A DNA stretch of 64,000 bases, taken from NCBI RefSeq assembly GCF_019923745.1, contig NZ_JAANOG010000001.1, positions 310,001-374,000 of the forward strand, read 5' to 3'. The first letter of the stretch is position 1. Each line of letters starts with the position of its first letter. The translations under genes and the position numbers were made by a program. Of this stretch, positions 1 to 64,000 are shown in pieces. This DNA comes from Aquirufa aurantiipilula (GTDB lineage: Bacteria; Bacteroidota; Bacteroidia; Cytophagales; Spirosomataceae). The notes below the pieces were generated by a model. That model did not search any database and was not told the origin of the DNA. It worked only from the letters and a program-made list of their open reading frames with translations.

Positions 1-18
1 TCCAAATGCACATTCCCA

Positions 19-1326
19 TTAATGGATAATAATTTGTTTTTCAATATCTTCCAACGATGCCCCTTTTGTTTCAGGCATAAGGAACATGACATAGAAGAAT
101 TGGCAAACCATCATAATGCCAAATAGGCTGAAAATAAATGTTCCACCAAAATTTTCTGTAAGAATAGGGAAGAAATTAGCTACTAATGCGGCTAATAACC
201 AATGGGTTAATGAACCCCAGGCCATTCCAGATGCTCTAACTGAATTAGGGAAAATTTCAGATATAAATACCCATATCACTGATCCTTGACCTATCGCATG
301 TGAAGCTATGAAAAGGAAAATATAAATAGGAACTAATGCATAGGATTCTTGATAGAATGAGAAAGCGATTAGTCCTAAAGAAATGATATATCCAACGGAT
401 CCTATATACATTAGAATTCTTCTTCCAATTTTGTCTATAAAATACCATCCTAACAAGGTAAATAATAAATTAGCCACCCCAATTCCAGCAGTAGATAATA
501 AGGCACTTTCTTTCCCTAGACCAGTTAATTCATAAATTCTTGGGGCATAATAGATGATTGCATTAATGCCTGACATTTGATTGAAAAACGCGAAGAGAAA
601 GGAGAGGAGTAATGGGGTGAAAAACTTTTTCGAAAACAAGTGCTCCTTTTTTACTTGTGCCTTAGCATTGTCTAAAATTCGTTTTAATGTTCCTTCTGGA
701 TCTGGATCCGCTAATGTTAATACTTTCAATGCTCCCGCTTGATCATTACGTTTTAGGAGCAAGAACTGAGGAGTTTCTGGAGTGAAAAGAATTAAGAATG
801 AGAACAATAAACTTGGGATAGCCACCATTCCTAACATATATCGCCAATCGTCATCGCCTCCTTGAAGTAAATAATTGGAAATATATGCTAATAAAATACC
901 CAAAACGACATTCAATTGAAAGGAAATTACCAATTTACCACGATGTTGTGGAGGTGCTATTTCAGAAATATAAATAGGTGCTACAACCGATGATGCACCA
1001 ATACCTAAGCCACCTAAGAAGCGAAACAACATAAATAGATTCACATCTGTGGCCAATGCAGCTCCAATGGAAGAAATAAAGAAACTAATGCCTATCCATA
1101 ATAGAGTTTGCTTTCTACCAAATTTATCAGCAGGGATACCACCTAAAGCTGCACCAACTACTGTACCGTATAATGCGGTAGCCACGGCTAATCCATGCGT
1201 CCAACTATCCAAATGCCATAATTTTTGAATGGCTAATTCTGCTCCAGAGATAACAGCTACGTCAAGACCAAACAACATTCCACCTAAACCCACGGTGATA
1301 GACCAAAATATGACATGTTTATTCAT
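19..1326 (-). CDS. MFS sugar porter (SP family), sugar:H+ symporter
   Basis: This 435-residue protein is a twelve-helix inner-membrane transporter of the sugar porter family of the major facilitator superfamily. The family signatures are all present: DKFGRK after helix 2 (residues 67-72), PETPQFL before the central loop (183-189), the sugar-binding stretch QMSGINAIIYYAP (250-262), a second DKIGRR loop in the C-terminal half, and PETKG at the C-terminus (about 418-422). Length is normal for XylE/GalP/GlcP-like proteins. The ATG is directly followed by the first helix. It lies 67 bp downstream of another MFS gene on the same strand. The substrate cannot be told from sequence. Xylose, glucose or another monosaccharide is possible, and a xylulokinase gene lies far away at 57 kb, so no functional pairing is implied. 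Confidence 0.93.
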   Translation of the reverse strand: MNKHVIFWSITVGLGGMLFGLDVAVISGAELAIQKLWHLDSWTHGLAVATALYGTVVGAALGGIPADKFGRKQTLLWIGISFFISSIGAALATDVNLFMLFRFLGGLGIGASSVVAPIYISEIAPPQHRGKLVISFQLNVVLGILLAYISNYLLQGGDDDWRYMLGMVAIPSLLFSFLILFTPETPQFLLLKRNDQAGALKVLTLADPDPEGTLKRILDNAKAQVKKEHLFSKKFFTPLLLSFLFAFFNQMSGINAIIYYAPRIYELTGLGKESALLSTAGIGVANLLFTLLGWYFIDKIGRRILMYIGSVGYIISLGLIAFSFYQESYALVPIYIFLFIASHAIGQGSVIWVFISEIFPNSVRASGMAWGSLTHWLLAALVANFFPILTENFGGTFIFSLFGIMMVCQFFYVMFLMPETKGASLEDIEKQIIIH

Positions 1327-1393
1327 ACAAAATGAAATAGAATTTATATATAAATTAAAGATAATTAATTACTCGAAAAATTCAATATTTTAC

Positions 1394-2530
1394 TTATTCT
1401 TTGTCTAAGGCAAATTTGCTAATACCACTAGCTAAAGCTCCTAATATGATAAGAAGTATTAATGCTTGTTGAAGACCAAAGTATTCAGAAAGAAAGCCTA
1501 TTACAACAGGTCCTAGAATAAAACCGATATAAGCGATAGTAGAAACCGCTGCTATAGCCATGGCCGGTGAGGTATCTCTCGTATTTCCAGCTTGTGAATA
1601 TATCATGGGCACTATGGTGGAAATACCTAAGCCAGTTATAAAACAGCCCAAAATTAACACATGAACTTGAGTGAAAAACACGGTGATACTCATTCCTGCT
1701 GCAATTAATATTCCGTTGAACATCAGAATGTTTCTGATAGAAATATGTTTGGCAACCCAATCTCCCAGGAAACGCCCAATCACCATAGAAAAAGCAAATG
1801 ATGAAAAACCAATGGTGAAAGAATAGCCTTGTAAATCAGGTAATTGCTTAAAATAGAGACTAATCCAGTCAGCCATAGCTCCTTCACAAAGCATTCCACA
1901 AAAAGCTATAAATGAAAGTATTAAGAGGTAATTATTAATTTTAAATTTAGCTTGAACCACCTCGCTATTGGAATCCAAATTTTTACTATCGGCTAATAAA
2001 TACTTATAAACTCCAACGATGCAAGCCACATTACATAGTGCTACAAGGTAAAAATGGTATTCTAATGTAAATTCTTCTTTCACCAAATATCCGCCCATTA
2101 AGGATCCTAACATCAATCCTATGGAAAATATGGCATGAAAGGAAGACATGATTTTTTTGTTCGTTAACTTTTCAAGTGTAACAACTTGGGTATTCATGGA
2201 TATATTTAAAATATCTCCAGCCATTCCAAAAGAAAATAATCCTAAAAAGAGGAATAAAGAACTTGAAATAAATGTTAAAGCTGGTAAGATGACGATATAT
2301 AAAACAACAGCTAGTAAGCAAATAACTTTTGAATTATAACGGGCTATTAACCAGCCTGCAAGTGGGAGCGATACCATAGAACCAATAGGTAAGCCCATTA
2401 AAATACTACCTAATTCGGCATCTGATAAAGATAAGGATTCTTTGAAATAGGGTATTCTGGTTGCCCAAGAGGCAAAATTCAATCCGCACAATAAGAACAA
2501 TACACTAATAGCAAGTCTTGCTTGAAGCAT
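1394..2530 (-). CDS. MFS transporter, YbjJ/FucP-like
   Basis: This is a membrane protein of about 378 residues with roughly twelve hydrophobic segments, typical of a major facilitator. The N-terminus (LNFASWATRIP, followed by a loop and LGSILMGLPIGS) resembles the YbjJ-like and FucP-like branch of the superfamily. I chose the ATG at 2530. A TTG three codons upstream (2539) would also be in frame but adds nothing, and it lies close to the stop of the preceding nucleotidase gene. It sits between that nucleotidase and a sugar porter on the same strand and may be cotranscribed with them. The substrate is unknown; sugars or small organic metabolites are plausible. Confidence 0.85.
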   Translation of the reverse strand: MLQARLAISVLFLLCGLNFASWATRIPYFKESLSLSDAELGSILMGLPIGSMVSLPLAGWLIARYNSKVICLLAVVLYIVILPALTFISSSLFLFLGLFSFGMAGDILNISMNTQVVTLEKLTNKKIMSSFHAIFSIGLMLGSLMGGYLVKEEFTLEYHFYLVALCNVACIVGVYKYLLADSKNLDSNSEVVQAKFKINNYLLILSFIAFCGMLCEGAMADWISLYFKQLPDLQGYSFTIGFSSFAFSMVIGRFLGDWVAKHISIRNILMFNGILIAAGMSITVFFTQVHVLILGCFITGLGISTIVPMIYSQAGNTRDTSPAMAIAAVSTIAYIGFILGPVVIGFLSEYFGLQQALILLIILGALASGISKFALDKE

Positions 2531-2542
2531 AGAAATCAATAA

Positions 2543-3067
2543 CTATAAAAATAAATGACCTACTTCCTTCCAAGTATTGACACGTTCGTAGTCGTGTATA
2601 TGAAGGTTATGCAGTGCTGAATAAAGTATTGGTTTGCCAGTAAATGAAGCAAGATTTTTTTCGTGATCATCAATTAGATAATCAGCTTGAATCATGTATT
2701 TATGACCACAAAAAACAGTATGTTTCCAACCTATGAAAGGGAAGTGTTGTTCAAGCCAAATCAATTTTTCCTTCATGGATTCTGGAAATTCAGTAGCTGC
2801 TGAAACAATGAAAACTTCGTATTTTTCTTGCAATTGTTTTACAACTTCAATAGCATCTTGCTTTACTTCAATATCTAGAAAAAAGCCTGGCTCCCAGAGG
2901 AATTGATTGTTTGCTTGATAATCTTCATAAAAGGCTAATTTAAGTGCATCACTTTGGACTAACTCATCATGTGAATATGACTTATTTAAGCGCTGATTTA
3001 TTTGATCAACAATTTTAATGGACGTATCGGCTAATACGTCATCCATATCAATGGCAATTCTTTTCAT
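2543..3067 (-). CDS. 5'(3')-deoxyribonucleotidase-like HAD phosphatase
   Basis: This protein of about 174 residues starts with the HAD phosphatase motif I, DMDDVLADT, where the first Asp is the nucleophile and the second the general acid. It continues with the motif II region (FIVSAATEFP) and the acidic motif III/IV stretch (DYLIDDHEKN). The arrangement matches the NT5C family, which removes phosphate from (deoxy)nucleoside monophosphates and is thought to balance nucleotide pools. I place the start at the ATG at 3067. A longer frame opening with TTG at 3097 would begin inside the loop of the groL terminator and is rejected. Its leader is only about 20 nt beyond that terminator, so expression may depend on readthrough. 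Confidence 0.88.
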   Translation of the reverse strand: MKRIAIDMDDVLADTSIKIVDQINQRLNKSYSHDELVQSDALKLAFYEDYQANNQFLWEPGFFLDIEVKQDAIEVVKQLQEKYEVFIVSAATEFPESMKEKLIWLEQHFPFIGWKHTVFCGHKYMIQADYLIDDHEKNLASFTGKPILYSALHNLHIHDYERVNTWKEVGHLFL

Positions 3068-3085
3068 CGAGAGTATATGTAAAAA

Positions 3086-3111
3086 AAAACTCCCCAAAGA
3101 TGGGGAGTTTT
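3086..3111 (-). terminator. Rho-independent terminator after groL
   Basis: On the minus strand a ten-base-pair stem (AAAACTCCCC pairing with GGGGAGTTTT, six-base loop) is followed by an uninterrupted run of T residues. It lies about 20 bp beyond the groL stop codon. It is the clearest intrinsic terminator in the left half of the window and should end the groS-groL transcript. Confidence 0.88.
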
Positions 3112-3131
3112 CACTAAAAAATCTAATAAAA

Positions 3132-4763
3132 TTACATCATGCCACCCATTCCGCCTCCGCCAGGTCCATGACCATGAGCAGGTTCAGCAGCTGGTTTATC
3201 AGCAATGACACATTCTGTAGTTAATAATAATCCTGCGATAGATGCAGCATTTTCTAAAGCCAAACGAGTTACTTTAGTTGGGTCAATAATACCCGCCGCA
3301 ATCATATTCTCGTATTTGTCTTCACGTGCATTGTATCCGAAGTCATCTTTTCCTGCCTTAACAGCATTGATAACAACAGAACCTTCACCACCTGCATTAG
3401 AAACGATAGTACGTAAAGGAGATTCTACTGCTTGACGAATGATATTAATACCCGTATTTTGGTCTTCGTTTTCGCCAGTCAAGGTATCTAATGCACTGAT
3501 AGCACGAATTAAAGCAACACCACCACCAGCTACGATTCCTTCTTCTACAGCAGCTCTAGTAGCGTGCAAAGCATCATCCACACGATCTTTCTTTTCTTTC
3601 ATTTCAACTTCAGTAGCAGCTCCAATGTAAAGGATAGCCACACCACCTGAAAGTTTTGCTAAACGCTCTTGTAATTTTTCACGATCATAATCTGAAGTCG
3701 TGTTTTCAATTTGCGCTTTGATTTGATTTACACGATTCTCGATATCGTCTTTAGAACCATTTCCATTAACAACTGTTGTGTTGTCTTTGTCAATGATTAC
3801 TTTCTCAGCTTGTCCAAGGTATTCCAAAGTAGCATTTTCTAATTTGAATCCTCTTTCTTCAGCGATAACAGTACCACCTGTTAAGATAGCGATGTCTTCT
3901 AACATAGCTTTTCTACGGTCACCAAAACCAGGAGCTTTAACAGCAGCTACTTTCAGAGCACCACGGATTTTGTTAACTACTAAAGTAGCAAGAGCCTCAC
4001 CATCAACATCTTCTGAGATGATTAACAATGGACGGCCAGTTTGTGCAACTGCTTCCAATACTGGAAGTAATTCTTTCATAGAAGAAACTTTCTTTTCAGA
4101 AATCAAAATGAAAGGTTTTTCTAATTCCACTTCCATTTTGTCAGTGTTAGTCACAAAATACGCAGATAAATATCCACGGTCAAATTGCATACCTTCTACT
4201 GTTTTTACTTCTGTCTCAGTACCACGTGCCTCTTCAACAGTGATAACACCTTCACGACCAACTTTTTCCATTGCTGAAGAAATCATTTGACCGATTTCAA
4301 CATCATTGTTCGCTGAGATAGTAGCTACTTGAGCTATTTCAGTAGATGTAGTGATAGGACGGGATTGAGTTCTCAAGTTACCAACGATAGCCTCAACAGC
4401 TTTCTCGATACCACGTTTCAAATCCATTGGATTTGCACCAGCAGCTACGTTCTTAGAACCAATGGTATAAATTGATTGTGCTAAAACAGTAGCAGTAGTT
4501 GTACCATCACCTGCTTGATCTGCTGTTTTGGAAGCTACTTCTTTTACTAATTGAGCACCCATGTTTTCCACAGCGTCCTCTAATTCAATTTCTTTTGCTA
4601 CAGATACACCATCTTTAGTAATAGAAGGGGATCCAAATTTTTTATCAATGATAACATTACGTCCTTTAGGTCCTAATGTTACTTTTACGGCGTTCGCAAG
4701 GGTATCAACCCCTCTTTTCATTTTTTCTCTCGCCTCGGTGTCAAAATATAGTTCTTTTGCCAT
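3132..4763 (-). CDS. groL: Chaperonin GroEL (60 kDa)
   Basis: GroEL forms the double heptameric ring that folds cytosolic proteins in an ATP-dependent cycle with GroES. The 543-residue length, the N-terminal equatorial segment, the nucleotide-binding GDGTTT motif (residues 85-90), the apical domain, and the Gly/Met-rich C-terminal tail ending GGMGGMM are all canonical. It lies 46 bp downstream of groS on the same strand, forming the usual groS-groL operon, and ends just before a strong terminator. A candidate sigma-54 promoter lies upstream of groS. No key residue seems to be missing. Confidence 0.99.
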
Positions 4764-4809
4764 TTTGTTAAATAAATTTTACTGGTTGAAATATTTTAAA
4801 GTATGAAAA

Positions 4810-5088
4810 CTATAAAACTGCAAAAATGTCAGACTCACGCATGATTAAATAATCTTTTCCATCGATAGTGATCTCAGTTCCAGAATATTTACCATACAAT
4901 ACAGAGTCACCTACATTTACAGTGATAGGCTCATCTTTTTTGCCATTTCCTACGGCAACAATGGTACCTTTTTGTGGTTTCTCTTTAGCAGTATCAGGGA
5001 TAATGATACCAAAAGCAGTTTTTTCTTCAGCTTGAGCAGGCTCAACAACAACCCGATCTGCTAAGGGCTTGATACTTAATTTTGACAT
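4810..5088 (-). CDS. groS: Co-chaperonin GroES (10 kDa)
   Basis: GroES is the heptameric lid of the GroEL folding chamber. The protein has 92 residues, a normal length, with the opening strand [12 protein letters not shown], the mobile loop TAFGIIIPD (about 24-32) that docks on GroEL, and the roof-loop and C-terminal strand region ([12 protein letters not shown]). It is the first gene of the groS-groL pair. Its 133-bp upstream region holds a stem-loop, a sigma-54-like promoter and CTGACA repeats, described separately. Confidence 0.99.
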
Positions 5089-5120
5089 AATAATATAGAT
5101 TTTAAGTTATTAACATATAA

Positions 5121-5145
5121 AAAGTCCTTATCATCTAAGGACTTT
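5121..5145 (-). terminator. Stem-loop between secG and groS (terminator or 5'-leader hairpin)
   Basis: AAAGTCCTTA and TAAGGACTTT form a perfect ten-base-pair stem with a five-base loop. Read on the minus strand it ends in a short T run, so it can act as a modest terminator for transcripts coming from secG. It also coincides with the start point predicted for the sigma-54-like promoter at 5155-5171, so it could instead form the very 5' end of the groS mRNA. It is not a CIRCE element: the sequence lacks TTAGCACTC and GAGTGCTAA. Confidence 0.5.
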
Positions 5146-5154
5146 CCATTTATC

Positions 5155-5171
5155 AGCATGATGTGTGCCAA
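5155..5171 (-). promoter_or_regulatory. Candidate sigma-54 (RpoN) promoter for groS-groL
   Basis: The minus strand reads TTGGCACACATCATGCT. It carries the -24 GG and -12 GC dinucleotides at the exact ten-base spacing required by sigma-54, with TGGCAC intact and ATGC in place of the preferred TTGC. The predicted start lies near 5144, about 56 bp upstream of the groS ATG. An orphan sigma-54 activator is encoded about 1.4 kb upstream on the same strand (6587-7897). The match is seen directly; its use as a promoter is inferred. Confidence 0.55.
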
Positions 5172-5190
5172 AAAAATTAAGCTGTAAAAT

Positions 5191-5223
5191 TGTCAGTTAT
5201 TCGGCAAGTAATGTCAGTCTGAC
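5191..5223. promoter_or_regulatory. Repeated TGTCAGT half-sites and dyad upstream of groS
   Basis: TGTCAGT occurs twice with a 21-bp period (5191-5197 and 5212-5218), which places the copies on the same face of the helix. The second copy is part of the perfect dyad GTCAG-T-CTGAC (5213-5223), which reaches into the secG stop codon. The sites sit about 20-55 bp upstream of the sigma-54-like promoter, a position suitable for a DNA-bound activator. Related dyads occur upstream of miaB. Confidence 0.4.
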
Positions 5224-5549
5224 TATTTAGCTGGTGCAGCAGGGCTAGGAGCAGGGGCAGCTGGTAATGTTTTACCGGCAGCTTTTTCCACATTCACAGA
5301 CTGGGTAGCATCTGTAGTTCCTGAAGAAAGAGTGAAATTAGTTAATAAAACTAATACCAAGATACTGATGGAAAAACCCCAAGTTAATTGTTCTACTAAA
5401 TCTCCTGTTTTTTGTACTCCAAACATTTGAGTAGCGCCTGCAGAAGAAAATTCTCCACTAATACCACCACCTTTAGGATTTTGAACTAAAATCAAGATGA
5501 TTAGAAGTGCTGAAAAAAGAACTATAAGAGAAATTAATACGGTGAACAT
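5223..5549 (-). CDS. secG: Preprotein translocase subunit SecG
   Basis: SecG is the small accessory subunit of the SecYEG protein-conducting channel in the inner membrane. The 108-residue protein shows the standard plan: a first transmembrane helix (about 3-23), the conserved cytoplasmic loop QNPKGGGISGEF with the downstream Phe-Gly segment, and a second helix (about 56-75). A low-complexity Ala/Pro tail (PAPSPAAPAK) follows, a common extension in Bacteroidota. It follows a TPR-like gene by 7 bp on the same strand and precedes groS. Confidence 0.95.
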   Translation of the reverse strand: MFTVLISLIVLFSALLIILILVQNPKGGGISGEFSSAGATQMFGVQKTGDLVEQLTWGFSISILVLVLLTNFTLSSGTTDATQSVNVEKAAGKTLPAAPAPSPAAPAK

Positions 5550-5556
5550 CGTTTAT

Positions 5557-6099
5557 TTAAATTAATTTATGTTTCAATTCGGAAATTCGAGATGCAAAGT
5601 AAAGGCTTTTTTCAGGTTTAATCAAACTTAATTTTTCATACATCTCAATTGCTCTTTCATATTTTTCTTGTCGCTCCAAAATTTTGGCAAAAGTTTCAGA
5701 TACAGGAATTACATTTTTAAGTTCAGCTAAATCCAAAACATCTGTGTCTTCATCTGAAACATGCTTTTTAGGCCGAGCTATACTTGGTAAGTTTTGTAAA
5801 AAATCATCAATGACCTGCATTTGTTCGGTAACATCAGGAATCACCGTCTTAAAACTCTCTAATTCGACATATGGTGCAGCCATCTCTTCAATATCAAAGA
5901 TGGATTCAAAATAATGCTTTCTAGAAGTGGATTGTAATGCAATCTTTTTTTGCTGGTTTGGATTGAATTTTTCATTCCAAAACAATAAATAGAAATAAGG
6001 ATATGATTCTTTGTCGGCATCAAACGTGTGCTGTAGACTCAAATTACTTCGATCTATTTTATTTAAAAGAAACCATAAATCTTGTGCCTTATTTTCCAT
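5557..6099 (-). CDS. Conserved hypothetical protein with C-terminal TPR-like repeat
   Basis: This 180-residue protein has no signal peptide or membrane segment, so it is probably cytoplasmic. The first half is unrecognised. The C-terminal 50 residues (ETFAKILERQEKYERAIEMY, then LSLIKPEKSLYFASRISELK) match the helix-turn-helix pattern of one tetratricopeptide repeat, a protein-interaction module. It lies 3 bp from the lptE stop and 7 bp from secG, so it is almost certainly part of the same transcript. Its position between LPS-transport and secretion genes suggests an envelope-related role, but no function can be assigned. Confidence 0.8.
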   Translation of the reverse strand: MENKAQDLWFLLNKIDRSNLSLQHTFDADKESYPYFYLLFWNEKFNPNQQKKIALQSTSRKHYFESIFDIEEMAAPYVELESFKTVIPDVTEQMQVIDDFLQNLPSIARPKKHVSDEDTDVLDLAELKNVIPVSETFAKILERQEKYERAIEMYEKLSLIKPEKSLYFASRISELKHKLI

Positions 6100-6102
6100 G
6101 CT

Positions 6103-6609
6103 TTACCAGTCTCCAGCAATTTTATTAAATAAATCTAAGATTATTTGATCCACTAATTTAGGAATCAATGTTTTCTCAACCTGATTTAAAGTTTGATTTT
6201 GAGGAAAATCTTGATAAAACGAAAATTCCTGATCAAAGTTTTTGTTCTCATCTAGTCGATTAGTCAATCTAAATTGTATTCGGAGAGTCAAACGATTTAA
6301 ACCAGCTTTATCGTCAGATGTAGGAGCTTGTGGGCTTAATTCATATCCAACGATTGTGCCTTCCAACAATAAATCAGGTGCCTGAGTGGTTAGTTTGAGA
6401 GATGTATTTCGTTGAAAATATTCCTTTAATCGCTCGTTTACATCTAAACTCAAATTAGCAGGTCCTCCAGCTGTTTCCATGCGGATATTACTTATCTGGA
6501 TGGTTTTTAACTCAGGAGATAGACTAGCTCCCTTAAAACTATAACAACCACTAAAAAGTGGTAAAAAACCAATAAGTACAAAAAGCCTAGGCAATATCTT
6601 CCAGATCAT
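6103..6609 (-). CDS. lptE: LptE-family LPS-assembly lipoprotein
   Basis: LptE is the outer-membrane lipoprotein that plugs the LptD barrel in the last step of lipopolysaccharide export. The 168-residue product has a lipoprotein signal peptide with the lipobox LFSGC and the acylated cysteine at residue 22. The mature part is a compact alpha/beta domain with the motifs typical of Bacteroidota LptE (a YSFKGASL start, a central DLLLEGTIVGYELSPQAP region, and a C-terminal helix with LVDQIILDLFNKIAGDW). Its first 23 bases overlap the end of the upstream regulator gene, indicating translational coupling. Confidence 0.88.
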   Translation of the reverse strand: MIWKILPRLFVLIGFLPLFSGCYSFKGASLSPELKTIQISNIRMETAGGPANLSLDVNERLKEYFQRNTSLKLTTQAPDLLLEGTIVGYELSPQAPTSDDKAGLNRLTLRIQFRLTNRLDENKNFDQEFSFYQDFPQNQTLNQVEKTLIPKLVDQIILDLFNKIAGDW

Positions 6610-7897
6610 ATTGTTTAATTTTTCGATACAAGGTTCTTTCCGAGATTCCTAAATCTTTAGCAGCGTATTTACGCTTATTACGGTTTTTCTTTAATGCACG
6701 GATAATGATTTCCTTTTCTTGTTTTTCAAGTGACAAAGTGACATCTTGAACCTGAGCACTTACATCTTCAAAATTAATATCTTCTTCCATGTTGGAATTG
6801 GATATTGGATGAATCTCAATAGGATTGGGATTGACTTCAACAACACTTGGAGTAGAAGGAAGTGTTAAATTCTTTTGTAGATCGGAGAATTCAGGTTTAA
6901 TGTCTTCGAAGATCGACATGTTATTAGAAATAATATCATAAGCATTGGTATTTCCAGACTCAATGACTTTCAAGAGTATTTTCTTTAACTCAGTAACATC
7001 TCGCTTTAAATCAAACAAGATCTTATAAAGTATTTCCCTTTCGTTAATACCTTCAGGACTGGTAAAAAAATCCCCTTTAATAACAGATGAATTGATTTTC
7101 GGCTCATTGAATTCCAAATAATACTGAAGCTTAACATCATCTACTATTCGATCTCCAACCTCCAAGACGGAAATTTGCTCGGCTAAATTTTTCAACTGAC
7201 GAATATTTCCTGGAAAACGCTGTTTTTGAAGCAATTCCTTGGCTTCACGTGTCAACATAATCGGTTTTACGCGATGTAACTCGGAAAAGTCCGTGGTGAA
7301 TTTTCTGAAAAGTAATTCAATATCATCTCCACGTTCTCTCAGAGGCGGCACATAAATTGGTACGGTACAAAGTCGGTAATATAAATCTTCTCTGAACTTA
7401 CCAGATGTTATAGCATCTTGTAAATTAACATTGGTAGCAGCAACCACGCGGGTATTAGTCTTTTGAACTTTGGATGAACCAACACGGTAAAATTCTCCAT
7501 TTTCTAAGACACGCAATAGTCTAGCTTGCGTCCCCAATGGCATTTCAGCTATTTCATCTAAAAAGATTGTTCCTCCATCTGTAACCTCAAAATATCCTTT
7601 TCGAGCTTCTATAGCACCTGTGAATGAACCTTTTTCATGCCCAAATAATTCAGAATCAATGGTTCCTTCGGGAATAGCTCCACAGTTAACTGCTATGAAT
7701 TGGCCATGTTTTCTTTTGGATAAGGAGTGAATAATTTTGGAAAATGATTCTTTTCCAGATCCACTTTCTCCTGTAATCAGCACAGTCATGTCAGTGGGTG
7801 CAACTTGCTCCGCAACTGAAATAGCACGCAATAGGGCAGAAGAGTTACCTATTATTCCAAAGCGCGCTTTAATGGCATTCAGATGACTTGATTCCAT
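6587..7897 (-). CDS. Sigma-54-dependent transcriptional activator (AAA+ and Fis-type HTH)
   Basis: This 436-residue enhancer-binding protein uses ATP hydrolysis to open promoters bound by RNA polymerase with sigma-54. The AAA+ domain starts almost at the N-terminus: Walker A GESGSGKE (43-50), the sigma-54 contact loop GSFTGA (90-95, with Ser in place of the usual Ala), Walker B TIFLDEI (about 110-116), FREDLYYRL and PPLRERGDDI. A variable linker follows (about 260-390), then a Fis-type helix-turn-helix (RKYAAKDLGISERTLYRKIK). There is no receiver or other N-terminal sensor domain, so the input signal is unknown. It is one base from miaB and overlaps lptE. A sigma-54-like promoter lies upstream of groS in the same cluster. 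Confidence 0.96.
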   Translation of the reverse strand: MESSHLNAIKARFGIIGNSSALLRAISVAEQVAPTDMTVLITGESGSGKESFSKIIHSLSKRKHGQFIAVNCGAIPEGTIDSELFGHEKGSFTGAIEARKGYFEVTDGGTIFLDEIAEMPLGTQARLLRVLENGEFYRVGSSKVQKTNTRVVAATNVNLQDAITSGKFREDLYYRLCTVPIYVPPLRERGDDIELLFRKFTTDFSELHRVKPIMLTREAKELLQKQRFPGNIRQLKNLAEQISVLEVGDRIVDDVKLQYYLEFNEPKINSSVIKGDFFTSPEGINEREILYKILFDLKRDVTELKKILLKVIESGNTNAYDIISNNMSIFEDIKPEFSDLQKNLTLPSTPSVVEVNPNPIEIHPISNSNMEEDINFEDVSAQVQDVTLSLEKQEKEIIIRALKKNRNKRKYAAKDLGISERTLYRKIKQYDLEDIA

Positions 7898-7898
7898 A

Positions 7899-9317
7899 TT
7901 AATTGATTAATTCTCCTAATAAAGTTCCTGAAGTACAATGAGTTATTTTTACATCTACAAATTTCCCTTTCATTTCATCATTTTTAGGAAAAACAACTAC
8001 CTTATTATTATCTGTTCTTCCAAAATGATGGGCAGAAGATTTTTTTGAATCACCTTCCACCAAAACACGTTGTATTGACCCTATCATTTGTTGATTTCGA
8101 TAGGCAGAATGAATTCTTTGAAGATCTATGATTTCTTGTAGTCTTCTTTTTTTCGTTTCTTCAGGAATATCATCTGCTAATTTCTTTTCAGCAGGAGTCC
8201 CTGGTCTTTCTGAATAAGAAAACATATACCCAAAATCATACTTTACTTCTTCCAATAAGCTCAATGAATCCTGATGTTCTTCTTCTGTTTCAGAACAAAA
8301 TCCAGCAATAAAATCATGGGATATACCACAAGATTCCCCTAATATTTGGCGTATCGAATGTATTCTTTCTAAATACCATTCTCTGGTATAAGTCCGATTC
8401 ATTAAATCCAAAATTCGGTTATTTCCACTTTGAGCTGGCAAATGAATGTTCTTACAGATATTACCATACTTTGACATTGTATATAACACATCGTTTGTAA
8501 TATCCTTGGGATGTGAGGTAGAGAACCTAACACGAAGTTCTGGGGTCAATTGAGCCACTTTTTCTAATAGCTGGGCAAAATTGATTGATTGATTCGTTTC
8601 AGGATTTTGCCAATGATAGGAATCTACATTTTGACCTAATAAGGTTACTTCTCGGTATCCAGCTTCAAAAAGTGAAGTACATTCTTTCAAAATAGAATCT
8701 AAATCTCTAGATCTTTCACGACCACGTGTATAAGGCACCACACAAAAGGAACACATATTATTACATCCACGCATAATACTAACTAATGCCGTAACTCCAT
8801 TGGTATGCAAACGAACGGGTTCAATATTGCCATAAGTTTCTTCCCTAGACAAAAAGACATTAACGGCCTTATTCCCATCTTCTATTTCTTCCAAAAGGCG
8901 CGGTAAATCACGATAAGCATCTGGTCCAGCTACCAAATCAACAATTTTCTCTTCTTCTAGTAATTTTGTTTTTAGTCGCTCAGCCATACATCCTAAAATA
9001 CCTACGGTAATATGTGGATTTTTAGCTTTAATAGGCTTGAAACTCTGTAAACGATGCCGGATCTTTTGTTCTGCGTTTTCTCGAATGGCGCAGGTATTCA
9101 ATAAAATAGTATCAGCTTCATGTATATTGGAAGTAGTAGAATAACCTTGTTCCATCAAAATGGAAGTCACCACTTCTGAATCGGCAAAATTCATTTGACA
9201 GCCGTAACTTTCTAAATAAATCTTTTTCGAAAAATCTGTTTGATTTTGACTGGGTGAAATTCTCGGTTCATCCAATCCTTTTATCTCCTCTGGTGAGAGT
9301 ACTTTTAAATCTTGCAT
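7899..9317 (-). CDS. miaB: tRNA-2-methylthio-N6-isopentenyladenosine synthase MiaB
   Basis: MiaB is a radical-SAM methylthiotransferase that converts i6A37 to ms2i6A37 in tRNAs reading UNN codons. The 472-residue protein has the N-terminal UPF0004 domain with cluster cysteines C40 ([12 protein letters not shown]), C76 ([10 protein letters not shown]) and C110 (GILGCMAE). The radical-SAM motif CNNMCSFC (C185, C189, C192) and a C-terminal TRAM domain follow. An N-terminal extension of about 30 residues is common in this phylum. The gene sits 52 bp downstream of lolD and directly upstream of the sigma-54 activator. Its upstream region carries a TAAATTTG -7 element flanked by a perfect palindrome. 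Confidence 0.97.
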
Positions 9318-9340
9318 GAATTAAAAATTGAATTAATTCA

Positions 9341-9348
9341 CAAATTTA
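9341..9348 (-). promoter_or_regulatory. Bacteroidota -7 element for miaB
   Basis: The minus strand reads TAAATTTG, an exact match to the TAnnTTTG -7 element used by the primary sigma factor of Bacteroidota. It lies 24 bases upstream of the miaB ATG. No well-spaced -33 TTTG is evident, because the upstream position is taken by a palindrome. This suggests a regulated internal promoter inside the lolD-miaB group. Confidence 0.45.
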
Positions 9349-9366
9349 TGACATTTTGTCAGACAA
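9349..9366. promoter_or_regulatory. Overlapping palindromes upstream of the miaB promoter
   Basis: TGACA-TTT-TGTCA (9349-9361) and TTGTC-A-GACAA (9356-9366) are two perfect overlapping dyads directly abutting the -7 element of miaB. Such a position suits an operator for a dimeric regulator. The CTGACA/TGTCAG half-site is shared with the repeats upstream of groS. Confidence 0.45.
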
Positions 9367-9369
9367 TGA

Positions 9370-10023
9370 CTATTGAATCTTGCCAGAATTTAAAATAATT
9401 ACTTGATCAGATTGATGAGTTAGTGCTTCATTGTGGGTAACCATGATAATTCTTTGATTCCAATCTTGTTTTAATTCTAAAAATAAGTCGTAGAGGTTTT
9501 CTGCATTATTTTTATCCAAATTACCTGTAGGCTCATCAGCCAAAAGGAGGCTAGGACGATTGATTAAAGCTCTAGCTACAGCCACTCGCTGCTGTTCTCC
9601 ACCGGATATTTGACCTGGAAACTTTTTAAGGATATTAACGATACCTAGCTTATTCACAATTTTATCAAAGAACTCGTCATCTTCTTGAGATAATTTACCC
9701 CCTCGAATGAACAGAGGGAATTTGATATTTTCTTCACATGAAAACTCGCCTAACAAATGATGAAATTGAAATACGAACCCCATTTTATTATTTCTAAAAA
9801 AACTTTGTTCATGTTCATTCAAACTAGAATAAGCTACACCATCCAAGTAGATTTCACCTGAATTGTAGTTTGTTAATATACCAATGATTTGTAATAGGGT
9901 ACTTTTACCTGAACCTGAAGGTCCCAGAATGGAGATTAATTCATTATTATTTATAGTAAAAGATATGTCGTCCAGAATTAATTGAGTCCCATAGGATTTG
10001 GAAATATTTTTTAATTCTAACAT
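9370..10023 (-). CDS. lolD: Lipoprotein-releasing ABC transporter ATPase LolD
   Basis: This 217-residue ATPase shows Walker [10 protein letters not shown] (34-42), the Q-loop context [11 protein letters not shown] that is characteristic of LolD (about 84-94), the signature ISGGEQQ (139-145), Walker [13 protein letters not shown] (159-170) and the H-loop THNEAL. LolD powers LolC/E in extracting lipoproteins from the inner membrane for transport to the outer membrane. No LolC/E permease is encoded next to it, which is common in Bacteroidota. It is divergent from sucC. A MacB/FtsE-type role cannot be fully excluded. Confidence 0.88.
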
Positions 10024-10118
10024 TTTTTTGTCTTTTTTTTATAAAATACGATTGATACAATAAGATTTTAAAAGTTTGGCAAATAAATAGTAATTTCACG
10101 AAATAAAAATTTTGATAA

Positions 10119-11309
10119 ATGAATATTCACGAATACCAAGCAAAAGAAATTTTAAAAAGTTACGGGGTAAGGATTCAAGAGGGTATTGTTGTTGACAAGT
10201 TGGAAGATGCTACTTCAGCAGCTGAAGCTTTAAAGGCACAAACAGGCACAGGCTGGTTTGTGGTTAAAGCTCAGATTCATGCGGGTGGACGTGGAAAAGG
10301 AGGAGGAGTAAAGCTTGCTAAGAACATGGATGAGGTTAATGAGCGTGTTTCTCAAATTTTGGGCATGCAATTGATCACCCACCAAACTGGCCCAGAAGGT
10401 AAAAAGGTAAATAAAGTTTTAATTAGCGAGGATGTTTATTATCCTGGCGATTCAGAACCTAAAGAATACTATTTATCGATTTTATTAGATCGTGGTCGTG
10501 CTTGCAATGTAATCATGGCATCTACTGAAGGTGGAATGGATATTGAGGAAGTAGCTGAGCATAGCCCAGAAAAAATCATTAAAGAGTGGATTGACCCACG
10601 TGTTGGATTACAAGATTTTCAAGCACGTAAAATTGCTTTCATGTTGGGCTTAAGTGGCCAAGCTTTGAAAGAAATGGTGAAGTTCATTCAATTCTTGTAC
10701 AAGGCTTACGTGGAAACAGATTCTTCCATGTTTGAAATCAATCCAGTTTTAAAAACGTCAGATGATAAAATTTTAGCTGTAGATGCTAAAGTTAACTTAG
10801 ATGACAATGCTCTATATCGTCACAAAGACTTAGCTGTTTTACGTGATATTTCTGAAGAAGATCCTTTGGAAGTGGAAGCGTCTGAAAATGATTTAAACTA
10901 CGTAAAATTAGATGGTAACGTAGGTTGTATGGTGAACGGAGCAGGTTTAGCCATGGCAACCATGGATATTATTAAGTTATCAGGTGGTGAACCCGCTAAT
11001 TTTCTTGATGTTGGGGGTGGAGCTAATGCTAAAACGGTAGAAGCAGGTTTCCGTATCATTTTACAAGATCCAAATGTAAAAGCTATTTTGATTAATATAT
11101 TTGGTGGTATTGTACGTTGTGATCGTGTGGCTAATGGAGTTGTAGAGGCCTACAAAAACATCGGTGAAATTAATGTGCCTATCATTGTACGTTTACAAGG
11201 AACTAATGCAGAAGAGGGAGCAGCTATCATTAATAATTCTGGTCTAAAAGTATTCTCTGCTGTCTTGTTAAAAGATGCAGCCAAATTGGTTTCGGAAGTA
11301 TTGAAATAA
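10119..11309 (+). CDS. sucC: Succinyl-CoA ligase (ADP-forming) beta subunit
   Basis: SucC forms the nucleotide-binding half of succinyl-CoA synthetase in the TCA cycle, making ATP or GTP from succinyl-CoA. The 396-residue protein has the N-terminal ATP-grasp domain with the glycine-rich loop [12 protein letters not shown] (54-65) and the C-terminal CoA-ligase domain with [17 protein letters not shown]. Length is standard. The partner gene sucD is not in this window. It heads a plus-strand run of housekeeping genes and stands 95 bp from the divergent lolD. Confidence 0.98.
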
Positions 11310-11315
11310 TATTTT

Positions 11316-11927
11316 ATGAAAATTATCTGTGTAGGAAGGAATTATGTGGATCACATTAAGGAGTTATCAAATGAAAAACCCAAAGATCCAGTAATTTTTT
11401 TAAAGCCAGACACGGCATTATTAGATCAAAACTCGGATTTTTACTATCCGAGTTTTTCTCATGATGTACACCATGAAATTGAATTGGTTTTTCGGATTTC
11501 AAAAGTGGGAAAGAATATTGAATCTAAATTTGCCCATAAATACATTGATGGAATAGGTTTAGGTATTGATTTCACGGCTCGTGATTTGCAGGCTAAATTG
11601 AAAGAGAAAGGTCTTCCCTGGGAAAAATCAAAGGCTTTTAATGGTTCTGCATTTGTTTCAAGTATACGACCACTTAAGGAGGGTGAATTAGAGCAATCAA
11701 TACCTTTTCATTTGGATATTAACGGTTTGACCGTTCAGTCTGGAGAAAGTAATCTGATGATTTGGAATATCAGTGAGCTAATTGCTGACATTTCTCAATA
11801 TTTTACATTGAAAACAGGTGATTACATTTTTACAGGAACTCCTTCCGGAGTAGGACCTGTTAAAATTGGTGATAAATTAAGCGGATACCTGTATGAAGAT
11901 AAATTATTTGATTTAAACATCTCTTAA
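11316..11927 (+). CDS. Fumarylacetoacetate hydrolase (FAH) family protein
   Basis: This 203-residue protein of the FAH superfamily has the opening IICVGRNYVDHIKEL, the metal ligands in HHEIELVF (E54, E56) and GIDFTARDLQ (D85), and the late motif YIFTGTPSGVGPVKIGD. Family members hydrolyse or decarboxylate beta-diketo acids; short bacterial homologues include acylpyruvases and oxaloacetate decarboxylases. It starts 6 bp after sucC and ends one base before the peroxiredoxin gene, so it is likely in an operon with them. Its exact substrate cannot be read from sequence; oxaloacetate or acylpyruvate is my best guess given the TCA neighbour. Confidence 0.88.
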   Translation: MKIICVGRNYVDHIKELSNEKPKDPVIFLKPDTALLDQNSDFYYPSFSHDVHHEIELVFRISKVGKNIESKFAHKYIDGIGLGIDFTARDLQAKLKEKGLPWEKSKAFNGSAFVSSIRPLKEGELEQSIPFHLDINGLTVQSGESNLMIWNISELIADISQYFTLKTGDYIFTGTPSGVGPVKIGDKLSGYLYEDKLFDLNIS

Positions 11928-11928
11928 C

Positions 11929-12375
11929 ATGAGTTTACAAATTGGTGATGCAGCTCCCGCATTTAGTATGATGGATTCTGATGGTCTTTTGGTCGATTTA
12001 TCTGCATTAAAAGGCAATAAAGTGGTTCTATATTTTTATCCAAAGGATGATACTCCTGGCTGTACAGCTCAAGCTTGTAATCTAAATGAAAATTTAGATT
12101 ATTTGACTTCCAAAGGATACCGAGTTATTGGGGTCAGTGTAGATTCTAATGTAGCCCACACCAAATTCAAGAAAAAATATCAATTAAATTTCTCTCTTTT
12201 AGCGGATACCGAACACGAATTAGTCAGCAAATACGGAGTTTGGGTTGAGAAATCCATGTACGGTAAATCATATATGGGAACCGCTAGAACTACGTTTTTA
12301 ATCGATGAAAACGGAATTATTACGGATATTATAGCCAAAGTGGATACTAAAAATCATAGTTCTCAGATCCACTAA
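11929..12375 (+). CDS. bcp: Thioredoxin-dependent thiol peroxidase (BCP-type peroxiredoxin)
   Basis: This 148-residue peroxiredoxin of the BCP/PrxQ group reduces hydrogen peroxide and organic peroxides with thioredoxin as reductant. The motif DDTPGCTAQAC holds the peroxidatic C45 and the resolving C50, five residues apart as in the atypical two-Cys subclass. The conserved motifs YFYPKD and, later, GTARTTFLIDENG support the call. It is cytoplasmic, has no signal peptide, and is packed between the FAH gene and the transketolase pair. Confidence 0.95.
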   Translation: MSLQIGDAAPAFSMMDSDGLLVDLSALKGNKVVLYFYPKDDTPGCTAQACNLNENLDYLTSKGYRVIGVSVDSNVAHTKFKKKYQLNFSLLADTEHELVSKYGVWVEKSMYGKSYMGTARTTFLIDENGIITDIIAKVDTKNHSSQIH

Positions 12376-12384
12376 TTTATTTTT

Positions 12385-13242
12385 ATGCAAACACAAGAAT
12401 TAAAAAATGTAGCAAGCCAAGTACGAAGAGATATTCTTCGTCAAGTTCATGCTTGTCAATCTGGTCACCCTGGTGGTTCATTAGGTTGTACTGACCTATT
12501 AGTGGAATTGTATTTTAATTCCATGAAATTGGCACAAGATGCTAACGGAAAGGTAGTTTTTAATATGTCCGGAGCCAATGAAGATATTTTTTATCTTTCA
12601 AATGGCCATATTTCACCTTTATTATACAGCGTATTAGCTAGGAGGGGGTATTTTCCAGTTAAAGAATTAGGTACATTTAGACAGTTAAATTCACGTTTAC
12701 AAGGACATCCTACTCCTCATGAGCACTTAGAAGGCATTCGCATTGCATCTGGTTCTTTGGGGCAAGGTTTAAGTGTGGCCATCGGAACGGCTCAAGCCAA
12801 GAAACTTTCAAATGACCCATCTACAGTGTTTTGTTTAATGGGCGATGGAGAACAAAATGAAGGTCAAGTATGGGAAGCAGCAATGTATGCACCTCATCAC
12901 CAAGTTGATAATTTAATCGCCTTTATTGATGAAAATGGCCAACAAATCGACGGTCCTACTGAGAAAGTGATGAGTAATCGCGATCTAGAAGCTAAGTATA
13001 AAGCTTTTGGTTGGAACGTTTTGCGTATGGATGGAAATGATATGGATGAGGTGGTAGCTACTTTAGCTAAAGCAAAATCTTTATTGGGTAAAGGTTCTCC
13101 TATTATGATATTGATGAAGACTGAAATGGGCGCGGGAGTAGATTTCATGATGGGAAGTCATAAGTGGCACGGTGTGGCACCTAATGACCAGCAATTAGCT
13201 GACGCATTGGCACAATTAAACGAAACTTTAGGCGACTATTAA
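12385..13242 (+). CDS. Transketolase, N-terminal (ThDP-binding) subunit
   Basis: This 285-residue protein is the N-terminal half of a split transketolase. It contains SGHPGGSLG (26-34), GHISPLLYSVLARRGYF, the conserved GSLGQGLSVAIG, and the thiamine-diphosphate/Mg motif GDGEQNEG (152-159). Transketolase moves two-carbon units between sugar phosphates in the non-oxidative pentose phosphate pathway. The C-terminal subunit follows after 9 bp, so the two must assemble into one enzyme. Two-gene transketolases are well known in several bacterial phyla and archaea. It is not a frameshift: both genes have complete domain boundaries and their own ATG. Confidence 0.96.
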   Translation: MQTQELKNVASQVRRDILRQVHACQSGHPGGSLGCTDLLVELYFNSMKLAQDANGKVVFNMSGANEDIFYLSNGHISPLLYSVLARRGYFPVKELGTFRQLNSRLQGHPTPHEHLEGIRIASGSLGQGLSVAIGTAQAKKLSNDPSTVFCLMGDGEQNEGQVWEAAMYAPHHQVDNLIAFIDENGQQIDGPTEKVMSNRDLEAKYKAFGWNVLRMDGNDMDEVVATLAKAKSLLGKGSPIMILMKTEMGAGVDFMMGSHKWHGVAPNDQQLADALAQLNETLGDY

Positions 13243-13251
13243 TAATTTACA

Positions 13252-14202
13252 ATGAAGTTTACTTACGAAACAAAAAAAGATACTCGTTCAGGCTTTGGTG
13301 CAGGAATGGAATATTTGAGTCATAACAATCCTAAGGTTGTGGCTTTATGTGCTGATTTAATTGGCTCATTAAAATTAGAAGCTTTTATCAAAAATAGTCC
13401 AGAACGTTTTTTCCAAACAGGTATTGCTGAAGCAAACATGATTGGTATTTCTGCAGGATTAGCTATTGGAGGATATATTCCTTTCGCAACTACGTTTGCC
13501 AATTTTGGAACAGGCCGTGTGTATGATCAAATACGTCAATCAGTAGCATATTCTGGTAAAAACGTAAAAATTTGTTGTTCACATGCTGGTTTAACTTTGG
13601 GTGAAGACGGTGCTACGCACCAGATTTTAGAGGATATTGGTTTAATGAAAATGCTTCCAGGTATGGTCGTTATCAATCCTTGCGATTACAACCAAACTAA
13701 GGCTGCAACCATTGCCATTGCGGAGTATGAAGGACCAGTTTATCTTCGTTTTGGTCGTCCTGTAGTTCCGGTATTTACTCCTGAAAATCAAAAATTTGAA
13801 ATTGGTAAAGCCATTCATCTTATTGAAGGATCTGATGTGACAATTTTAGCCACAGGTCATTTGGTTTGGGAAGCGATACAAGCAGCTGAAATACTTGAAG
13901 AAAAAGGTATTAAAGCAGATGTATTAAATATACACACCATAAAACCTTTGGATACAGCTGCTATTTTAGCTTCGATCTCAAAAACAGGTTGTGTTGTTAC
14001 TGCGGAAGAACATCAAATTAACGGAGGATTGGGTGATTCAGTAGCTCAATTTTTATCACAAAACCGTCCGACAGTTCAAGAATTTGTTGGTGTGAACGAC
14101 TCATTTGGAGAATCTGGGAAACCAGCAGATTTGATGGAAAAATATGGTTTAAATGCGGCAGCTATTGTGGAGAAATCACTCAAAGCTATCACTAGAAAAT
14201 AG
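13252..14202 (+). CDS. Transketolase, C-terminal (pyrimidine-binding) subunit
   Basis: This 316-residue protein is the other half of the split transketolase. It holds the pyrimidine-binding domain with the catalytic glutamate in TGIAEANMIGISAG (E60), the conserved SHAGLTLGEDGATHQ stretch, and the C-terminal transketolase domain ending VGVNDSFGESGKP. Together with the preceding gene it covers the full length of a single-chain transketolase. A 1-deoxyxylulose-5-phosphate synthase split is less likely given the domain order and length. It converges on tamL with only one base between the stop codons and no terminator. Confidence 0.95.
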   Translation: MKFTYETKKDTRSGFGAGMEYLSHNNPKVVALCADLIGSLKLEAFIKNSPERFFQTGIAEANMIGISAGLAIGGYIPFATTFANFGTGRVYDQIRQSVAYSGKNVKICCSHAGLTLGEDGATHQILEDIGLMKMLPGMVVINPCDYNQTKAATIAIAEYEGPVYLRFGRPVVPVFTPENQKFEIGKAIHLIEGSDVTILATGHLVWEAIQAAEILEEKGIKADVLNIHTIKPLDTAAILASISKTGCVVTAEEHQINGGLGDSVAQFLSQNRPTVQEFVGVNDSFGESGKPADLMEKYGLNAAAIVEKSLKAITRK

Positions 14203-14203
14203 A

Positions 14204-16486
14204 TTAAAAAGGATAACCGATTCCTATATTAAATTCAATTGGGTTTTCTCCACTGCTAAATGAGGTTTTGGAGAGAACCCATTTTTCATTGATTGGTTTG
14301 GCTGGATTTATTACTTTGGTGGCTAAATCTAATCGCAATAAGAAATAAGAGAAATCCCAGCGTAAACCAAATCCAGTACCTACGGCTATTTGATTATAGA
14401 AATTGTCAAAAGCGAAATAGCCATCTTTTTCTCCTTTTGAGTTGGCAAATGTCCAGATATTACCAGCATCTATAAAAACGGCTCCATTCATTTTCCCAAA
14501 CATTTGAAACATTGGGAATCGGTATTCAACAGAGGATTCTAATAAAATACTTCCAGGTTGCTCTATCAAATTACTAATCGAATTATAGGCACCTGGACCT
14601 AAGCGACGTGGTTTCCATGCACGTAAACTACTAGGTCCACCAATAAAGAAATTCTTCTCATAGGGTAATTGATAATCGTTTTCTTCCCCATAAGCATAAG
14701 CAAGACCTCCGATAAATTTAAAAGCCAATTGAGATTTTCTATTTATGCCGAGCATTTTATATTTTCTATAATCAAAATTGAATCGTAAGAAACGATAGAA
14801 TTGAATATTTTGATTACTGCCTAAAATGTTTTCGATGAAAGTGATTTTTTTATTTCCGATAAGATTTAAAGTACTACCACCTGACTCAAGTCCTATTTGA
14901 AAGGATTCTCCTGCCAGCAGTTCATTGCTTGGTAAGAAACTTCGATACGCGTAGGTGAAATGAATGCTAGATACGAAACTGGGGTTAAAACTTCGATACA
15001 AGTTATTCCCTTGTAATCGTAATTCTTCTAAATAACTTTTAAAGGCACTAGCAGTGGAAGTCTCTGGATAATTGGTATTTAATATATTTAAATCCACTAA
15101 TGAAAACTGGAATGTTTTGAAAGGTGATTTTCTCCATTGATACCTTTGGAAAATTTTAAAATTAGTTCGCAAATATTCTGGTCGATTAATGTAATCATAA
15201 CCAAAACCAAGCTGAGTTTGAGAGGCATATAAAGCACCTAATTGCTTTTTAATAGTAGCCGGTAAAAATAGTTTAGGGAAATTGAGGGTAGTACTTAGAT
15301 TAACTTCTAAGTTTTTTCTTGCTTGATCGGTATTGATAAATCCCGCTTGGGCTTCAAAACCTACGCGAGCAGAGAAATCCAAATAATCTAGACTCGAAAA
15401 TACCCGCCTTACTTTAAATGAATTTGTTAAGAATGGACCAGGAATTCCTCTAAAAACACTTCCACCTAATTCTGAGGAAAAATTAAACTTTTCATTGGGT
15501 ACTAATTCGACCTTAGGAAAAACCCGAGTAGAAGAAGTGTCAAATTTGATTGACACCGATTTGAATTGATCCGAAGCGTAAATATTTTGTAAACTTTGAT
15601 TCAATTGATCTACCGAGTACAAATCTCCTTCTTTAAAGGTAATTAATTTAGATAGTGCTGTTGTATTTAAAACCCCAACATTACTTGTGTCTGAATATTG
15701 ATAATTGATAAAACTCGCCTTACCAAAGCGAAACAAACGATCATATAATCGATTGGTGTTAACTTCTTTGAAGTCTGGTATTTTATAGATAATACCAACT
15801 CTGAATAGACTGCTATCCTTTAAATCATTCAGTTTTAAACCAACAGCTTCATTGGAAAAGTAAAAATATCCTTGATTTTTTAAATAATGTGTGATGTTTT
15901 CTTTCTCCTTTTTTAATAATTCTAGATTCAAACGATCATTAACAGATATAACACTTTCGGTATTATAATATACTTCAATTTTTTTACCCAATTGAGGGTT
16001 ATCCACTAAAAATGAATCGTTTTTCGAAAAGCTACTGACTGAATTTTCTTCGATGGAAAAGGTTATATTAGCTAGTTTATTTGAATTATGAATGGTATCA
16101 ATCCGTAAATAAACTTGGTTTTTTAAGAAACCATTGTTTCGATAATATTTATGAATAGCCTCCTTTGTTATTTCTAAATAGGCTTTATTTAAACTTGGAT
16201 TTGGTGTATTAAACAATTGAATGAAAGCGGGGGATTTGCCCAATGAATCTTTCAATTTTCTCTTAGCTTCGAAAAAGCCATAGGTTTTAGGAGAAAAGAT
16301 TCTCGCATAGGATTCCTTTAAACCAGGTATATTTGTTCTAAGATCTTCCTTGGATATTAATTTATTGCCTTGGATATCTATTCGGTTTACCTTGTACTCT
16401 GTAAATTTAAATTGACGATACCCAGTACAGGAAAAGAATAAAACCTGAATAATAAGTAATCCAATAAGTATATTTCTATATTTCAA
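14204..16486 (-). CDS. tamL: TamL: BamA/TamA-family outer-membrane lipoprotein
   Basis: This 760-residue Omp85-family protein has a lipoprotein signal peptide with the lipobox FFSC and acylated cysteine at residue 20. POTRA-like repeats follow (about 30-330), then a C-terminal sixteen-strand beta-barrel that ends with the outer-membrane signal GIGYPF. TamL is the Bacteroidota form of TamA and works with TamB in inserting outer-membrane proteins or in envelope lipid homeostasis. The start is TTG at 16486-16484: an in-frame TAG lies only two codons upstream and no ATG precedes the signal peptide. That TTG directly abuts the ATG of the divergent methyltransferase gene. Confidence 0.93.
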   Translation of the reverse strand: MKYRNILIGLLIIQVLFFSCTGYRQFKFTEYKVNRIDIQGNKLISKEDLRTNIPGLKESYARIFSPKTYGFFEAKRKLKDSLGKSPAFIQLFNTPNPSLNKAYLEITKEAIHKYYRNNGFLKNQVYLRIDTIHNSNKLANITFSIEENSVSSFSKNDSFLVDNPQLGKKIEVYYNTESVISVNDRLNLELLKKEKENITHYLKNQGYFYFSNEAVGLKLNDLKDSSLFRVGIIYKIPDFKEVNTNRLYDRLFRFGKASFINYQYSDTSNVGVLNTTALSKLITFKEGDLYSVDQLNQSLQNIYASDQFKSVSIKFDTSSTRVFPKVELVPNEKFNFSSELGGSVFRGIPGPFLTNSFKVRRVFSSLDYLDFSARVGFEAQAGFINTDQARKNLEVNLSTTLNFPKLFLPATIKKQLGALYASQTQLGFGYDYINRPEYLRTNFKIFQRYQWRKSPFKTFQFSLVDLNILNTNYPETSTASAFKSYLEELRLQGNNLYRSFNPSFVSSIHFTYAYRSFLPSNELLAGESFQIGLESGGSTLNLIGNKKITFIENILGSNQNIQFYRFLRFNFDYRKYKMLGINRKSQLAFKFIGGLAYAYGEENDYQLPYEKNFFIGGPSSLRAWKPRRLGPGAYNSISNLIEQPGSILLESSVEYRFPMFQMFGKMNGAVFIDAGNIWTFANSKGEKDGYFAFDNFYNQIAVGTGFGLRWDFSYFLLRLDLATKVINPAKPINEKWVLSKTSFSSGENPIEFNIGIGYPF

Positions 16487-17239
16487 ATGATGCTAACGAA
16501 TAAACAAATAAAGTTAATTAATTCTCTACATTCTAAAAAAGGTCGAACTGAGAACGAACTATTTTTGGTAGAAGGAGAGAAGGGTATTCAAGAAGTATTG
16601 GATTCAAGCTTTGGGGTAGAATTTTTAGTCATTAACGAAGAATATTCGGATCTATTTTCTTCTCCTACTATTCCCACTTACTTTGTTTCCAAAGATGAAA
16701 TTACAAAGCTCAGTACTTTAACGATAAACCATTATGGATTAGCCATCGTTCGAACCAAAACGGTTCATTCCTTATCTTCACTAGAAAACCAAGTATTAGT
16801 CTTAGATGGTGTTCGAGATCCTGGTAATTTAGGTACCATTATTCGTATTTGTGATTGGTATGGAATCTCACAAATTGTTTTATCGAATGATTGTACTGAA
16901 TTCTATAATCCCAAAGTAATTGCTGCCACCATGGGTTCTTTTAAACGTGTAACATGTTTCTATACGGATCTTACTAAATTCTTTCAAGCGAATCCTGAAC
17001 ATAAGATACTTGGAGCAGATTTGTCAGGAGAAAATTTACATACTTATTCTTTTCCAAACAAAGCCTTTATTGTGATGGGAAGTGAATCACATGGAATTAG
17101 AAAAGAGGTAAGTGCTTTCATTCAGGAAAGAATAACCATTCCTAGATTTGGTGAAGCTGAGTCATTGAACGTGGCAATTTCAACTGGAATTATACTAGAC
17201 CATGTAAGAAGAAATCAATCACTCTCTGGCCTTAAATAA
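16487..17239 (+). CDS. SpoU/TrmH-family RNA 2'-O-methyltransferase
   Basis: This 250-residue protein has a short substrate-binding N-terminal domain and the knotted SPOUT catalytic domain. The three SpoU motifs are visible: LDGVRDPGNLGTIIR (motif 1), FIVMGSESHGI (motif 2) and IPRFGEAESLNVAISTGIIL (motif 3). It methylates a ribose 2'-OH in rRNA or tRNA using AdoMet; the target is not predictable. Its ATG is immediately next to the tamL start on the other strand, and its 3' end overlaps the queuosine-transporter gene by 25 bp. Confidence 0.93.
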   Translation: MMLTNKQIKLINSLHSKKGRTENELFLVEGEKGIQEVLDSSFGVEFLVINEEYSDLFSSPTIPTYFVSKDEITKLSTLTINHYGLAIVRTKTVHSLSSLENQVLVLDGVRDPGNLGTIIRICDWYGISQIVLSNDCTEFYNPKVIAATMGSFKRVTCFYTDLTKFFQANPEHKILGADLSGENLHTYSFPNKAFIVMGSESHGIRKEVSAFIQERITIPRFGEAESLNVAISTGIILDHVRRNQSLSGLK

Positions 17240-17952
17240 AGCTCAATTAAGTAATGAGCTAGGTATAACATTGGAGTAAACAGAATACCAATAATAAACT
17301 TGTATAAGTAATTATTGAATGAAACGTTCATCCATTGTCCTAAACTCCAATTTCCAAAGAAATAGAAAGCAATACCAATAACCAATACGCTATCAATTAA
17401 TTGTGAAATCAAAGTAGATCCTGTGGCTCTAAGCCATATATGCTTTTGACCCGTTCTGGATTTTATTTTTTCAAATACCATGGCATCCAACATTTGACTT
17501 ACTAAAAATGCCGTCAATGATCCTGTGATAATACCAAGACCCTGTCTAAATATTCGAGAAAATGCATTATTAATGTCAAAGTTATTTGAATTATTCACTT
17601 GCAGCCAAAAGTCGGCAGGAACTAACAAAGTGGCTAAGTAAATAATCAAAAAAGAATAGGCAATAAATAAGGCTGTAGTATAGGAAATAAATCGAACACC
17701 TTTTTTACCGAAATAATCATTGATGATGTCCGAGGTAATAAATACAATGGGCCAATTAAGCGCACCTGCAGTTTGGTTAAAGTCCCAAGTATTGCCCCAT
17801 GGAGTTATTAATCCCAAAGGGGAGAAGCCAAGTGACTTTTCAATACTAACAATTTTCACACCAATAATCTCGGCAATAATGGCATTGGTTAAAAAAATTC
17901 CAAAAAGGAAAATAAATAACTTCTGCTTCCGAGAAAATTGATTGAATATCAT
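17215..17952 (-). CDS. VUT-family transporter (queuosine-precursor transporter, YhhQ-like)
   Basis: This 245-residue inner-membrane protein has about six hydrophobic helices. The family hallmarks ITSDIINDYFGKKGVRFI and LRATGSTLISQLIDSVLVIG match the YhhQ/VUT family, whose Escherichia coli member imports the queuosine precursors preQ0 and preQ1. Its start overlaps the aminotransferase stop by 4 bp, so the two are translationally coupled. Its end overlaps the convergent methyltransferase gene. No preQ1 riboswitch is visible in front of it, which fits a place inside an operon. Confidence 0.88.
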   Translation of the reverse strand: MIFNQFSRKQKLFIFLFGIFLTNAIIAEIIGVKIVSIEKSLGFSPLGLITPWGNTWDFNQTAGALNWPIVFITSDIINDYFGKKGVRFISYTTALFIAYSFLIIYLATLLVPADFWLQVNNSNNFDINNAFSRIFRQGLGIITGSLTAFLVSQMLDAMVFEKIKSRTGQKHIWLRATGSTLISQLIDSVLVIGIAFYFFGNWSLGQWMNVSFNNYLYKFIIGILFTPMLYLAHYLIELYLRPESD

Positions 17953-19160
17953 CGTCTGTAATTATCAAAATGCAAAGCTATTTTGTCTAAAGCTAAAGAA
18001 AGCTGCTCAACATGGGGTAAAAATACAATTCTAAAGTGGTCTCTTTGTTTGAAATTAAAACCTCGACCAGCCACAACTAGAATTTTTTGTTCTTCCAATA
18101 ATGACATAACAAAGTGTTCGTCATCTTCAAATGTGAATTTTCCTAAATCAATCTTAGGGAAGAGGTATAAAGCACCTTTAGGTTTCACACAACTTACGCC
18201 GTCAATAGCATTTAATTTTTCGTAGGCTAATTGCATTTGTTTGTACAATCGGCCACCTGGTGCTACTAAATCATTTATGGACTGATAACCACCCAAAGCA
18301 GTTTGTATACCAAATTGAGTAATGACATTCGCACATAAACGAGTGCTAAATAAAAAATTCAAACCTTCTATATAGGACTTGGCTTTATGTTTTGCCCCAG
18401 TTAATATCATCCAACCTCCTCGGAATCCAGCTGCTCGATAATTTTTTGATAAACCACCCATCGTAACAATCAAAATATCATCACATAGACCAGCAGCAGA
18501 ATAATGGTCATGTTGATCGAAAAGAATCTTATCATAAATTTCATCTGAAAACAAAATCAATTTATGCTTAGCGGCTAATTGGACTATTTTATCAACTGTC
18601 TCTTTAGAATATACTGCACCGGTGGGATTATTTGGATTAATCATGACAATGGCCCTGCATTTGTCCGTGATTTTGGATTCCATGTCTTCTAAATCGGGCT
18701 GCCAATCACTTGATTCATCACAGACATAATGTACGGAATTACCTCCAGCTAGACCTACTACTGTAGTCCATAAAGGATAATCGGGAGAAGGAATCAATAC
18801 TTCGTCATCAGGGTTCAAAAGAGCCATCATGACCAAAGAGATCAATTCGCTGACACCATTACCAATGTAAATATCTTCTATCAATATATTTTTGACGCCC
18901 TTATTTTGATAATATTGCATAACAGCCTTTCTAGCTGCAAATAGTCCTCGGGAATCGGTATATCCTTGAGCATTTCGAATATTGACGATGATATCATGAA
19001 CAATTTCATCTGGAGTTTCGAAACCGAATGCGGCAGGATTTCCAATATTGAGTGAAGTTATTTTATATCCTTGATTTTGAAGGGCTAAAGCTTTGTCATA
19101 CACAGGCCCTCGAATTTCATACTTCAAATGCTCTAACCTGCTACTTTTTAATATATCCAT
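17949..19160 (-). CDS. Class I/II PLP-dependent aminotransferase (AlaA-like)
   Basis: This protein of about 403 residues is a fold-type I aminotransferase. It has SSRLEHLKYEIRGPV at the start (typical of AlaA alanine transaminases), INPNNPTGAVY (174-184), the SDEIYDKIL loop, and the PLP lysine K239 in GGLSKNYRAAGFRGGWM. The predicted reaction is glutamate plus pyruvate to alanine plus 2-oxoglutarate. I chose the ATG at 19160, because a frame extended to 19223 adds 21 residues unlike any AlaA N-terminus and would overlap the divergent gene. It is coupled to the VUT transporter downstream. Confidence 0.93.
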   Translation of the reverse strand: MDILKSSRLEHLKYEIRGPVYDKALALQNQGYKITSLNIGNPAAFGFETPDEIVHDIIVNIRNAQGYTDSRGLFAARKAVMQYYQNKGVKNILIEDIYIGNGVSELISLVMMALLNPDDEVLIPSPDYPLWTTVVGLAGGNSVHYVCDESSDWQPDLEDMESKITDKCRAIVMINPNNPTGAVYSKETVDKIVQLAAKHKLILFSDEIYDKILFDQHDHYSAAGLCDDILIVTMGGLSKNYRAAGFRGGWMILTGAKHKAKSYIEGLNFLFSTRLCANVITQFGIQTALGGYQSINDLVAPGGRLYKQMQLAYEKLNAIDGVSCVKPKGALYLFPKIDLGKFTFEDDEHFVMSLLEEQKILVVAGRGFNFKQRDHFRIVFLPHVEQLSLALDKIALHFDNYRR

Positions 19161-19193
19161 TGAAAAAAAATAAGAATTGTAAAAATAGTAATT

Positions 19194-19201
19194 TACTTTT
19201 G
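19194..19201 (+). promoter_or_regulatory. Bacteroidota -7 element for the Bat-like/purC operon
   Basis: TACTTTTG matches TAnnTTTG exactly and lies 21 bases upstream of the ATG at 19223, in the short divergent gap with the aminotransferase gene. The only -33-like TTG is closer than ideal (14-base spacer), so the call is tentative. Confidence 0.35.
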
Positions 19202-19222
19202 AATTGTTTTTAAGCACACTCA

Positions 19223-19912
19223 ATGAATTTCACGCAGCTTTTTATTATTCTATTGAGTTTATTTTCAGGTATTTACCTCCTTATTCTTTGGAGATATTGG
19301 AGAAATTCAAGTGGGATTTTTCGTATATCGGGAATATTTATCTTCAAGATACTAGCTAGACTAAGCATATTCTTACTGTTTTTCTGGCTTTTCATATCCT
19401 ATTTAGAACCTGCAGGAAACACAAGAAATTTAGCAGACCCTTTGCTTGTCAGCTATCGATTGCCTCAATCATTTACCCAATCCAAAGAAAGATGGCAAGA
19501 AGCTCAATCCTTAATTTCAGAAGATTTAAAGCGGACTCAACCTGTATATGCCTCGCTAACAATATATAAGGGTAATCCCGTGAATACTGAAACAATAATT
19601 CCAACAACACCATTGCAGTCATTTATGGGATTGTTGGAAAATCCTGAAGTATTGAATTTGAAACATTCAGTCCTTAGATTTGAAAATTCAGTAAAAGGAG
19701 TGGGTAATGAGTTTAATCAAATTAGTAAAATCGTAAAACGGGGTAATCTTAGTCAAGAATTCACCCTCACCAATCAAGAAACTTCTTATTTTACTTTTCT
19801 TAGCTCGAATAATTGGACTGAATTAGTCGATATGAAGGTATATTTATTAATTTTGTTATTGATATTAATCACATCAGATTTACTCTTTATTCTGCATATA
19901 ATTAAGATATAG
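19223..19912 (+). CDS. Unrecognised membrane protein, possibly a degenerate BatA/BatB-like VWA protein
   Basis: This 229-residue protein has two N-terminal helices (about 5-24 and 38-60), a soluble region of about 140 residues, and one C-terminal helix (about 203-226). This is the topology of BatA/BatB aerotolerance proteins. The segments SKERWQEAQSLISEDLK, VYASLTIYKG and PLQSFMGLLE can be laid on the helix-strand-helix pattern of a VWA domain. The metal-binding DxSxS is absent, with VSYRLPQS (about 76-83) in its place. It is followed by a TPR-like gene, as in batB-batC. The relationship is inferred from topology and pattern, not strong identity; a wholly unrelated membrane protein remains possible. 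Confidence 0.6.
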   Translation: MNFTQLFIILLSLFSGIYLLILWRYWRNSSGIFRISGIFIFKILARLSIFLLFFWLFISYLEPAGNTRNLADPLLVSYRLPQSFTQSKERWQEAQSLISEDLKRTQPVYASLTIYKGNPVNTETIIPTTPLQSFMGLLENPEVLNLKHSVLRFENSVKGVGNEFNQISKIVKRGNLSQEFTLTNQETSYFTFLSSNNWTELVDMKVYLLILLLILITSDLLFILHIIKI

Positions 19913-19913
19913 T

Positions 19914-20456
19914 TTGTTTACATCTTACTTGTACATTTTCTTGTTGATTTACCAGGGCTTATTTTCAAATAGGGCTAGTGTTTACAATAAAGATATTCAG
20001 CAGGTTAATTATTTGATTAAGCAAAAGCGAAATGCGGAAGCTTTGTATTGGATAAAGAAAGCAAAGGGTAAAGATATTTTCATCAACAAAGAATTAGAGA
20101 AGACGCAGGCATTGTTAAGTATTCGATTGAATCAAATGGTGGAAAATTCTAGCCATTTTTCAAGTTCGGATTCCAATGAACTATTAATCCAAGCGGCTAT
20201 TTTAGAAAAGCAAGGAAACATAGATCAAGCTATCTCTCTAATTGAAAAAGGAATTAAAGACAATCCGGTTTCTGATACGCTTATCAAACAATATGAAATA
20301 TATGCCTATAAATGGAGAAAATTACTTCCCATTTTAAAATCGAATAGGCAAAATCAGTTGTTACAGGAGCAGCAAAATATGAATCGAATAAATACCAAAG
20401 AGGCATTGGGTTTATTAGATTTAATGAAAAAGAAAGAAAGAATTCTAATATATTAA
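19914..20456 (+). CDS. Hypothetical TPR-like protein with N-terminal signal or anchor
   Basis: This 180-residue protein has a hydrophobic N-terminus (SYLYIFLLIYQGLFS), likely a signal peptide or anchor, then helical repeats (VNYLIKQKRNAEALYWIKKA and LIQAAILEKQGNIDQAISLI) typical of TPR units. The start is TTG at 19914, one base after the stop of the preceding gene, with no better ATG, so translation is probably coupled. It ends 2 bp before purC. Together with the upstream membrane protein it resembles a reduced BatB/BatC pair. The function is not known. Confidence 0.65.
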   Translation: MFTSYLYIFLLIYQGLFSNRASVYNKDIQQVNYLIKQKRNAEALYWIKKAKGKDIFINKELEKTQALLSIRLNQMVENSSHFSSSDSNELLIQAAILEKQGNIDQAISLIEKGIKDNPVSDTLIKQYEIYAYKWRKLLPILKSNRQNQLLQEQQNMNRINTKEALGLLDLMKKKERILIY

Positions 20457-20458
20457 TT

Positions 20459-21406
20459 ATGGAAAATAAGGCTCAAAGTCAGTTTAACTTCAAGAATCAA
20501 ACGGCTTTTTACAGGGGCAAAGTTCGGGATGTGTATAGCATTGGAAATGATCGCTTATTGATGGTTACTTCAGATCGTATTTCAGCTTTTGATGTGATTC
20601 TACCTAGAACCATTCCTTTTAAGGGTCAAGTGTTAAACCAAATAGCTACTTATTTTTTGAATAAAACCCGAGATATTATTCCTAATTGGTTAATCGACAC
20701 TCCAGATCCCAATGCAGCCTATGGATATAAATGTACTCCAATTCCTATTGAAATGGTGGTTAGAGGATATGTAGCAGGACATTTATGGCGTGAGTATAAA
20801 TCTGGAAAAAGAGAAGTATGTGGAGTTGCCTTACCTGAAGGTTTAAAGGAGAATGACAAATTGCCAAATCCAATCATTACACCTACTACAAAAGCAAGTG
20901 AAGGTCACGATGAAGATATATCAGTGGCTAAAATATTAGAGCTAGGCATCGTGTCTGAGGAAATCATGAATCAATTATGTCAAAAAGCTTTGGCGTTATT
21001 TGAAAGAGGATCCCAAATGGCACAAGAGAAAGGTTTGATTTTAGTAGATACTAAATATGAATTCGGATTATTAGATGGCCAAATCATGTTAATGGACGAG
21101 ATTCATACACCTGATTCTTCTCGATATTTTTATGCTAACACCTACCAAGAATTATTGGAAAAAGGACTTCCTCAAAAACAATTATCTAAGGAATTTGTAA
21201 GGGAATGGCTTATTGCGAATGGATTTCAAGGGAAAGAAGGTCAAATGGTCCCTAATATATCGGATGAATTTGTAGAAGAAATTTCCAACAGATACATTCT
21301 ATTATATGAGGAGATTACAGGTCAAAAATTCATTAAAGAACCCCAAGAAAATTTAGAACAACGTATATTTAATCACGTAAACCAATACTTAGAAAATGTC
21401 AACTAG
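20459..21406 (+). CDS. purC: Phosphoribosylaminoimidazole-succinocarboxamide synthase
   Basis: SAICAR synthase joins CAIR and aspartate using ATP in de novo purine synthesis. The 315-residue protein is the longer PurC type. It carries YRGKVRDVYSIGNDRLLMVT at the start, the RISAFDVILP loop, MVVRGYVAGHLWREYKSG, PIITPTTKASEGHDEDIS and VDTKYEFGLLDGQIMLMDEIHTPDSSRY. It follows the TPR gene by 2 bp and its last 11 bases overlap the STAS gene, so these genes are probably cotranscribed. Confidence 0.97.
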   Translation: MENKAQSQFNFKNQTAFYRGKVRDVYSIGNDRLLMVTSDRISAFDVILPRTIPFKGQVLNQIATYFLNKTRDIIPNWLIDTPDPNAAYGYKCTPIPIEMVVRGYVAGHLWREYKSGKREVCGVALPEGLKENDKLPNPIITPTTKASEGHDEDISVAKILELGIVSEEIMNQLCQKALALFERGSQMAQEKGLILVDTKYEFGLLDGQIMLMDEIHTPDSSRYFYANTYQELLEKGLPQKQLSKEFVREWLIANGFQGKEGQMVPNISDEFVEEISNRYILLYEEITGQKFIKEPQENLEQRIFNHVNQYLENVN

Positions 21407-21833
21407 TGCTTTATTTCAACTTGATCAAAACGAAAGTTATGCTTTAATTGACTGGAAAGGCGAAAACTTAGTTCAAAGCAATTATGAAGAATTAGAAAAT
21501 GTCGTTCGATTGCTTTTTAAAAAAGAGTACACCAATATGATTTTAAATATCTCCAAAGTCACAGAATTGGATGGATATGGAGTATCTGCGATACGTAAAG
21601 GGACTAAAATTTGTTCTAATGAATCCGGTTTATTTGTGGTGGTAAGTAAAGATGAAGCTGTGGTAGAACGATTGGATCAAGCTAAAATTGAAAACCTAAC
21701 GATCATGAATACGGTTAGGGAAGGTGTAGATGCAATCTATTTGAATGATTTAGAAAATGATTTTGGGGATGGAGACGAAGAAGAGGAGAATGAATTCGGT
21801 GGAGAATCAGCAGATTACGGCGATGATTACTAA
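21396..21833 (+). CDS. STAS-domain protein (anti-sigma-factor antagonist-like)
   Basis: This 145-residue protein has a STAS fold over about residues 5-110 (strands EESYALIDWKG-like, NMILNISKVTELDGYGVSAI, GLFVVVSKDEAVVERL), similar to SpoIIAA/RsbV. The usual phosphorylatable Asp-Ser pair is replaced by LDGYGVSAI, so classic kinase control is uncertain. The C-terminal 25 residues are strongly acidic (DFGDGDEEEENEFGG). It overlaps purC by 11 bp. No partner anti-sigma kinase is encoded nearby. It may act in partner switching or as a scaffold; the role is unknown. Confidence 0.8.
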   Translation: MSTSALFQLDQNESYALIDWKGENLVQSNYEELENVVRLLFKKEYTNMILNISKVTELDGYGVSAIRKGTKICSNESGLFVVVSKDEAVVERLDQAKIENLTIMNTVREGVDAIYLNDLENDFGDGDEEEENEFGGESADYGDDY

Positions 21834-21912
21834 TTAATTGCACTCTATCAAGATATTTTGTACTTGTTTAGTGATATTTTAGTAACAGTATTATATTTTG
21901 TTTATTCAATGA

Positions 21913-21941
21913 ATTGCCAAATATATTTTTGATTAAATTTG
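21913..21941 (+). promoter_or_regulatory. Candidate promoter for gltBD
   Basis: ATTG (21913-21916) and TAAATTTG (21934-21941) are separated by 17 bases, a good Bacteroidota -33/-7 pair. They lie about 95 bp upstream of the gltB ATG within a 202-bp AT-rich leader. A second TATTTTTG occurs just upstream and is an alternative -7 element. Confidence 0.45.
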
Positions 21942-21964
21942 ATATTGCTTATATAAATATCAAA
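21938..21964. promoter_or_regulatory. Dyad overlapping the gltB transcription start
   Basis: TTTGATATT (21938-21946) and AATATCAAA (21956-21964) are perfect nine-base inverted copies nine bases apart. They overlap the end of the -7 element and the expected start site of gltBD. The position is that of a repressor operator or an unstable leader hairpin. The rest of the leader holds no small ORF or clear RNA fold that I can support. Confidence 0.4.
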
Positions 21965-22035
21965 TTGTCAACCATTACTGATATTTAATTTTGTTAAGAA
22001 TTTTTAGTTTATTATTAGAATATTAATAGTTTCTT

Positions 22036-25000
22036 ATGGAAGTCATGAATGAAGAGGGATTGTATCGGAAAGAATTTGAGCACGATGCTTGTGGTATTGG
22101 TTTTGTAGCCAGTATGAAGGGCATTAAATCGCATCGAATTGTACAAGATTCAATTAAGATGTTGATTCGTATGGACCACCGAGGTGCATGTGGTTGTGAT
22201 CCTAACTCAGGTGATGGAGCTGGAGTATTAGTTCAGTTACCTCATGAATTCTTTTTTGAAGAAACAGCTAAATTGGGATTTGCTTTACCATCCTTAGGAC
22301 AATATGGTGTAGGTATGGTTTTCTTCCCTAAAGATGAAACTCTCATCAAAGAGTGTAAGGAAATTATAGAAAGAAAAGCCAAGAAATTAAGTCTACGTAT
22401 TTTGGGATACAGAAATGTACCTGTGGATAATACTGAAATTTTAGGTGCAGATTCAGGAAATGAAGAGCCTTCGATTCAACAGTTATTTATAGAAAGACCA
22501 GAATCTTGCTTAAGCGAGATTGATTTTGAAAGAAAATTGTATGTATTCCGTCAATATGTAACCCGTCTTTTAAATGAGACGATTGTTCAACTGAACGGGA
22601 AGTTTTATTTCGCCTCTCTATCTTGTCGTACCATTATTTATAAGGGTATGTTAACAACCATGCAGGTTCCTGGTTATTTCCAGGATTTGTTCCAAGAGAA
22701 CTTTACTTCTGCATTGGCCATTGTTCACTCACGTTTCTCCACTAATACTTTCCCAGAGTGGAGATTGGCACAACCATTCCGTTATATAGCTCATAATGGT
22801 GAAATTAATACTGTAAAAGGTAATTCTTCTTGGATGCAGGCTCAATCAGCCTTATTCTCAAGCAAATATTTTAGTCAGGAAGAATTAGATATGATTTTAC
22901 CAGTGTGTAGTTTGGGTCAATCAGATTCAGCCATTCTGGATAATGCCATTGAAATTTTATATTTAAGTGGAAGAAGCCTACCTCATGTGATGATGATGTT
23001 GATTCCAGAAGCCTGGGATGGAAATGAGTCCATGGAAAGCTATAAAAAAGATTTCTATGAGTACCATGCCGCCATGATGGAGCCTTGGGATGGTCCTGCT
23101 TCTATTTCATTTACGGATGGAAAGATGATTGGAGCTACTTTGGATAGAAATGGATTACGTCCATCTAGATATTGGGTAACAGAAGATGATCATGTGATCA
23201 TGGCTTCGGAAGCGGGTGTATTGGATTTAGATCCAGCAACAATTGTTTCAAAAGGTCGTTTGCAACCAGGTAAAATGTTTGTCGTAGACATGGAGCAGGG
23301 TAGAATTATACCTGATGAAGAATTAAAAGAGAAAATTTGTCAGCAACAACCTTATGGACAATGGTTACGTGAAAATAAAATTCGCGTTGAAGATTTACCA
23401 GAAGCAGGAAGTGAGTACCGTCAACCTAAGCCAGTTGAATTAATTTCGCGTCAACAAATATTTGGTTTTACTACGGAAGATATTCGTGTAGTATTGGCTC
23501 AAATGGCTGAAACGGGTAAGGAAGCTTTAGGCTCCATGGGTATTGATACTCCTTTGGCAGTATTATCTGATAAAGCACAACATCTTTCTAGTTATTTCAA
23601 GCAGTTATTTGCACAAGTAACCAATCCTCCGATTGACCCAATTCGTGAGAGAATGGTGATGTCCCTGTTGACGGATATTGGCGGTCTTTCTAATTTATTA
23701 GATGAAACACCTAGCCATTGTAGACAAATAGAAATCCAACAACCTGTACTGCGTAACAAAGAGGTAGAAAAAATTCGTTGGATTGACCACGCTAATTTTC
23801 AAACCAAATCCATTCACATGACATTCCGTTCTTCGGAAGAATCAGGTGTATTGAAAAAAGCATTACATCGTATTTGTCAATATGCAGAAGATGCTGTGGA
23901 TGATGGATATTCCATTATTTTATTAACAGATAGAGGAATAGATTCTTCGCATGCACCTATTCCTTCTCTTTTGGCTTTGGGAGCAGTGCATAATCATTTA
24001 ATTCGTACCAAGAAACGTGCTAAAGTTGGTATTATTATTGAGGCAGGAGATGTGTGGGAAACACATCACTTTGCTACATTAATTGGTTACGGAGCTTCAG
24101 CTATTAACCCATATATGGCTTTTGAAACTATCAAGGCGATGAAAGACAATCGTTTGGTAGATCAAAGTTTATCCTATGAGAAATTAGAATACAATTACAT
24201 CAAAGCGGTCAATGGAGAATTATTAAAGATATTCTCTAAAATGGGTATATCTACTCTTCAATCGTACCAAGGAGCTCAAATATTTGAAATTTTAGGATTG
24301 AGTAAAGATGTAGTTGACAACTACTTTAGTGGATCAATTTCTCGAATCAATGGGGTCGATTTAGATACCATTGCTAAAGAAGCTTTGATTAAACATCAAT
24401 CAGGATTTGCTCTTTTAAAATCAGATCATCCGAAATTAGAAGTAGGAGGTATTTATCAATGGAAGCAACGTGGTGAAGAGCATTTATTTAACCCTCAAAC
24501 GATTCACTTATTACAACAGTCGACGAAGGTAAATGATTATTCCACATACAAGAAGTATTCTAAATTAATTGATGATCAAAGTAAGAAGTCAATTACTTTA
24601 CGTGGTTTATTACGATTCAAGAATGCTAATTCGATTTCCATTGATGAAGTTGAACCAATTGAGAATATTTTGAAGCGTTTTGCAACTGGGGCCATGTCAT
24701 TTGGGTCCATTTCATACGAAGCACATACAACATTAGCTATTGCCATGAACCGTATTGGCGGTAAATCCAATACAGGAGAAGGAGGAGAAGATCCAATTCG
24801 TTTTGAAAAAATGAAGAATGGTGATTCTATGAATTCCGCCATTAAGCAAGTGGCATCGGGTAGATTTGGTGTAACAGCCAATTACTTAACGAATGCCGTT
24901 GAGCTTCAAATAAAAATGGCTCAAGGTGCTAAGCCAGGAGAAGGAGGTCAACTTCCAGGACATAAAGTGGATGATTGGATTGGTAAAACAAGACATTCTA

Positions 25001-26604
25001 CACCAGGTGTTGGCTTAATTTCACCTCCTCCTCACCACGATATTTATTCGATTGAAGATTTAGCTCAATTGATTTTTGATTTAAAAAATGCTAATAGAGC
25101 TGCGCGTATTTCAGTTAAATTAGTTTCTGAAGCAGGTGTGGGTACTATCGCTGCAGGTGTCGCTAAAGCTCACGCAGACCATATTTTGATTGCTGGTTAT
25201 GATGGAGGAACAGGAGCCTCACCTTTATCTTCTATTCGTCATGCAGGCTTACCTTGGGAACTTGGTTTAGCAGAAACACATCAGACTTTAGTTAAAAATA
25301 AGCTAAGAGGTCGTGTGACAATTCAAACAGATGGTCAGATAAAAACCGGTCGTGATATTGCTATAGCTGCATTATTAGGAGCTGAAGAGTTTGGTGTTGC
25401 TACTGCGGCATTGGTTACAGCAGGTTGCATCATGATGCGTAAGTGTCATTTAAATACTTGTCCAGTTGGTGTGGCAACACAAAATCCTGAATTAAGGGCA
25501 TTGTATACAGGTAAGCCAGAGCATGTGGTTAATCTATTCCATTTCTTAGCTCAAGAATTGCGTGAAATCATGGCGGAATTAGGGTTCCGTAAAATTGAAG
25601 ATATGATCGGTCGTGTAGATTATTTAAGCATGGCAGATGTTGCTTCTCATTGGAAATTTAAGCACATTGATTTATCACCAATCCTAAAACCATCTAATCC
25701 AGGAGAAGGAGTAGCAGTATTTAAATCCGAGGAGCAAGATCATGGTTTAGCGGAACAATTGGATTGGGAAATTTTGAAAATTGCTCAAGCAGCCATTGAT
25801 TCTAAAAAACAAGTGAACGGTGAGTTTAACATCATAAATGTAAATCGTTCTGTAGGTACTATATTATCGAATGAAATCACCAAGAAATACGGAGATAAAG
25901 CACTTCCTGACGGTTTAATTCATATTAAATTTAAAGGTACGGCTGGTCAATCCTTTGGTGCTTTTTCAGTTAAAGGCTTGAAATTTGAAATCGAAGGTGA
26001 TGCTAATGACTATATTGGTAAAGGCCTTTGTGGAGCTACCTTAATTGCTTATCCATCACCTGCGGCCAAGTTTATTGCTGCAGAGAATTCCATTGTAGGT
26101 AACGTTTCCTTCTATGGAGCAACCTCAGGTGAGGCATATTTAGCTGGTATGGCTGGTGAGCGTTTCTGTGTGAGAAATTCTGGAGCGAAAGTCGTAGTGG
26201 AAGGTATAGGAGATCACGGTTGTGAATATATGACGGGGGGATTGGTATTGATATTAGGTGCAACTGGAAGGAATTTCGGTGCAGGTATGTCAGGTGGTGT
26301 AGCCTATATTTTAGATGAAAAGAATGACTTTGAAGCTAAGGTAAATCGTGAAATGGTCGAGATTACTGATTTAAATCAAGAAGATGTTCAAATTGTTTCT
26401 ATGTATTTAGCGAAGCATGTTGAATTAACTGGATCAGTAAAAGGGAAATATGTAATGGATAACTTTAAGTCAATGACTAGTTTATTCAAAAAAGTATTAC
26501 CAATAGACTATAGAAATGCATTGGCAAGTAGACATTTAAGCATCACGGATGTATTAAATGACAAAGACAAAGTATATCAAAATATTAAAGTAGAATTAAA
26601 CTAA
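22036..26604 (+). CDS. gltB: Glutamate synthase large (alpha) subunit
   Basis: GltB converts glutamine and 2-oxoglutarate to two glutamates. The 1522-residue protein has an N-terminal class II amidotransferase domain whose nucleophile is C19 in HDACGIGFVAS after a short propeptide. A central domain, the FMN-binding synthase domain with the 3Fe-4S cysteines C1131, C1137 and C1142 (CIMMRKCHLNTCPVG), and the C-terminal beta-helix GXGXG domain follow. Length is standard. The ATG at 22045 (MNEEG) is an alternative start that would bring the catalytic Cys closer to the N-terminus. It is followed 9 bp later by gltD. Confidence 0.98.
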   Translation: MEVMNEEGLYRKEFEHDACGIGFVASMKGIKSHRIVQDSIKMLIRMDHRGACGCDPNSGDGAGVLVQLPHEFFFEETAKLGFALPSLGQYGVGMVFFPKDETLIKECKEIIERKAKKLSLRILGYRNVPVDNTEILGADSGNEEPSIQQLFIERPESCLSEIDFERKLYVFRQYVTRLLNETIVQLNGKFYFASLSCRTIIYKGMLTTMQVPGYFQDLFQENFTSALAIVHSRFSTNTFPEWRLAQPFRYIAHNGEINTVKGNSSWMQAQSALFSSKYFSQEELDMILPVCSLGQSDSAILDNAIEILYLSGRSLPHVMMMLIPEAWDGNESMESYKKDFYEYHAAMMEPWDGPASISFTDGKMIGATLDRNGLRPSRYWVTEDDHVIMASEAGVLDLDPATIVSKGRLQPGKMFVVDMEQGRIIPDEELKEKICQQQPYGQWLRENKIRVEDLPEAGSEYRQPKPVELISRQQIFGFTTEDIRVVLAQMAETGKEALGSMGIDTPLAVLSDKAQHLSSYFKQLFAQVTNPPIDPIRERMVMSLLTDIGGLSNLLDETPSHCRQIEIQQPVLRNKEVEKIRWIDHANFQTKSIHMTFRSSEESGVLKKALHRICQYAEDAVDDGYSIILLTDRGIDSSHAPIPSLLALGAVHNHLIRTKKRAKVGIIIEAGDVWETHHFATLIGYGASAINPYMAFETIKAMKDNRLVDQSLSYEKLEYNYIKAVNGELLKIFSKMGISTLQSYQGAQIFEILGLSKDVVDNYFSGSISRINGVDLDTIAKEALIKHQSGFALLKSDHPKLEVGGIYQWKQRGEEHLFNPQTIHLLQQSTKVNDYSTYKKYSKLIDDQSKKSITLRGLLRFKNANSISIDEVEPIENILKRFATGAMSFGSISYEAHTTLAIAMNRIGGKSNTGEGGEDPIRFEKMKNGDSMNSAIKQVASGRFGVTANYLTNAVELQIKMAQGAKPGEGGQLPGHKVDDWIGKTRHSTPGVGLISPPPHHDIYSIEDLAQLIFDLKNANRAARISVKLVSEAGVGTIAAGVAKAHADHILIAGYDGGTGASPLSSIRHAGLPWELGLAETHQTLVKNKLRGRVTIQTDGQIKTGRDIAIAALLGAEEFGVATAALVTAGCIMMRKCHLNTCPVGVATQNPELRALYTGKPEHVVNLFHFLAQELREIMAELGFRKIEDMIGRVDYLSMADVASHWKFKHIDLSPILKPSNPGEGVAVFKSEEQDHGLAEQLDWEILKIAQAAIDSKKQVNGEFNIINVNRSVGTILSNEITKKYGDKALPDGLIHIKFKGTAGQSFGAFSVKGLKFEIEGDANDYIGKGLCGATLIAYPSPAAKFIAAENSIVGNVSFYGATSGEAYLAGMAGERFCVRNSGAKVVVEGIGDHGCEYMTGGLVLILGATGRNFGAGMSGGVAYILDEKNDFEAKVNREMVEITDLNQEDVQIVSMYLAKHVELTGSVKGKYVMDNFKSMTSLFKKVLPIDYRNALASRHLSITDVLNDKDKVYQNIKVELN

Positions 26605-26613
26605 TTATTGAAA

Positions 26614-28110
26614 ATGGGGAAGCCAACAGGTTTTTTAGAAGTTGATAGAAAGACCTCTGCAAAGAGAAATGTGTCAGAACGTATCAATGACTATAAAGAA
26701 ATTGAATTATTAAATTCATCCGAAGAAACTGAAAAGCAGGCTAGCCGTTGCATGGACTGCGGTACACCTTTCTGTCATAGTGGATGTCCTTTAGGTAATA
26801 TAATACCTGAATTCAATGATGCAGTTTATGAGCAAAATTGGAAATACGCATATGAGATATTGAGTTCGACAAACAACTTTCCGGAGTTTACGGGAAGAAT
26901 TTGTCCTGCACCTTGTGAATCTGCCTGCGTATTAGGAATCAATAAGCCACCTGTAGCTATTGAATTGATTGAAAAATCAATCATTGAAAAGGCATATTCA
27001 GAAGGATGGGTTGTTCCATTTGTTCCAACTAAAAGAACTGGTAAGAAAATTGCGGTCATAGGATCTGGTCCAGCTGGCTTGGCAGCAGCGGCTCAACTAA
27101 ATAAAGTAGGTCATTCAGTTACGGTTTTTGAAAGAGCTGATCGTATTGGAGGATTATTGCGTTATGGTATTCCTGATTTCAAATTAGATAAATCAGTTGT
27201 TGATCGTCGTGTGGCTGTCATGGAAAAGGAAGGTGTTGAATTTAAAACCAATATGAACATTGGAGTAAATTATAAAGTTTCCAAATTGATTTCTGAATAT
27301 GATGCAATTTTGGTGGCTACAGGTTCAACAACACCGCGTTTGATTTCTACCAAAGGTAGTGATGCCACAGGTATTTATCCTGCAATGGAGTTTTTGTCAC
27401 AACAAAATAAACGTAATGCTAATATTGGCTTAGAAGTAAACCATAAAGGCGAAGTATATTCAAACAACAATATTTTAGCTACTGGAAAACATGTAGTTGT
27501 GATTGGTGGGGGAGATACCGGTTCTGATTGTGTAGGTACTTCAAACCGTCATAAGGCTGCTTCGATTACTCAAATAGAAGTGATGCCAAAGCCACCAGTA
27601 GATCGGGCTGAAAATACTCCATGGCCTAATTGGCCAAATATGTTGCGTACATCTACCTCACATGAAGAGGGAGCTAACCGTTTATGGTCTATTTCTTTAC
27701 AAGAATTTATTACAAATGACAAGAATGAACTAGTAGCCCTTAAAATAGGTGATATTACCTACGATATGTCCAACGGAAAGATGGAACAAAAAGTAGAAAA
27801 TATCCGAGAAATACCATGTGATTTAGCTTTGATTGCAGCTGGATTTTTACACACAGACCATGGAAATTTATTTCAAGAATTAACAGAAGCTGGAATTTCA
27901 GCTGACGAAAGAGGAAATATTGTAGCAAATGGAAATTATCAATCAGCTCAAGAAAAGATTTTTGTGGCTGGTGATGCAAGACGCGGTCAGTCGCTAGTTG
28001 TATGGGCTATTTCCGAAGGAAGAGAGGCTGCGAGAAATATTGATCAGTTTTTAATGGGCAAAACTAGCTTGGAAGGAAAAAGTGTTTCAAGTTTCGATAT
28101 TTTTAAATAA
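26614..28110 (+). CDS. gltD: Glutamate synthase small (beta) subunit, NADPH-dependent
   Basis: GltD supplies electrons from NADPH through FAD and two 4Fe-4S clusters to GltB. The 498-residue protein begins MGKPTGF, the family-typical start, so I use the ATG at 26614 and not the TTG two codons upstream. Cluster cysteines are in CMDCGTPFCHSGCPLG (C46, C49, C54, C58) and CPAPCESAC. The FAD Rossmann motif VIGSGPAGLAAAAQL, the NADPH motif VIGGGDTGSDCVG and the terminal GDARRGQSLVVWAI follow. It forms an operon with gltB and precedes a tRNA cluster; no strong terminator is visible after it. Confidence 0.98.
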   Translation: MGKPTGFLEVDRKTSAKRNVSERINDYKEIELLNSSEETEKQASRCMDCGTPFCHSGCPLGNIIPEFNDAVYEQNWKYAYEILSSTNNFPEFTGRICPAPCESACVLGINKPPVAIELIEKSIIEKAYSEGWVVPFVPTKRTGKKIAVIGSGPAGLAAAAQLNKVGHSVTVFERADRIGGLLRYGIPDFKLDKSVVDRRVAVMEKEGVEFKTNMNIGVNYKVSKLISEYDAILVATGSTTPRLISTKGSDATGIYPAMEFLSQQNKRNANIGLEVNHKGEVYSNNNILATGKHVVVIGGGDTGSDCVGTSNRHKAASITQIEVMPKPPVDRAENTPWPNWPNMLRTSTSHEEGANRLWSISLQEFITNDKNELVALKIGDITYDMSNGKMEQKVENIREIPCDLALIAAGFLHTDHGNLFQELTEAGISADERGNIVANGNYQSAQEKIFVAGDARRGQSLVVWAISEGREAARNIDQFLMGKTSLEGKSVSSFDIFK

Positions 28111-28125
28111 AATTTCATTTTTGAA

Positions 28126-28156
28126 TTTCGATATTCAAAAAAAATTACTACATTTG
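28126..28156 (+). promoter_or_regulatory. Promoter of the tRNA Ser-Pro-Arg cluster
   Basis: TACATTTG (28149-28156) matches the -7 consensus TAnnTTTG, with TTTC (28126-28129), one base from TTTG, 19 bases upstream. The predicted start lies about 10 nt before the tRNA-Ser 5' end. Confidence 0.6.
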
Positions 28157-28173
28157 TGCTCTCTTAAATGCTA

Positions 28174-28260
28174 GGAGAGATGCCTGAGAGGCCGAAAGGA
28201 ACAGTTTGCTAAACTGTCGTACTGGTAACGGTACCGAGGGTTCGAATCCCTCTCTCTCCG
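28174..28260 (+). tRNA. tRNA-Ser(GCU)
   Basis: The acceptor GGAGAGA pairs with TCTCTCC, followed by discriminator G. The anticodon stem ACAGT/ACTGT encloses the loop TTGCTAA with anticodon GCT (28208-28210). A long variable arm (class II) and the T arm GAGGGTTCGAATCCCTC are present. It reads AGC/AGU codons. No CCA is encoded. It is the first of three tRNAs in a tight cluster. Confidence 0.97.
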
Positions 28261-28272
28261 CAGTGTTTTTTT

Positions 28273-28346
28273 CGGGGTGTAGCGTAGCCCGGTATCGCGC
28301 TTGGTTTGGGACCAAGAGGTCGTAGGTTCGAATCCTGCCACCCCGA
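28273..28346 (+). tRNA. tRNA-Pro(UGG)
   Basis: The acceptor CGGGGTG pairs with CACCCCG, followed by discriminator A. The anticodon stem CTTGG/CCAAG encloses TTTGGGA with anticodon TGG (28307-28309). The T arm is GTAGGTTCGAATCCTGC. It is 74 nt long, begins 12 nt after tRNA-Ser, and encodes no CCA end. Confidence 0.97.
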
Positions 28347-28350
28347 CAAC

Positions 28351-28397
28351 ATAGTCAATTTATTTAACAGTGCTTGCACCAAGAATAAATTGACTAT
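28351..28397 (+). repeat. Long perfect inverted repeat between tRNA-Pro and tRNA-Arg
   Basis: ATAGTCAATTTATT (28351-28364) and AATAAATTGACTAT (28384-28397) form a perfect 14-base-pair stem. The 19-nt loop contains a second small dyad (GTGC-TT-GCAC). A T-rich tract follows, which looks like a terminator. However, tRNA-Arg starts only 9 nt later, leaving no room for a new promoter, so a processing signal or leaky attenuator is also possible. Confidence 0.6.
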
Positions 28398-28406
28398 TTA
28401 TTTTTA

Positions 28407-28480
<74 letters not shown>

Positions 28481-28537
28481 CTAAAAGTCTAATGACTTTC
28501 AAATCGTATCAATCATTTCTAGCCTTCCTACAAAGCG

Positions 28538-29836
28538 TTGACCATTAAGCAAATCACCTTGGTTAAAAATGCGATAGGGATATTAATATTCTGGATTGCT
28601 CCTCCGTTAATTTATTTTTTTAAAGAAAAGCTAGGCTTCGGTGGGGGATCGGTATTTACTGGTATAGTATACGTTTCAGGTTTGGTATTCATGCTAAACC
28701 ATTTTCATGCCAAAGTAGGGCATAAACCCAATACATTTCTGTTGTTATTAGGAGGTACATTCTTTAGTGTAGCTATGATTTATTTCTTTTTGATGAATAA
28801 AGAAATGACCATGTTTAACACAGATTTAATCAATTTTGCCTTAATATTTGGTTTTTTCTTTTCACTATTACGGGTTGACAATCAAGTTCAGAAATACTTA
28901 CCAGTATTAATCTTGATCATTACCTTTTTAACAAGTTGTGCTTTAATTTACTCTGTAGCCACTAATCCTAACTATGTATTTGGTACAAGAGCTACTGTAC
29001 AATACACAAGTAAGACCACAGAAAACTTTACAGGTAATCCATATATCTACAGCCGAAATGGTTTAGCTGGATTTTTAATTTCGTTTTTAATTATCAATCG
29101 AAGTTGGGATTCGATTAAAGTTCCTCATGTTTATTTAACTCGATTGCTTGCTCATATAAATGTTTGGTTTAGCCTTATTGTGATTATTTTAACCCAAACA
29201 AGAGCTACCATTTTAACTTTGCTCATGGCAATACCTTGTATGTTGTTATTCATGGTTCCAGTTAAAAGTATGTTTAGCCATATTAAAAAGCAATCCTATA
29301 TTTTTTACGCAATCGCTATTGGGAATTTATACTATTTCGCAACCAAATTAAGGATTGTCGAACTATTCGATTCTTATTACAATACATTTTTTAACCTGTT
29401 TATCCGGGCTATGAGTACGGGCGTAACCTTAGGAAAGAGTGCTGAAGTGGATGAATCTGCGATGGGCCGTGTTAATAACATCAATTACATCAAGCAGTTA
29501 TGGAATACAAGTAAAATAGATTTCGTTTTCGGTCACGGATATCGCTATCGTTACATAGATATTCCAATGTTGGAATCATTAGTAAATTTTGGTGTTTTTG
29601 GGTTTATTTTATTTGCTGGATTCCATGTCACTTTCTTGTATTTTGCCTACCGTTGCTTTAAATCAAATACCATTTTCCAAAATTTTATTGGCTTATTCTA
29701 TTTAAATACCTTTGTTGGAATGTTTACTTCAGGTAGACCTATGGACTTTGCTTATTGGGTTTCATTTTTAATCTTTATCCGATTCATGAATGTGGAAATG
29801 GTAAAAGAAAAGAATGAAATAGAAAACCCAGTTTAA
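28538..29836 (+). CDS. O-antigen polymerase/ligase-like polytopic membrane protein
   Basis: This 432-residue protein has about ten to twelve hydrophobic helices and a larger polar loop around residues 270-330. This is the plan of Wzy polymerases and WaaL-type O-antigen ligases, which act on undecaprenyl-linked glycans at the periplasmic face. Motifs such as IYSRNGLAGFLISFLIINRS, TQTRATILTL and FGHGYRYRYIDIPMLESLVN resemble the conserved Arg- and His-bearing loops of that superfamily. No ATG is available near the N-terminus, so I use TTG at 28538. It begins 57 bp after tRNA-Arg and opens the first polysaccharide locus. Polymerase and ligase cannot be told apart here. Confidence 0.75.
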   Translation: MTIKQITLVKNAIGILIFWIAPPLIYFFKEKLGFGGGSVFTGIVYVSGLVFMLNHFHAKVGHKPNTFLLLLGGTFFSVAMIYFFLMNKEMTMFNTDLINFALIFGFFFSLLRVDNQVQKYLPVLILIITFLTSCALIYSVATNPNYVFGTRATVQYTSKTTENFTGNPYIYSRNGLAGFLISFLIINRSWDSIKVPHVYLTRLLAHINVWFSLIVIILTQTRATILTLLMAIPCMLLFMVPVKSMFSHIKKQSYIFYAIAIGNLYYFATKLRIVELFDSYYNTFFNLFIRAMSTGVTLGKSAEVDESAMGRVNNINYIKQLWNTSKIDFVFGHGYRYRYIDIPMLESLVNFGVFGFILFAGFHVTFLYFAYRCFKSNTIFQNFIGLFYLNTFVGMFTSGRPMDFAYWVSFLIFIRFMNVEMVKEKNEIENPV

Positions 29837-29872
29837 GATAGTCGATTGACTTCTTTTTCACTATTTGCTACT

Positions 29873-31060
29873 ATGTCTACTCAGAAAAGAGTTTTACAAG
29901 TTTCTCCAGCGTATTATCCTGCTATTTCCATAGGTGGACCTATATTCACTAATTTAACCTTTTCCAAAGCACTAAAAGACATTGATTGTCAGGTTGAAGT
30001 ACTAAGTACCACCCAAGGTTTAAGTAGTGCTCAAATTAAACAATTGCCTGTTGTACAACCTTCGACCTCTGAATTTTCTTATCCCATTTGGCGATTCCCT
30101 CACTATGGATATGACAATTATACTTTTTCTCCAGGGTTATTTATTTGGTTACTTAAAAACGTTCAGCAATATGATTTAGTCGTACTTCAAGCTGTATGGA
30201 ATTTCCCTATTATGGCAGCGTATTTGGCATGTAAATGGAATAATATTCCCTTTGTCATTATTCCTCATGGAAGTTTATATGATGAAACGTTTCATTTGAA
30301 ATCATCTTTTTATAAAAATATTTTTTTGAAATTATATGTTAAAAAGATGCTAATGAAGGCTCAAAAAGTCATTTTTTCAACTAAAGATGAAGAATTGAAA
30401 GTACGTCAATTTCTCTCTTTACCTTTTCAATCTACGATTATTCCCAATATAGTTGATGTACAAAAATTTGAAAAATTACCTCTTAAAGGGACATTTAGAC
30501 AAAAATTTAACATTTCCTCAGAAAGAATAATTTTAACTCATTTTGGACGGGTTACTATTAAAAAAGGAATCAATTATGTACTCAATATTCTACCAAGCTT
30601 AATTCAACAATATCCAAATCTACTATATGTTATTGCTGGGTCAGAAGAGGATCATTATTTGAATGAATTGAATACAATCATTCGGGATAGGCATTTAGAA
30701 CAGTATGTAAATTTCACGGGTTTACTTTCGTCAGAAGATGGCATAGAGTTATTAGTAGATTCAGATGTATTTGTTCTTCCTTCCTTATCCGAAAACTTTG
30801 GTATGTCTGTCGTGGAAGCTATGCTTTGTGAAATACCTGTTGTTATTTCAGACCAAGTGGGAATTGCTAGCGAGCTAAAAGAAAATGATTGTGGATATGT
30901 TATTCAATTAACTGATTCATCCTTAGAAATAGCCCTAAAAGACTTAATCGAAGATTCTTCCAAGCGATTAAAATTAGGCAAAAAGGGGAGGGATTTTGTC
31001 AAAAATCATTATTCCTATCATGCGGTTGAGCATCAATTGTCAAAATTAATTCATGGTTAA
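29873..31060 (+). CDS. Glycosyltransferase family 4 (GT-B)
   Basis: This protein of about 395 residues has the two-Rossmann GT-B fold. The N-terminal part carries YYPAISIGGPIFTNLTFSKAL, typical of GT4 enzymes acting on lipid-linked glycans. The C-terminal nucleotide-sugar part has HFGRVTIKKGINYVL and the E-x7-E motif in PSLSENFGMSVVEAMLCEIP. The ATG at 29873 directly precedes QKRVLQVSPAYYP, so I prefer it to a TTG nine codons upstream. Its end overlaps the convergent GT4 gene by 15 bp. It probably adds a sugar to the surface polysaccharide; the sugar is unknown. Confidence 0.87.
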   Translation: MSTQKRVLQVSPAYYPAISIGGPIFTNLTFSKALKDIDCQVEVLSTTQGLSSAQIKQLPVVQPSTSEFSYPIWRFPHYGYDNYTFSPGLFIWLLKNVQQYDLVVLQAVWNFPIMAAYLACKWNNIPFVIIPHGSLYDETFHLKSSFYKNIFLKLYVKKMLMKAQKVIFSTKDEELKVRQFLSLPFQSTIIPNIVDVQKFEKLPLKGTFRQKFNISSERIILTHFGRVTIKKGINYVLNILPSLIQQYPNLLYVIAGSEEDHYLNELNTIIRDRHLEQYVNFTGLLSSEDGIELLVDSDVFVLPSLSENFGMSVVEAMLCEIPVVISDQVGIASELKENDCGYVIQLTDSSLEIALKDLIEDSSKRLKLGKKGRDFVKNHYSYHAVEHQLSKLIHG

Positions 31061-32185
31061 TTTTTGAAATCCTTGGTACATTTCTTGTGCTAATCTTTCA
31101 ACATTAAAAATTGTAGAATTTCTTTTGGAATTACCTTCATAATACGAGGTATCTTCAGGTAAATTATTCAAGAATTGTTTGATCTTATTTCGTTCAATTT
31201 TATCTGATAATTGATTAATAACTAATCCATTATAACCACTTATAATTAAATCATTAGCACATCCGCAAGCTTCTGTACAAATGACTGCTTTGCCTAATTC
31301 CTGTGCCTCATTAGCTACCATTCCCCAGGTTTCAGCAGTAGACACTAAGACTAAACAACTAGCATGTTGATACACCTCTGCTAATTCGGTCCATGCCACC
31401 GTACCCAACAAGTGAACATTGCTTATTTGCTCTTGTTGTATTTTCATACTTAACTCCGAAAACAAAGGACCATTTCCTACCATTTTTAATGAATAAGGTA
31501 ATTCTTTCATTAAATCGATTAATTCAAATAGATTTTTTTCTTCTGACAAACGGCCTACAAATAATAAATATGGCTCAATACTATTACCAGAGGAATGAGG
31601 TTTTATAGAATTGAATTGCTGCTTAAATTTATTCTTGTCAAAGGAATTTAAAAAAGAATATATTTTACTTTTAGCAACTCCTGCTCTAAATAAAAATTGG
31701 TTTGAATTTAACCCATAACTAAAATAACCATGAGTTAAATTAAAAATAGCCGATTTAAGCAATGATTTAAATGCATGTATTACACCATTTTGATTTTCGG
31801 ATTGATTTCTAACAGACTCAATGGTCATGACAGTTTTAATTCCTAAAATTTTGCAAAAAAGCAAAACTGGAAGTGCTGCAGGCTCAGCATATCCTGTAAA
31901 ATTGATTACATCAGGTTTAAATTGTAGTATAATTTTACACCATTCAAATCCTACCTTCCAAGCTGGTATTTGCTGTAATGGGAGAGTACTGATTAATTTA
32001 ACAGGGAATTTATAGGGATAAGTAGACAGATCAAAATCAACTAAATCTTCACGTCCAGCCTCAGTAATGGTCGTTTCAACCACCAATAATTCATCTTTTT
32101 TATCCACACATATTTGTGACAATTTTTCAAAAACCACTGATTTGTATTGGGACCACAAAAGGTTATGGAAAATAAGAATCCTCAT
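31046..32185 (-). CDS. Glycosyltransferase family 4 (GT-B), antisense to its neighbours
   Basis: This protein of about 379 residues is a GT4-type glycosyltransferase. The C-terminal half has LLFVGRLSEEKNLFELIDLM and a terminal acceptor motif (VLVSTAETWGMVANEAQELG) with the E-x7-E spacing. The central TIESVRNQ segment also fits the family. I choose the ATG at 32185, giving MRILIFHNLLWSQY, because the upstream 18 residues of the longer frame do not look like a GT-B start. It lies on the opposite strand within a plus-strand locus and overlaps its convergent neighbour by 15 bp, suggesting modular insertion. Confidence 0.85.
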   Translation of the reverse strand: MRILIFHNLLWSQYKSVVFEKLSQICVDKKDELLVVETTITEAGREDLVDFDLSTYPYKFPVKLISTLPLQQIPAWKVGFEWCKIILQFKPDVINFTGYAEPAALPVLLFCKILGIKTVMTIESVRNQSENQNGVIHAFKSLLKSAIFNLTHGYFSYGLNSNQFLFRAGVAKSKIYSFLNSFDKNKFKQQFNSIKPHSSGNSIEPYLLFVGRLSEEKNLFELIDLMKELPYSLKMVGNGPLFSELSMKIQQEQISNVHLLGTVAWTELAEVYQHASCLVLVSTAETWGMVANEAQELGKAVICTEACGCANDLIISGYNGLVINQLSDKIERNKIKQFLNNLPEDTSYYEGNSKRNSTIFNVERLAQEMYQGFQKLTMN

Positions 32186-32384
32186 AGACTGAATTTCATC
32201 AACAAAACTAACTTCTTTATTTAAAAAGGCAATATTCAACAGTACAATATTGAGAATACATTAGCTAATATTTCTTATTCATTTATGCTTATCCTAATTT
32301 CAATTATATATCTTAAATTGCGTTATAATGAGGAAAATGGATGCTGGTATAGGCTAAATTCTTCGCACATGGATTGAATTACAT

Positions 32385-33269
32385 TTGAAAAAGACGATCA
32401 GTATTTTGTTACTTACCTACAATGAAGAAATTCATTTGGAGAGGTGTATTCAGAATGTTCAAAAATTGAGCAATCAGCTATTTATTATTGATTCATTTTC
32501 CACCGATAAAACCTTAGAAATTGCAGCTAAATACCATATTCCTGTAATTCAAAATAAATTTATTCATCATGCGAATCAAATAAATTATGCTTTAGAGGTA
32601 TATCCCTTTGAAACAGATTTCATTATTCGTGTGGATTGTGATGAGCTTTTAAGCGATGAGTTGATTGAAGAGATCAATGAATGTTTGAATAACGATTCTT
32701 TGGATTCAATCAATGGGTTTTATATGCAAAGAAAAGTAAAGTTCATGGGAGGAATTATTCATTATGGAATGACTAATCCAATGTGGTTATTACGTATCTG
32801 GAAAAGAGGAGAGGGGAAATGTGATGATAAATGGATGGATGAAAAAATTGTCCTAAATCAGCCTAATACACATAATTTAAAGCATTTAATTTTTGATCAC
32901 AATTTAAACAACCTTACTTGGTGGACTCAAAAACATAATTTATATGCTAGTCGAGAATCAATTGAGGTATTAAAACACCGATATTTAAATGCTGCGGAGA
33001 TTACCGATAAATTGCCTTTTAAAGATACATTGATACATTTTCTAAAGTCATTTTACAACAAAAGTCCTATTTTTGTACGTTCAATTCTACTATTTCATTA
33101 TTCCTATTTCCTACGACTTGGTATTTTGGATGGAATACGTGGATTAATGTGGAACATACTACAAGTATTTTGGTATCGTTTTCTTGTCGATGCCAAAGTA
33201 TACGAGTTTGAAAATTCCCACGGTTTTGATAAAAATAAAATTAAAGAAGCCCTAAAAGAGATCGTTTGA
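32385..33269 (+). CDS. Glycosyltransferase family 2, WaaE/KdtX-like
   Basis: This 294-residue GT-A enzyme opens with ISILLLTYNEEIHLERCIQN, has FIIDSFSTDKT, and carries the metal-binding DxD motif as DCD (84-86) in IRVDCDEL. The length and the C-terminal membrane-associated helical segment resemble the LPS core glucosyltransferases of the WaaE group. The only suitable start is TTG at 32385, after a 145- to 200-bp gap on this strand with no recognisable promoter. Its last 4 bp overlap the acyltransferase gene. Confidence 0.87.
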   Translation: MKKTISILLLTYNEEIHLERCIQNVQKLSNQLFIIDSFSTDKTLEIAAKYHIPVIQNKFIHHANQINYALEVYPFETDFIIRVDCDELLSDELIEEINECLNNDSLDSINGFYMQRKVKFMGGIIHYGMTNPMWLLRIWKRGEGKCDDKWMDEKIVLNQPNTHNLKHLIFDHNLNNLTWWTQKHNLYASRESIEVLKHRYLNAAEITDKLPFKDTLIHFLKSFYNKSPIFVRSILLFHYSYFLRLGILDGIRGLMWNILQVFWYRFLVDAKVYEFENSHGFDKNKIKEALKEIV

Positions 33270-33814
33270 AAACAGATTTAAGCACATTTACCGGAGAAGG
33301 GTCACCTGGAATTTCAGCTAAAGTGAAATATTTAGTTTGGCTATTATTTTCAAATGTGTTTTTTTTAACTAATATTCCGTATCCCAATATTTTTAAAGTA
33401 GGTATTCTAAAGATTTTTGGAGCTTCAATAGGAAAACATGTTGTAATAAAACCTTGGGTAAAAATTAAATTTCCCTGGAAATTGGTTTTAGGTGATTATG
33501 TTTGGTTAGGAGAAGAAGCTTGGATTGACAATATTTCTGAAATTAAAATAGGAAATCATGTATGTATCTCACAAGGAGCATTACTTCTTACAGGTAATCA
33601 TGACTATAAAAAATCTTCCTTTGATTTGATTAGCAAAGGAATAGTAGTAGAAGATGGAGTGTGGGTAGGAGCTAAAGCCACAGTAAGTGGAGGAGTAGTA
33701 TTAGGTTCACATTGTGTATTAACTGTGGGGTCTTTTACTAGTAAAGATTTAGCCCCATATACCATTAATCAAGGTAATCCAGCACAAGTAGTTAAACACA
33801 GAGAAATCAGCTAA
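33266..33814 (+). CDS. Left-handed beta-helix acyltransferase, WcaF-like
   Basis: This 182-residue hexapeptide-repeat protein (LbH fold) has repeats such as IGKHVVIKPWVKIKFPWK, LGDYVWLGEEAWIDNI, IGNHVCISQGALLLTGNHDY and the family-typical VVEDGVWVGAKATVSGGVVL. WcaF and related enzymes acetylate sugars of colanic acid and similar polymers with acetyl-CoA. The start codon is TTG, overlapping the TGA of the preceding glycosyltransferase (TTGA), so translation is coupled. It precedes the WecA-type gene by 5 bp. The sugar acceptor is unknown. Confidence 0.88.
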   Translation: MKTDLSTFTGEGSPGISAKVKYLVWLLFSNVFFLTNIPYPNIFKVGILKIFGASIGKHVVIKPWVKIKFPWKLVLGDYVWLGEEAWIDNISEIKIGNHVCISQGALLLTGNHDYKKSSFDLISKGIVVEDGVWVGAKATVSGGVVLGSHCVLTVGSFTSKDLAPYTINQGNPAQVVKHREIS

Positions 33815-33819
33815 GTACA

Positions 33820-35013
33820 ATGAATGAATATTTGCAATTATTAAGTAATAAAGAGTTTCAAATCATTGTTTCCTTTATTGTATCCATAGTAGTGACTATT
33901 ACTGCCATTCCTGTCATTATTAACATATCAAAATTAAAGGATTTGATGGCAGAAATCGAATTAAGAAGTTCGCACGAGGAATTAACTCCAACCCTGGGAG
34001 GAGTAGCTATTTTTGCCGCCACTTTGATTAGTTATTTTATTTGGGATAACCCCAATGAAGGCCATGAAATCCATTTAGCTGTAGCTGCTTTAATTATATT
34101 ATTCTTTTTAGGCATTAAGGATGATATTTTAATTCTATCTCCGAAAAAGAAATTGTTTATTCAAATAGCAGCTTCATTACTGCTTATCACTTTTGGCGAT
34201 TTACGTATTTCCACCTTTTACGGCTTATTGGGAATCAATCATATACCTTACATTATCAGTATTGCCTTTACCTTATTCATCATAATTGCGATTATTAATG
34301 CCATCAATTTATTGGATGGAATTGATGGTTTAGCTGGAACAGTTGGGTTTGTTGCCTCTGCTATTTTTGCTTATTTATTTTATAGTTTAGGTTTATTTGC
34401 CCTTGCGACCTTAGCCCTTTCATTGGCAGGTTCCTTGGTCGGATTTTTAAGGTTTAATTGGTCTACAAAAAATAAAATATTCATGGGTGACACAGGATCC
34501 ATGATTTTAGGATTTTTGTTGGCATTTTTTGCCGTTAAATACATTGTTTTTAATAGCTCCTATGTCTATGACCCTAGACTAGTTAAAGACGCGCCGATAT
34601 TGACTATTATTATTTTATTATTGCCTCTCTTTGATACCCTACGTATGTTTATCATACGAATTTCAACAGGTGTTTCTCCATTTAAAGGTGATAGAAAACA
34701 CCTGCATCACGTATTAATCGATAATGGTTTTAGTCATTTTGGAGCCACAATGATATTAATTGCATTCAATTTATCCGTTTTGGCTTTATATACTTTAATT
34801 CGTCATGAATATTCCAACCATGAAGTATTGTTTGGCCTTCTATTAACATTTTTAGTCTATTGCTACATTGCTTATTTGCTATCCAAGAATATAGATACCA
34901 ATACAGTAGATCGTTTGAAATACACCAAAATTGACAAAGTAAAAAGACTTCAATTGGTAGAGGAGAAGAAGAATACCAATTTATCGAACAATCAAGCTAA
35001 TGTACCTGAATAA
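33820..35013 (+). CDS. Undecaprenyl-phosphate N-acetylhexosamine-1-phosphate transferase (WecA/TagO family)
   Basis: This 397-residue polytopic membrane enzyme starts polysaccharide synthesis by moving a GlcNAc- or related sugar-1-phosphate from UDP to undecaprenyl phosphate. The family motifs are present: TPTLGG (57-62), the Asp pair in GIKDD (98-102), NLLDGIDGLAG (about 163-173), FMGDTGSM, and the cytosolic HLHHVLIDNGFS loop. It has about eleven helices and a polar C-terminal tail. It is probably the initiating enzyme for the glycan built by the neighbouring glycosyltransferases. It converges on another GT4 gene with no spacer. Confidence 0.93.
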   Translation: MNEYLQLLSNKEFQIIVSFIVSIVVTITAIPVIINISKLKDLMAEIELRSSHEELTPTLGGVAIFAATLISYFIWDNPNEGHEIHLAVAALIILFFLGIKDDILILSPKKKLFIQIAASLLLITFGDLRISTFYGLLGINHIPYIISIAFTLFIIIAIINAINLLDGIDGLAGTVGFVASAIFAYLFYSLGLFALATLALSLAGSLVGFLRFNWSTKNKIFMGDTGSMILGFLLAFFAVKYIVFNSSYVYDPRLVKDAPILTIIILLLPLFDTLRMFIIRISTGVSPFKGDRKHLHHVLIDNGFSHFGATMILIAFNLSVLALYTLIRHEYSNHEVLFGLLLTFLVYCYIAYLLSKNIDTNTVDRLKYTKIDKVKRLQLVEEKKNTNLSNNQANVPE

Positions 35014-36096
35014 TTAGCTCAATAGGTATGATTCTAAATTTTGACATTCTTTTTGAATATCAAAATTTTGTATGCTCTCTCGCATCGAATTAAGAGAAAA
35101 TTGTTTTTCTAGTAATACACGTAATTCCATCGACAATATACTTGGTCGGAAATCCTGGCAGAGTATACCGTTATTTTCATTCACCATAAGGCTAGAACCT
35201 CCAGAATTGGTGGCTAAGACAGGAACTCCACAATAAATGGCCTCCATGGCAACTAAGCCCATACTCTCTTCTCTTGAGCAAGTTATGAAAGCATCTGCAC
35301 TTGCTAATTCTTTGTAATACTCTTGAGAACTAACATTATCCAAAAATTGGACATTAGTATATTTTCCTGTGAGAATTTGTCGGCGAATGACTTCTGCATA
35401 TCCATTATTAGCCCATTTCCCAAGCCAAATAAACTCATATTCATTGGCTGGAAAATTTTTACTGATAGAAAGGAATATATCAACTCCCTTTCGGTAGCAA
35501 ATAGTACCCGATGAAATAATTTTTTTCTTATCATTCTTGGTTTTACTGAAATCTAGTAAACATGTATCAATCCACTTTTTATTAATACCAGAATGTAAAA
35601 CAAAACTAATTTTGGGGAAAATTGGGGCAAAGAAATCCTGAACTAAATCAGAACACGACACCAAATAATCCACTTGTTCAAATAGCCTTTTGCAATCTTT
35701 AATTTCTAATTGTTCAAAATTGTATAAATACTCATGAACATGTAGGAAGGATTTTACCTTAAAATGATCTTTAAATTGTAATAGGAATGCATTCTGTATC
35801 GTGTTAATGTACCACACAGATGCATCAAATTCATTTTGAATAGTCTGAATACGATGAAGAATGACATCTTGACCAGCATGAAATTTAATCTTATCCCAAA
35901 TAGAAAATTGCGTATCTAAATAAAATACCTGAATATGAGGTGCTATTTGATCTATTAATGCACCATTCCTTTCTAAAAGAACTAAACCAATTTCAAATTT
36001 GCTAACATCTAGCTGATGAATAATATCAAATAAGACAATCTCTGCGCCAGTACGATGTAGATTACTAGAGAAGAATAATATTTTCTTTTTTGACAT
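35014..36096 (-). CDS. Glycosyltransferase family 4 (GT-B)
   Basis: This 360-residue GT4 enzyme begins KKILFFSSNLHRTGAEIVLF, matching the Gly-rich acceptor-side loop of GT4 enzymes. The C-terminal half has IISSGTICYRKGVDIFLSIS and AFITCSREESMGLVAMEAIY with the E-x7-E motif, followed by GVPVLATNSGGSSLMV. It lies on the minus strand, with its stop immediately next to that of the WecA-type gene. It is the second minus-strand GT4 in this locus. The donor and acceptor sugars are unknown. Confidence 0.87.
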   Translation of the reverse strand: MSKKKILFFSSNLHRTGAEIVLFDIIHQLDVSKFEIGLVLLERNGALIDQIAPHIQVFYLDTQFSIWDKIKFHAGQDVILHRIQTIQNEFDASVWYINTIQNAFLLQFKDHFKVKSFLHVHEYLYNFEQLEIKDCKRLFEQVDYLVSCSDLVQDFFAPIFPKISFVLHSGINKKWIDTCLLDFSKTKNDKKKIISSGTICYRKGVDIFLSISKNFPANEYEFIWLGKWANNGYAEVIRRQILTGKYTNVQFLDNVSSQEYYKELASADAFITCSREESMGLVAMEAIYCGVPVLATNSGGSSLMVNENNGILCQDFRPSILSMELRVLLEKQFSLNSMRESIQNFDIQKECQNLESYLLS

Positions 36097-36154
36097 TAAA
36101 CAAAATTAAAATGAGCTATTAGGAAGAAAAACTTCGACTACTGATCAAAATTAG

Positions 36155-36162
36155 TAATTTTG
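36155..36162 (+). promoter_or_regulatory. Bacteroidota -7 element for pheA
   Basis: TAATTTTG fits TAnnTTTG and lies 23 bases upstream of the pheA ATG. A TTCG 18 bases upstream of it is a weak -33 candidate. Confidence 0.4.
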
Positions 36163-36185
36163 GGTTGCATTGAAAATTATCCCGA

Positions 36186-37265
36186 ATGAAAAGCATACAA
36201 CAATTAAGAGAAAACATAGATACCATTGATGATTCTATATTAAAACTGCTCGTGGAGCGAATGGAATTTGTTGAAGAAATTGGTCGATTGAAAAGAGAAA
36301 ATAATACCGTTATTTATCATCCTGATAGAGAAAAGGAAATTGTTGATCGCTTGGCATCTAAATACACAGGGAAATTAAGCAAAGCAGCCATAGAAGCAAT
36401 ATTTTTAGAAATATTTGGCGTATCTAGAAATTTAGAACTACCGGAAATTATCTCATATTTAGGTCCAGAAGGAAGCTTTACGCATCAAGCAGCAGAAAGT
36501 AGATTCGGAGCAGTTGCAGATTATATTTCACTACCTTCCATTAAATCGGTATTTGATTCCGTAGAAACAGGTCGTGCTAAATATGGGGTTGTACCGATTG
36601 AGAATAATCAGGAGGGGATGGTGAAAGAAACAATGGATTTATTAAATGAAAGAAATTTATACATCATTTCAGAAATTATAATCCCAGTAAATTTTTGTTT
36701 AGCTTCTAAAGAAAATTCAATTCATCAAATTCAAAAAATCTATTCAAAAGATATCGCTTTCCAGCAATGTAAAGGGTTCCTTCAAGACTATTTTAATCAT
36801 AAGCCTGAGGATTTCTTTGTTCAAGTAGATTCTACTTCCAAGGCAGCAAAACTGGCTGTTGAGGATACAAAAGCTGCGGCATTATGCTCTCACATAGCTG
36901 CAAAGATTTATTCCTTACCTATATTATTTGATAATATTCAAGATAGTGAAGCGAATCAAACTCGTTTCTTTATTATATCTAAAGTAGAAAACTTAAAGAA
37001 AACGGATAAAGATAAAACAAGCTTAGCCATTAAATTAAAGCATGATGATAAGCCGGGTGCGCTATTATCGCTATTGAAAGACTTTGAAGATGTACAAATT
37101 AATCTTTTAAAGATTGAATCAAGGCCTCAGAAAGACACCCATGAGTTTAAATTCTGGTTCTTTATCGATATTGAGGGTAACAAATTGGATGAGAATGTTC
37201 AGCAAATACTAACTAAAAGAAAAGATGAAATTATCTTTTTAGGAAGTTATATGAATCTTTGCTAA
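36186..37265 (+). CDS. pheA: Bifunctional chorismate mutase / prephenate dehydratase
   Basis: This 359-residue P-protein makes phenylpyruvate from chorismate. An AroQ-type chorismate mutase helix bundle spans about 1-85 (QQLRENIDTIDDSILKLLVE). The prephenate dehydratase domain spans about 90-270 (YLGPEGSFTHQAA, then the catalytic-loop region ANQTRFFIIS). The C-terminal ACT domain carries PGALLSLLKDFE and the Phe-binding ESRPQ, so feedback inhibition by phenylalanine is expected. It stands alone on the plus strand, and its last 27 bp overlap the 3' end of ribF. Confidence 0.96.
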   Translation: MKSIQQLRENIDTIDDSILKLLVERMEFVEEIGRLKRENNTVIYHPDREKEIVDRLASKYTGKLSKAAIEAIFLEIFGVSRNLELPEIISYLGPEGSFTHQAAESRFGAVADYISLPSIKSVFDSVETGRAKYGVVPIENNQEGMVKETMDLLNERNLYIISEIIIPVNFCLASKENSIHQIQKIYSKDIAFQQCKGFLQDYFNHKPEDFFVQVDSTSKAAKLAVEDTKAAALCSHIAAKIYSLPILFDNIQDSEANQTRFFIISKVENLKKTDKDKTSLAIKLKHDDKPGALLSLLKDFEDVQINLLKIESRPQKDTHEFKFWFFIDIEGNKLDENVQQILTKRKDEIIFLGSYMNLC

Positions 37266-38186
37266 TTGGGACTTAGCAAATTGAACATCGGATGATATTT
37301 GCGAGATTAATTCTTGAAGAGAATTAAATTTTTTCTCTTCTCGAATTTTATCAACTAAATATAACTCAACCTCTTTTCCATAGATATCTTCTTGGAAATC
37401 AAATAGATGCGTTTCTATAGAAATATAGGCATCTTGAGTTAATGTGGGTCTTTTTCCAATGTTGGTAAGCCCTGAAACAAGTTGATCATTTACTTTCAAT
37501 ATACTGATGTAAACCCCTAAACCCGGTATCAATTTATCCGTATCATTTAATTCAATATTGGCAGTTGGAAAACCTAATTCCCTTCCTTTATGATTTCCAT
37601 GAATCACCTTACCTTGCAAGGAATATGACCTTCCAAGCATGGTATTAGCTTTGGAGATATTTCCTTGTATGACATATTCTTTAATAGTAGAAGAACTTAT
37701 AATTTCTTCATCTAATTTGGCTACCTCTATAGAATATGCTTGAATCTTCGAAGAATAATGCTCATTAACAAAATCAACAGAGCCTTTTCTTTGAAAGCCA
37801 AAGTGATTGTCATAGCCTAATACTAAATCACTTATTCCAAATTTGGTTAAAAGTATATCCTCAATAAAGCTTTCAGCTGGTAAATGGGCAATATAATGAT
37901 CAAACGGAATCATAAATAGGTAATCAATTCCTAATTTCTCAATCCATTCAATTTTTTCTATATCTGGACTTAATAAACTATTTTTTGAATCGTACTTGGG
38001 ATTAAAATAGGAGGAAGGGTGATTGCTGAAAGAAATTACAATGGAGGCAATACCTTTCAATTTGGCAATTTTAACACATTCTGTCAATACTTTAGCATGT
38101 CCTAAATGCACTCCATCGAACATTCCAATGGTAATTACGGAATGATAGATAAAAGGTAATTCAGGAAAATTATAAAAGTATTTCAT
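37239..38186 (-). CDS. ribF: Bifunctional riboflavin kinase / FAD synthetase
   Basis: RibF phosphorylates riboflavin to FMN and adenylates it to FAD. The protein of about 315 residues has the N-terminal nucleotidyltransferase domain with GMFDGVHLGHAKVL (from about residue 21) and ISSSTIKEYV. The C-terminal kinase domain has GNHKGRELGFPTANI and later TNIGKRPTL. I choose the ATG at 38186 (MKYFYNFPELPF), which overlaps the truB stop. The longer frame to 38243 would start well inside truB. It ends the minus-strand set ftsX / DUF3098 / uppP / truB / ribF. Confidence 0.95.
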   Translation of the reverse strand: MKYFYNFPELPFIYHSVITIGMFDGVHLGHAKVLTECVKIAKLKGIASIVISFSNHPSSYFNPKYDSKNSLLSPDIEKIEWIEKLGIDYLFMIPFDHYIAHLPAESFIEDILLTKFGISDLVLGYDNHFGFQRKGSVDFVNEHYSSKIQAYSIEVAKLDEEIISSSTIKEYVIQGNISKANTMLGRSYSLQGKVIHGNHKGRELGFPTANIELNDTDKLIPGLGVYISILKVNDQLVSGLTNIGKRPTLTQDAYISIETHLFDFQEDIYGKEVELYLVDKIREEKKFNSLQELISQISSDVQFAKSQLAKIHITS

Positions 38187-38859
38187 ATTGTTCTGCACTA
38201 AATTTCTCAATGGATTGCGCTTTATCAAGTGAGTAATCTCCAATTTTACTCCGCACTAATTCTTTTAAATAGGCTCCTGAATTTAAGAAATATCCAAAAT
38301 CTCTAACCATACTGCGAATGTAGGTTCCTTTTGAACATGAAATACTAAACTTAATTTCTGGAAATGAACTTGAGTCGATATCAAATTCGTAGACAGAGGC
38401 TTGCCTAATTTTGATTTCTACATCCTTTTCGGTTAATCCTTTTCTTGCCTGAACATATAATCGCTGTCCATTCTGTTTAATTGCTGAGTAAATAGGAGGG
38501 ACCTGCTCAATATCTCCGAAAAGGGAAAGTCTTGCTTCTTCTAATAATTCAGGTGTAATATGTTCTATTGGAAATTCTGCGTCAAAATCCGTTTCCAAGT
38601 CAATAGAGGGCGTTGTTTTACCCAACACGAAAGAACCTGTATATGTCTTTGGTAAAGATTGAAAGTATTCTATCTTTTTGGTGTATTTACCAACACAAAT
38701 AATCAATAAACCCGTAGCTAATGGATCAAGTGTACCTGCATGCCCAATTTTTTTGAACTTACCTAGGTTTCTAATCTTTCGAACAGCATCAAAAGAAGTC
38801 CAGGTTTTGGGCTTATCGATCAAATAAAATTTATCTTCTACGGGAGTTAATTCAACCAC
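38170..38859 (-). CDS. truB: tRNA pseudouridine(55) synthase TruB
   Basis: TruB makes pseudouridine 55 in the T loop of tRNAs. The 229-residue protein holds the catalytic Asp (D45) in GHAGTLDPLATGLL, preceded by the early KPKTWTSFDAVRKI segment, and later CSKGTYIRSMVRDFG. It lacks a long C-terminal PUA domain, as is usual for short TruB forms. The start codon is GTG at 38859, overlapping the uppP stop by 13 bp, with no ATG nearby, so translation is coupled. Confidence 0.95.
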   Translation of the reverse strand: MVELTPVEDKFYLIDKPKTWTSFDAVRKIRNLGKFKKIGHAGTLDPLATGLLIICVGKYTKKIEYFQSLPKTYTGSFVLGKTTPSIDLETDFDAEFPIEHITPELLEEARLSLFGDIEQVPPIYSAIKQNGQRLYVQARKGLTEKDVEIKIRQASVYEFDIDSSSFPEIKFSISCSKGTYIRSMVRDFGYFLNSGAYLKELVRSKIGDYSLDKAQSIEKFSAEQYEILL

Positions 38860-39635
38860 AAGTATATTGCTAAAAAGATACCAGCCAAAACTCGATAATA
38901 TCCAAAGAATTTAAAGCCAAATTGATTCACCAAATCCACCATCCATCGAATAGTTAATAGGGCAATGATAAAACTGATAAATGCTCCCAAAAGGAGAGCC
39001 ATGCTATTGGAAGGATTTAAAATGACATCTAGATCATGTCGGTAATCCAATAATTTTTTAGCACAAGCACCTAGTATGGTAGGGATTCCCAATAAAAATG
39101 AAAATTCGACGGCAGCACGATGATTTAAACCTACCAATCGCCCTCCTATGATGGAAGCTCCCGAACGAGATACTCCTGGTATCATAGCTAGACATTGATA
39201 TAAACCAATTTTAATAGACTGAGGGATTGACATATTGTCAATGTTATCATGTTGATGATCTTGATCTTTGACCCAATCATCAATTTTTATTAACAATAAT
39301 CCACCAACAAACCAGGATGCTGCTATAAACCAATAACCTTGAAATAATGATTCCAATAAATCATCCAATAAGACACCAAAAATGGCTGCAGGAATAAAAG
39401 AGGCAATGATGTATTTATAAACCTTAAATGATTGAAATAAACGTTTGAAATATAAAAATGGTACAGCTGCAATAGCCCCTAATTGAATAAAAACAGTGAA
39501 AAAATTTAGGTACTTGGAGGATTCTATTCCTAATAATTTTTCAGTAACTATAATGTGGGCAGTAGAAGAAATAGGTAAAAATTCACTTAATCCCTCCACA
39601 ATCCCCAACACAATGGCTTCAAAAAATTGATTCAT
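38847..39635 (-). CDS. uppP: Undecaprenyl-diphosphatase (UppP/BacA)
   Basis: UppP recycles undecaprenyl diphosphate to the monophosphate, the lipid carrier for peptidoglycan and surface polysaccharide. The 262-residue polytopic protein has the two catalytic signatures GLSEFLPISSTAHIIV (15-30) and PGVSRSGASIIGGRLVG (about 154-170). Overexpression of this family confers bacitracin resistance in other bacteria. It touches DUF3098 at its start codon and overlaps truB at its end. Confidence 0.97.
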   Translation of the reverse strand: MNQFFEAIVLGIVEGLSEFLPISSTAHIIVTEKLLGIESSKYLNFFTVFIQLGAIAAVPFLYFKRLFQSFKVYKYIIASFIPAAIFGVLLDDLLESLFQGYWFIAASWFVGGLLLIKIDDWVKDQDHQHDNIDNMSIPQSIKIGLYQCLAMIPGVSRSGASIIGGRLVGLNHRAAVEFSFLLGIPTILGACAKKLLDYRHDLDVILNPSNSMALLLGAFISFIIALLTIRWMVDLVNQFGFKFFGYYRVLAGIFLAIYLWLN

Positions 39636-39847
39636 TATTTCTTTATTTTAAATAAGGAAAAAATGGGAAGAATAACTCCTATTAATACTAAAATAGGGCC
39701 TAATGTAATCCCCAAAAATCCGAAACCAAAAGGCTCTTTATCTAAGGTCATTACAAAAAAACCAATCATCATGATACATAATCCTGCTATTAAAATCATG
39801 ATATCTTTTCTGTCCAAGGGAAAATTGGAATTATTCGGATTTGCCAT
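39635..39847 (-). CDS. DUF3098 small membrane protein
   Basis: This 70-residue protein has two hydrophobic helices (about 15-34 and 44-66) joined by a short loop with KEPFGFGFLGITLGPI. The sequence fits the DUF3098 family, a Bacteroidota-specific membrane protein usually found between ftsX and uppP. Its stop overlaps the uppP ATG, and it is separated from ftsX by one base. The conserved synteny suggests a role in division or envelope growth, but none is proven. Confidence 0.88.
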   Translation of the reverse strand: MANPNNSNFPLDRKDIMILIAGLCIMMIGFFVMTLDKEPFGFGFLGITLGPILVLIGVILPIFSLFKIKK

Positions 39848-39848
39848 A

Positions 39849-40733
39849 TTAAAATAAGTTTGTGTGCTGAATCTTTAAATAACGATTCAATGAGAAATAA
39901 GTAGAAATAACACTAAATAGGGAAGAACTAATAACTGCCAACGCGAATAATTTAAATTGATTATTCACATCAAAGAACAAGAAACTCGTTTCCGGAAGAC
40001 TTTGAATGAAATAATAAAATACCCCATTTGAAATTAAATAGCCAAGACCTCCGCCTAATAAACCTAAAACCAATGAATTCAATAAATATGGTTTTCTAAT
40101 AAAAGCATTGGTAGATCCAAGTAATTGCATCGTCTTAATCAAAACTCGATTACTATGAATATTTAAACGAATGTAATTGGACAATTGTAGGTAGATAAAT
40201 GCACTTAATAAAACAATAAATACTAAAATTATCCATCCTACATGCTTGATTTTTGATAAAAAGGAATCCAAAAATGCATTTGGATAAGTTATTTCATAAA
40301 CCCCTGGGAATGCTTTTAATTCTTCGGCGATTTTTTCAAAGGATTTACCCGATTTATGCTCATCACTGATGCTTAATACGAACAGATTTTTAAATGGATT
40401 ATCTTCACCTAAAAGATCTTGATAATTTTCATGACTAGACTTTAAAAAATCGGCAGCTATTTTATCTTTAGAGACAAAGGATATTTCTTTTTTTGTTCCT
40501 AAGGTCTGTATATAAGGCTTTTTGCTAAGTAGTTTATACGATTCGATTAATTGCTGACTTGTCAAAGAGTCCTCCATGTAGACATACATTTTCATCTGAG
40601 ATTTAATGTCGTCACCCCATGACTTTATTCCAACAAACAATTGAAAGAATACGCAAATAATAAAGGCCAAACTAGAAATGGAGAAAATCAACAAAACGTT
40701 GGTTGAACTCGGCTTAGCTTTTGAATATTTCAT
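39849..40733 (-). CDS. ftsX: Cell division protein FtsX (ABC permease-like)
   Basis: FtsX works with the ATPase FtsE at the division site to activate peptidoglycan hydrolases. The 294-residue protein has an N-terminal helix (about 14-33), an extracytoplasmic domain (about 35-160), and three C-terminal helices, the FtsX fold. The segments ISFVSKDKIAADFLKSS and LGSTNAFIRKPYLLNSLVLG support it. The start overlaps the upstream nuclease gene stop by 4 bp. FtsE is not encoded next to it; LolD at 9.4 kb is a related ATPase, but a functional link is speculative. Confidence 0.92.
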   Translation of the reverse strand: MKYSKAKPSSTNVLLIFSISSLAFIICVFFQLFVGIKSWGDDIKSQMKMYVYMEDSLTSQQLIESYKLLSKKPYIQTLGTKKEISFVSKDKIAADFLKSSHENYQDLLGEDNPFKNLFVLSISDEHKSGKSFEKIAEELKAFPGVYEITYPNAFLDSFLSKIKHVGWIILVFIVLLSAFIYLQLSNYIRLNIHSNRVLIKTMQLLGSTNAFIRKPYLLNSLVLGLLGGGLGYLISNGVFYYFIQSLPETSFLFFDVNNQFKLFALAVISSSLFSVISTYFSLNRYLKIQHTNLF

Positions 40734-41320
40734 TTTTGTTTATTTAATACTTCTATTTGATCTCTTAATCTGGCAGCTTCTTCATAATTCTCTTCCAAAA
40801 GTGCTTTTTGAAGCAAATCTTCTAATTCTGGCAGGGTTATGGTACTTGGTTGATAAACAGGAATATCCACAGAAAAAGACAAATCATCCTCTGCTTCTTC
40901 CTCTTCTTCATCTGGAATACAAATTGACTTCAATAAGCTTTCCTTGATATAGATGTTTTTTTGAGCCCTTAGTGCTAATGCAATGGAATCACTGGGTCTA
41001 GCATCCATTTCAATCACAGCTCCATCCTGAAAAAATTCGATTTTGGCATAAAATATGCCTTCTTTGAAATCGGTAATTAACACACGATTTAAATCCAAAT
41101 TAGATTTTTCGATTACTTGAATAAATAAATCGTGTGTTAAAGGTCTACTTGTTTGAATTTGCTCCAAATAGACAGATATAGCTTGAGCTTCTTGATTTCC
41201 AATAACTATAGGAAACCTAAGGTTAGGATGATCTTCTGATTGCAATAGGAGAATAAAAGAACTTGCTCCAACCGAACTAGGAGATACAGAAACTATACTT
41301 AATTTTAAATAATCGTTCAA
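40730..41320 (-). CDS. Bifunctional nuclease (BFN/DUF151) with C-terminal UVR motif
   Basis: This 196-residue protein has the DUF151 domain over about 1-135 (FPIVIGNQEAQAISVYLEQI; DARPSDSIALALRAQKNIYI), a family with reported DNase and RNase activity in plants. The C-terminal 30 residues (LEDLLQKALLEENYEEAARL) match the UVR motif of UvrB/UvrC, a protein-interaction helix pair. The combination occurs in Bacteroidota and Chlorobi homologues. The start is TTG at 41320, with an in-frame stop four codons upstream and no ATG. It is coupled to ftsX by a 4-bp overlap. Confidence 0.88.
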   Translation of the reverse strand: MNDYLKLSIVSVSPSSVGASSFILLLQSEDHPNLRFPIVIGNQEAQAISVYLEQIQTSRPLTHDLFIQVIEKSNLDLNRVLITDFKEGIFYAKIEFFQDGAVIEMDARPSDSIALALRAQKNIYIKESLLKSICIPDEEEEEAEDDLSFSVDIPVYQPSTITLPELEDLLQKALLEENYEEAARLRDQIEVLNKQK

Positions 41321-41337
41321 GGCTACATTTTAAAAAA

Positions 41338-41345
41338 CAAATGTA
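41338..41345 (-). promoter_or_regulatory. Bacteroidota -7 element for the nuclease/ftsX operon
   Basis: The minus strand reads TACATTTG, an exact TAnnTTTG match 17 bases upstream of the TTG start at 41320. The short distance implies a leader of only about ten bases. A clear -33 element is not visible. Confidence 0.4.
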
Positions 41346-41363
41346 TCAAAAAATGGCCTAAAA

Positions 41364-42320
41364 TTAATGGCTTTTAAGCTTATTTAACAATCGAGGAAGC
41401 ACATCAAATACATCTCCAACAATTCCATAATCAGCATGTTTGAAGAATGGGGCTTCTGGGTCATTATTAATCACAACAATTTTTCTAGACCCATTTACAC
41501 CTGCTAAATGTTGTATTGCACCAGAAATACCACAAGCGATATACAATTTAGGAGCAATTTTTACACCCGTTTGACCAACATGTTCGTGGTGAGGTCTCCA
41601 ATTTAAATCCGAAACTGGTTTAGAACAAGCTGTTGCAGCACCAATTTCTTTTGCTAAATCTTCTACTATTCCCCAATTTGAAGGATCTTTAAATCCTCTA
41701 CCCGCCCCAACGACAATAGCTGCATCTGGTAATGGAATCGAACCTGTTAATGGATGATTCTCAATCAATTTGTTTTGACTATCTATACCTAAAGTAATTT
41801 CAGATTGTGAAACGGAAGAATTACTCGTATTATTGGTAAAATCAATGGCAAAAGACTTACTAAAAGCCCCAATAAATGCATCTCCTTTAATTTCTGTTGT
41901 TAACGTAGCTTTTCCAGAAAATATTGACTTAGTAAAATGAACGGCTGAGTCAGCACTTTCTATTTTTAGTACATTCGCTATTAGAGGAAGTGACAATTTA
42001 TTCGCAATAAATGAGGCAATGGTATCCATTAAAAGCGATTTCACATAAAAGAATTGACTAATTTCTTTTTGTTGAATATCAGCCAACAAAGAACTAAATA
42101 CTTGACTATGATTCGCTAAATCAGGAATCTTAATGTGGGTATATTGGACTACGGAAGCATATTCTTTCAATTGCTCAGAATTGACTGGTTCAAAACCAAA
42201 GACATACATATTGTCTAAGTTATTTTTACTGAGCCAGTTAGTCGCCAATACTAATAAGCGCTGAGAACTTTCTGAGATTTGACCACTTTTACCATCAATA
42301 AATACAGCTATATTTTTCAT
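41364..42320 (-). CDS. etfA: Electron transfer flavoprotein alpha subunit
   Basis: EtfA binds FAD and passes electrons from acyl-CoA dehydrogenases to ETF:quinone oxidoreductase. The 318-residue protein has the alternative-ETF N-terminal domain and the C-terminal FAD domain with VVGAGRGFKDPSNWGIVEDL and HVGQTGVKIAPKLYIACGIS, followed by GSRKIVVINNDPEAPFFKHA. All conserved contacts for FAD seem present. It follows etfB by one base on the same strand. Confidence 0.96.
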   Translation of the reverse strand: MKNIAVFIDGKSGQISESSQRLLVLATNWLSKNNLDNMYVFGFEPVNSEQLKEYASVVQYTHIKIPDLANHSQVFSSLLADIQQKEISQFFYVKSLLMDTIASFIANKLSLPLIANVLKIESADSAVHFTKSIFSGKATLTTEIKGDAFIGAFSKSFAIDFTNNTSNSSVSQSEITLGIDSQNKLIENHPLTGSIPLPDAAIVVGAGRGFKDPSNWGIVEDLAKEIGAATACSKPVSDLNWRPHHEHVGQTGVKIAPKLYIACGISGAIQHLAGVNGSRKIVVINNDPEAPFFKHADYGIVGDVFDVLPRLLNKLKSH

Positions 42321-42321
42321 C

Positions 42322-43053
42322 TTAGATCAGGTTTTCACTTTTCAAAATATCAATTAAAGATTCAGCGTTTTCAACGGGAATCATTTTTTGTAAACGTTCT
42401 GTTTCCACCACGTGAGCCGTGATTTGACTTTCAAATTTTTCCTTGCTAGGAGCAATCACAGCAATTTCTTTCGTTCTCGCCGTCATGATACCACGCATAG
42501 AAGGAATTTTCCATTCTGCAATGGGTTCTTGACAACCTAATACAGCGGGTAGGGTAGAACTTACTTTTGATTTACCTAAATCCGTTTCAATTTCTAGGAT
42601 TAATTTGCCTCCATCATAATCAGCATGCATCACTGGAGAAAAATGATTAAATCCTAAACCATGAGCAACAAGTGCATGTACAATTCCACTATTGTAATCA
42701 ATAGCTTCTTTTCCCATCATGATTAAATCAAAGGACTTATCATATGCATATTGAATAATCTCTTGAGCAACTTGGTAGGAATCAACGGCTACAGTATCAA
42801 TTCGAACAGCACTATCTGCACCTAATGCCAAACATTTCCTAATCAATGCTTCAGAATCAGCTGTTCCAACGTGCAAAACCACCAATTCTGCCTGAGTTTG
42901 TTCTTTAATTTCAATTGCTCTGGATAAAGCATAGTCGTCATAGGGCCCAACAATAAATGTTAGTCCTTCTGAATTTATACGGGTATTTGATGAATCTAGT
43001 GTAATTTTGGATGTCGTATCGGGTACTACCGATATGCAAACTAAGATTTTCAT
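42322..43053 (-). CDS. etfB: Electron transfer flavoprotein beta subunit
   Basis: EtfB pairs with EtfA and binds AMP. The 243-residue protein starts MKILVCISVVPDTTSK, has NPYD-like VGPYDDYALSRAIEI, the ADP-binding region LALGADSAVRIDT and the recognition-loop area near the C-terminus (IPSMRGIMTARTKEIAVIAP). A perfect 14-bp palindrome lies 19-32 bases upstream of its ATG and may be an operator for a fatty-acid regulator. Confidence 0.96.
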   Translation of the reverse strand: MKILVCISVVPDTTSKITLDSSNTRINSEGLTFIVGPYDDYALSRAIEIKEQTQAELVVLHVGTADSEALIRKCLALGADSAVRIDTVAVDSYQVAQEIIQYAYDKSFDLIMMGKEAIDYNSGIVHALVAHGLGFNHFSPVMHADYDGGKLILEIETDLGKSKVSSTLPAVLGCQEPIAEWKIPSMRGIMTARTKEIAVIAPSKEKFESQITAHVVETERLQKMIPVENAESLIDILKSENLI

Positions 43054-43071
43054 AGGCGATTAAATAAAAAT

Positions 43072-43085
43072 GTATGCAAGCATAC
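43072..43085. promoter_or_regulatory. Perfect palindrome upstream of etfBA (candidate operator)
   Basis: GTATGC-AA-GCATAC is a 14-bp dyad with six-base arms, placed in the 56-bp divergent gap between etfB and the TPR gene. On the etfB strand it overlaps TACATTTT, which differs by one base from the TAnnTTTG -7 element. This is the position of a repressor operator. TetR-family regulators such as FadR control etfBA in Bacillus; which regulator would act here is unknown. Confidence 0.45.
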
Positions 43086-43109
43086 TAATTTGTTTTTAAA
43101 ATTACAAAA

Positions 43110-43418
43110 ATGGAGCGTAAAGAATTTATAAAAAACGAAATAAAGCAGGAGCCAGAGAATCCTTTTAACTATTATTTATTAGCTCTTGAATTAAAGAAAG
43201 AGGGTGATGTAGATAGTTCGATAGAAACATTCAATCTGTTAGTCGTTAACTTTCCGAATTATATAGCCACGTATTATAGCTTTGCCGACTATCTATTAGA
43301 ATTAGGAAAAGACGACAAAGCGAAAGAAATCTTGGATACAGGAATAGAAAGAGCAGAAGCTTCAGGTTCGACTAAAGCTCTCCATGAATTAAAACAATTA
43401 TTGGAATTAAATTTTTAG
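43110..43418 (+). CDS. Small TPR protein
   Basis: This 102-residue cytoplasmic protein is composed of two to three tetratricopeptide repeats ([20 protein letters not shown], then [20 protein letters not shown]). It has no signal peptide. It is transcribed divergently from etfBA and converges on parE with a 4-bp overlap of stop codons. It probably mediates protein-protein contacts; the partner is unknown. Confidence 0.8.
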
Positions 43419-45295
43419 TTGAGTAATACTTCTTCTAAGTCTTTCTCAATAATCAAGTTTTCGATAATGAACTTTTGTCTCTCTGGGGTATTTTTACCCA
43501 TGTAGTAAGTTAACAACTGTGGGATAGTAAATTCTTTTTCCAGAATAACTGGTTCTAACTTGATGTTTTCTCCAATAAACGTACCAAATTCTTCAGGCGA
43601 AATTTCTCCTAAACCTTTAAATCGAGTAATTTCTGGTTTCGGGCTTAATTTTTCGATGGCATTGCGTCTTTCTTCGTCAGAATAACAATAAATCGTTTCT
43701 TTTTTATTTCGAACTCGAAATAAAGGTGTTTCCAAGATGTACAAGTGACCATTACGCACTAAATCAGGGAAAAACTGTAGGAAGAAAGTCAAAATTAGTA
43801 AACGAATGTGCATACCGTCAACGTCGGCATCGGTGGCAATGACAATTTTATTATAGCGAAGATTATCTAGGGTGTCTTCAATATCTAAAGCATGTTGCAG
43901 CAAGTTAAACTCCTCATTTTCGTATACGATTTTCTTAGTTAGGCCAAAGCAATTTAATGGCTTTCCACGTAAACTAAATACAGCTTGAGTCTGTACATCT
44001 CTTGATTTTGTGATCGAACCACTCGCTGAATCACCCTCTGTGATAAACAATATTGTATCATGACGTGAATCAGATTTTTCATCAGGTAAATGCACGCGAC
44101 AATCTCTTAGTTTTTTATTATGAAGATTAGCCTTTTTAGCTCTTTCATTGGCTAATTTCTTTATACCTGCTATATCCTTTCTTTCTCGTTCTGATTGCAG
44201 AATTCTTTTTAAAATAGCATCAGCTGTACTGGGATTCTTATGCAAGAAATTATCTAATTCTGTTTTCACAAAGTCACCGATAAATGACCGAATGGAAGTA
44301 GAATTTGAATCTGGAGAGATGGTGGTGGAACCTAATTTTGTTTTCGTTTGGGATTCAAATACGGGCTCTTGAACACGTATGGCAATAGCACCCACAATAC
44401 TCGCACGAACATCTGAAGGATCAAAGTCCTTTTTGTAAAACTCTCTTACCGTGCGCACAATAGCTTCTCTAAAAGCAGCTAGGTGAGTACCCCCTTGTGT
44501 AGTATTTTGACCATTAACAAAAGAATAATATTCTTCACCATATTGATTATTATGAGTGATCGCTAATTCAATATCATTTCCTTTCAAATGAATGATCGGA
44601 TATCTATTTTCTTCAGCGTTGGTCTTTTTAGAAAGTAAATCCAATAAACCATTTTGAGAAAAATATTTCTCTCCATTAAAATTAATGGATAAACCCGCAT
44701 TTAAATAGGCATAATTCCAAAATAAGGAATCAAGATATTGAGGAATGAAATGGTAATTTTTAAAAATGGTATTGTCTGGTTCAAAGCAAACATGAGTTCC
44801 GCTTTTGCCATTGGAAGCTTCAAATCCATCGGATTCTGCAGTTAATTCACCTTTACAAAATTCTGCCCATTTGGTTTGACCATCCCGGTAGGATTGAACT
44901 TTGAAATATTGCGATAGGGCATTAGTGGCTTTGGTACCGACTCCATTTAAACCTACTGACTTTTGAAATGCCCCAGAATCATATTTACCACCGGTATTTA
45001 TTTTGGAAACGCAATCAATAACTTTCCCTAAAGGAATACCCCGACCAAAATCTCTGATTTCAACTTTATGATCAGAAATTTTCACCTCAATAACTTTACC
45101 ATTACCCATCATGTGCTCATCAATGGAGTTATCCATGATTTCTTTGACCAACACATAAATACCGTCATCTACTGAAGAACCATCTCCTAATTTACCGATA
45201 TACATACCGGGTCTTAATCGGATATGCTCTTTCCAATCTAAGGAGCGGATACTATCATCATTATAAATCGGGGGGGTACTGTTAATTTCTTCCAC
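43415..45295 (-). CDS. parE: DNA topoisomerase IV subunit B (GyrB-type ATPase)
   Basis: This 626-residue type II topoisomerase ATPase subunit has the GHKL ATPase site (E52 and N56 in [26 protein letters not shown]), a transducer domain, the TOPRIM signature [15 protein letters not shown], the metal motif DADVDGMHI, and the C-terminal [13 protein letters not shown]. The length fits the short ParE of Bacteroidota, which lacks the GyrB insertion. It is called ParE and not GyrB by length and by divergent features, but a gyrB paralogue cannot be fully excluded. The start is GTG at 45295. The partner parC is not in this window. Confidence 0.9.
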
Positions 45296-45309
45296 TAGAT
45301 AATTTTTGT

Positions 45310-45317
45310 CAAAATTA
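45310..45317 (-). promoter_or_regulatory. Bacteroidota -7 element for parE
   Basis: The minus strand reads TAATTTTG (TAnnTTTG), 14 bases upstream of the GTG start, with a TTTC 20 bases further upstream as -33. The leader would be very short. Confidence 0.45.
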
Positions 45318-45417
45318 ATACGTTAAGCTCTATACTTGAAACTGCAATTAGCTTTAAAGTTAGCATTAAATCATGTTTTTTCTTTAATTTGCAGTCAAAT
45401 TAGAAATAAAAGACTTT

Positions 45418-48030
45418 ATGAACAAAAAGTTTTCTTTTGTCTTAATGGCATTCTTGTTGTTAAGTACAAAAATGATGAGTCAAACGATTCCATTCGGGGT
45501 ACAAGGTCAGCTTTTAGACCGAATGAACAATAATCCTTCTAATAGTCAAAACAGAAATCAGCCTCAAAACCAAGCTAATATCGGTCGTAGAACTATTACG
45601 ACAACTCCCAAACAGAAGCAAAATTACGACAGTTTGATGGCTGAACGCAAAAGAAATGCGGGGGAAATAGCCGATGAGGATACTGCTGTTTTTAATCTAA
45701 GAAAAAGAATTTTTGGATATTCCATCTTCAATAATAAAACTGGAACTTTTGAACCAAACTTAAAAATTGCCACTCCGAAATCCTATGTATTGGGGCCAGA
45801 TGATGAGTTAATCATTGATATTAACGGTTATTCTGAAGAGCATTTTAATTTAACTGTAAGTCCTGATGGATACGTTAAAATCAATCGTATAGGCAATGTT
45901 TATGTGGCTGGTTTAACCATTGAAGAGGCTAAAAATAGAATCATTTCAAAGCTTTCTCAAATTTTTGTAGGTCTACGCAGAGAAGGAAGTGGACCTAGTA
46001 GTACCAATCTTTATGCATCTATTTCTTTAGGTAGCATCCGTACCGTGAATGTCACAGTACAAGGAGAAGTTTTATTCCCAGGTACTTATTCAGTTCCTTC
46101 ATTAGCCAGAGTAATGAATGTGCTTTATTTAGCTGGTGGACCTAATCAAAATGGTACATATCGTGAGATTCAACTGATTCGTAATAAGAAAGTCATTGCT
46201 ACCATAGATTTATATGATTTTTTAACTGCAGGTATTCAAAAAAATGATGTGAATATTCATGATCAGGATATTATTAAAGTAGGTGTATATAAAAATAGAA
46301 TTGAGGTAAAAGGTAAAGTTAAACGCCCGGCATTGTTCGAAATCATGCCTCAAGAAAATTTAGCTAAAGTAATTCAAGATTTTGCAGGTGGATTTACGGA
46401 GGATGCATTTAAGGATTTGGTTAAAATCACCCGTTACACCAATCGCGAAAGAAAATTAATTGATCTTAATGCTGATTTAATGAATTCATTTACTCCTCAA
46501 ACGGGTGATGTAATTCAGGTTGAATCAGTCAATCAAGACCGCTTTGAAAATAAAATTTCAATCATAGGTGAAGTATTTAGACCTGGACAATTTGCCTTAG
46601 AAGGAAGTCCTAGCTTATTGAAATTAATAGATAGAGCAGGAGGTTTAAAGGAAAATGCATTCTTGGATCGTGTATTGATTCAGCGAATTAACCCAGACTT
46701 ATCCAAAACGAATTTATCTGTTAATTTGAAAGATATTTTAAATAATAAAACTAAGGATATAGCTTTAAGAAGAGAAGATAATGTTTCTATATTCTCCATT
46801 TTGGATTTAAAAGAAGGTTATACGGTGACTATTCACGGTGAAATTAATTTGAAACGTGAAAAGAAAAATGATAGCAATACTGAATCGACAACAGAAGCTA
46901 GTAAATCCGACAATACAGCTGGTAAAATAACAAGCGCACAAGAAAATAATCGTAACAATCCATTGGATAAAACAGATTCCGATTTAGTACAGATTGAAAG
47001 CGAAATTTCTGAAGATTTAAAATCGAATGAAGCTGCTAATCAATTGATTAATCGTCAATTAAAATTAACGCTTCCATTTGTTGAAAAAATGACGGTAGAA
47101 GATTTAATCCTACAAGCAGGTGGATTAAGAGAATCTGCTGCTACGGGTGTTGTAGAAATTGTCAGAAGAAAGAAAAATTTAGCCGATAATACACCGGTTA
47201 ATTCTCAAATTGCAGAAATCATTCGCTTCTCGATTAGTAAAAAATTGCAGTTAGACGAAACTGCTTCGACATTTGAATTACAGCCTTATGATGAGGTCTT
47301 CATTCGTTCATCTCCTAATTATGAATTACAGCAATTCATCACAATTCAGGGACAAGTAGTTTATCCTGGAGTTTATGGTTTAGAAAAGAAAGATGAGCGT
47401 CTAAGTGAGATTATTTTACGTGCGGGTGGATTAAATAAACAAGCTTATCCGAAAGGAGCTAAGTTGATTCGTAAAATTCAATTAACTGAATTTGAGAAAA
47501 ACAGAAAGGCTGAGCAGCTGAATGAAATACAAGATAACTTTACGGGTATTTCTACCCAAAGAGATCCTGCGATTGCAACTAAAACTAAGGAAACAATTGG
47601 TATTGACTTAGTTAAAGCCCTTAAAAATCCAGGGGGTGAAGATGACTTATATGTTTTAGAAGGTGATATCATCGATATTCCTAAAGAACCACAAACGGTT
47701 AAAGTATCAGGCGAAGTACTCTATCCGAATAGTGTCAAGTATTTAGATGGTAAATCATTTTATGATTTTATTTCAGAAGCAGGTGGGTTCACCTCTAGTT
47801 CTGCGAGAAAAAGAGCCTATGTTTTGTATTCAAATGGATCAGTAAAACGTACTAAATCATTCTTATTTTTACGTTTTCATCCTAGAATTGAACAAGGCGC
47901 AGAAATCATTGTTCCGAAAAAATCTAAGGTGGCAACAGGTCAACAAATTGTATCAGTGGTTTCCATTTTCACAGGAACCCTTACTAGTTTAATTGGTATT
48001 ATTACCTTGATTAAAGCTACTTCAAACTAA
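45418..48030 (+). CDS. Outer-membrane polysaccharide export protein (OPX, multi-SLBB)
   Basis: This 870-residue protein has a signal peptide (LMAFLLLSTKMMSQ), an N-terminal poly-export domain (YVLGPDDELIIDINGYSEEH), and at least five SLBB-type repeats (for example VTVQGEVLFPGTYSVPS, ISIIGEVFRPGQFALEG, VKVSGEVLYPNSVKYLDG). A C-terminal hydrophobic helix (about 846-866) follows. Such large Wza-like proteins form the outer-membrane exit for capsular or exopolysaccharide. A low-complexity Asn/Ser/Glu stretch near 490-530 separates the repeat groups. It opens the second polysaccharide operon, 122 bp from the divergent parE. Confidence 0.93.
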   Translation: MNKKFSFVLMAFLLLSTKMMSQTIPFGVQGQLLDRMNNNPSNSQNRNQPQNQANIGRRTITTTPKQKQNYDSLMAERKRNAGEIADEDTAVFNLRKRIFGYSIFNNKTGTFEPNLKIATPKSYVLGPDDELIIDINGYSEEHFNLTVSPDGYVKINRIGNVYVAGLTIEEAKNRIISKLSQIFVGLRREGSGPSSTNLYASISLGSIRTVNVTVQGEVLFPGTYSVPSLARVMNVLYLAGGPNQNGTYREIQLIRNKKVIATIDLYDFLTAGIQKNDVNIHDQDIIKVGVYKNRIEVKGKVKRPALFEIMPQENLAKVIQDFAGGFTEDAFKDLVKITRYTNRERKLIDLNADLMNSFTPQTGDVIQVESVNQDRFENKISIIGEVFRPGQFALEGSPSLLKLIDRAGGLKENAFLDRVLIQRINPDLSKTNLSVNLKDILNNKTKDIALRREDNVSIFSILDLKEGYTVTIHGEINLKREKKNDSNTESTTEASKSDNTAGKITSAQENNRNNPLDKTDSDLVQIESEISEDLKSNEAANQLINRQLKLTLPFVEKMTVEDLILQAGGLRESAATGVVEIVRRKKNLADNTPVNSQIAEIIRFSISKKLQLDETASTFELQPYDEVFIRSSPNYELQQFITIQGQVVYPGVYGLEKKDERLSEIILRAGGLNKQAYPKGAKLIRKIQLTEFEKNRKAEQLNEIQDNFTGISTQRDPAIATKTKETIGIDLVKALKNPGGEDDLYVLEGDIIDIPKEPQTVKVSGEVLYPNSVKYLDGKSFYDFISEAGGFTSSSARKRAYVLYSNGSVKRTKSFLFLRFHPRIEQGAEIIVPKKSKVATGQQIVSVVSIFTGTLTSLIGIITLIKATSN

Positions 48031-48034
48031 TCAC

Positions 48035-49093
48035 ATGGCAGAGTTAAGATCTGATCAATTTTCTTTTAAGCGCTTACTATTTAAGTGCTTTTTATTGATT
48101 CCTTTTTTTAAGCAGAATCGTAAAAAACTTTTAATCGGTGCGCTGGTAGGGATGGTTCTTGGAATTATCGTTGAGATTATCCGTAGTCAAAATAAAATAT
48201 ATAAAGCCCAAATTGTCTTCGTCATGGATTCAGAGGGATCTGCTGGGGGAGGTTTGGCAGATATTGCTAGTAGTTTAGGATTGGGAGGTTTTACGGCCAG
48301 CAATTCTTTATTCAGCGGGGAGAATTTCAAGGAACTTTTAAAGACTAAAGCTTTATTTCGAAAAGCTATGTTAACCAAAGTGAAATTTGGTGATAAAGAA
48401 GATTTATTCGCCAACTTCTTTTTGCAAAAAGCAGATTTAAAGAAACACGAATGGAGTGATTTACCAGATGATTTCTTTAATTACCGCTTTAAAATTACCG
48501 ACCCAAGTAAAGCAAATGAGCAAGATAGAAATATCATGAATGCCATTTATGAATACCTAAAAGGGAATACAGTTATCAGTAATGAAAACCCAAAGTCTTC
48601 CTTTTTAACAATGACTGTTGAAACGCGCAATGATACCTTAAGTTATACTTGGTCCAAACTATATTTAAAAACAGTTACTGAATTTTACATTCAAACTAAA
48701 ACTAAAAAGTCCAAAGAACTTTTAGTTATCATGGATAAAAGGGTAGATTCATTGCGTTCAGCCTTGTATTATACTCAGGGAAAGCTAGCTAACTATAATG
48801 ATCAAAATCAACAGATCATTTATCAGCGAGCTAGAATTACAGCAGAAAGATTACAAATGAATACGACACAACTTCAAAGTATGTATTTTGAAGCTGTTCG
48901 AAATTTTGATAATCTAAAATTCTCGTTGATTAAAGAATCTCCCTTGTTTACAATTATATCTGATTCAGAACTTCCTACTAAAATCGAAGTCTATTTCTGG
49001 GGACCCATTACATTAGTTGCTGTAGTCATAGGTATGTTAATTACATCCTTATTGATTTATATGCGTAATGTTTACAAAGAATTAATGGCTTAG
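48035..49093 (+). CDS. Wzz-type polysaccharide co-polymerase (PCP)
   Basis: This 352-residue inner-membrane protein has a first helix (about 27-46), a large periplasmic coiled-coil domain (about 65-320), and a second helix (about 325-345), the PCP plan. The early DSEGSAGGGLADIASSLGLG and the predicted coiled coil around 240-290 fit the Wzz family. It regulates chain length or bridges the exporter to the OPX protein; the lack of a C-terminal tyrosine kinase makes it PCP-1/PCP-3-like. It follows the OPX gene by 4 bp. Confidence 0.9.
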   Translation: MAELRSDQFSFKRLLFKCFLLIPFFKQNRKKLLIGALVGMVLGIIVEIIRSQNKIYKAQIVFVMDSEGSAGGGLADIASSLGLGGFTASNSLFSGENFKELLKTKALFRKAMLTKVKFGDKEDLFANFFLQKADLKKHEWSDLPDDFFNYRFKITDPSKANEQDRNIMNAIYEYLKGNTVISNENPKSSFLTMTVETRNDTLSYTWSKLYLKTVTEFYIQTKTKKSKELLVIMDKRVDSLRSALYYTQGKLANYNDQNQQIIYQRARITAERLQMNTTQLQSMYFEAVRNFDNLKFSLIKESPLFTIISDSELPTKIEVYFWGPITLVAVVIGMLITSLLIYMRNVYKELMA

Positions 49094-49098
49094 TGTAC

Positions 49099-49902
49099 AT
49101 GAATCTGATACAACAAAAACTCAAGGAGATAGGTAGTGATTGGGAGTTATTGGTCATTCTAGCCAAAAGAGACATTTCTGTTAGATACAAACAAACCATT
49201 TTAGGTTTGAGTTGGGCCATTGTCAAACCTGTGGCTACTATGTTGGTGTTTTTATTTGCCTATAAACAAGTCGCAAAAATTCAGGATATATCAGGGTATC
49301 CCATTCAATTGGTAATTTTTTCGGGAATTTTATTCTGGAACTACTTTGCCAATTCTCTTCAGGCTATAAGTAATTCTATATTAGTTAATAGTAATTTGAT
49401 TTCGAAGGTTTATTTCCCTCGATTAATCATTTGTTTTTCATCCATAGCGGTTTCTTTAGTTGATTTTTTGGTTGGTCTGGCAGTCTATCTTATTTTAGCT
49501 TTAAGTCTGCATCAAGATATATCGGGCTACATATTTTTATTGCCTGTGGCTTTATTTATTACCAGCCTTTTTGCTTTAGGTTTTGGTTTGATTTTTGCAT
49601 CTTTTTCGGTGAAATACCGTGATGTTCAGCAAATAATCCCATTGATCGTTCAATATGGTTTTTTTGCTACACCCATTGTATATACCACAAAACAGTTATC
49701 AGAAAAGTCGTGGTTTTTATGGTACAATATCTTAAATCCTTTAGCTGGAATGGTGGAAATGTTTCGAGCATGTCTAATTAGCCAATATGATTTATTGACT
49801 GCTCAGAACTTAAGTATCAGTGTTTTAGCTAGTGTTTTAGTATTTATACTAGGCATTATCATTTTTGACAAAAGAGAAGATTCCTTCGTGGACTATTTAT
49901 AA
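49099..49902 (+). CDS. Polysaccharide ABC exporter permease (Wzm/TagG-like)
   Basis: This ABC-2 type permease of about 267 residues has six helices and the family segments RDISVRYKQTILGLSWAIVK and SFSVKYRDVQQIIPLIVQYG. It moves lipid-linked polysaccharide across the inner membrane together with the downstream ATPase. I choose the ATG at 49099; a GTG two codons upstream overlaps the Wzz stop codon and is possible but weaker. It sits 5 bp before the Wzt gene. Confidence 0.93.
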   Translation: MNLIQQKLKEIGSDWELLVILAKRDISVRYKQTILGLSWAIVKPVATMLVFLFAYKQVAKIQDISGYPIQLVIFSGILFWNYFANSLQAISNSILVNSNLISKVYFPRLIICFSSIAVSLVDFLVGLAVYLILALSLHQDISGYIFLLPVALFITSLFALGFGLIFASFSVKYRDVQQIIPLIVQYGFFATPIVYTTKQLSEKSWFLWYNILNPLAGMVEMFRACLISQYDLLTAQNLSISVLASVLVFILGIIIFDKREDSFVDYL

Positions 49903-49907
49903 TATAT

Positions 49908-51128
49908 ATGCACATCATTGAAGTTGATTCCGTTTCTAAGAAGTATGAGCTTTCTGCCAATAAAGGGGCTGTTAGCCTTAAAAATGGTATTAAAAACTTA
50001 TTGACGAAGGAAGAAAAAGAAATATTCTGGGCAGTGAATGATGTTTCATTTGCTTTGAATCGTGGAGATAAGTTGGGAATTGTGGGAAGTAATGGTGCTG
50101 GTAAGTCGACTCTATTAAAAATACTAAGTAAAATCACTAAGCCTACAACAGGAGCAATTCATGTTAGAGGCAAAGTAGCTAGTTTATTGGAAGTGGGAAC
50201 AGGTTTTCATCCGGAATTAACAGGTCGTGAAAATATATTTTTAAATGGTGCCATTTTAGGTATGACAAAGCATGAAATCAAATCTCAATTTGATGAGATT
50301 GTTGATTTTGCTGGGGAACAAATTTCTCGTTTTTTAGATACACCTGTTAAACGGTATTCCTCTGGAATGTACGTTCGTTTAGGTTTTGCTATTTCGGCTC
50401 ACTTAAACCCAGAAATACTGATAGTTGATGAAGTTTTGGCTGTAGGAGATGCCGATTTCCAAAAGAAATCATTAGGTAAAATGCGTGAAGTCGCAGCCAA
50501 TGATAAAACTATTTTGTTTGTTAGCCATAATTTAACGGCAGTAGCCAATTTGTGTAATAAAACTTTACATCTAGAAAAGGGTAGGGTTAAACAATTTGGA
50601 GAAACAGGAGAGGTATTGTCTAATTACATGGCAGCTCTTCAAACCAATCGATTGGAACAAAGTTTTGATTCATTTGATTCAGCTCCAGGATCACAGCAAA
50701 TACGCTTAAAAAGGGCTACATTAATCCCAGAATTATTAGAAGGGCAAACCTATTTAGATATTAGGAACAAAATCAATGTAAGTATTGAATTTTGGAATAC
50801 AGAGCCCAATCAGCAATTGAATGTCAGTTTGCACTTATTTGCTAGCACAGGGGAATGTATTTTTAATGTTGGAACACCTCCAGGTCAATTTGGAGTAGGA
50901 GTGGTTCAAGCAACATTGGAAATTCCTGGACATTTTTTAAATGATGGTACCTACCACATTTCTTTCATGGTTGTTAAGGATAAGTCCATTGTCTTATATA
51001 ACTTCGAAGAAGTATTTAACTTTGAAATTGCTGATTTCAGAGAAGATACTACTTGGTATGGTAAATGGCCAGGCTATGTTAGACCGGTATTTCCTTTCCC
51101 TATTCGTCAACTATCTGATTCTATATAA
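49908..51128 (+). CDS. Polysaccharide ABC exporter ATPase with carbohydrate-binding C-domain (Wzt-like)
   Basis: This 406-residue ATPase has Walker A GSNGAGKS (60-67), the H-subfamily signature YSSGMYVRLGFAISAHL, Walker B ILIVDEVLAVGD and the H-loop VSHNL. After about residue 245 comes an extra beta-rich domain (ISIEFWNTEP-like; LFASTGECIFNVGTPPG) resembling the Wzt C-terminal domain, which in O-antigen exporters recognises the modified non-reducing end of the glycan. That suggests export of a polymer with a capped terminus. It partners with the Wzm-like permease directly upstream. Confidence 0.94.
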   Translation: MHIIEVDSVSKKYELSANKGAVSLKNGIKNLLTKEEKEIFWAVNDVSFALNRGDKLGIVGSNGAGKSTLLKILSKITKPTTGAIHVRGKVASLLEVGTGFHPELTGRENIFLNGAILGMTKHEIKSQFDEIVDFAGEQISRFLDTPVKRYSSGMYVRLGFAISAHLNPEILIVDEVLAVGDADFQKKSLGKMREVAANDKTILFVSHNLTAVANLCNKTLHLEKGRVKQFGETGEVLSNYMAALQTNRLEQSFDSFDSAPGSQQIRLKRATLIPELLEGQTYLDIRNKINVSIEFWNTEPNQQLNVSLHLFASTGECIFNVGTPPGQFGVGVVQATLEIPGHFLNDGTYHISFMVVKDKSIVLYNFEEVFNFEIADFREDTTWYGKWPGYVRPVFPFPIRQLSDSI

Positions 51129-51130
51129 TT

Positions 51131-52201
51131 ATGCTACATGTTACCAAATCGTTCTTGCCTGATTTAAAGGAATATGTCAGCTATTTAGAACGTATTTGGG
51201 AAAGCAATCATCTAACAAATGATGGTCCTTTGCTGAGAGAATTAGAACAGAAACTTCGTGATTACTTACAAGTTGAACATGTTATTTTTGTCACGAATGG
51301 CACTATTGCCTTACAATTGGCCCTGAAAGCCCTTCAAGTCAAAGGAGAAGTAATAACTACTCCGTTTTCTTATTGTGCTACGTCCAATTCCATTCTTTGG
51401 GAAGGTTCGACTCCGATATTTGCTGATATTGATCCGCATAGTATGACGGTAGAGTCAGCACAAATTAAATCTAAATTAACTCCTAATACTCAAGCCATTC
51501 TAACTACACACGTGTATGGCAATGCAGGAGACTTAGAAAAGCAAGAAGGTTTGGCAGCTGAGAACCACATCCCACTAATTTATGACGGTGCACATGCCTT
51601 TGGTGTAAATTATAAGGGTAAATCTATTTTTAACTATGGAACCGTCAGTACATGTAGTTTCCATGCCACTAAAGTATTCCACAGTGTAGAAGGAGGTGCT
51701 GTCATGACCAATGACGCCACTTTAGCAGCTAAAATCATCGAGTTACGTAGTTTTGGGCATAAGAATGATGATTATTTTTCCGCTGGAATCAATGGGAAAA
51801 ATTCTGAATTCCATGCTGCCATGGGCTTGGTTAATTTAGGTCATTTTGACGAAATACGGAATTACAGAAAATGGGCCTGTGAATTATATGATCAACTTTT
51901 ACAAATTCCAGGAGAAGCCATTCAATTCAATGCTAATATTGTACGTAATTACAGTTATTACCCTGTAATGTTCCCTAATGAAGCTAGTCTTCTAAATGCT
52001 GTTTCAGCATTAAATTCAGTACAGATAAATCCGAGAAGGTATTTTTATCCCTCTTTGAACACCTTGAGTTTTGTAGACAAACAATCTTGTCCAGTATCAG
52101 AAGATATAGCGCTTCGAGTATTATGTTTGCCTTTAAGTGCCGAAATTAAAGAAGATGAAATCAGATTGATTTCGGAATTAGTGAATCAATCCTTTAATTA
52201 A
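51131..52201 (+). CDS. DegT/DnrJ/EryC1 sugar aminotransferase
   Basis: This 356-residue PLP enzyme of the DegT/AHBA family has NGTIALQLALKAL (56-68), TTPFSYCATSNSILWEG, YDGAHAFG with D152 holding the pyridine nitrogen, and the PLP lysine K181 in SFHATKVFHSVEGGA. Family members transfer an amino group from glutamate to nucleotide-linked keto sugars. It is in the export operon, so the exported glycan may contain an amino sugar. The exact sugar nucleotide is not predictable. It starts 2 bp after the Wzt gene. Confidence 0.92.
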   Translation: MLHVTKSFLPDLKEYVSYLERIWESNHLTNDGPLLRELEQKLRDYLQVEHVIFVTNGTIALQLALKALQVKGEVITTPFSYCATSNSILWEGSTPIFADIDPHSMTVESAQIKSKLTPNTQAILTTHVYGNAGDLEKQEGLAAENHIPLIYDGAHAFGVNYKGKSIFNYGTVSTCSFHATKVFHSVEGGAVMTNDATLAAKIIELRSFGHKNDDYFSAGINGKNSEFHAAMGLVNLGHFDEIRNYRKWACELYDQLLQIPGEAIQFNANIVRNYSYYPVMFPNEASLLNAVSALNSVQINPRRYFYPSLNTLSFVDKQSCPVSEDIALRVLCLPLSAEIKEDEIRLISELVNQSFN

Positions 52202-52208
52202 ACATAGC

Positions 52209-54221
52209 ATGTATTGGATCGCATTCATTTCATTTATTTTGATGAACTACAAGGTAGCATCTAAGATATCCAATAAAAATTTAGAGGAAATTTTAATCAT
52301 TGGATTTACTATTTATACTAGTAGCGTCATTCTAACAGGATATGGATTATCTACATTAGATCTCTGGAATAGCCGAATTTTATGGGCAATAGTTCCTTTT
52401 TTCATTACCTCTTTAACATATTATTTCTTTCAAAGGCCAGTATTCGCCTTTGAATTAGAGCATGTTTCTGCCTTCAAAGTCATAGGTTCTGCCATCCAAA
52501 CAACCCACCAAACCTATCAAAAATTAACGGGCATTGAACGTTTTATTTTTGCCTGTTTATTTTGGTCATTTTTAGTTGTTTGTGCCCTTCAGATAACCCT
52601 AGTTTTTAATAGTCCTCCGAATGAATGGGATAGTATGACTGGACATTTGAATCGTATTCTGTATTTCTTACAGCAAGGGTCCATGTCGCATTTTATTGGA
52701 ACAAATTGGAATATAGATACCTATCCTAGGAGCTTTTGCTCTTTACAAGTATATCCTTTTTTAATGAGCGGATATAATGAATATTTATTTAAACTTCCCA
52801 ATGTAGGTTCTTATTGGATACTCTCTTTTGGAATATATGGAATTCTGAAAAATTTAGGGGTTAGGTTTAAAACTAGATTATTTTTAAGCATCCTTTTTTT
52901 GTTTCTACCCAATGTATTAATGCAATCCATAACAACAGAAACGGATATAGTATTAGGGGCTTATTTAAGTTCTATTGTTTATTATTTGGTTGCATATCGA
53001 AAACAAGAAAAGACAATTTACTTGTATTTAGCTGGTTTAACATTTGGTTTGGCCCTTAGTCATAAAATCACTTTTGTATTCTCCTTTATCCCTCTATTAA
53101 TTTTATATGGATATTGTTATTACCCTGCCATTAAGAAAAAAGCTATTTTCGTTTTCAAACATCTTATCATAGCTCATCTTTTGGGAGCTATTTTATATGT
53201 TGCTGCTACTGGATATATTTCCAATTTCATTCATTATGGACATCCTATAGGACCACCTACAGCGACACAACATCAATCAGTAGAAAGAGCTGGTAGCCTA
53301 GGTAACCTATTCGTACAAGGCAGTAGAAATGTTCTCAGATATGGATTTGATTTGTTCAACCTGGATGGATTAAGAAACATCATGCTTGTTGAGAAATTAA
53401 ATCATGCCATGAAAGCCCCCTTCCGAGCCTTTGACCAAGGTCTACAATTAGGATTAGAACGTGTTACAGAATTCACTATTATACCATTTACTTTTGATAA
53501 GCGATTTGAATTTTATAATGGTAGCCCTATCTATGGAAGTATATTCATCTTCATCATTCTTCCGAGTTTGTTTTTATTTTTTAGGAGGCCAAATTGGATG
53601 CAAGGATTATTTTTACTTGCTTTTGCCGTTCACTTTGCTACACTTGCATTTACAGCTGCCTACGATCCTTGGAAAGGGAGGTATATGATCAGTTCAGCAG
53701 TTTATTTATTTCCTCTATTGGTATATATTTCCAGTTTCATCTTTGAAAAGAAACAAGCTTGGTTAACAAATCTGATATTGGGGCTTATTGTAGTCATAAT
53801 CAGCCTTTCTGCCATATTTACCTTGGGACTTAACATTCGGGCATTACCGTTTAATGCCTATGGCAAAAAGTCCATCTTAGAGTTAGACCGTGTATCGGCC
53901 TTAACGATTAACCGACCTGATATTACACCAGCCTATCAAAACTTTGAAAAATTAGTCCCAAAAAATGCTGTGGTAGCCTTAGGGACCATTAATGACGACT
54001 TTGAATATCCTTTATGGGGACCTAAATTCAGTAGAAAATTAATTCCTTTAAATCCTTTTGAACAGGGTATTCAAGCTATACCAAATAATGCTGATTATTT
54101 ATTTTTCAGTAAAAGGGTATTTCAGCCACAAGCGGGGGATATACGACTAGGAACAGATACTACGCTAGTTGAAGGAGTACTCGTACGCGGAGAAGATTAT
54201 TATTTAAGAAAACTACATTAG
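52209..54221 (+). CDS. Large polytopic membrane protein, probable GT-C glycosyltransferase
   Basis: This 670-residue protein has about twelve helices and no close family I can name. The first periplasmic loop contains FNSPPNEWDSMTGHLNRI with a Glu-x-Asp pair, the kind of acidic site found after helix 1 of GT-C (ArnT/PMT/GT39-like) transferases that use polyprenyl-phosphate sugars. The segment TTETDIVLGAYLSSIVYYLV and a C-terminal soluble tail of about 120 residues also fit. It is the last gene of the export operon and may glycosylate the polymer or the lipid carrier. The stop codon overlaps the convergent secreted-protein gene. Confidence 0.7.
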   Translation: MYWIAFISFILMNYKVASKISNKNLEEILIIGFTIYTSSVILTGYGLSTLDLWNSRILWAIVPFFITSLTYYFFQRPVFAFELEHVSAFKVIGSAIQTTHQTYQKLTGIERFIFACLFWSFLVVCALQITLVFNSPPNEWDSMTGHLNRILYFLQQGSMSHFIGTNWNIDTYPRSFCSLQVYPFLMSGYNEYLFKLPNVGSYWILSFGIYGILKNLGVRFKTRLFLSILFLFLPNVLMQSITTETDIVLGAYLSSIVYYLVAYRKQEKTIYLYLAGLTFGLALSHKITFVFSFIPLLILYGYCYYPAIKKKAIFVFKHLIIAHLLGAILYVAATGYISNFIHYGHPIGPPTATQHQSVERAGSLGNLFVQGSRNVLRYGFDLFNLDGLRNIMLVEKLNHAMKAPFRAFDQGLQLGLERVTEFTIIPFTFDKRFEFYNGSPIYGSIFIFIILPSLFLFFRRPNWMQGLFLLAFAVHFATLAFTAAYDPWKGRYMISSAVYLFPLLVYISSFIFEKKQAWLTNLILGLIVVIISLSAIFTLGLNIRALPFNAYGKKSILELDRVSALTINRPDITPAYQNFEKLVPKNAVVALGTINDDFEYPLWGPKFSRKLIPLNPFEQGIQAIPNNADYLFFSKRVFQPQAGDIRLGTDTTLVEGVLVRGEDYYLRKLH

Positions 54222-55489
54222 GTCTTTTGTTTCTTCTTTTTAGCCGAAGGGAACAAAATGTTATTGAGAATTAAGCGATATCCTGCTGAATTTTTATGAA
54301 GACTTAAATCAGTATGTTCTTCATTGACAAAGTGTTGATAATCCTCTGGATCGTGCCCTCCTAAAAATGCAAAAAAACCTTTTCCCACTTGTCCATACAG
54401 GTATTTCACTTCTTTTATACTTTCATTTTCTGCCAAAATGGTAACTTCAGATTTAACTGTGGAGCTGGCAAAACCTGTAGTTTGTCCCATAAATCCATGG
54501 ATTACTTGTTGGTGATTTTGGGTCAACATACAGGGAATCATATCTGATTTTGCGGAAAACTCATTTAGTTCAAAAAAATCATTTTCTTCTGCAATAGGTC
54601 TTTGTGTATAATTCGGAGCAGAATCAATGGTGGAAAATTCATTTACACGATAATTGAGAATCAAGGAAAAATCTTTAAAAGCGACCGTATTCTTAAAATT
54701 TAAATTGTCGGCACTGATATTGGATGAAGTAGCATCACCATCATAAAATGCTGGGACTGCATCCATACCTAATGTAGATAGCGCAATATCAAAAGTATCG
54801 GTGGCGGTACACATAGCGAACAAATAGCCACCACCTAACATGAAGTCTTTAATCATGGATGCCACTTTACCTTTCATTTGAGAGACTTTTGCAAAACCAT
54901 TCTTTTGGGCCATTTGTTGGTCTTCTTGCAATTGCAACTGGTACCAAACTTGATCTTTTTGAGTGAACATTTTGCCCATTTGTCCCGTAAAATCTTCATG
55001 ATGTAAGTGAACCCAATCGTATTTAGCCAAATTACCGTCTAATACATCTTGATCATAAATAGTTTCAAAGGGAATCTCTGCGTAGGTCAATGCTAATGAA
55101 ACGGCATCATCCCATGGAGAGGCTGATTTAGGAGAATAAAGGGCAATTTTAGGTACTTTTTGAAGAGTAGCTTGTTCCATATTGGAACTCTCTGAATTGA
55201 CTTCAGCTAATATTTGGGAGGCTATCTGATCTGATATTATTTGGTAGGATATTCCTCTACTTAAAAGATCCTTGGAAAAGGAAGGATTGTATTCCATTAG
55301 AAATGAACCACCTTTGTAGTTTAACAGCCAAGATACTTTGGCATCTTCACCTTGCAAAACTTTATAGGTAAATCCGTAGGCTTTTAAATGGTTCGTTTGA
55401 CTCTCATCCATAGGAATCAGTAGCTTATTTGCTAGCAAAGAGCTGAAAGAGGAACAAAAAATGATTAATGGAAGAATAAGCCCTTTCAT
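54218..55489 (-). CDS. Secreted conserved protein (family mislabelled asparagine synthetase B)
   Basis: This 423-residue protein has a signal peptide (cleavage near SSLLA-NK). It is followed by a conserved N-terminal module (HLKAYGFTYKVLQ; WLLNYKGGSFLM), the central LHHEDFTGQMGKMF and GGGYLFAMCTATDTFDIALS, and GQVGKGFFAFLGGHDPEDYQ near the end, with a basic KKKKQKT tail. From memory, Bacteroidota homologues carry the name asparagine synthetase B. However, no N-terminal Cys amidotransferase or ATP-pyrophosphatase motif is present, and it is exported. The central part recalls a ThuA/class I amidotransferase-like fold. The true function is unknown. Confidence 0.8.
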   Translation of the reverse strand: MKGLILPLIIFCSSFSSLLANKLLIPMDESQTNHLKAYGFTYKVLQGEDAKVSWLLNYKGGSFLMEYNPSFSKDLLSRGISYQIISDQIASQILAEVNSESSNMEQATLQKVPKIALYSPKSASPWDDAVSLALTYAEIPFETIYDQDVLDGNLAKYDWVHLHHEDFTGQMGKMFTQKDQVWYQLQLQEDQQMAQKNGFAKVSQMKGKVASMIKDFMLGGGYLFAMCTATDTFDIALSTLGMDAVPAFYDGDATSSNISADNLNFKNTVAFKDFSLILNYRVNEFSTIDSAPNYTQRPIAEENDFFELNEFSAKSDMIPCMLTQNHQQVIHGFMGQTTGFASSTVKSEVTILAENESIKEVKYLYGQVGKGFFAFLGGHDPEDYQHFVNEEHTDLSLHKNSAGYRLILNNILFPSAKKKKQKT

Positions 55490-55554
55490 TGGTTTCTTAA
55501 GACGTAATTTATCTAATAAATTGCAAGGTAAAATTTAAACGGTAGGAGAACAAC

Positions 55555-56793
55555 ATGAATCTTAAGGAAAACGTATTTGAAGGACTAAGATCGATCAAAG
55601 GAAATTTACTAAGAACGATTTTAACAGCCTTAATCATTTCACTAGGAATTACTTCTTTAGTTGGAATTTTAACAGCCATTGATGGTATTCAAAGCTCGGT
55701 GGATAATTCTTTTTCTGGATTAGGGGCTAATTCATTTGACATCCGAAACCGTCCTGCTATGCAAATTAGACGTGAGGGACAGCGCGAAAAAAGATTTAAA
55801 AATATCGATTACCGTCAAGCCACCAAATACAAAGCACTTTTTAGTTCCAAGGGAAAAGTATCCTTAAAAACCAATGTTAATTTCAATGCAATTGCTAAGC
55901 ATGGTTCCAAAAAGACGAATCCTAATACGAGATTGGTAGGAATTGATGATAATTTCATGGAACTGAAGGGATATAAAGTAGGGATGGGAAGAAATTTTTC
56001 AAATCAAGAGTTTCAGCATGCTAATAATGTTTGTCTTTTAGGTGTTGATGTGATAGATCAACTTTTTGAAAAAGAAAATCCGGTGAATTCAGAAATTATA
56101 GTTTCTGGTCAAAAGTTAAAAGTTGTAGGGATTTTGGAGAAAAAAGGAAGTATGATGGGAGGGGGAGACGACAGAGTCATTATGGTACCTTTAGAAACAG
56201 GAAGAAAAATAGCCGTTGGTAGAAGCTTAACTTTTGATATCACCACATCGTCTACCAAAGTGAAAAATTTAGATGATTTCATGGAAGAAGCTAGAGGAGC
56301 CATGCGTCGTGTAAGAATGGATCCTATTGGTTCTGAAGATTCATTTTCCATTGATCGTTCCGATTCCATTGCCAAAAGCTTTGAAAACATCACTTCATCC
56401 TTAAGAATTGGAGGTTTTGTTATCGGATTTATTACTTTGTTAGGTGCTGCCATCGCCTTGATGAATATCATGATGGTATCTGTAACCGAAAGAACAAGAG
56501 AAATTGGTATTCGTAAATCTTTGGGTGCTACACCTTTTCGAATTCTTCAACAATTTCTTATTGAAGCAATTGTTATTTGTTTACTTGGAGGAATAGGAGG
56601 TATCGTTTTAGCCATTCCTATCGGAAATTTAATAGCCCAAGGAATAAGTTCAGGTAGTGCAAGCTTTATTATACCTTGGGTTTGGATGATAACTGGTATC
56701 ATCGTTTGTATTTTAGTTGGCTTATTTTCAGGAATTTACCCTGCATTTAAAGCCTCGAAATTGGACCCTGTAGATGCTCTACGCTACGAATAA
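55555..56793 (+). CDS. MacB/FtsX-family ABC transporter permease
   Basis: This 412-residue inner-membrane protein has an N-terminal helix (about 20-40; GNLLRTILTALIISLGI), a periplasmic MacB-core domain (about 45-280), and three C-terminal helices with IMMVSVTERTREIGIRKSLGA and the final YPAFKASKLDPVDALRYE. These are the hallmarks of MacB permeases, which act in efflux or envelope stress. No ATPase or membrane-fusion gene is adjacent. A rare Shine-Dalgarno sequence (AGGAG at 55544-55548, six bases from the ATG) precedes it. The orphan ABC ATPase at 58473 is a possible but unproven partner. Confidence 0.9.
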   Translation: MNLKENVFEGLRSIKGNLLRTILTALIISLGITSLVGILTAIDGIQSSVDNSFSGLGANSFDIRNRPAMQIRREGQREKRFKNIDYRQATKYKALFSSKGKVSLKTNVNFNAIAKHGSKKTNPNTRLVGIDDNFMELKGYKVGMGRNFSNQEFQHANNVCLLGVDVIDQLFEKENPVNSEIIVSGQKLKVVGILEKKGSMMGGGDDRVIMVPLETGRKIAVGRSLTFDITTSSTKVKNLDDFMEEARGAMRRVRMDPIGSEDSFSIDRSDSIAKSFENITSSLRIGGFVIGFITLLGAAIALMNIMMVSVTERTREIGIRKSLGATPFRILQQFLIEAIVICLLGGIGGIVLAIPIGNLIAQGISSGSASFIIPWVWMITGIIVCILVGLFSGIYPAFKASKLDPVDALRYE

Positions 56794-56815
56794 TAAAGAA
56801 AATATTAATTGGGTA

Positions 56816-56847
56816 CTTGATTAATCAAAGGATTTGAAGTACTTTTG
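56816..56847 (+). promoter_or_regulatory. Promoter of tRNA-Leu
   Basis: CTTG (56816-56819), 20 bases, then TACTTTTG (56840-56847), an exact -7 element, 17 bases before the tRNA 5' end. It is one of the best Bacteroidota-type promoters in the window. Confidence 0.65.
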
Positions 56848-56864
56848 TGTCGCAATTAAGAATT

Positions 56865-56948
56865 GCCCAGATGGCGGAATTGGTAGACGCGCTGGTCTCA
56901 AACACCCGTGGGTGCAAGCCCGTGCCGGTTCGACTCCGGCTCTGGGTA
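56865..56948 (+). tRNA. tRNA-Leu(CAA)
   Basis: The acceptor GCCCAGA pairs with TCTGGGT (G-T at the first pair), followed by discriminator A. The D arm is TGGCGGAATTGGTAGACGC. The anticodon loop CTCAAAC carries CAA (56899-56901). A class II variable arm (GGGT-GCAA-GCCC) and the T arm GCCGGTTCGACTCCGGC follow. It reads UUG. The anticodon stem CTGGT/ACCCG has one apparent T-C mismatch at the second pair. Confidence 0.96.
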
Positions 56949-56950
56949 CA

Positions 56951-56973
56951 AGCCTCCTGAATTTCAGGAGGCT
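56951..56973 (+). terminator. Rho-independent terminator after tRNA-Leu
   Basis: AGCCTCCTGA and TCAGGAGGCT form a perfect ten-base-pair stem with an ATT loop, starting two bases after the tRNA and followed by TTTACTTTTTT. It ends the tRNA-Leu transcript. The minus strand lacks a T run, so it does not serve the convergent xylB. Confidence 0.9.
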
Positions 56974-56982
56974 TTTACTTTT

Positions 56983-58458
56983 TTATGCGGGCAAGTAATT
57001 TTTCCAATTAGCATATGCTTGAGCTGTTTCGTCCGCATATTTCAAATCAGGTTCTATTGTTCTTTTAATTTTTAACTTAGAGACAGCTTCTTTAGGAGAA
57101 TTGAAATAACCAATACCAATACCAGCTCCTAAAGCCGCCCCCATGGCACCATCAGATTCCATCAAATCCACTGCTATTTGAGCTGCATTAACGATGCTTT
57201 GACTAAATACAGGACTTAAATACATATTAGCCAAACCAGCTTTTAATCTTTGAGGGGTAATGCCTACTTTATCCAATAATTCAATTCCATAAACTAATGA
57301 AAAGGCGATTCCTTCTTGCACGGAACGACTAATCTCTGCCGATTGATGACGATTTAAATCCAATTGCTGAAAACTAGCCCCAATGACACGATTCTGAAAT
57401 ATTCTCTCCGCTCCATTTCCAAAAGGCATAACAATTAATCCTTTGGAGCCAATTTCTGCCTGTGATGCTAATTCATTCATTTGTTGGTATGAACTAGTAG
57501 GGAAGAAATTTTGCTTCAACCATCGGTTCATAATGCCTGTTCCATTGATGCACATCAAAACCCCAATTCTGCGTAAGCTATCTTGGTAATTTACATGCGC
57601 AAATGAATTAACTCGATTACCTTGATCAAATTTTAACTCATCACTTACGCCATAAACGACTCCTGAAGTCCCAGCAGTAGTAGCAATTTCACCAGGTTCT
57701 AATACGCCTAAAGAAAGAGCATTATTGGGTTGATCACCTGCTTTGTATGTAACTTTTACAAAATCATTAAAACCTAGACGTTGAGCTATTTTATGTAAAA
57801 TCTGACCATGATCTGAAAATACGGGTTGAATACTTGGAAATAAATCAGAAGAAAAACCAAAATAATTTAATAACTCAGTTGAAATTTGATTTTGCTTAAA
57901 ATCCCAAAATATACCTTCTGATAAAGAAGATGGAGTACAAGTTAATTCCCCTGTAAGTTTTGCTCCAATATAATCACCAGGTAAAACTACGTGTTTAATT
58001 TTTTCAAATATTTCTGGTTGATTTTCTTTTACCCATGCCAATTTTGCAGCTGTAAAATTACCCGGAGAATTGAGTAAATGGCTTTGACAATATGCCTCTC
58101 CCAATACAGAAGCCGCTTTTTCACCTAAACTACCAGCTCTCGAATCACACCAAATAATGGATGGTCTTAGGACTTCCAAATTTTCATCCAAAACAACCAA
58201 ACCATGCATTTGGTATGAAATTCCAATTGCATGAATGTCCAAGGGATTATATGTACCAGAAGCATTACCTTTCAAAATAGCTTGTTCAGTACAATACCAC
58301 CAATGAGCGGGATCTTGCTCGGCAAAGCCAGGTTGAGGTGAATAAATTTCATTTTCTGTCTCTGGATAGGAGCAAGAAAAAAGAACTGTTTGCTTAGCAG
58401 CATCAACAATACTAACTTTAATCGAAGATGTGCCTACATCAATTCCACACAGTAGCAT
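56983..58458 (-). CDS. xylB: Xylulokinase (FGGY family)
   Basis: This 491-residue sugar kinase of the FGGY family has the N-terminal phosphate-1 motif GIDVGTSSIKVSIVD, PGFAEQDPAHWW, the GISYQMHGLVVLD substrate loop, the IIWCDSRAG motif with the catalytic Asp region, the ATP-site TTAGTSGVVYG, and the C-terminal LMESDGAMGAALGAGIGIGY. XylB phosphorylates D-xylulose to feed the pentose phosphate pathway. Assignment to xylulose is by overall similarity to XylB; other pentuloses are possible. No xylose isomerase gene is next to it. Confidence 0.9.
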   Translation of the reverse strand: MLLCGIDVGTSSIKVSIVDAAKQTVLFSCSYPETENEIYSPQPGFAEQDPAHWWYCTEQAILKGNASGTYNPLDIHAIGISYQMHGLVVLDENLEVLRPSIIWCDSRAGSLGEKAASVLGEAYCQSHLLNSPGNFTAAKLAWVKENQPEIFEKIKHVVLPGDYIGAKLTGELTCTPSSLSEGIFWDFKQNQISTELLNYFGFSSDLFPSIQPVFSDHGQILHKIAQRLGFNDFVKVTYKAGDQPNNALSLGVLEPGEIATTAGTSGVVYGVSDELKFDQGNRVNSFAHVNYQDSLRRIGVLMCINGTGIMNRWLKQNFFPTSSYQQMNELASQAEIGSKGLIVMPFGNGAERIFQNRVIGASFQQLDLNRHQSAEISRSVQEGIAFSLVYGIELLDKVGITPQRLKAGLANMYLSPVFSQSIVNAAQIAVDLMESDGAMGAALGAGIGIGYFNSPKEAVSKLKIKRTIEPDLKYADETAQAYANWKNYLPA

Positions 58459-58472
58459 AAAAAGTCATTTAA

Positions 58473-59222
58473 ATGTTAGAGATTCAAATTAATCACCACC
58501 AAGTTACAAGTCATTTTGCTTTAAACCATATACATTTTCAAGTAAAAGCAGGTGAAATATTTGCTCTCATAGGAAAAAGTGGCTCAGGGAAGAGTACCAT
58601 AGCTAATATCGTGGTTGGACACACTGTTCAACCAGAGGCTTCCATTAAGATTCATGGAAAGGAATTAAATACCCAAATGGATCGTTTGATCAAAGTATTT
58701 AAGGAAGTAGGTTATGTGCCTCAAAACCTTCATTTAATGCCACACCATACGGTGGAAGAATACCTTCGTCGATTAGGTCAAAAAATGACATCCTCAGATT
58801 TAGAGAAATTCATTCAAAAAAATTTAAAACGTTTTAGATTAAAAACGGTTAAAAACACTAAAATCCAACATCTTTCTGGAGGGGAAAGGCAAAAATTAGC
58901 CTTATTGGAAGCAATCAGCAAACCTATTGAATTATTGGTCTTAGATGAACCCTTTAGTCAACTAGATACCGAACAAAAATTGGAATTTTCAGAAATTTTC
59001 AAACAGGTTGTTGAAGAAGAAAATATACCTTGCTTGTTAATCAGTCATGATTTGGTTGACATTTTAAGCTTAAGCCAACAAGTGGGTATTTTACATCAGG
59101 GCAAACTTATTTTCAAAGGAGATTGGGGGCATTTCAAAAAATCCAAAAACAAACAGGTACTTGCTTTACAACAAGCCATGTTTGCCTGGAAAGAAAAAAT
59201 AGATAGTTTATTCAAAGTCTGA
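58473..59222 (+). CDS. Orphan ABC transporter ATP-binding protein
   Basis: This 249-residue ATPase has Walker A GKSGSGKST (34-42), a Q-loop in GYVPQNLHLMP, the signature LSGGERQ, Walker B LLVLDEPFSQLD and the H-loop SHD. It is complete and normal in length. No permease gene is adjacent: xylB is divergent on one side and tatD is convergent with a 15-bp overlap on the other. Its partner is therefore encoded elsewhere, or it acts in a non-transport role. The substrate is unknown. Confidence 0.9.
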   Translation: MLEIQINHHQVTSHFALNHIHFQVKAGEIFALIGKSGSGKSTIANIVVGHTVQPEASIKIHGKELNTQMDRLIKVFKEVGYVPQNLHLMPHHTVEEYLRRLGQKMTSSDLEKFIQKNLKRFRLKTVKNTKIQHLSGGERQKLALLEAISKPIELLVLDEPFSQLDTEQKLEFSEIFKQVVEEENIPCLLISHDLVDILSLSQQVGILHQGKLIFKGDWGHFKKSKNKQVLALQQAMFAWKEKIDSLFKV

Positions 59223-59981
59223 GTATGCTTTCAAGGCACGCGCATTTTGATTCGTAATATCTACTAATTCAAGAAGCGATATCTCTCGATAATCGGCTAA
59301 TTTTTGAGCTATGAAACCAAGGTAAGCTGGACTATTGGGTTTACCTCGATATGGCACTGGGCTTAAATAGGGGGCATCTGTTTCCAAAACCAATTGTGAC
59401 AGTGGAACATCTTGTATATCTTGGTGGAGATTGGCATTTTTATAAGTTAAAACACCTCCAATTCCCAAGGTATATCCTAAATCCACCAAAGTTTTGGCTT
59501 CACGAGCATCGCCAGAGAAACAGTGAATTATCCCCGTTAAATCTTTGAATTCCTTCTTTTTAAGGATAGCTAACAAATCGGCATATGCTTTTCTGCAATG
59601 CACATCAATCCATAAATGATGTTCAAGTGCCCAATGACATTGAGCTTCAAAAGCGGCAATTTGTTGTTCCTTAAAACTGACATCCCAATAGTAATCTAGG
59701 CCAATTTCACCTATGGCTAATACTTTTTTATTAGCTAATTCTTTTTCAAAAAAAGCTAATTGTAGAAGATAATCTTCCTTGACATAAGTGGGATGCAAAC
59801 CAATCATGGGTTTACAAAATGAAGTATTCCCTTGATATAAATTCCATAATGCAGCCCAAGATTCTTGATCACAATTGGGTAGCCAAACCTCCTCAATACC
59901 TGCCTGTTTTATTTCAGCATAGGCATGTTCCCATTGCTGAGTAAAATGTTCATCGTATAAATGTGCGTGAGTATCAATCAT
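59208..59981 (-). CDS. tatD: TatD-family metal-dependent hydrolase/DNase
   Basis: This protein of about 257 residues is of the amidohydrolase fold. It begins MIDTHAHLYDEHF with the metal ligands HxH, has GEIGLDYYWD with a bridging Glu, HCRKAYADLL, GIIHCFSGDA and LETDAPYLSP. TatD proteins are 3'-5' exonucleases or deoxyribonucleases linked to DNA quality control. I choose the ATG at 59981, which overlaps the deacetylase stop (ATGA type). The longer frame with 11 more residues is unlike the family start. Confidence 0.93.
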   Translation of the reverse strand: MIDTHAHLYDEHFTQQWEHAYAEIKQAGIEEVWLPNCDQESWAALWNLYQGNTSFCKPMIGLHPTYVKEDYLLQLAFFEKELANKKVLAIGEIGLDYYWDVSFKEQQIAAFEAQCHWALEHHLWIDVHCRKAYADLLAILKKKEFKDLTGIIHCFSGDAREAKTLVDLGYTLGIGGVLTYKNANLHQDIQDVPLSQLVLETDAPYLSPVPYRGKPNSPAYLGFIAQKLADYREISLLELVDITNQNARALKAYSDFE

Positions 59982-60607
59982 AAGGCGGATAATTGAAAGC
60001 CCTTGTCGTGACAATAAGCTAAAAATTGAGGTAAAATAACTTTTAAATGAGGAAAGGCTTTTTGACTATCATGAAAAACTACAATAGATCCAGCATGTAT
60101 ATTTTTAAGGCAATGATCAATAATAGATGAATGAGATAAATCTGAATTATAATCACCTGTCAACAAAGACCACATATAAATGGGCCCTATTTCAGAGGAT
60201 TTTTTAATTAACGCACGATTTACTCGACCATAGGGGGGTCTAAATCCAATACTAGGTATGTTTAATTCTGAGAAAACTAAATCACAAGCCATTTTATTAG
60301 CGATATAATCTTCATGAGACACTTTCCATGCATTGACATGATTCATAGTATGATTTCCAAGACTATGACCGGCTACATGAATAGATTGAGCAATTTCAGG
60401 ATACTGGCGCATATTCTTTCCTATGCAAAAAAAAGTAGCTTTTGCTTGAAATTTATCTAACTCATCTAAAACAAAATTGGTAATTTCAGGACTAGGTCCA
60501 TCGTCAAAAGTGAAATACACTTGATTTTCCTTCGCATCAGCTTTTTTATCCCAAATCAAACTAGGAAAAATGCTGGGTACAAAGGATGGTAAGCGATGAA
60601 TGAACAT
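59978..60607 (-). CDS. Polysaccharide deacetylase (NodB/CE4 family)
   Basis: This protein of about 209 residues has the CE4 motifs: MT1 TFDDGPS with the catalytic and metal-binding Asp pair (about D35-D36), MT2 HSLGNHTMNH with two metal His, MT3 FRPPYGRVNRAL, and the C-terminal motif with IVVFHDSQKA. Such enzymes remove acetyl groups from N-acetylglucosamine in peptidoglycan, chitin or other polymers. A clear signal peptide is not visible, so a cytoplasmic or N-terminally anchored form is possible. I prefer the ATG at 60607 over the upstream TTG at 60622. It is divergent from ruvC with only about 20 bp between. Confidence 0.9.
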   Translation of the reverse strand: MFIHRLPSFVPSIFPSLIWDKKADAKENQVYFTFDDGPSPEITNFVLDELDKFQAKATFFCIGKNMRQYPEIAQSIHVAGHSLGNHTMNHVNAWKVSHEDYIANKMACDLVFSELNIPSIGFRPPYGRVNRALIKKSSEIGPIYMWSLLTGDYNSDLSHSSIIDHCLKNIHAGSIVVFHDSQKAFPHLKVILPQFLAYCHDKGFQLSAL

Positions 60608-60627
60608 AGTATTCAGATTCAATATTC

Positions 60628-61200
60628 ATGCAAATTACGAGTTCAGGTGCAGAAAAAATAATTTTAGGGATAGACCCTGGAACACGATTTTTGGGATATG
60701 GATTATTAAAAATAGATAAAGCCAAAGTCACAGTATTACAGTACGGTGTTTTAAACCTAACTAAATACACGACACAAGGGGCAAAATTTTTAAAAATACA
60801 TGAACGAATTTTGGGAATCATTGAAGAATTCTTACCTGATGAAATTGCTATAGAATCCCCATTTTTTGGTAAAAATATTCAATCCATGTTGAAATTAGGC
60901 CGTGTCCAAGGCATGGTAATGTCTTTGGCCTTCTCCAAGGGTATACCCATTGTGGAATATGAACCTAAAAAAATCAAACAATCTGTCACTGGTAACGGAA
61001 ATGCGTCAAAAGAGCAAGTAGCCAAAATGGTTGAAGTGATAGCAGGTATCAAATTGGATGCTAAATTGTTTGATGCTACTGACGCGTTAGGTATTGCTAT
61101 TTGCCATCACTTTCATCAAAACAATATTTCTTCTTCTGTCAAAGGCACAAAAAAAGGTTGGGGCGCCTTTGTTTCCGAAAACCCTGACCGACTTAAATAA
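60628..61200 (+). CDS. ruvC: Holliday junction endonuclease RuvC
   Basis: RuvC cuts Holliday junctions in homologous recombination together with RuvAB. The 190-residue protein holds all four acidic catalytic residues: D16 in LGIDPGTRFLGYG, E76 in IAIESPFFGKN, and D149 and D152 in LFDATDALGIA. The length is slightly above average, with a basic C-terminal tail. The ATG lies about 20 bp from the divergent deacetylase start, and the 3' end overlaps the next gene by 8 bp. Confidence 0.97.
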   Translation: MQITSSGAEKIILGIDPGTRFLGYGLLKIDKAKVTVLQYGVLNLTKYTTQGAKFLKIHERILGIIEEFLPDEIAIESPFFGKNIQSMLKLGRVQGMVMSLAFSKGIPIVEYEPKKIKQSVTGNGNASKEQVAKMVEVIAGIKLDAKLFDATDALGIAICHHFHQNNISSSVKGTKKGWGAFVSENPDRLK

Positions 61201-63142
61201 GCTCCTTCCATTGAGTTTCTAATTCATCCCACGTGCTGACAGGTGCTAAACAATGATTTCCCACGCAAACTAAAAAATGCTTGTTTTCAGGCAAATTCTC
61301 CACAGGAATCAAAGTACTTTTTAATGCACGCAGGGAATCCATCAATCCTTGGTTTTCCACATAGGTAAGATTGAATTTGATCATTGCTTGAGGATTTTCA
61401 AACCATTGAGAATATATGCGAAGCCAGTTGGAAAAATAGGCAGGATTAGACTGTGCTTTAGACATCACAGTCTCCAACATTTGTTGAGCTCGCATGCTAC
61501 ATTCAACCTTGGATTGAATCAATCCTAACCATAATAAGGACTCACAAATCATGGAATTAGAAGAAGGACATACCGAATCAGTAAATTCAACTTTATCTGC
61601 AATCAATTCATTATTTTTATTCTGTGCATAAAGGTATAGAGCGAAATTATCTTCTTTTGATTCAAATAATTCCGTTGCTTTTTCCACAAGTTGATTGGCT
61701 AAATCCAGGTGTTTTTTATCAAATGATACTAAATACAATTGGATAAATGCTAAGGCTGTAGCAGCATAATCATCTAAAAATCCATCAATCGGACTTCCAG
61801 AATAAGAGGCTTGATGCAAACAAGAACCATCTGAATTCAATAAATGATTCTCAATAGCCTCTGCTAAGTACAAAGCATCTTGTTTAATTTCAGCCGAATA
61901 AAGTGCCTGGTAGGCAGCAGTCAATCCTGAAAGAACATATGCATTCCACGCCAAAATTTGTTTGGTATCCGTTTCTGGTCTAATCCGACCTTTTCTAATT
62001 CCTTTTAATAAGTCAATTTCGTTTTTAAAAGTATAATTGCGCAGCGCGTCTTTTTTAAATAGAATATTTCTTCCTCCTTCCCAATTGCCATTGGGTAAAA
62101 TCTGGTAGGTTTTATAAAATTCAGGGTTGGTTGAATAGGGGATAAATTCATTTATTTCTTCAAAAGTCCAAGTATAAAACAAACCTTCTTCCCCTTCGCT
62201 GTCGGCATCAAGAGAAGCATAATAGAGCCCATTTTCAGCTAATAATTCCGACTTCAAAAAATGAATAGTTTGAAGTATTACTTCTGAAAATATAGGATTA
62301 CTAGCTCTTTGAATTGCGATAGAATAGACTTCCAATAATTGTCCATTATCATATAACATTTTTTCAAAATGCGGAGCAAACCATTCTGAATCAACTGAAT
62401 ACCTAGAAAATCCGCCTTCTATTTGATCAAAAATACCTCCTTGAGCCATACGACTTAATTGAAGATCAGAGGCATGAAAAGCTTGTGTTTCTTTTCCTAA
62501 TTTAGAAGGTACAGATTCTAAATACTTCAATAAGGATGGTAAAGGAAACTTGGGTGCTTTATTCATGCCACCAAATACAGGATCCATGTTTCCAACAATA
62601 ATTTTAAGACTCAAAGGAATGATAATTGGGCTATTTTCTAAATCCACCCATTGAAATAAAGATGCATGATCGGAAATAGCCTTGGCAAAACCCTCAGCTG
62701 ATTCCTCCAATTCTGCACGGTGTTCCACAAATGCATTTTGAACTGACGACAAAATATTCATCCATTTTGCTTTGGGGAAATACGTTCCTCCATAAAAAGG
62801 TTTTAGGGATGGCATTAAAAACACATTCAATGGCCAACCTCCTGATAATCCCATTTGTTGGATAGCATCCATATAAATCATATCTACATCAGGTCTTTCT
62901 TCGCGATCCACTTTGATATTAATGAAATATTTGTTCATCAAATCAGCAACTTCCTGATTCTCAAAACATTCTTTCTCCATAACATGGCACCAATGACAGG
63001 CTGCGTATCCTATACTGACCAAAATCAACTTATCCTCATCCTTTGCTTGTTGTAATGCTTCTGGACCCCATGGTTGCCAATGAACAGGATTATGTTGATG
63101 TTGCAATAAATAGGGGCTAACTTGATGTTGAAGCTTGTTCAT
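61193..63142 (-). CDS. YyaL/DUF255-family protein (thioredoxin-like domain with glycosidase-like domain)
   Basis: This 649-residue protein starts with the DUF255 domain, a thioredoxin-like fold with the signature NPVHWQPWGPEAL and a CHWC motif (C49-C52). It continues with VDREERPDVD and GGWPLNVFLMPSLKPFYGGTYFP. The larger C-terminal part is an alpha/alpha barrel resembling N-acylglucosamine 2-epimerases (QIEGGFSRYSVDSEWFAPHFEK). It is the bacterial relative of SPATA20. No signal peptide is present. The biochemical role is undefined in any organism I know of. Its -7 element TAAATTTG lies 29 bases upstream. Confidence 0.93.
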   Translation of the reverse strand: MNKLQHQVSPYLLQHQHNPVHWQPWGPEALQQAKDEDKLILVSIGYAACHWCHVMEKECFENQEVADLMNKYFINIKVDREERPDVDMIYMDAIQQMGLSGGWPLNVFLMPSLKPFYGGTYFPKAKWMNILSSVQNAFVEHRAELEESAEGFAKAISDHASLFQWVDLENSPIIIPLSLKIIVGNMDPVFGGMNKAPKFPLPSLLKYLESVPSKLGKETQAFHASDLQLSRMAQGGIFDQIEGGFSRYSVDSEWFAPHFEKMLYDNGQLLEVYSIAIQRASNPIFSEVILQTIHFLKSELLAENGLYYASLDADSEGEEGLFYTWTFEEINEFIPYSTNPEFYKTYQILPNGNWEGGRNILFKKDALRNYTFKNEIDLLKGIRKGRIRPETDTKQILAWNAYVLSGLTAAYQALYSAEIKQDALYLAEAIENHLLNSDGSCLHQASYSGSPIDGFLDDYAATALAFIQLYLVSFDKKHLDLANQLVEKATELFESKEDNFALYLYAQNKNNELIADKVEFTDSVCPSSNSMICESLLWLGLIQSKVECSMRAQQMLETVMSKAQSNPAYFSNWLRIYSQWFENPQAMIKFNLTYVENQGLMDSLRALKSTLIPVENLPENKHFLVCVGNHCLAPVSTWDELETQWKELI

Positions 63143-63170
63143 TAAAAGAGAGGATTTTCGTAAATTCGTA

Positions 63171-63178
63171 CAAATTTA
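63171..63178 (-). promoter_or_regulatory. Bacteroidota -7 element for the YyaL gene
   Basis: The minus strand reads TAAATTTG (TAnnTTTG) 28 bases upstream of the ATG at 63142, within the 40-bp divergent gap. No clear -33 box is seen. Confidence 0.4.
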
Positions 63179-63182
63179 TACG

Positions 63183-64000
63183 ATGTTAGAACTAAAAGAT
63201 TTTGTAGTCAGTCCAGAAATCGCTCATTCTCCTGAATTGCTCCGAGCATTTCTAATTTCTGAATTAGGCACAAATCTATTAAATAGCTGTCAATATCGAA
63301 TCGAGAAAAAATCAATCGATGCAAGAAGTCGCCAAATAAAAGTCAATCTTCGAATAGGCTTCTATGAAAAATCACATGATTTTTCTTTACAAAATCAAGC
63401 AAAATTAAATCCACTTAAACCCAATGCAAACCAAGTAATCATTGTTGGAAGCGGCCCAGCGGGTTTATTTGCAGCTATTCGACTTATTCAATTGGGAATT
63501 AAACCCGTAGTATTGGAAAGGGGTAAGGATGTTCGGGAAAGGAGAAGAGATTTAGCAGCCATAAATCGATTTAACATAGTAGATGCTGATAGTAATTATT
63601 GTTTTGGAGAAGGTGGAGCAGGTACTTATTCGGATGGAAAATTATATACAAGAAGTACCAAAAGAGGGGATATCAAATCTGTTTTAGAAACTTTTGTGGC
63701 CCATGGAGCTGATGCGAACATTTTATTTGAAGCTCATCCACATATTGGAACCAATAAACTTCCAGCCATCATTGCCTCCATGCGAGATGCCATAATTGAA
63801 GCAGGTGGGGAGGTTCATTTTCATCAACGAGTAACGGATTTCATCCTTCAAAACAATCAGATTAAAGGAGTCATTACGGCAAATAATGAAGAATTTACTG
63901 CTGACAAAATGCTATTAGCTACTGGCCATTCTGCACGTGATATTTTCGAATTATTAAGGCAAAAAAATATATTAATAGAATCTAAGGGATTTGCCATTGG
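63183..64000 (+). CDS. FAD-dependent oxidoreductase (truncated by the window end)
   Basis: The first 272 codons are open from the ATG at 63183 to the window edge, with no stop. After an N-terminal region of about 85 residues comes the dinucleotide-binding motif VIIVGSGPAGLFAAIRL, then VVLERGKDVRERRRDLAAIN and NYCFGEGGAGTYSDGKLYTR. This pattern belongs to the NAD(P)/FAD-dependent oxidoreductase family sometimes called uncharacterised FAD-dependent dehydrogenases. The substrate is unknown. It is divergent from the YyaL gene. Confidence 0.88.
   Translation, partial: MLELKDFVVSPEIAHSPELLRAFLISELGTNLLNSCQYRIEKKSIDARSRQIKVNLRIGFYEKSHDFSLQNQAKLNPLKPNANQVIIVGSGPAGLFAAIRLIQLGIKPVVLERGKDVRERRRDLAAINRFNIVDADSNYCFGEGGAGTYSDGKLYTRSTKRGDIKSVLETFVAHGADANILFEAHPHIGTNKLPAIIASMRDAIIEAGGEVHFHQRVTDFILQNNQIKGVITANNEEFTADKMLLATGHSARDIFELLRQKNILIESKGFAI

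Follow-up and report, generated by a model that had tools for sequence, protein, structure and literature searches.

Gene order and putative promoter element

The window, a stretch of 64,000 nucleotides from the 3.08-Mb genome assembly of Aquirufa aurantiipilula (99.99% complete), carries on its minus strand the gene order bEBP, lptE, a gene for a 180-aa protein, secG, groS and groL. The bEBP gene, encoding a sigma-54 activator, lies four genes upstream of groS. The features considered here are:

3132–4763, minus strand: groL (Cpn60; PF00118, E = 9e-74)
4810–5088, minus strand: groS (Cpn10; PF00166, E = 5e-33)
5121–5145, minus strand: stem-loop AAAGTCCTTA-GATGA-TAAGGACTTT, at the predicted 5′ end of the mRNA (+1 about 5144), supported by folding against shuffles
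5156–5171, minus strand: putative sigma-54 (−24/−12) promoter TTGGCACACATCATGC of groS-groL, read directly, with GG at 5169–5168 and GC at 5157–5156
5182–5196, minus strand: candidate enhancer site 2, CTGACAATTTTACAG, reading TGACA-ATT-TTACA (one mismatch), ~20 bp upstream of the −24 element
5212–5224, minus strand: candidate enhancer site 1, AGTCAGACTGACA, one mismatch to TGNCA-N3-TGNCA, overlapping the secG stop codon
5223–5549, minus strand: secG (PF03840), immediately upstream of groS and on the same strand
6587–7897, minus strand: sole sigma-54 activator (bEBP) of the genome, AAA+ with GSFTGA and Fis-type HTH, the presumed activator of groS-groL

The 180-aa protein between lptE and secG (5557–6099, minus strand) had no Pfam match. 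The last 23 bases of the bEBP gene are shared with the beginning of lptE (6587–6609, minus strand), which suggests that translation of the activator is coupled to that of lptE, a gene of outer-membrane assembly.

In front of groS, the minus strand reads TTGGCACACATCATGCT from 5171 to 5155, on the same strand as groS and groL. An initial annotation had described GG and GC at the spacing of a −24/−12 promoter on this strand, and direct reading of 5171–5156 confirmed it: ten bases separate them (GG-N10-GC), which is the exact spacing. From the GC of the −12 element there were 67 bases to the groS ATG. The predicted +1, at about 5144, is twelve bases past the C of the −12 element and 56 bases 5′ of the ATG, matching the ~56 bp given earlier. 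The GC at −12 is present here, but a strict GC is no rule in Bacteroidota, where we found TGA in 52%, TGC in 31% and TGT in 17%.

Conservation of the promoter motif

Bare GG-N10-GC was rejected as evidence. It occurred 187 times in the window, with 158 ± 12 expected, and because this is near chance, the case for a promoter must rest on conservation. The longer pattern TTGGCAY-N6-TGM had two matches in the window (0.58 expected) and 51 in the whole genome, versus 11 for a backward control. Almost all of the 51 were intragenic, and only those at groS and gyrA were intergenic with a gene following. A whole-genome regulon from the −24/−12 pattern alone was dropped for this reason.

The initial annotation had proposed a comparison of related groS upstream regions. 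TGGCAY-N6-YG was found within 200 bp upstream of groS in 65 of 80 Bacteroidota loci, the full motif being absent in the other 15. Dinucleotide shuffles of the 80 loci gave a mean of 0.73 and a maximum of 3 matches, and the opposite strand gave 4; the loci are related by descent, for which the shuffles, controlling composition, do not correct. Only a spacing of 6 stood out (65 loci, versus 3–9 at other spacings), in a test that, like that of the dyad below, used the locus set where the motifs were first seen, with the same-genus set and dnaK as partly independent checks. The phylum consensus was (T)TGGCAY-N6-(T/C)G(A/C/T). Within the genus, TGGCAY-N6-TG was kept at all 30 groS loci, with drifting flanking bases. 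The loss in close relatives that had been named as an argument against the promoter was thus not seen.

RpoN and its single activator

Sigma-54 control had been proposed on the condition that the genome carries rpoN, and it does, in one copy (PF04552, E = 8e-52). The “orphan activator” noted just upstream was borne out as well, and the genome encodes no other sigma-54 activator. It has an AAA+ domain (PF00158, E = 1.5e-67, residues 15–181), in which the GAFTGA-type loop reads GSFTGA, and an HTH_8 domain at residues 389–430. A domain search of the protein found no N-terminal sensory domain, so that its abundance or a partner protein probably determines how active it is. PF00158 had five matches in the genome: the bEBP in the window scored 229 bits and the other four 20–32 bits, two of these looking like ClpB and a ClpC-type protein. 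With a single bEBP in the genome, there is only one possible activator for any sigma-54 promoter here.

In searches at E ≤ 1e-20, the bEBP was single copy in nine of ten same-genus genomes, the own one included; the tenth had two. Of the 68 loci with enough flank, 38 had a bEBP gene in the same orientation as groS and 1.6–4.6 kb upstream of it. All 38 linked loci carried an R[TS]LYRK recognition helix, and this helix (SERTLYRK) was nearly invariant.

RpoN is usually associated with the control of nitrogen, flagella or the cell exterior. Its gene was detected in 388 of 396 Bacteroidia genomes, and this near-universal presence, even at 0.5 Mb, is in line with a central function in protein quality control. 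In the 0.5-Mb genome, rpoN and one bEBP are retained and groS still has TGGCATAAAAAATGA along with TGTCAG, which makes it a useful minimal case of a sigma-54 regulon. As a natural experiment, the eight assemblies without rpoN were mostly uninformative: all were fragmented, several had rpoN-bearing relatives, and several still carried the motif and the bEBP. In one Bacteroidia assembly with no detected rpoN, a CIRCE inverted repeat (one mismatch) stands before groS in place of the sigma-54 motif; control may have switched there, or the contig may be foreign.

Candidate enhancer, predicted 5′ stem-loop and possible further targets

An unbiased hexamer count upstream of the promoter recovered CTGACA/TGTCAG in 45 of 65 loci, with 2.5 expected. 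The half-sites pair as a 13-bp dyad, TGNCA-N3-TGNCA, which was exact in 34 of the 65 phylum loci (0.1 expected) and strongest at a spacer of 3. Exact dyads were found in 20 of 23 Flavobacteriales loci versus 14 of 42 others. Allowing up to one mismatch, 27 of 29 same-genus loci had it, against 0.9 expected. We regard this dyad as a candidate enhancer for the upstream bEBP.

The predicted +1 falls one base inside the stem-loop at 5145–5121, which has a stem of 10 pairs and −11 kcal/mol. The region from −1 to +32 folded better than its shuffles in 23 distinct sequences of the genus (mean z −2.4), whereas that of 65 other Bacteroidota did not (mean z −0.21). The stems of different subclades of the genus shared little sequence, and the structure was kept. 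This suggests a 5′-terminal mRNA stem-loop specific to the genus, and the conservation of the fold from −1 to +32 supports indirectly the predicted start near 5144. Taken as a whole, the initial 85 nt of the predicted transcript had just a modest folding advantage over shuffles (z −1.5), and Rfam had no match in 4700–5600.

Upstream of dnaK, the genome has TGACAATATGTCA and TGGCATATTCCTTG, ending ~32 nt before the ATG, and the arrangement TGACAATATGTCA...TGGCAY...CCTTG was present in this and four other genomes of the genus; the dyad TGNCA-N3-TGNCA was present at dnaK too. At grpE we found a variant match, TTGGCTTATGATTTGT, with CTGTCAT upstream. No −24/−12 motif was found at clpB of this genome. 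The intergenic match before gyrA (contig C51, 69959–69974) consists of TTGGCATAATTAATGA and a TGACA half-site, ~100 bp before the start; if real, it would tie supercoiling to the same regulon.

Alternative explanations

It is very improbable that most groS-groL transcription comes from the secG operon by readthrough, or from a sigma-A promoter, and that the −24/−12 sequence is incidental. Bare GG-N10-GC is indeed common by chance, and secG, encoded on the same strand, ends 134 bp before groS, an arrangement in which readthrough could also feed groS. Yet the motif does not vary within the genus and is tied to one spacing across the phylum, and groES of Flavobacterium psychrophilum starts at a sigma-54-type motif (PMC9723704). 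Further, TAnnTTTG, the −7 element of Bacteroidota sigma-A, which the initial annotation had named as speaking against RpoN, was found neither in the secG-groS gap of the window nor in the 134 nt preceding groS at any of 30 same-genus loci. A CIRCE element (TTAGCACTC-N9-GAGTGCTAA) was not found in the secG-groS gap either, and at groS of the 80 phylum loci there was no good match, the best having 5 mismatches in 18.

Two parts of the picture are more exposed to other readings. The promoter may be real and the dyads may serve another regulator, for example a repressor, which we consider improbable. The nearest TGNCA half-site is centered at about −48, often at −41 to −45, which is close for a looping activator and near the position of the polymerase, and binding of the bEBP to the dyad is a prediction. 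On the other hand, the genome has a single bEBP with a Fis-type HTH, the recognition helix SERTLYRK and the dyad are both nearly invariant, and the dyad recurs at dnaK alongside a −24/−12 element. For the stem-loop, a role as terminator or attenuator of the secG operon, in place of a 5′ mRNA structure, is somewhat less improbable, although we still find it unlikely. Here the stability of the 10-pair stem (−11 kcal/mol) and the TTTTTAT directly following it in this species are to be set against the other subclades of the genus, which keep the stem and not the T-run, and against the terminator scan, which did not call it. A strong terminator at this place would also halt the groS-groL transcript itself.

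Proposed regulation and comparison with known systems

Very probably, groS-groL, the operon of the essential folding machine GroES-GroEL, is switched on by RpoN together with its single activator, in a wiring conserved through the phylum. As a whole, the sequence data are best explained by a working sigma-54 promoter of groS-groL that is opened by the orphan bEBP, to which we give a probability of about 0.86. RpoN-RNA polymerase would sit on TTGGCAC/TGC and stay closed until activated. The bEBP (6587–7897), at TGNCA-N3-TGNCA just upstream, would hydrolyze ATP and open the promoter, so that transcription would begin near 5144 with the stem-loop at the start of the mRNA. Further targets of the same bEBP would be dnaK and probably grpE-dnaJ. 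All of this is read from sequence: the motif with its conservation and spacing, the single rpoN and bEBP, the enrichment of the dyad and its copy at dnaK are observed, and we infer the promoter activity, the bEBP binding site, the start site and the inducing signal.

A wider reading, for which we see about even chances, extends this across Bacteroidota. The sensor-less bEBP of the miaB-bEBP-lptE-secG-groSL neighborhood would be the master activator of heat-shock chaperones, acting at a promoter-proximal TGNCA-N3-TGNCA. In this lineage, where it would be the only activator left to RpoN, sigma-54 would in effect have turned into the sigma factor of heat shock, with groSL mRNA carrying a lineage-specific 5′ stem-loop. 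Chaperone control is poorly described in Bacteroidota, a major gut and environmental phylum.

Elsewhere, the same groESL operon is targeted by HrcA/CIRCE and sigma-32 control. The control proposed here differs from those systems in using an activator-dependent sigma factor, and RpoN with the bEBP would take the place of sigma-32 or HrcA in controlling the chaperones of the lineage.

In computed sigma-54 regulons, a chaperone cluster was enriched in Bacteroidota, RpoN control of groES, groEL, dnaK and grpE was predicted across the phylum, and groES was stated to be sigma-54-dependent in Bacteroides thetaiotaomicron; in the parts of that study considered here, no activator or enhancer site was assigned to the cluster (PMC12316311, 2025). 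The closest system is that of F. psychrophilum, in which sigma-54-type starts were mapped at groES-groEL, lon, dnaK, grpE-dnaJ, htpG and clpB (PMC9723704, 2021). Because of this mapping, sigma-54 control of groES-groEL is of an already known kind: the RpoN control of the chaperonin suggested in the initial annotation is supported, but the idea is not new. The SM4 promoters of F. psychrophilum share with our locus the sigma factor, the promoter type and the target operon, and the genes for a bEBP and LptE are paired there as well, ~3.3 kb from groES (PMC9723704). Its clpB has an SM4 promoter, whereas clpB here is without the motif.

F. psychrophilum has three activators, suggested possibly to serve different clusters and none of them assigned (PMC9723704), versus one here. 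Which of the three drives the chaperone promoters was left open there, and a single-activator genome answers this by elimination. The activator assignment, the enhancer dyad, which supplies a candidate DNA site for the activator, and the 5′ stem-loop are what we propose in addition; we did not find them in the main texts of the open-licence PMC papers searched. Like the PspF-type activators of Escherichia coli, whose chains it matched, the bEBP combines AAA+ and HTH with no N-terminal sensory domain; it differs from them by ~130 residues between the AAA+ lid and the HTH.
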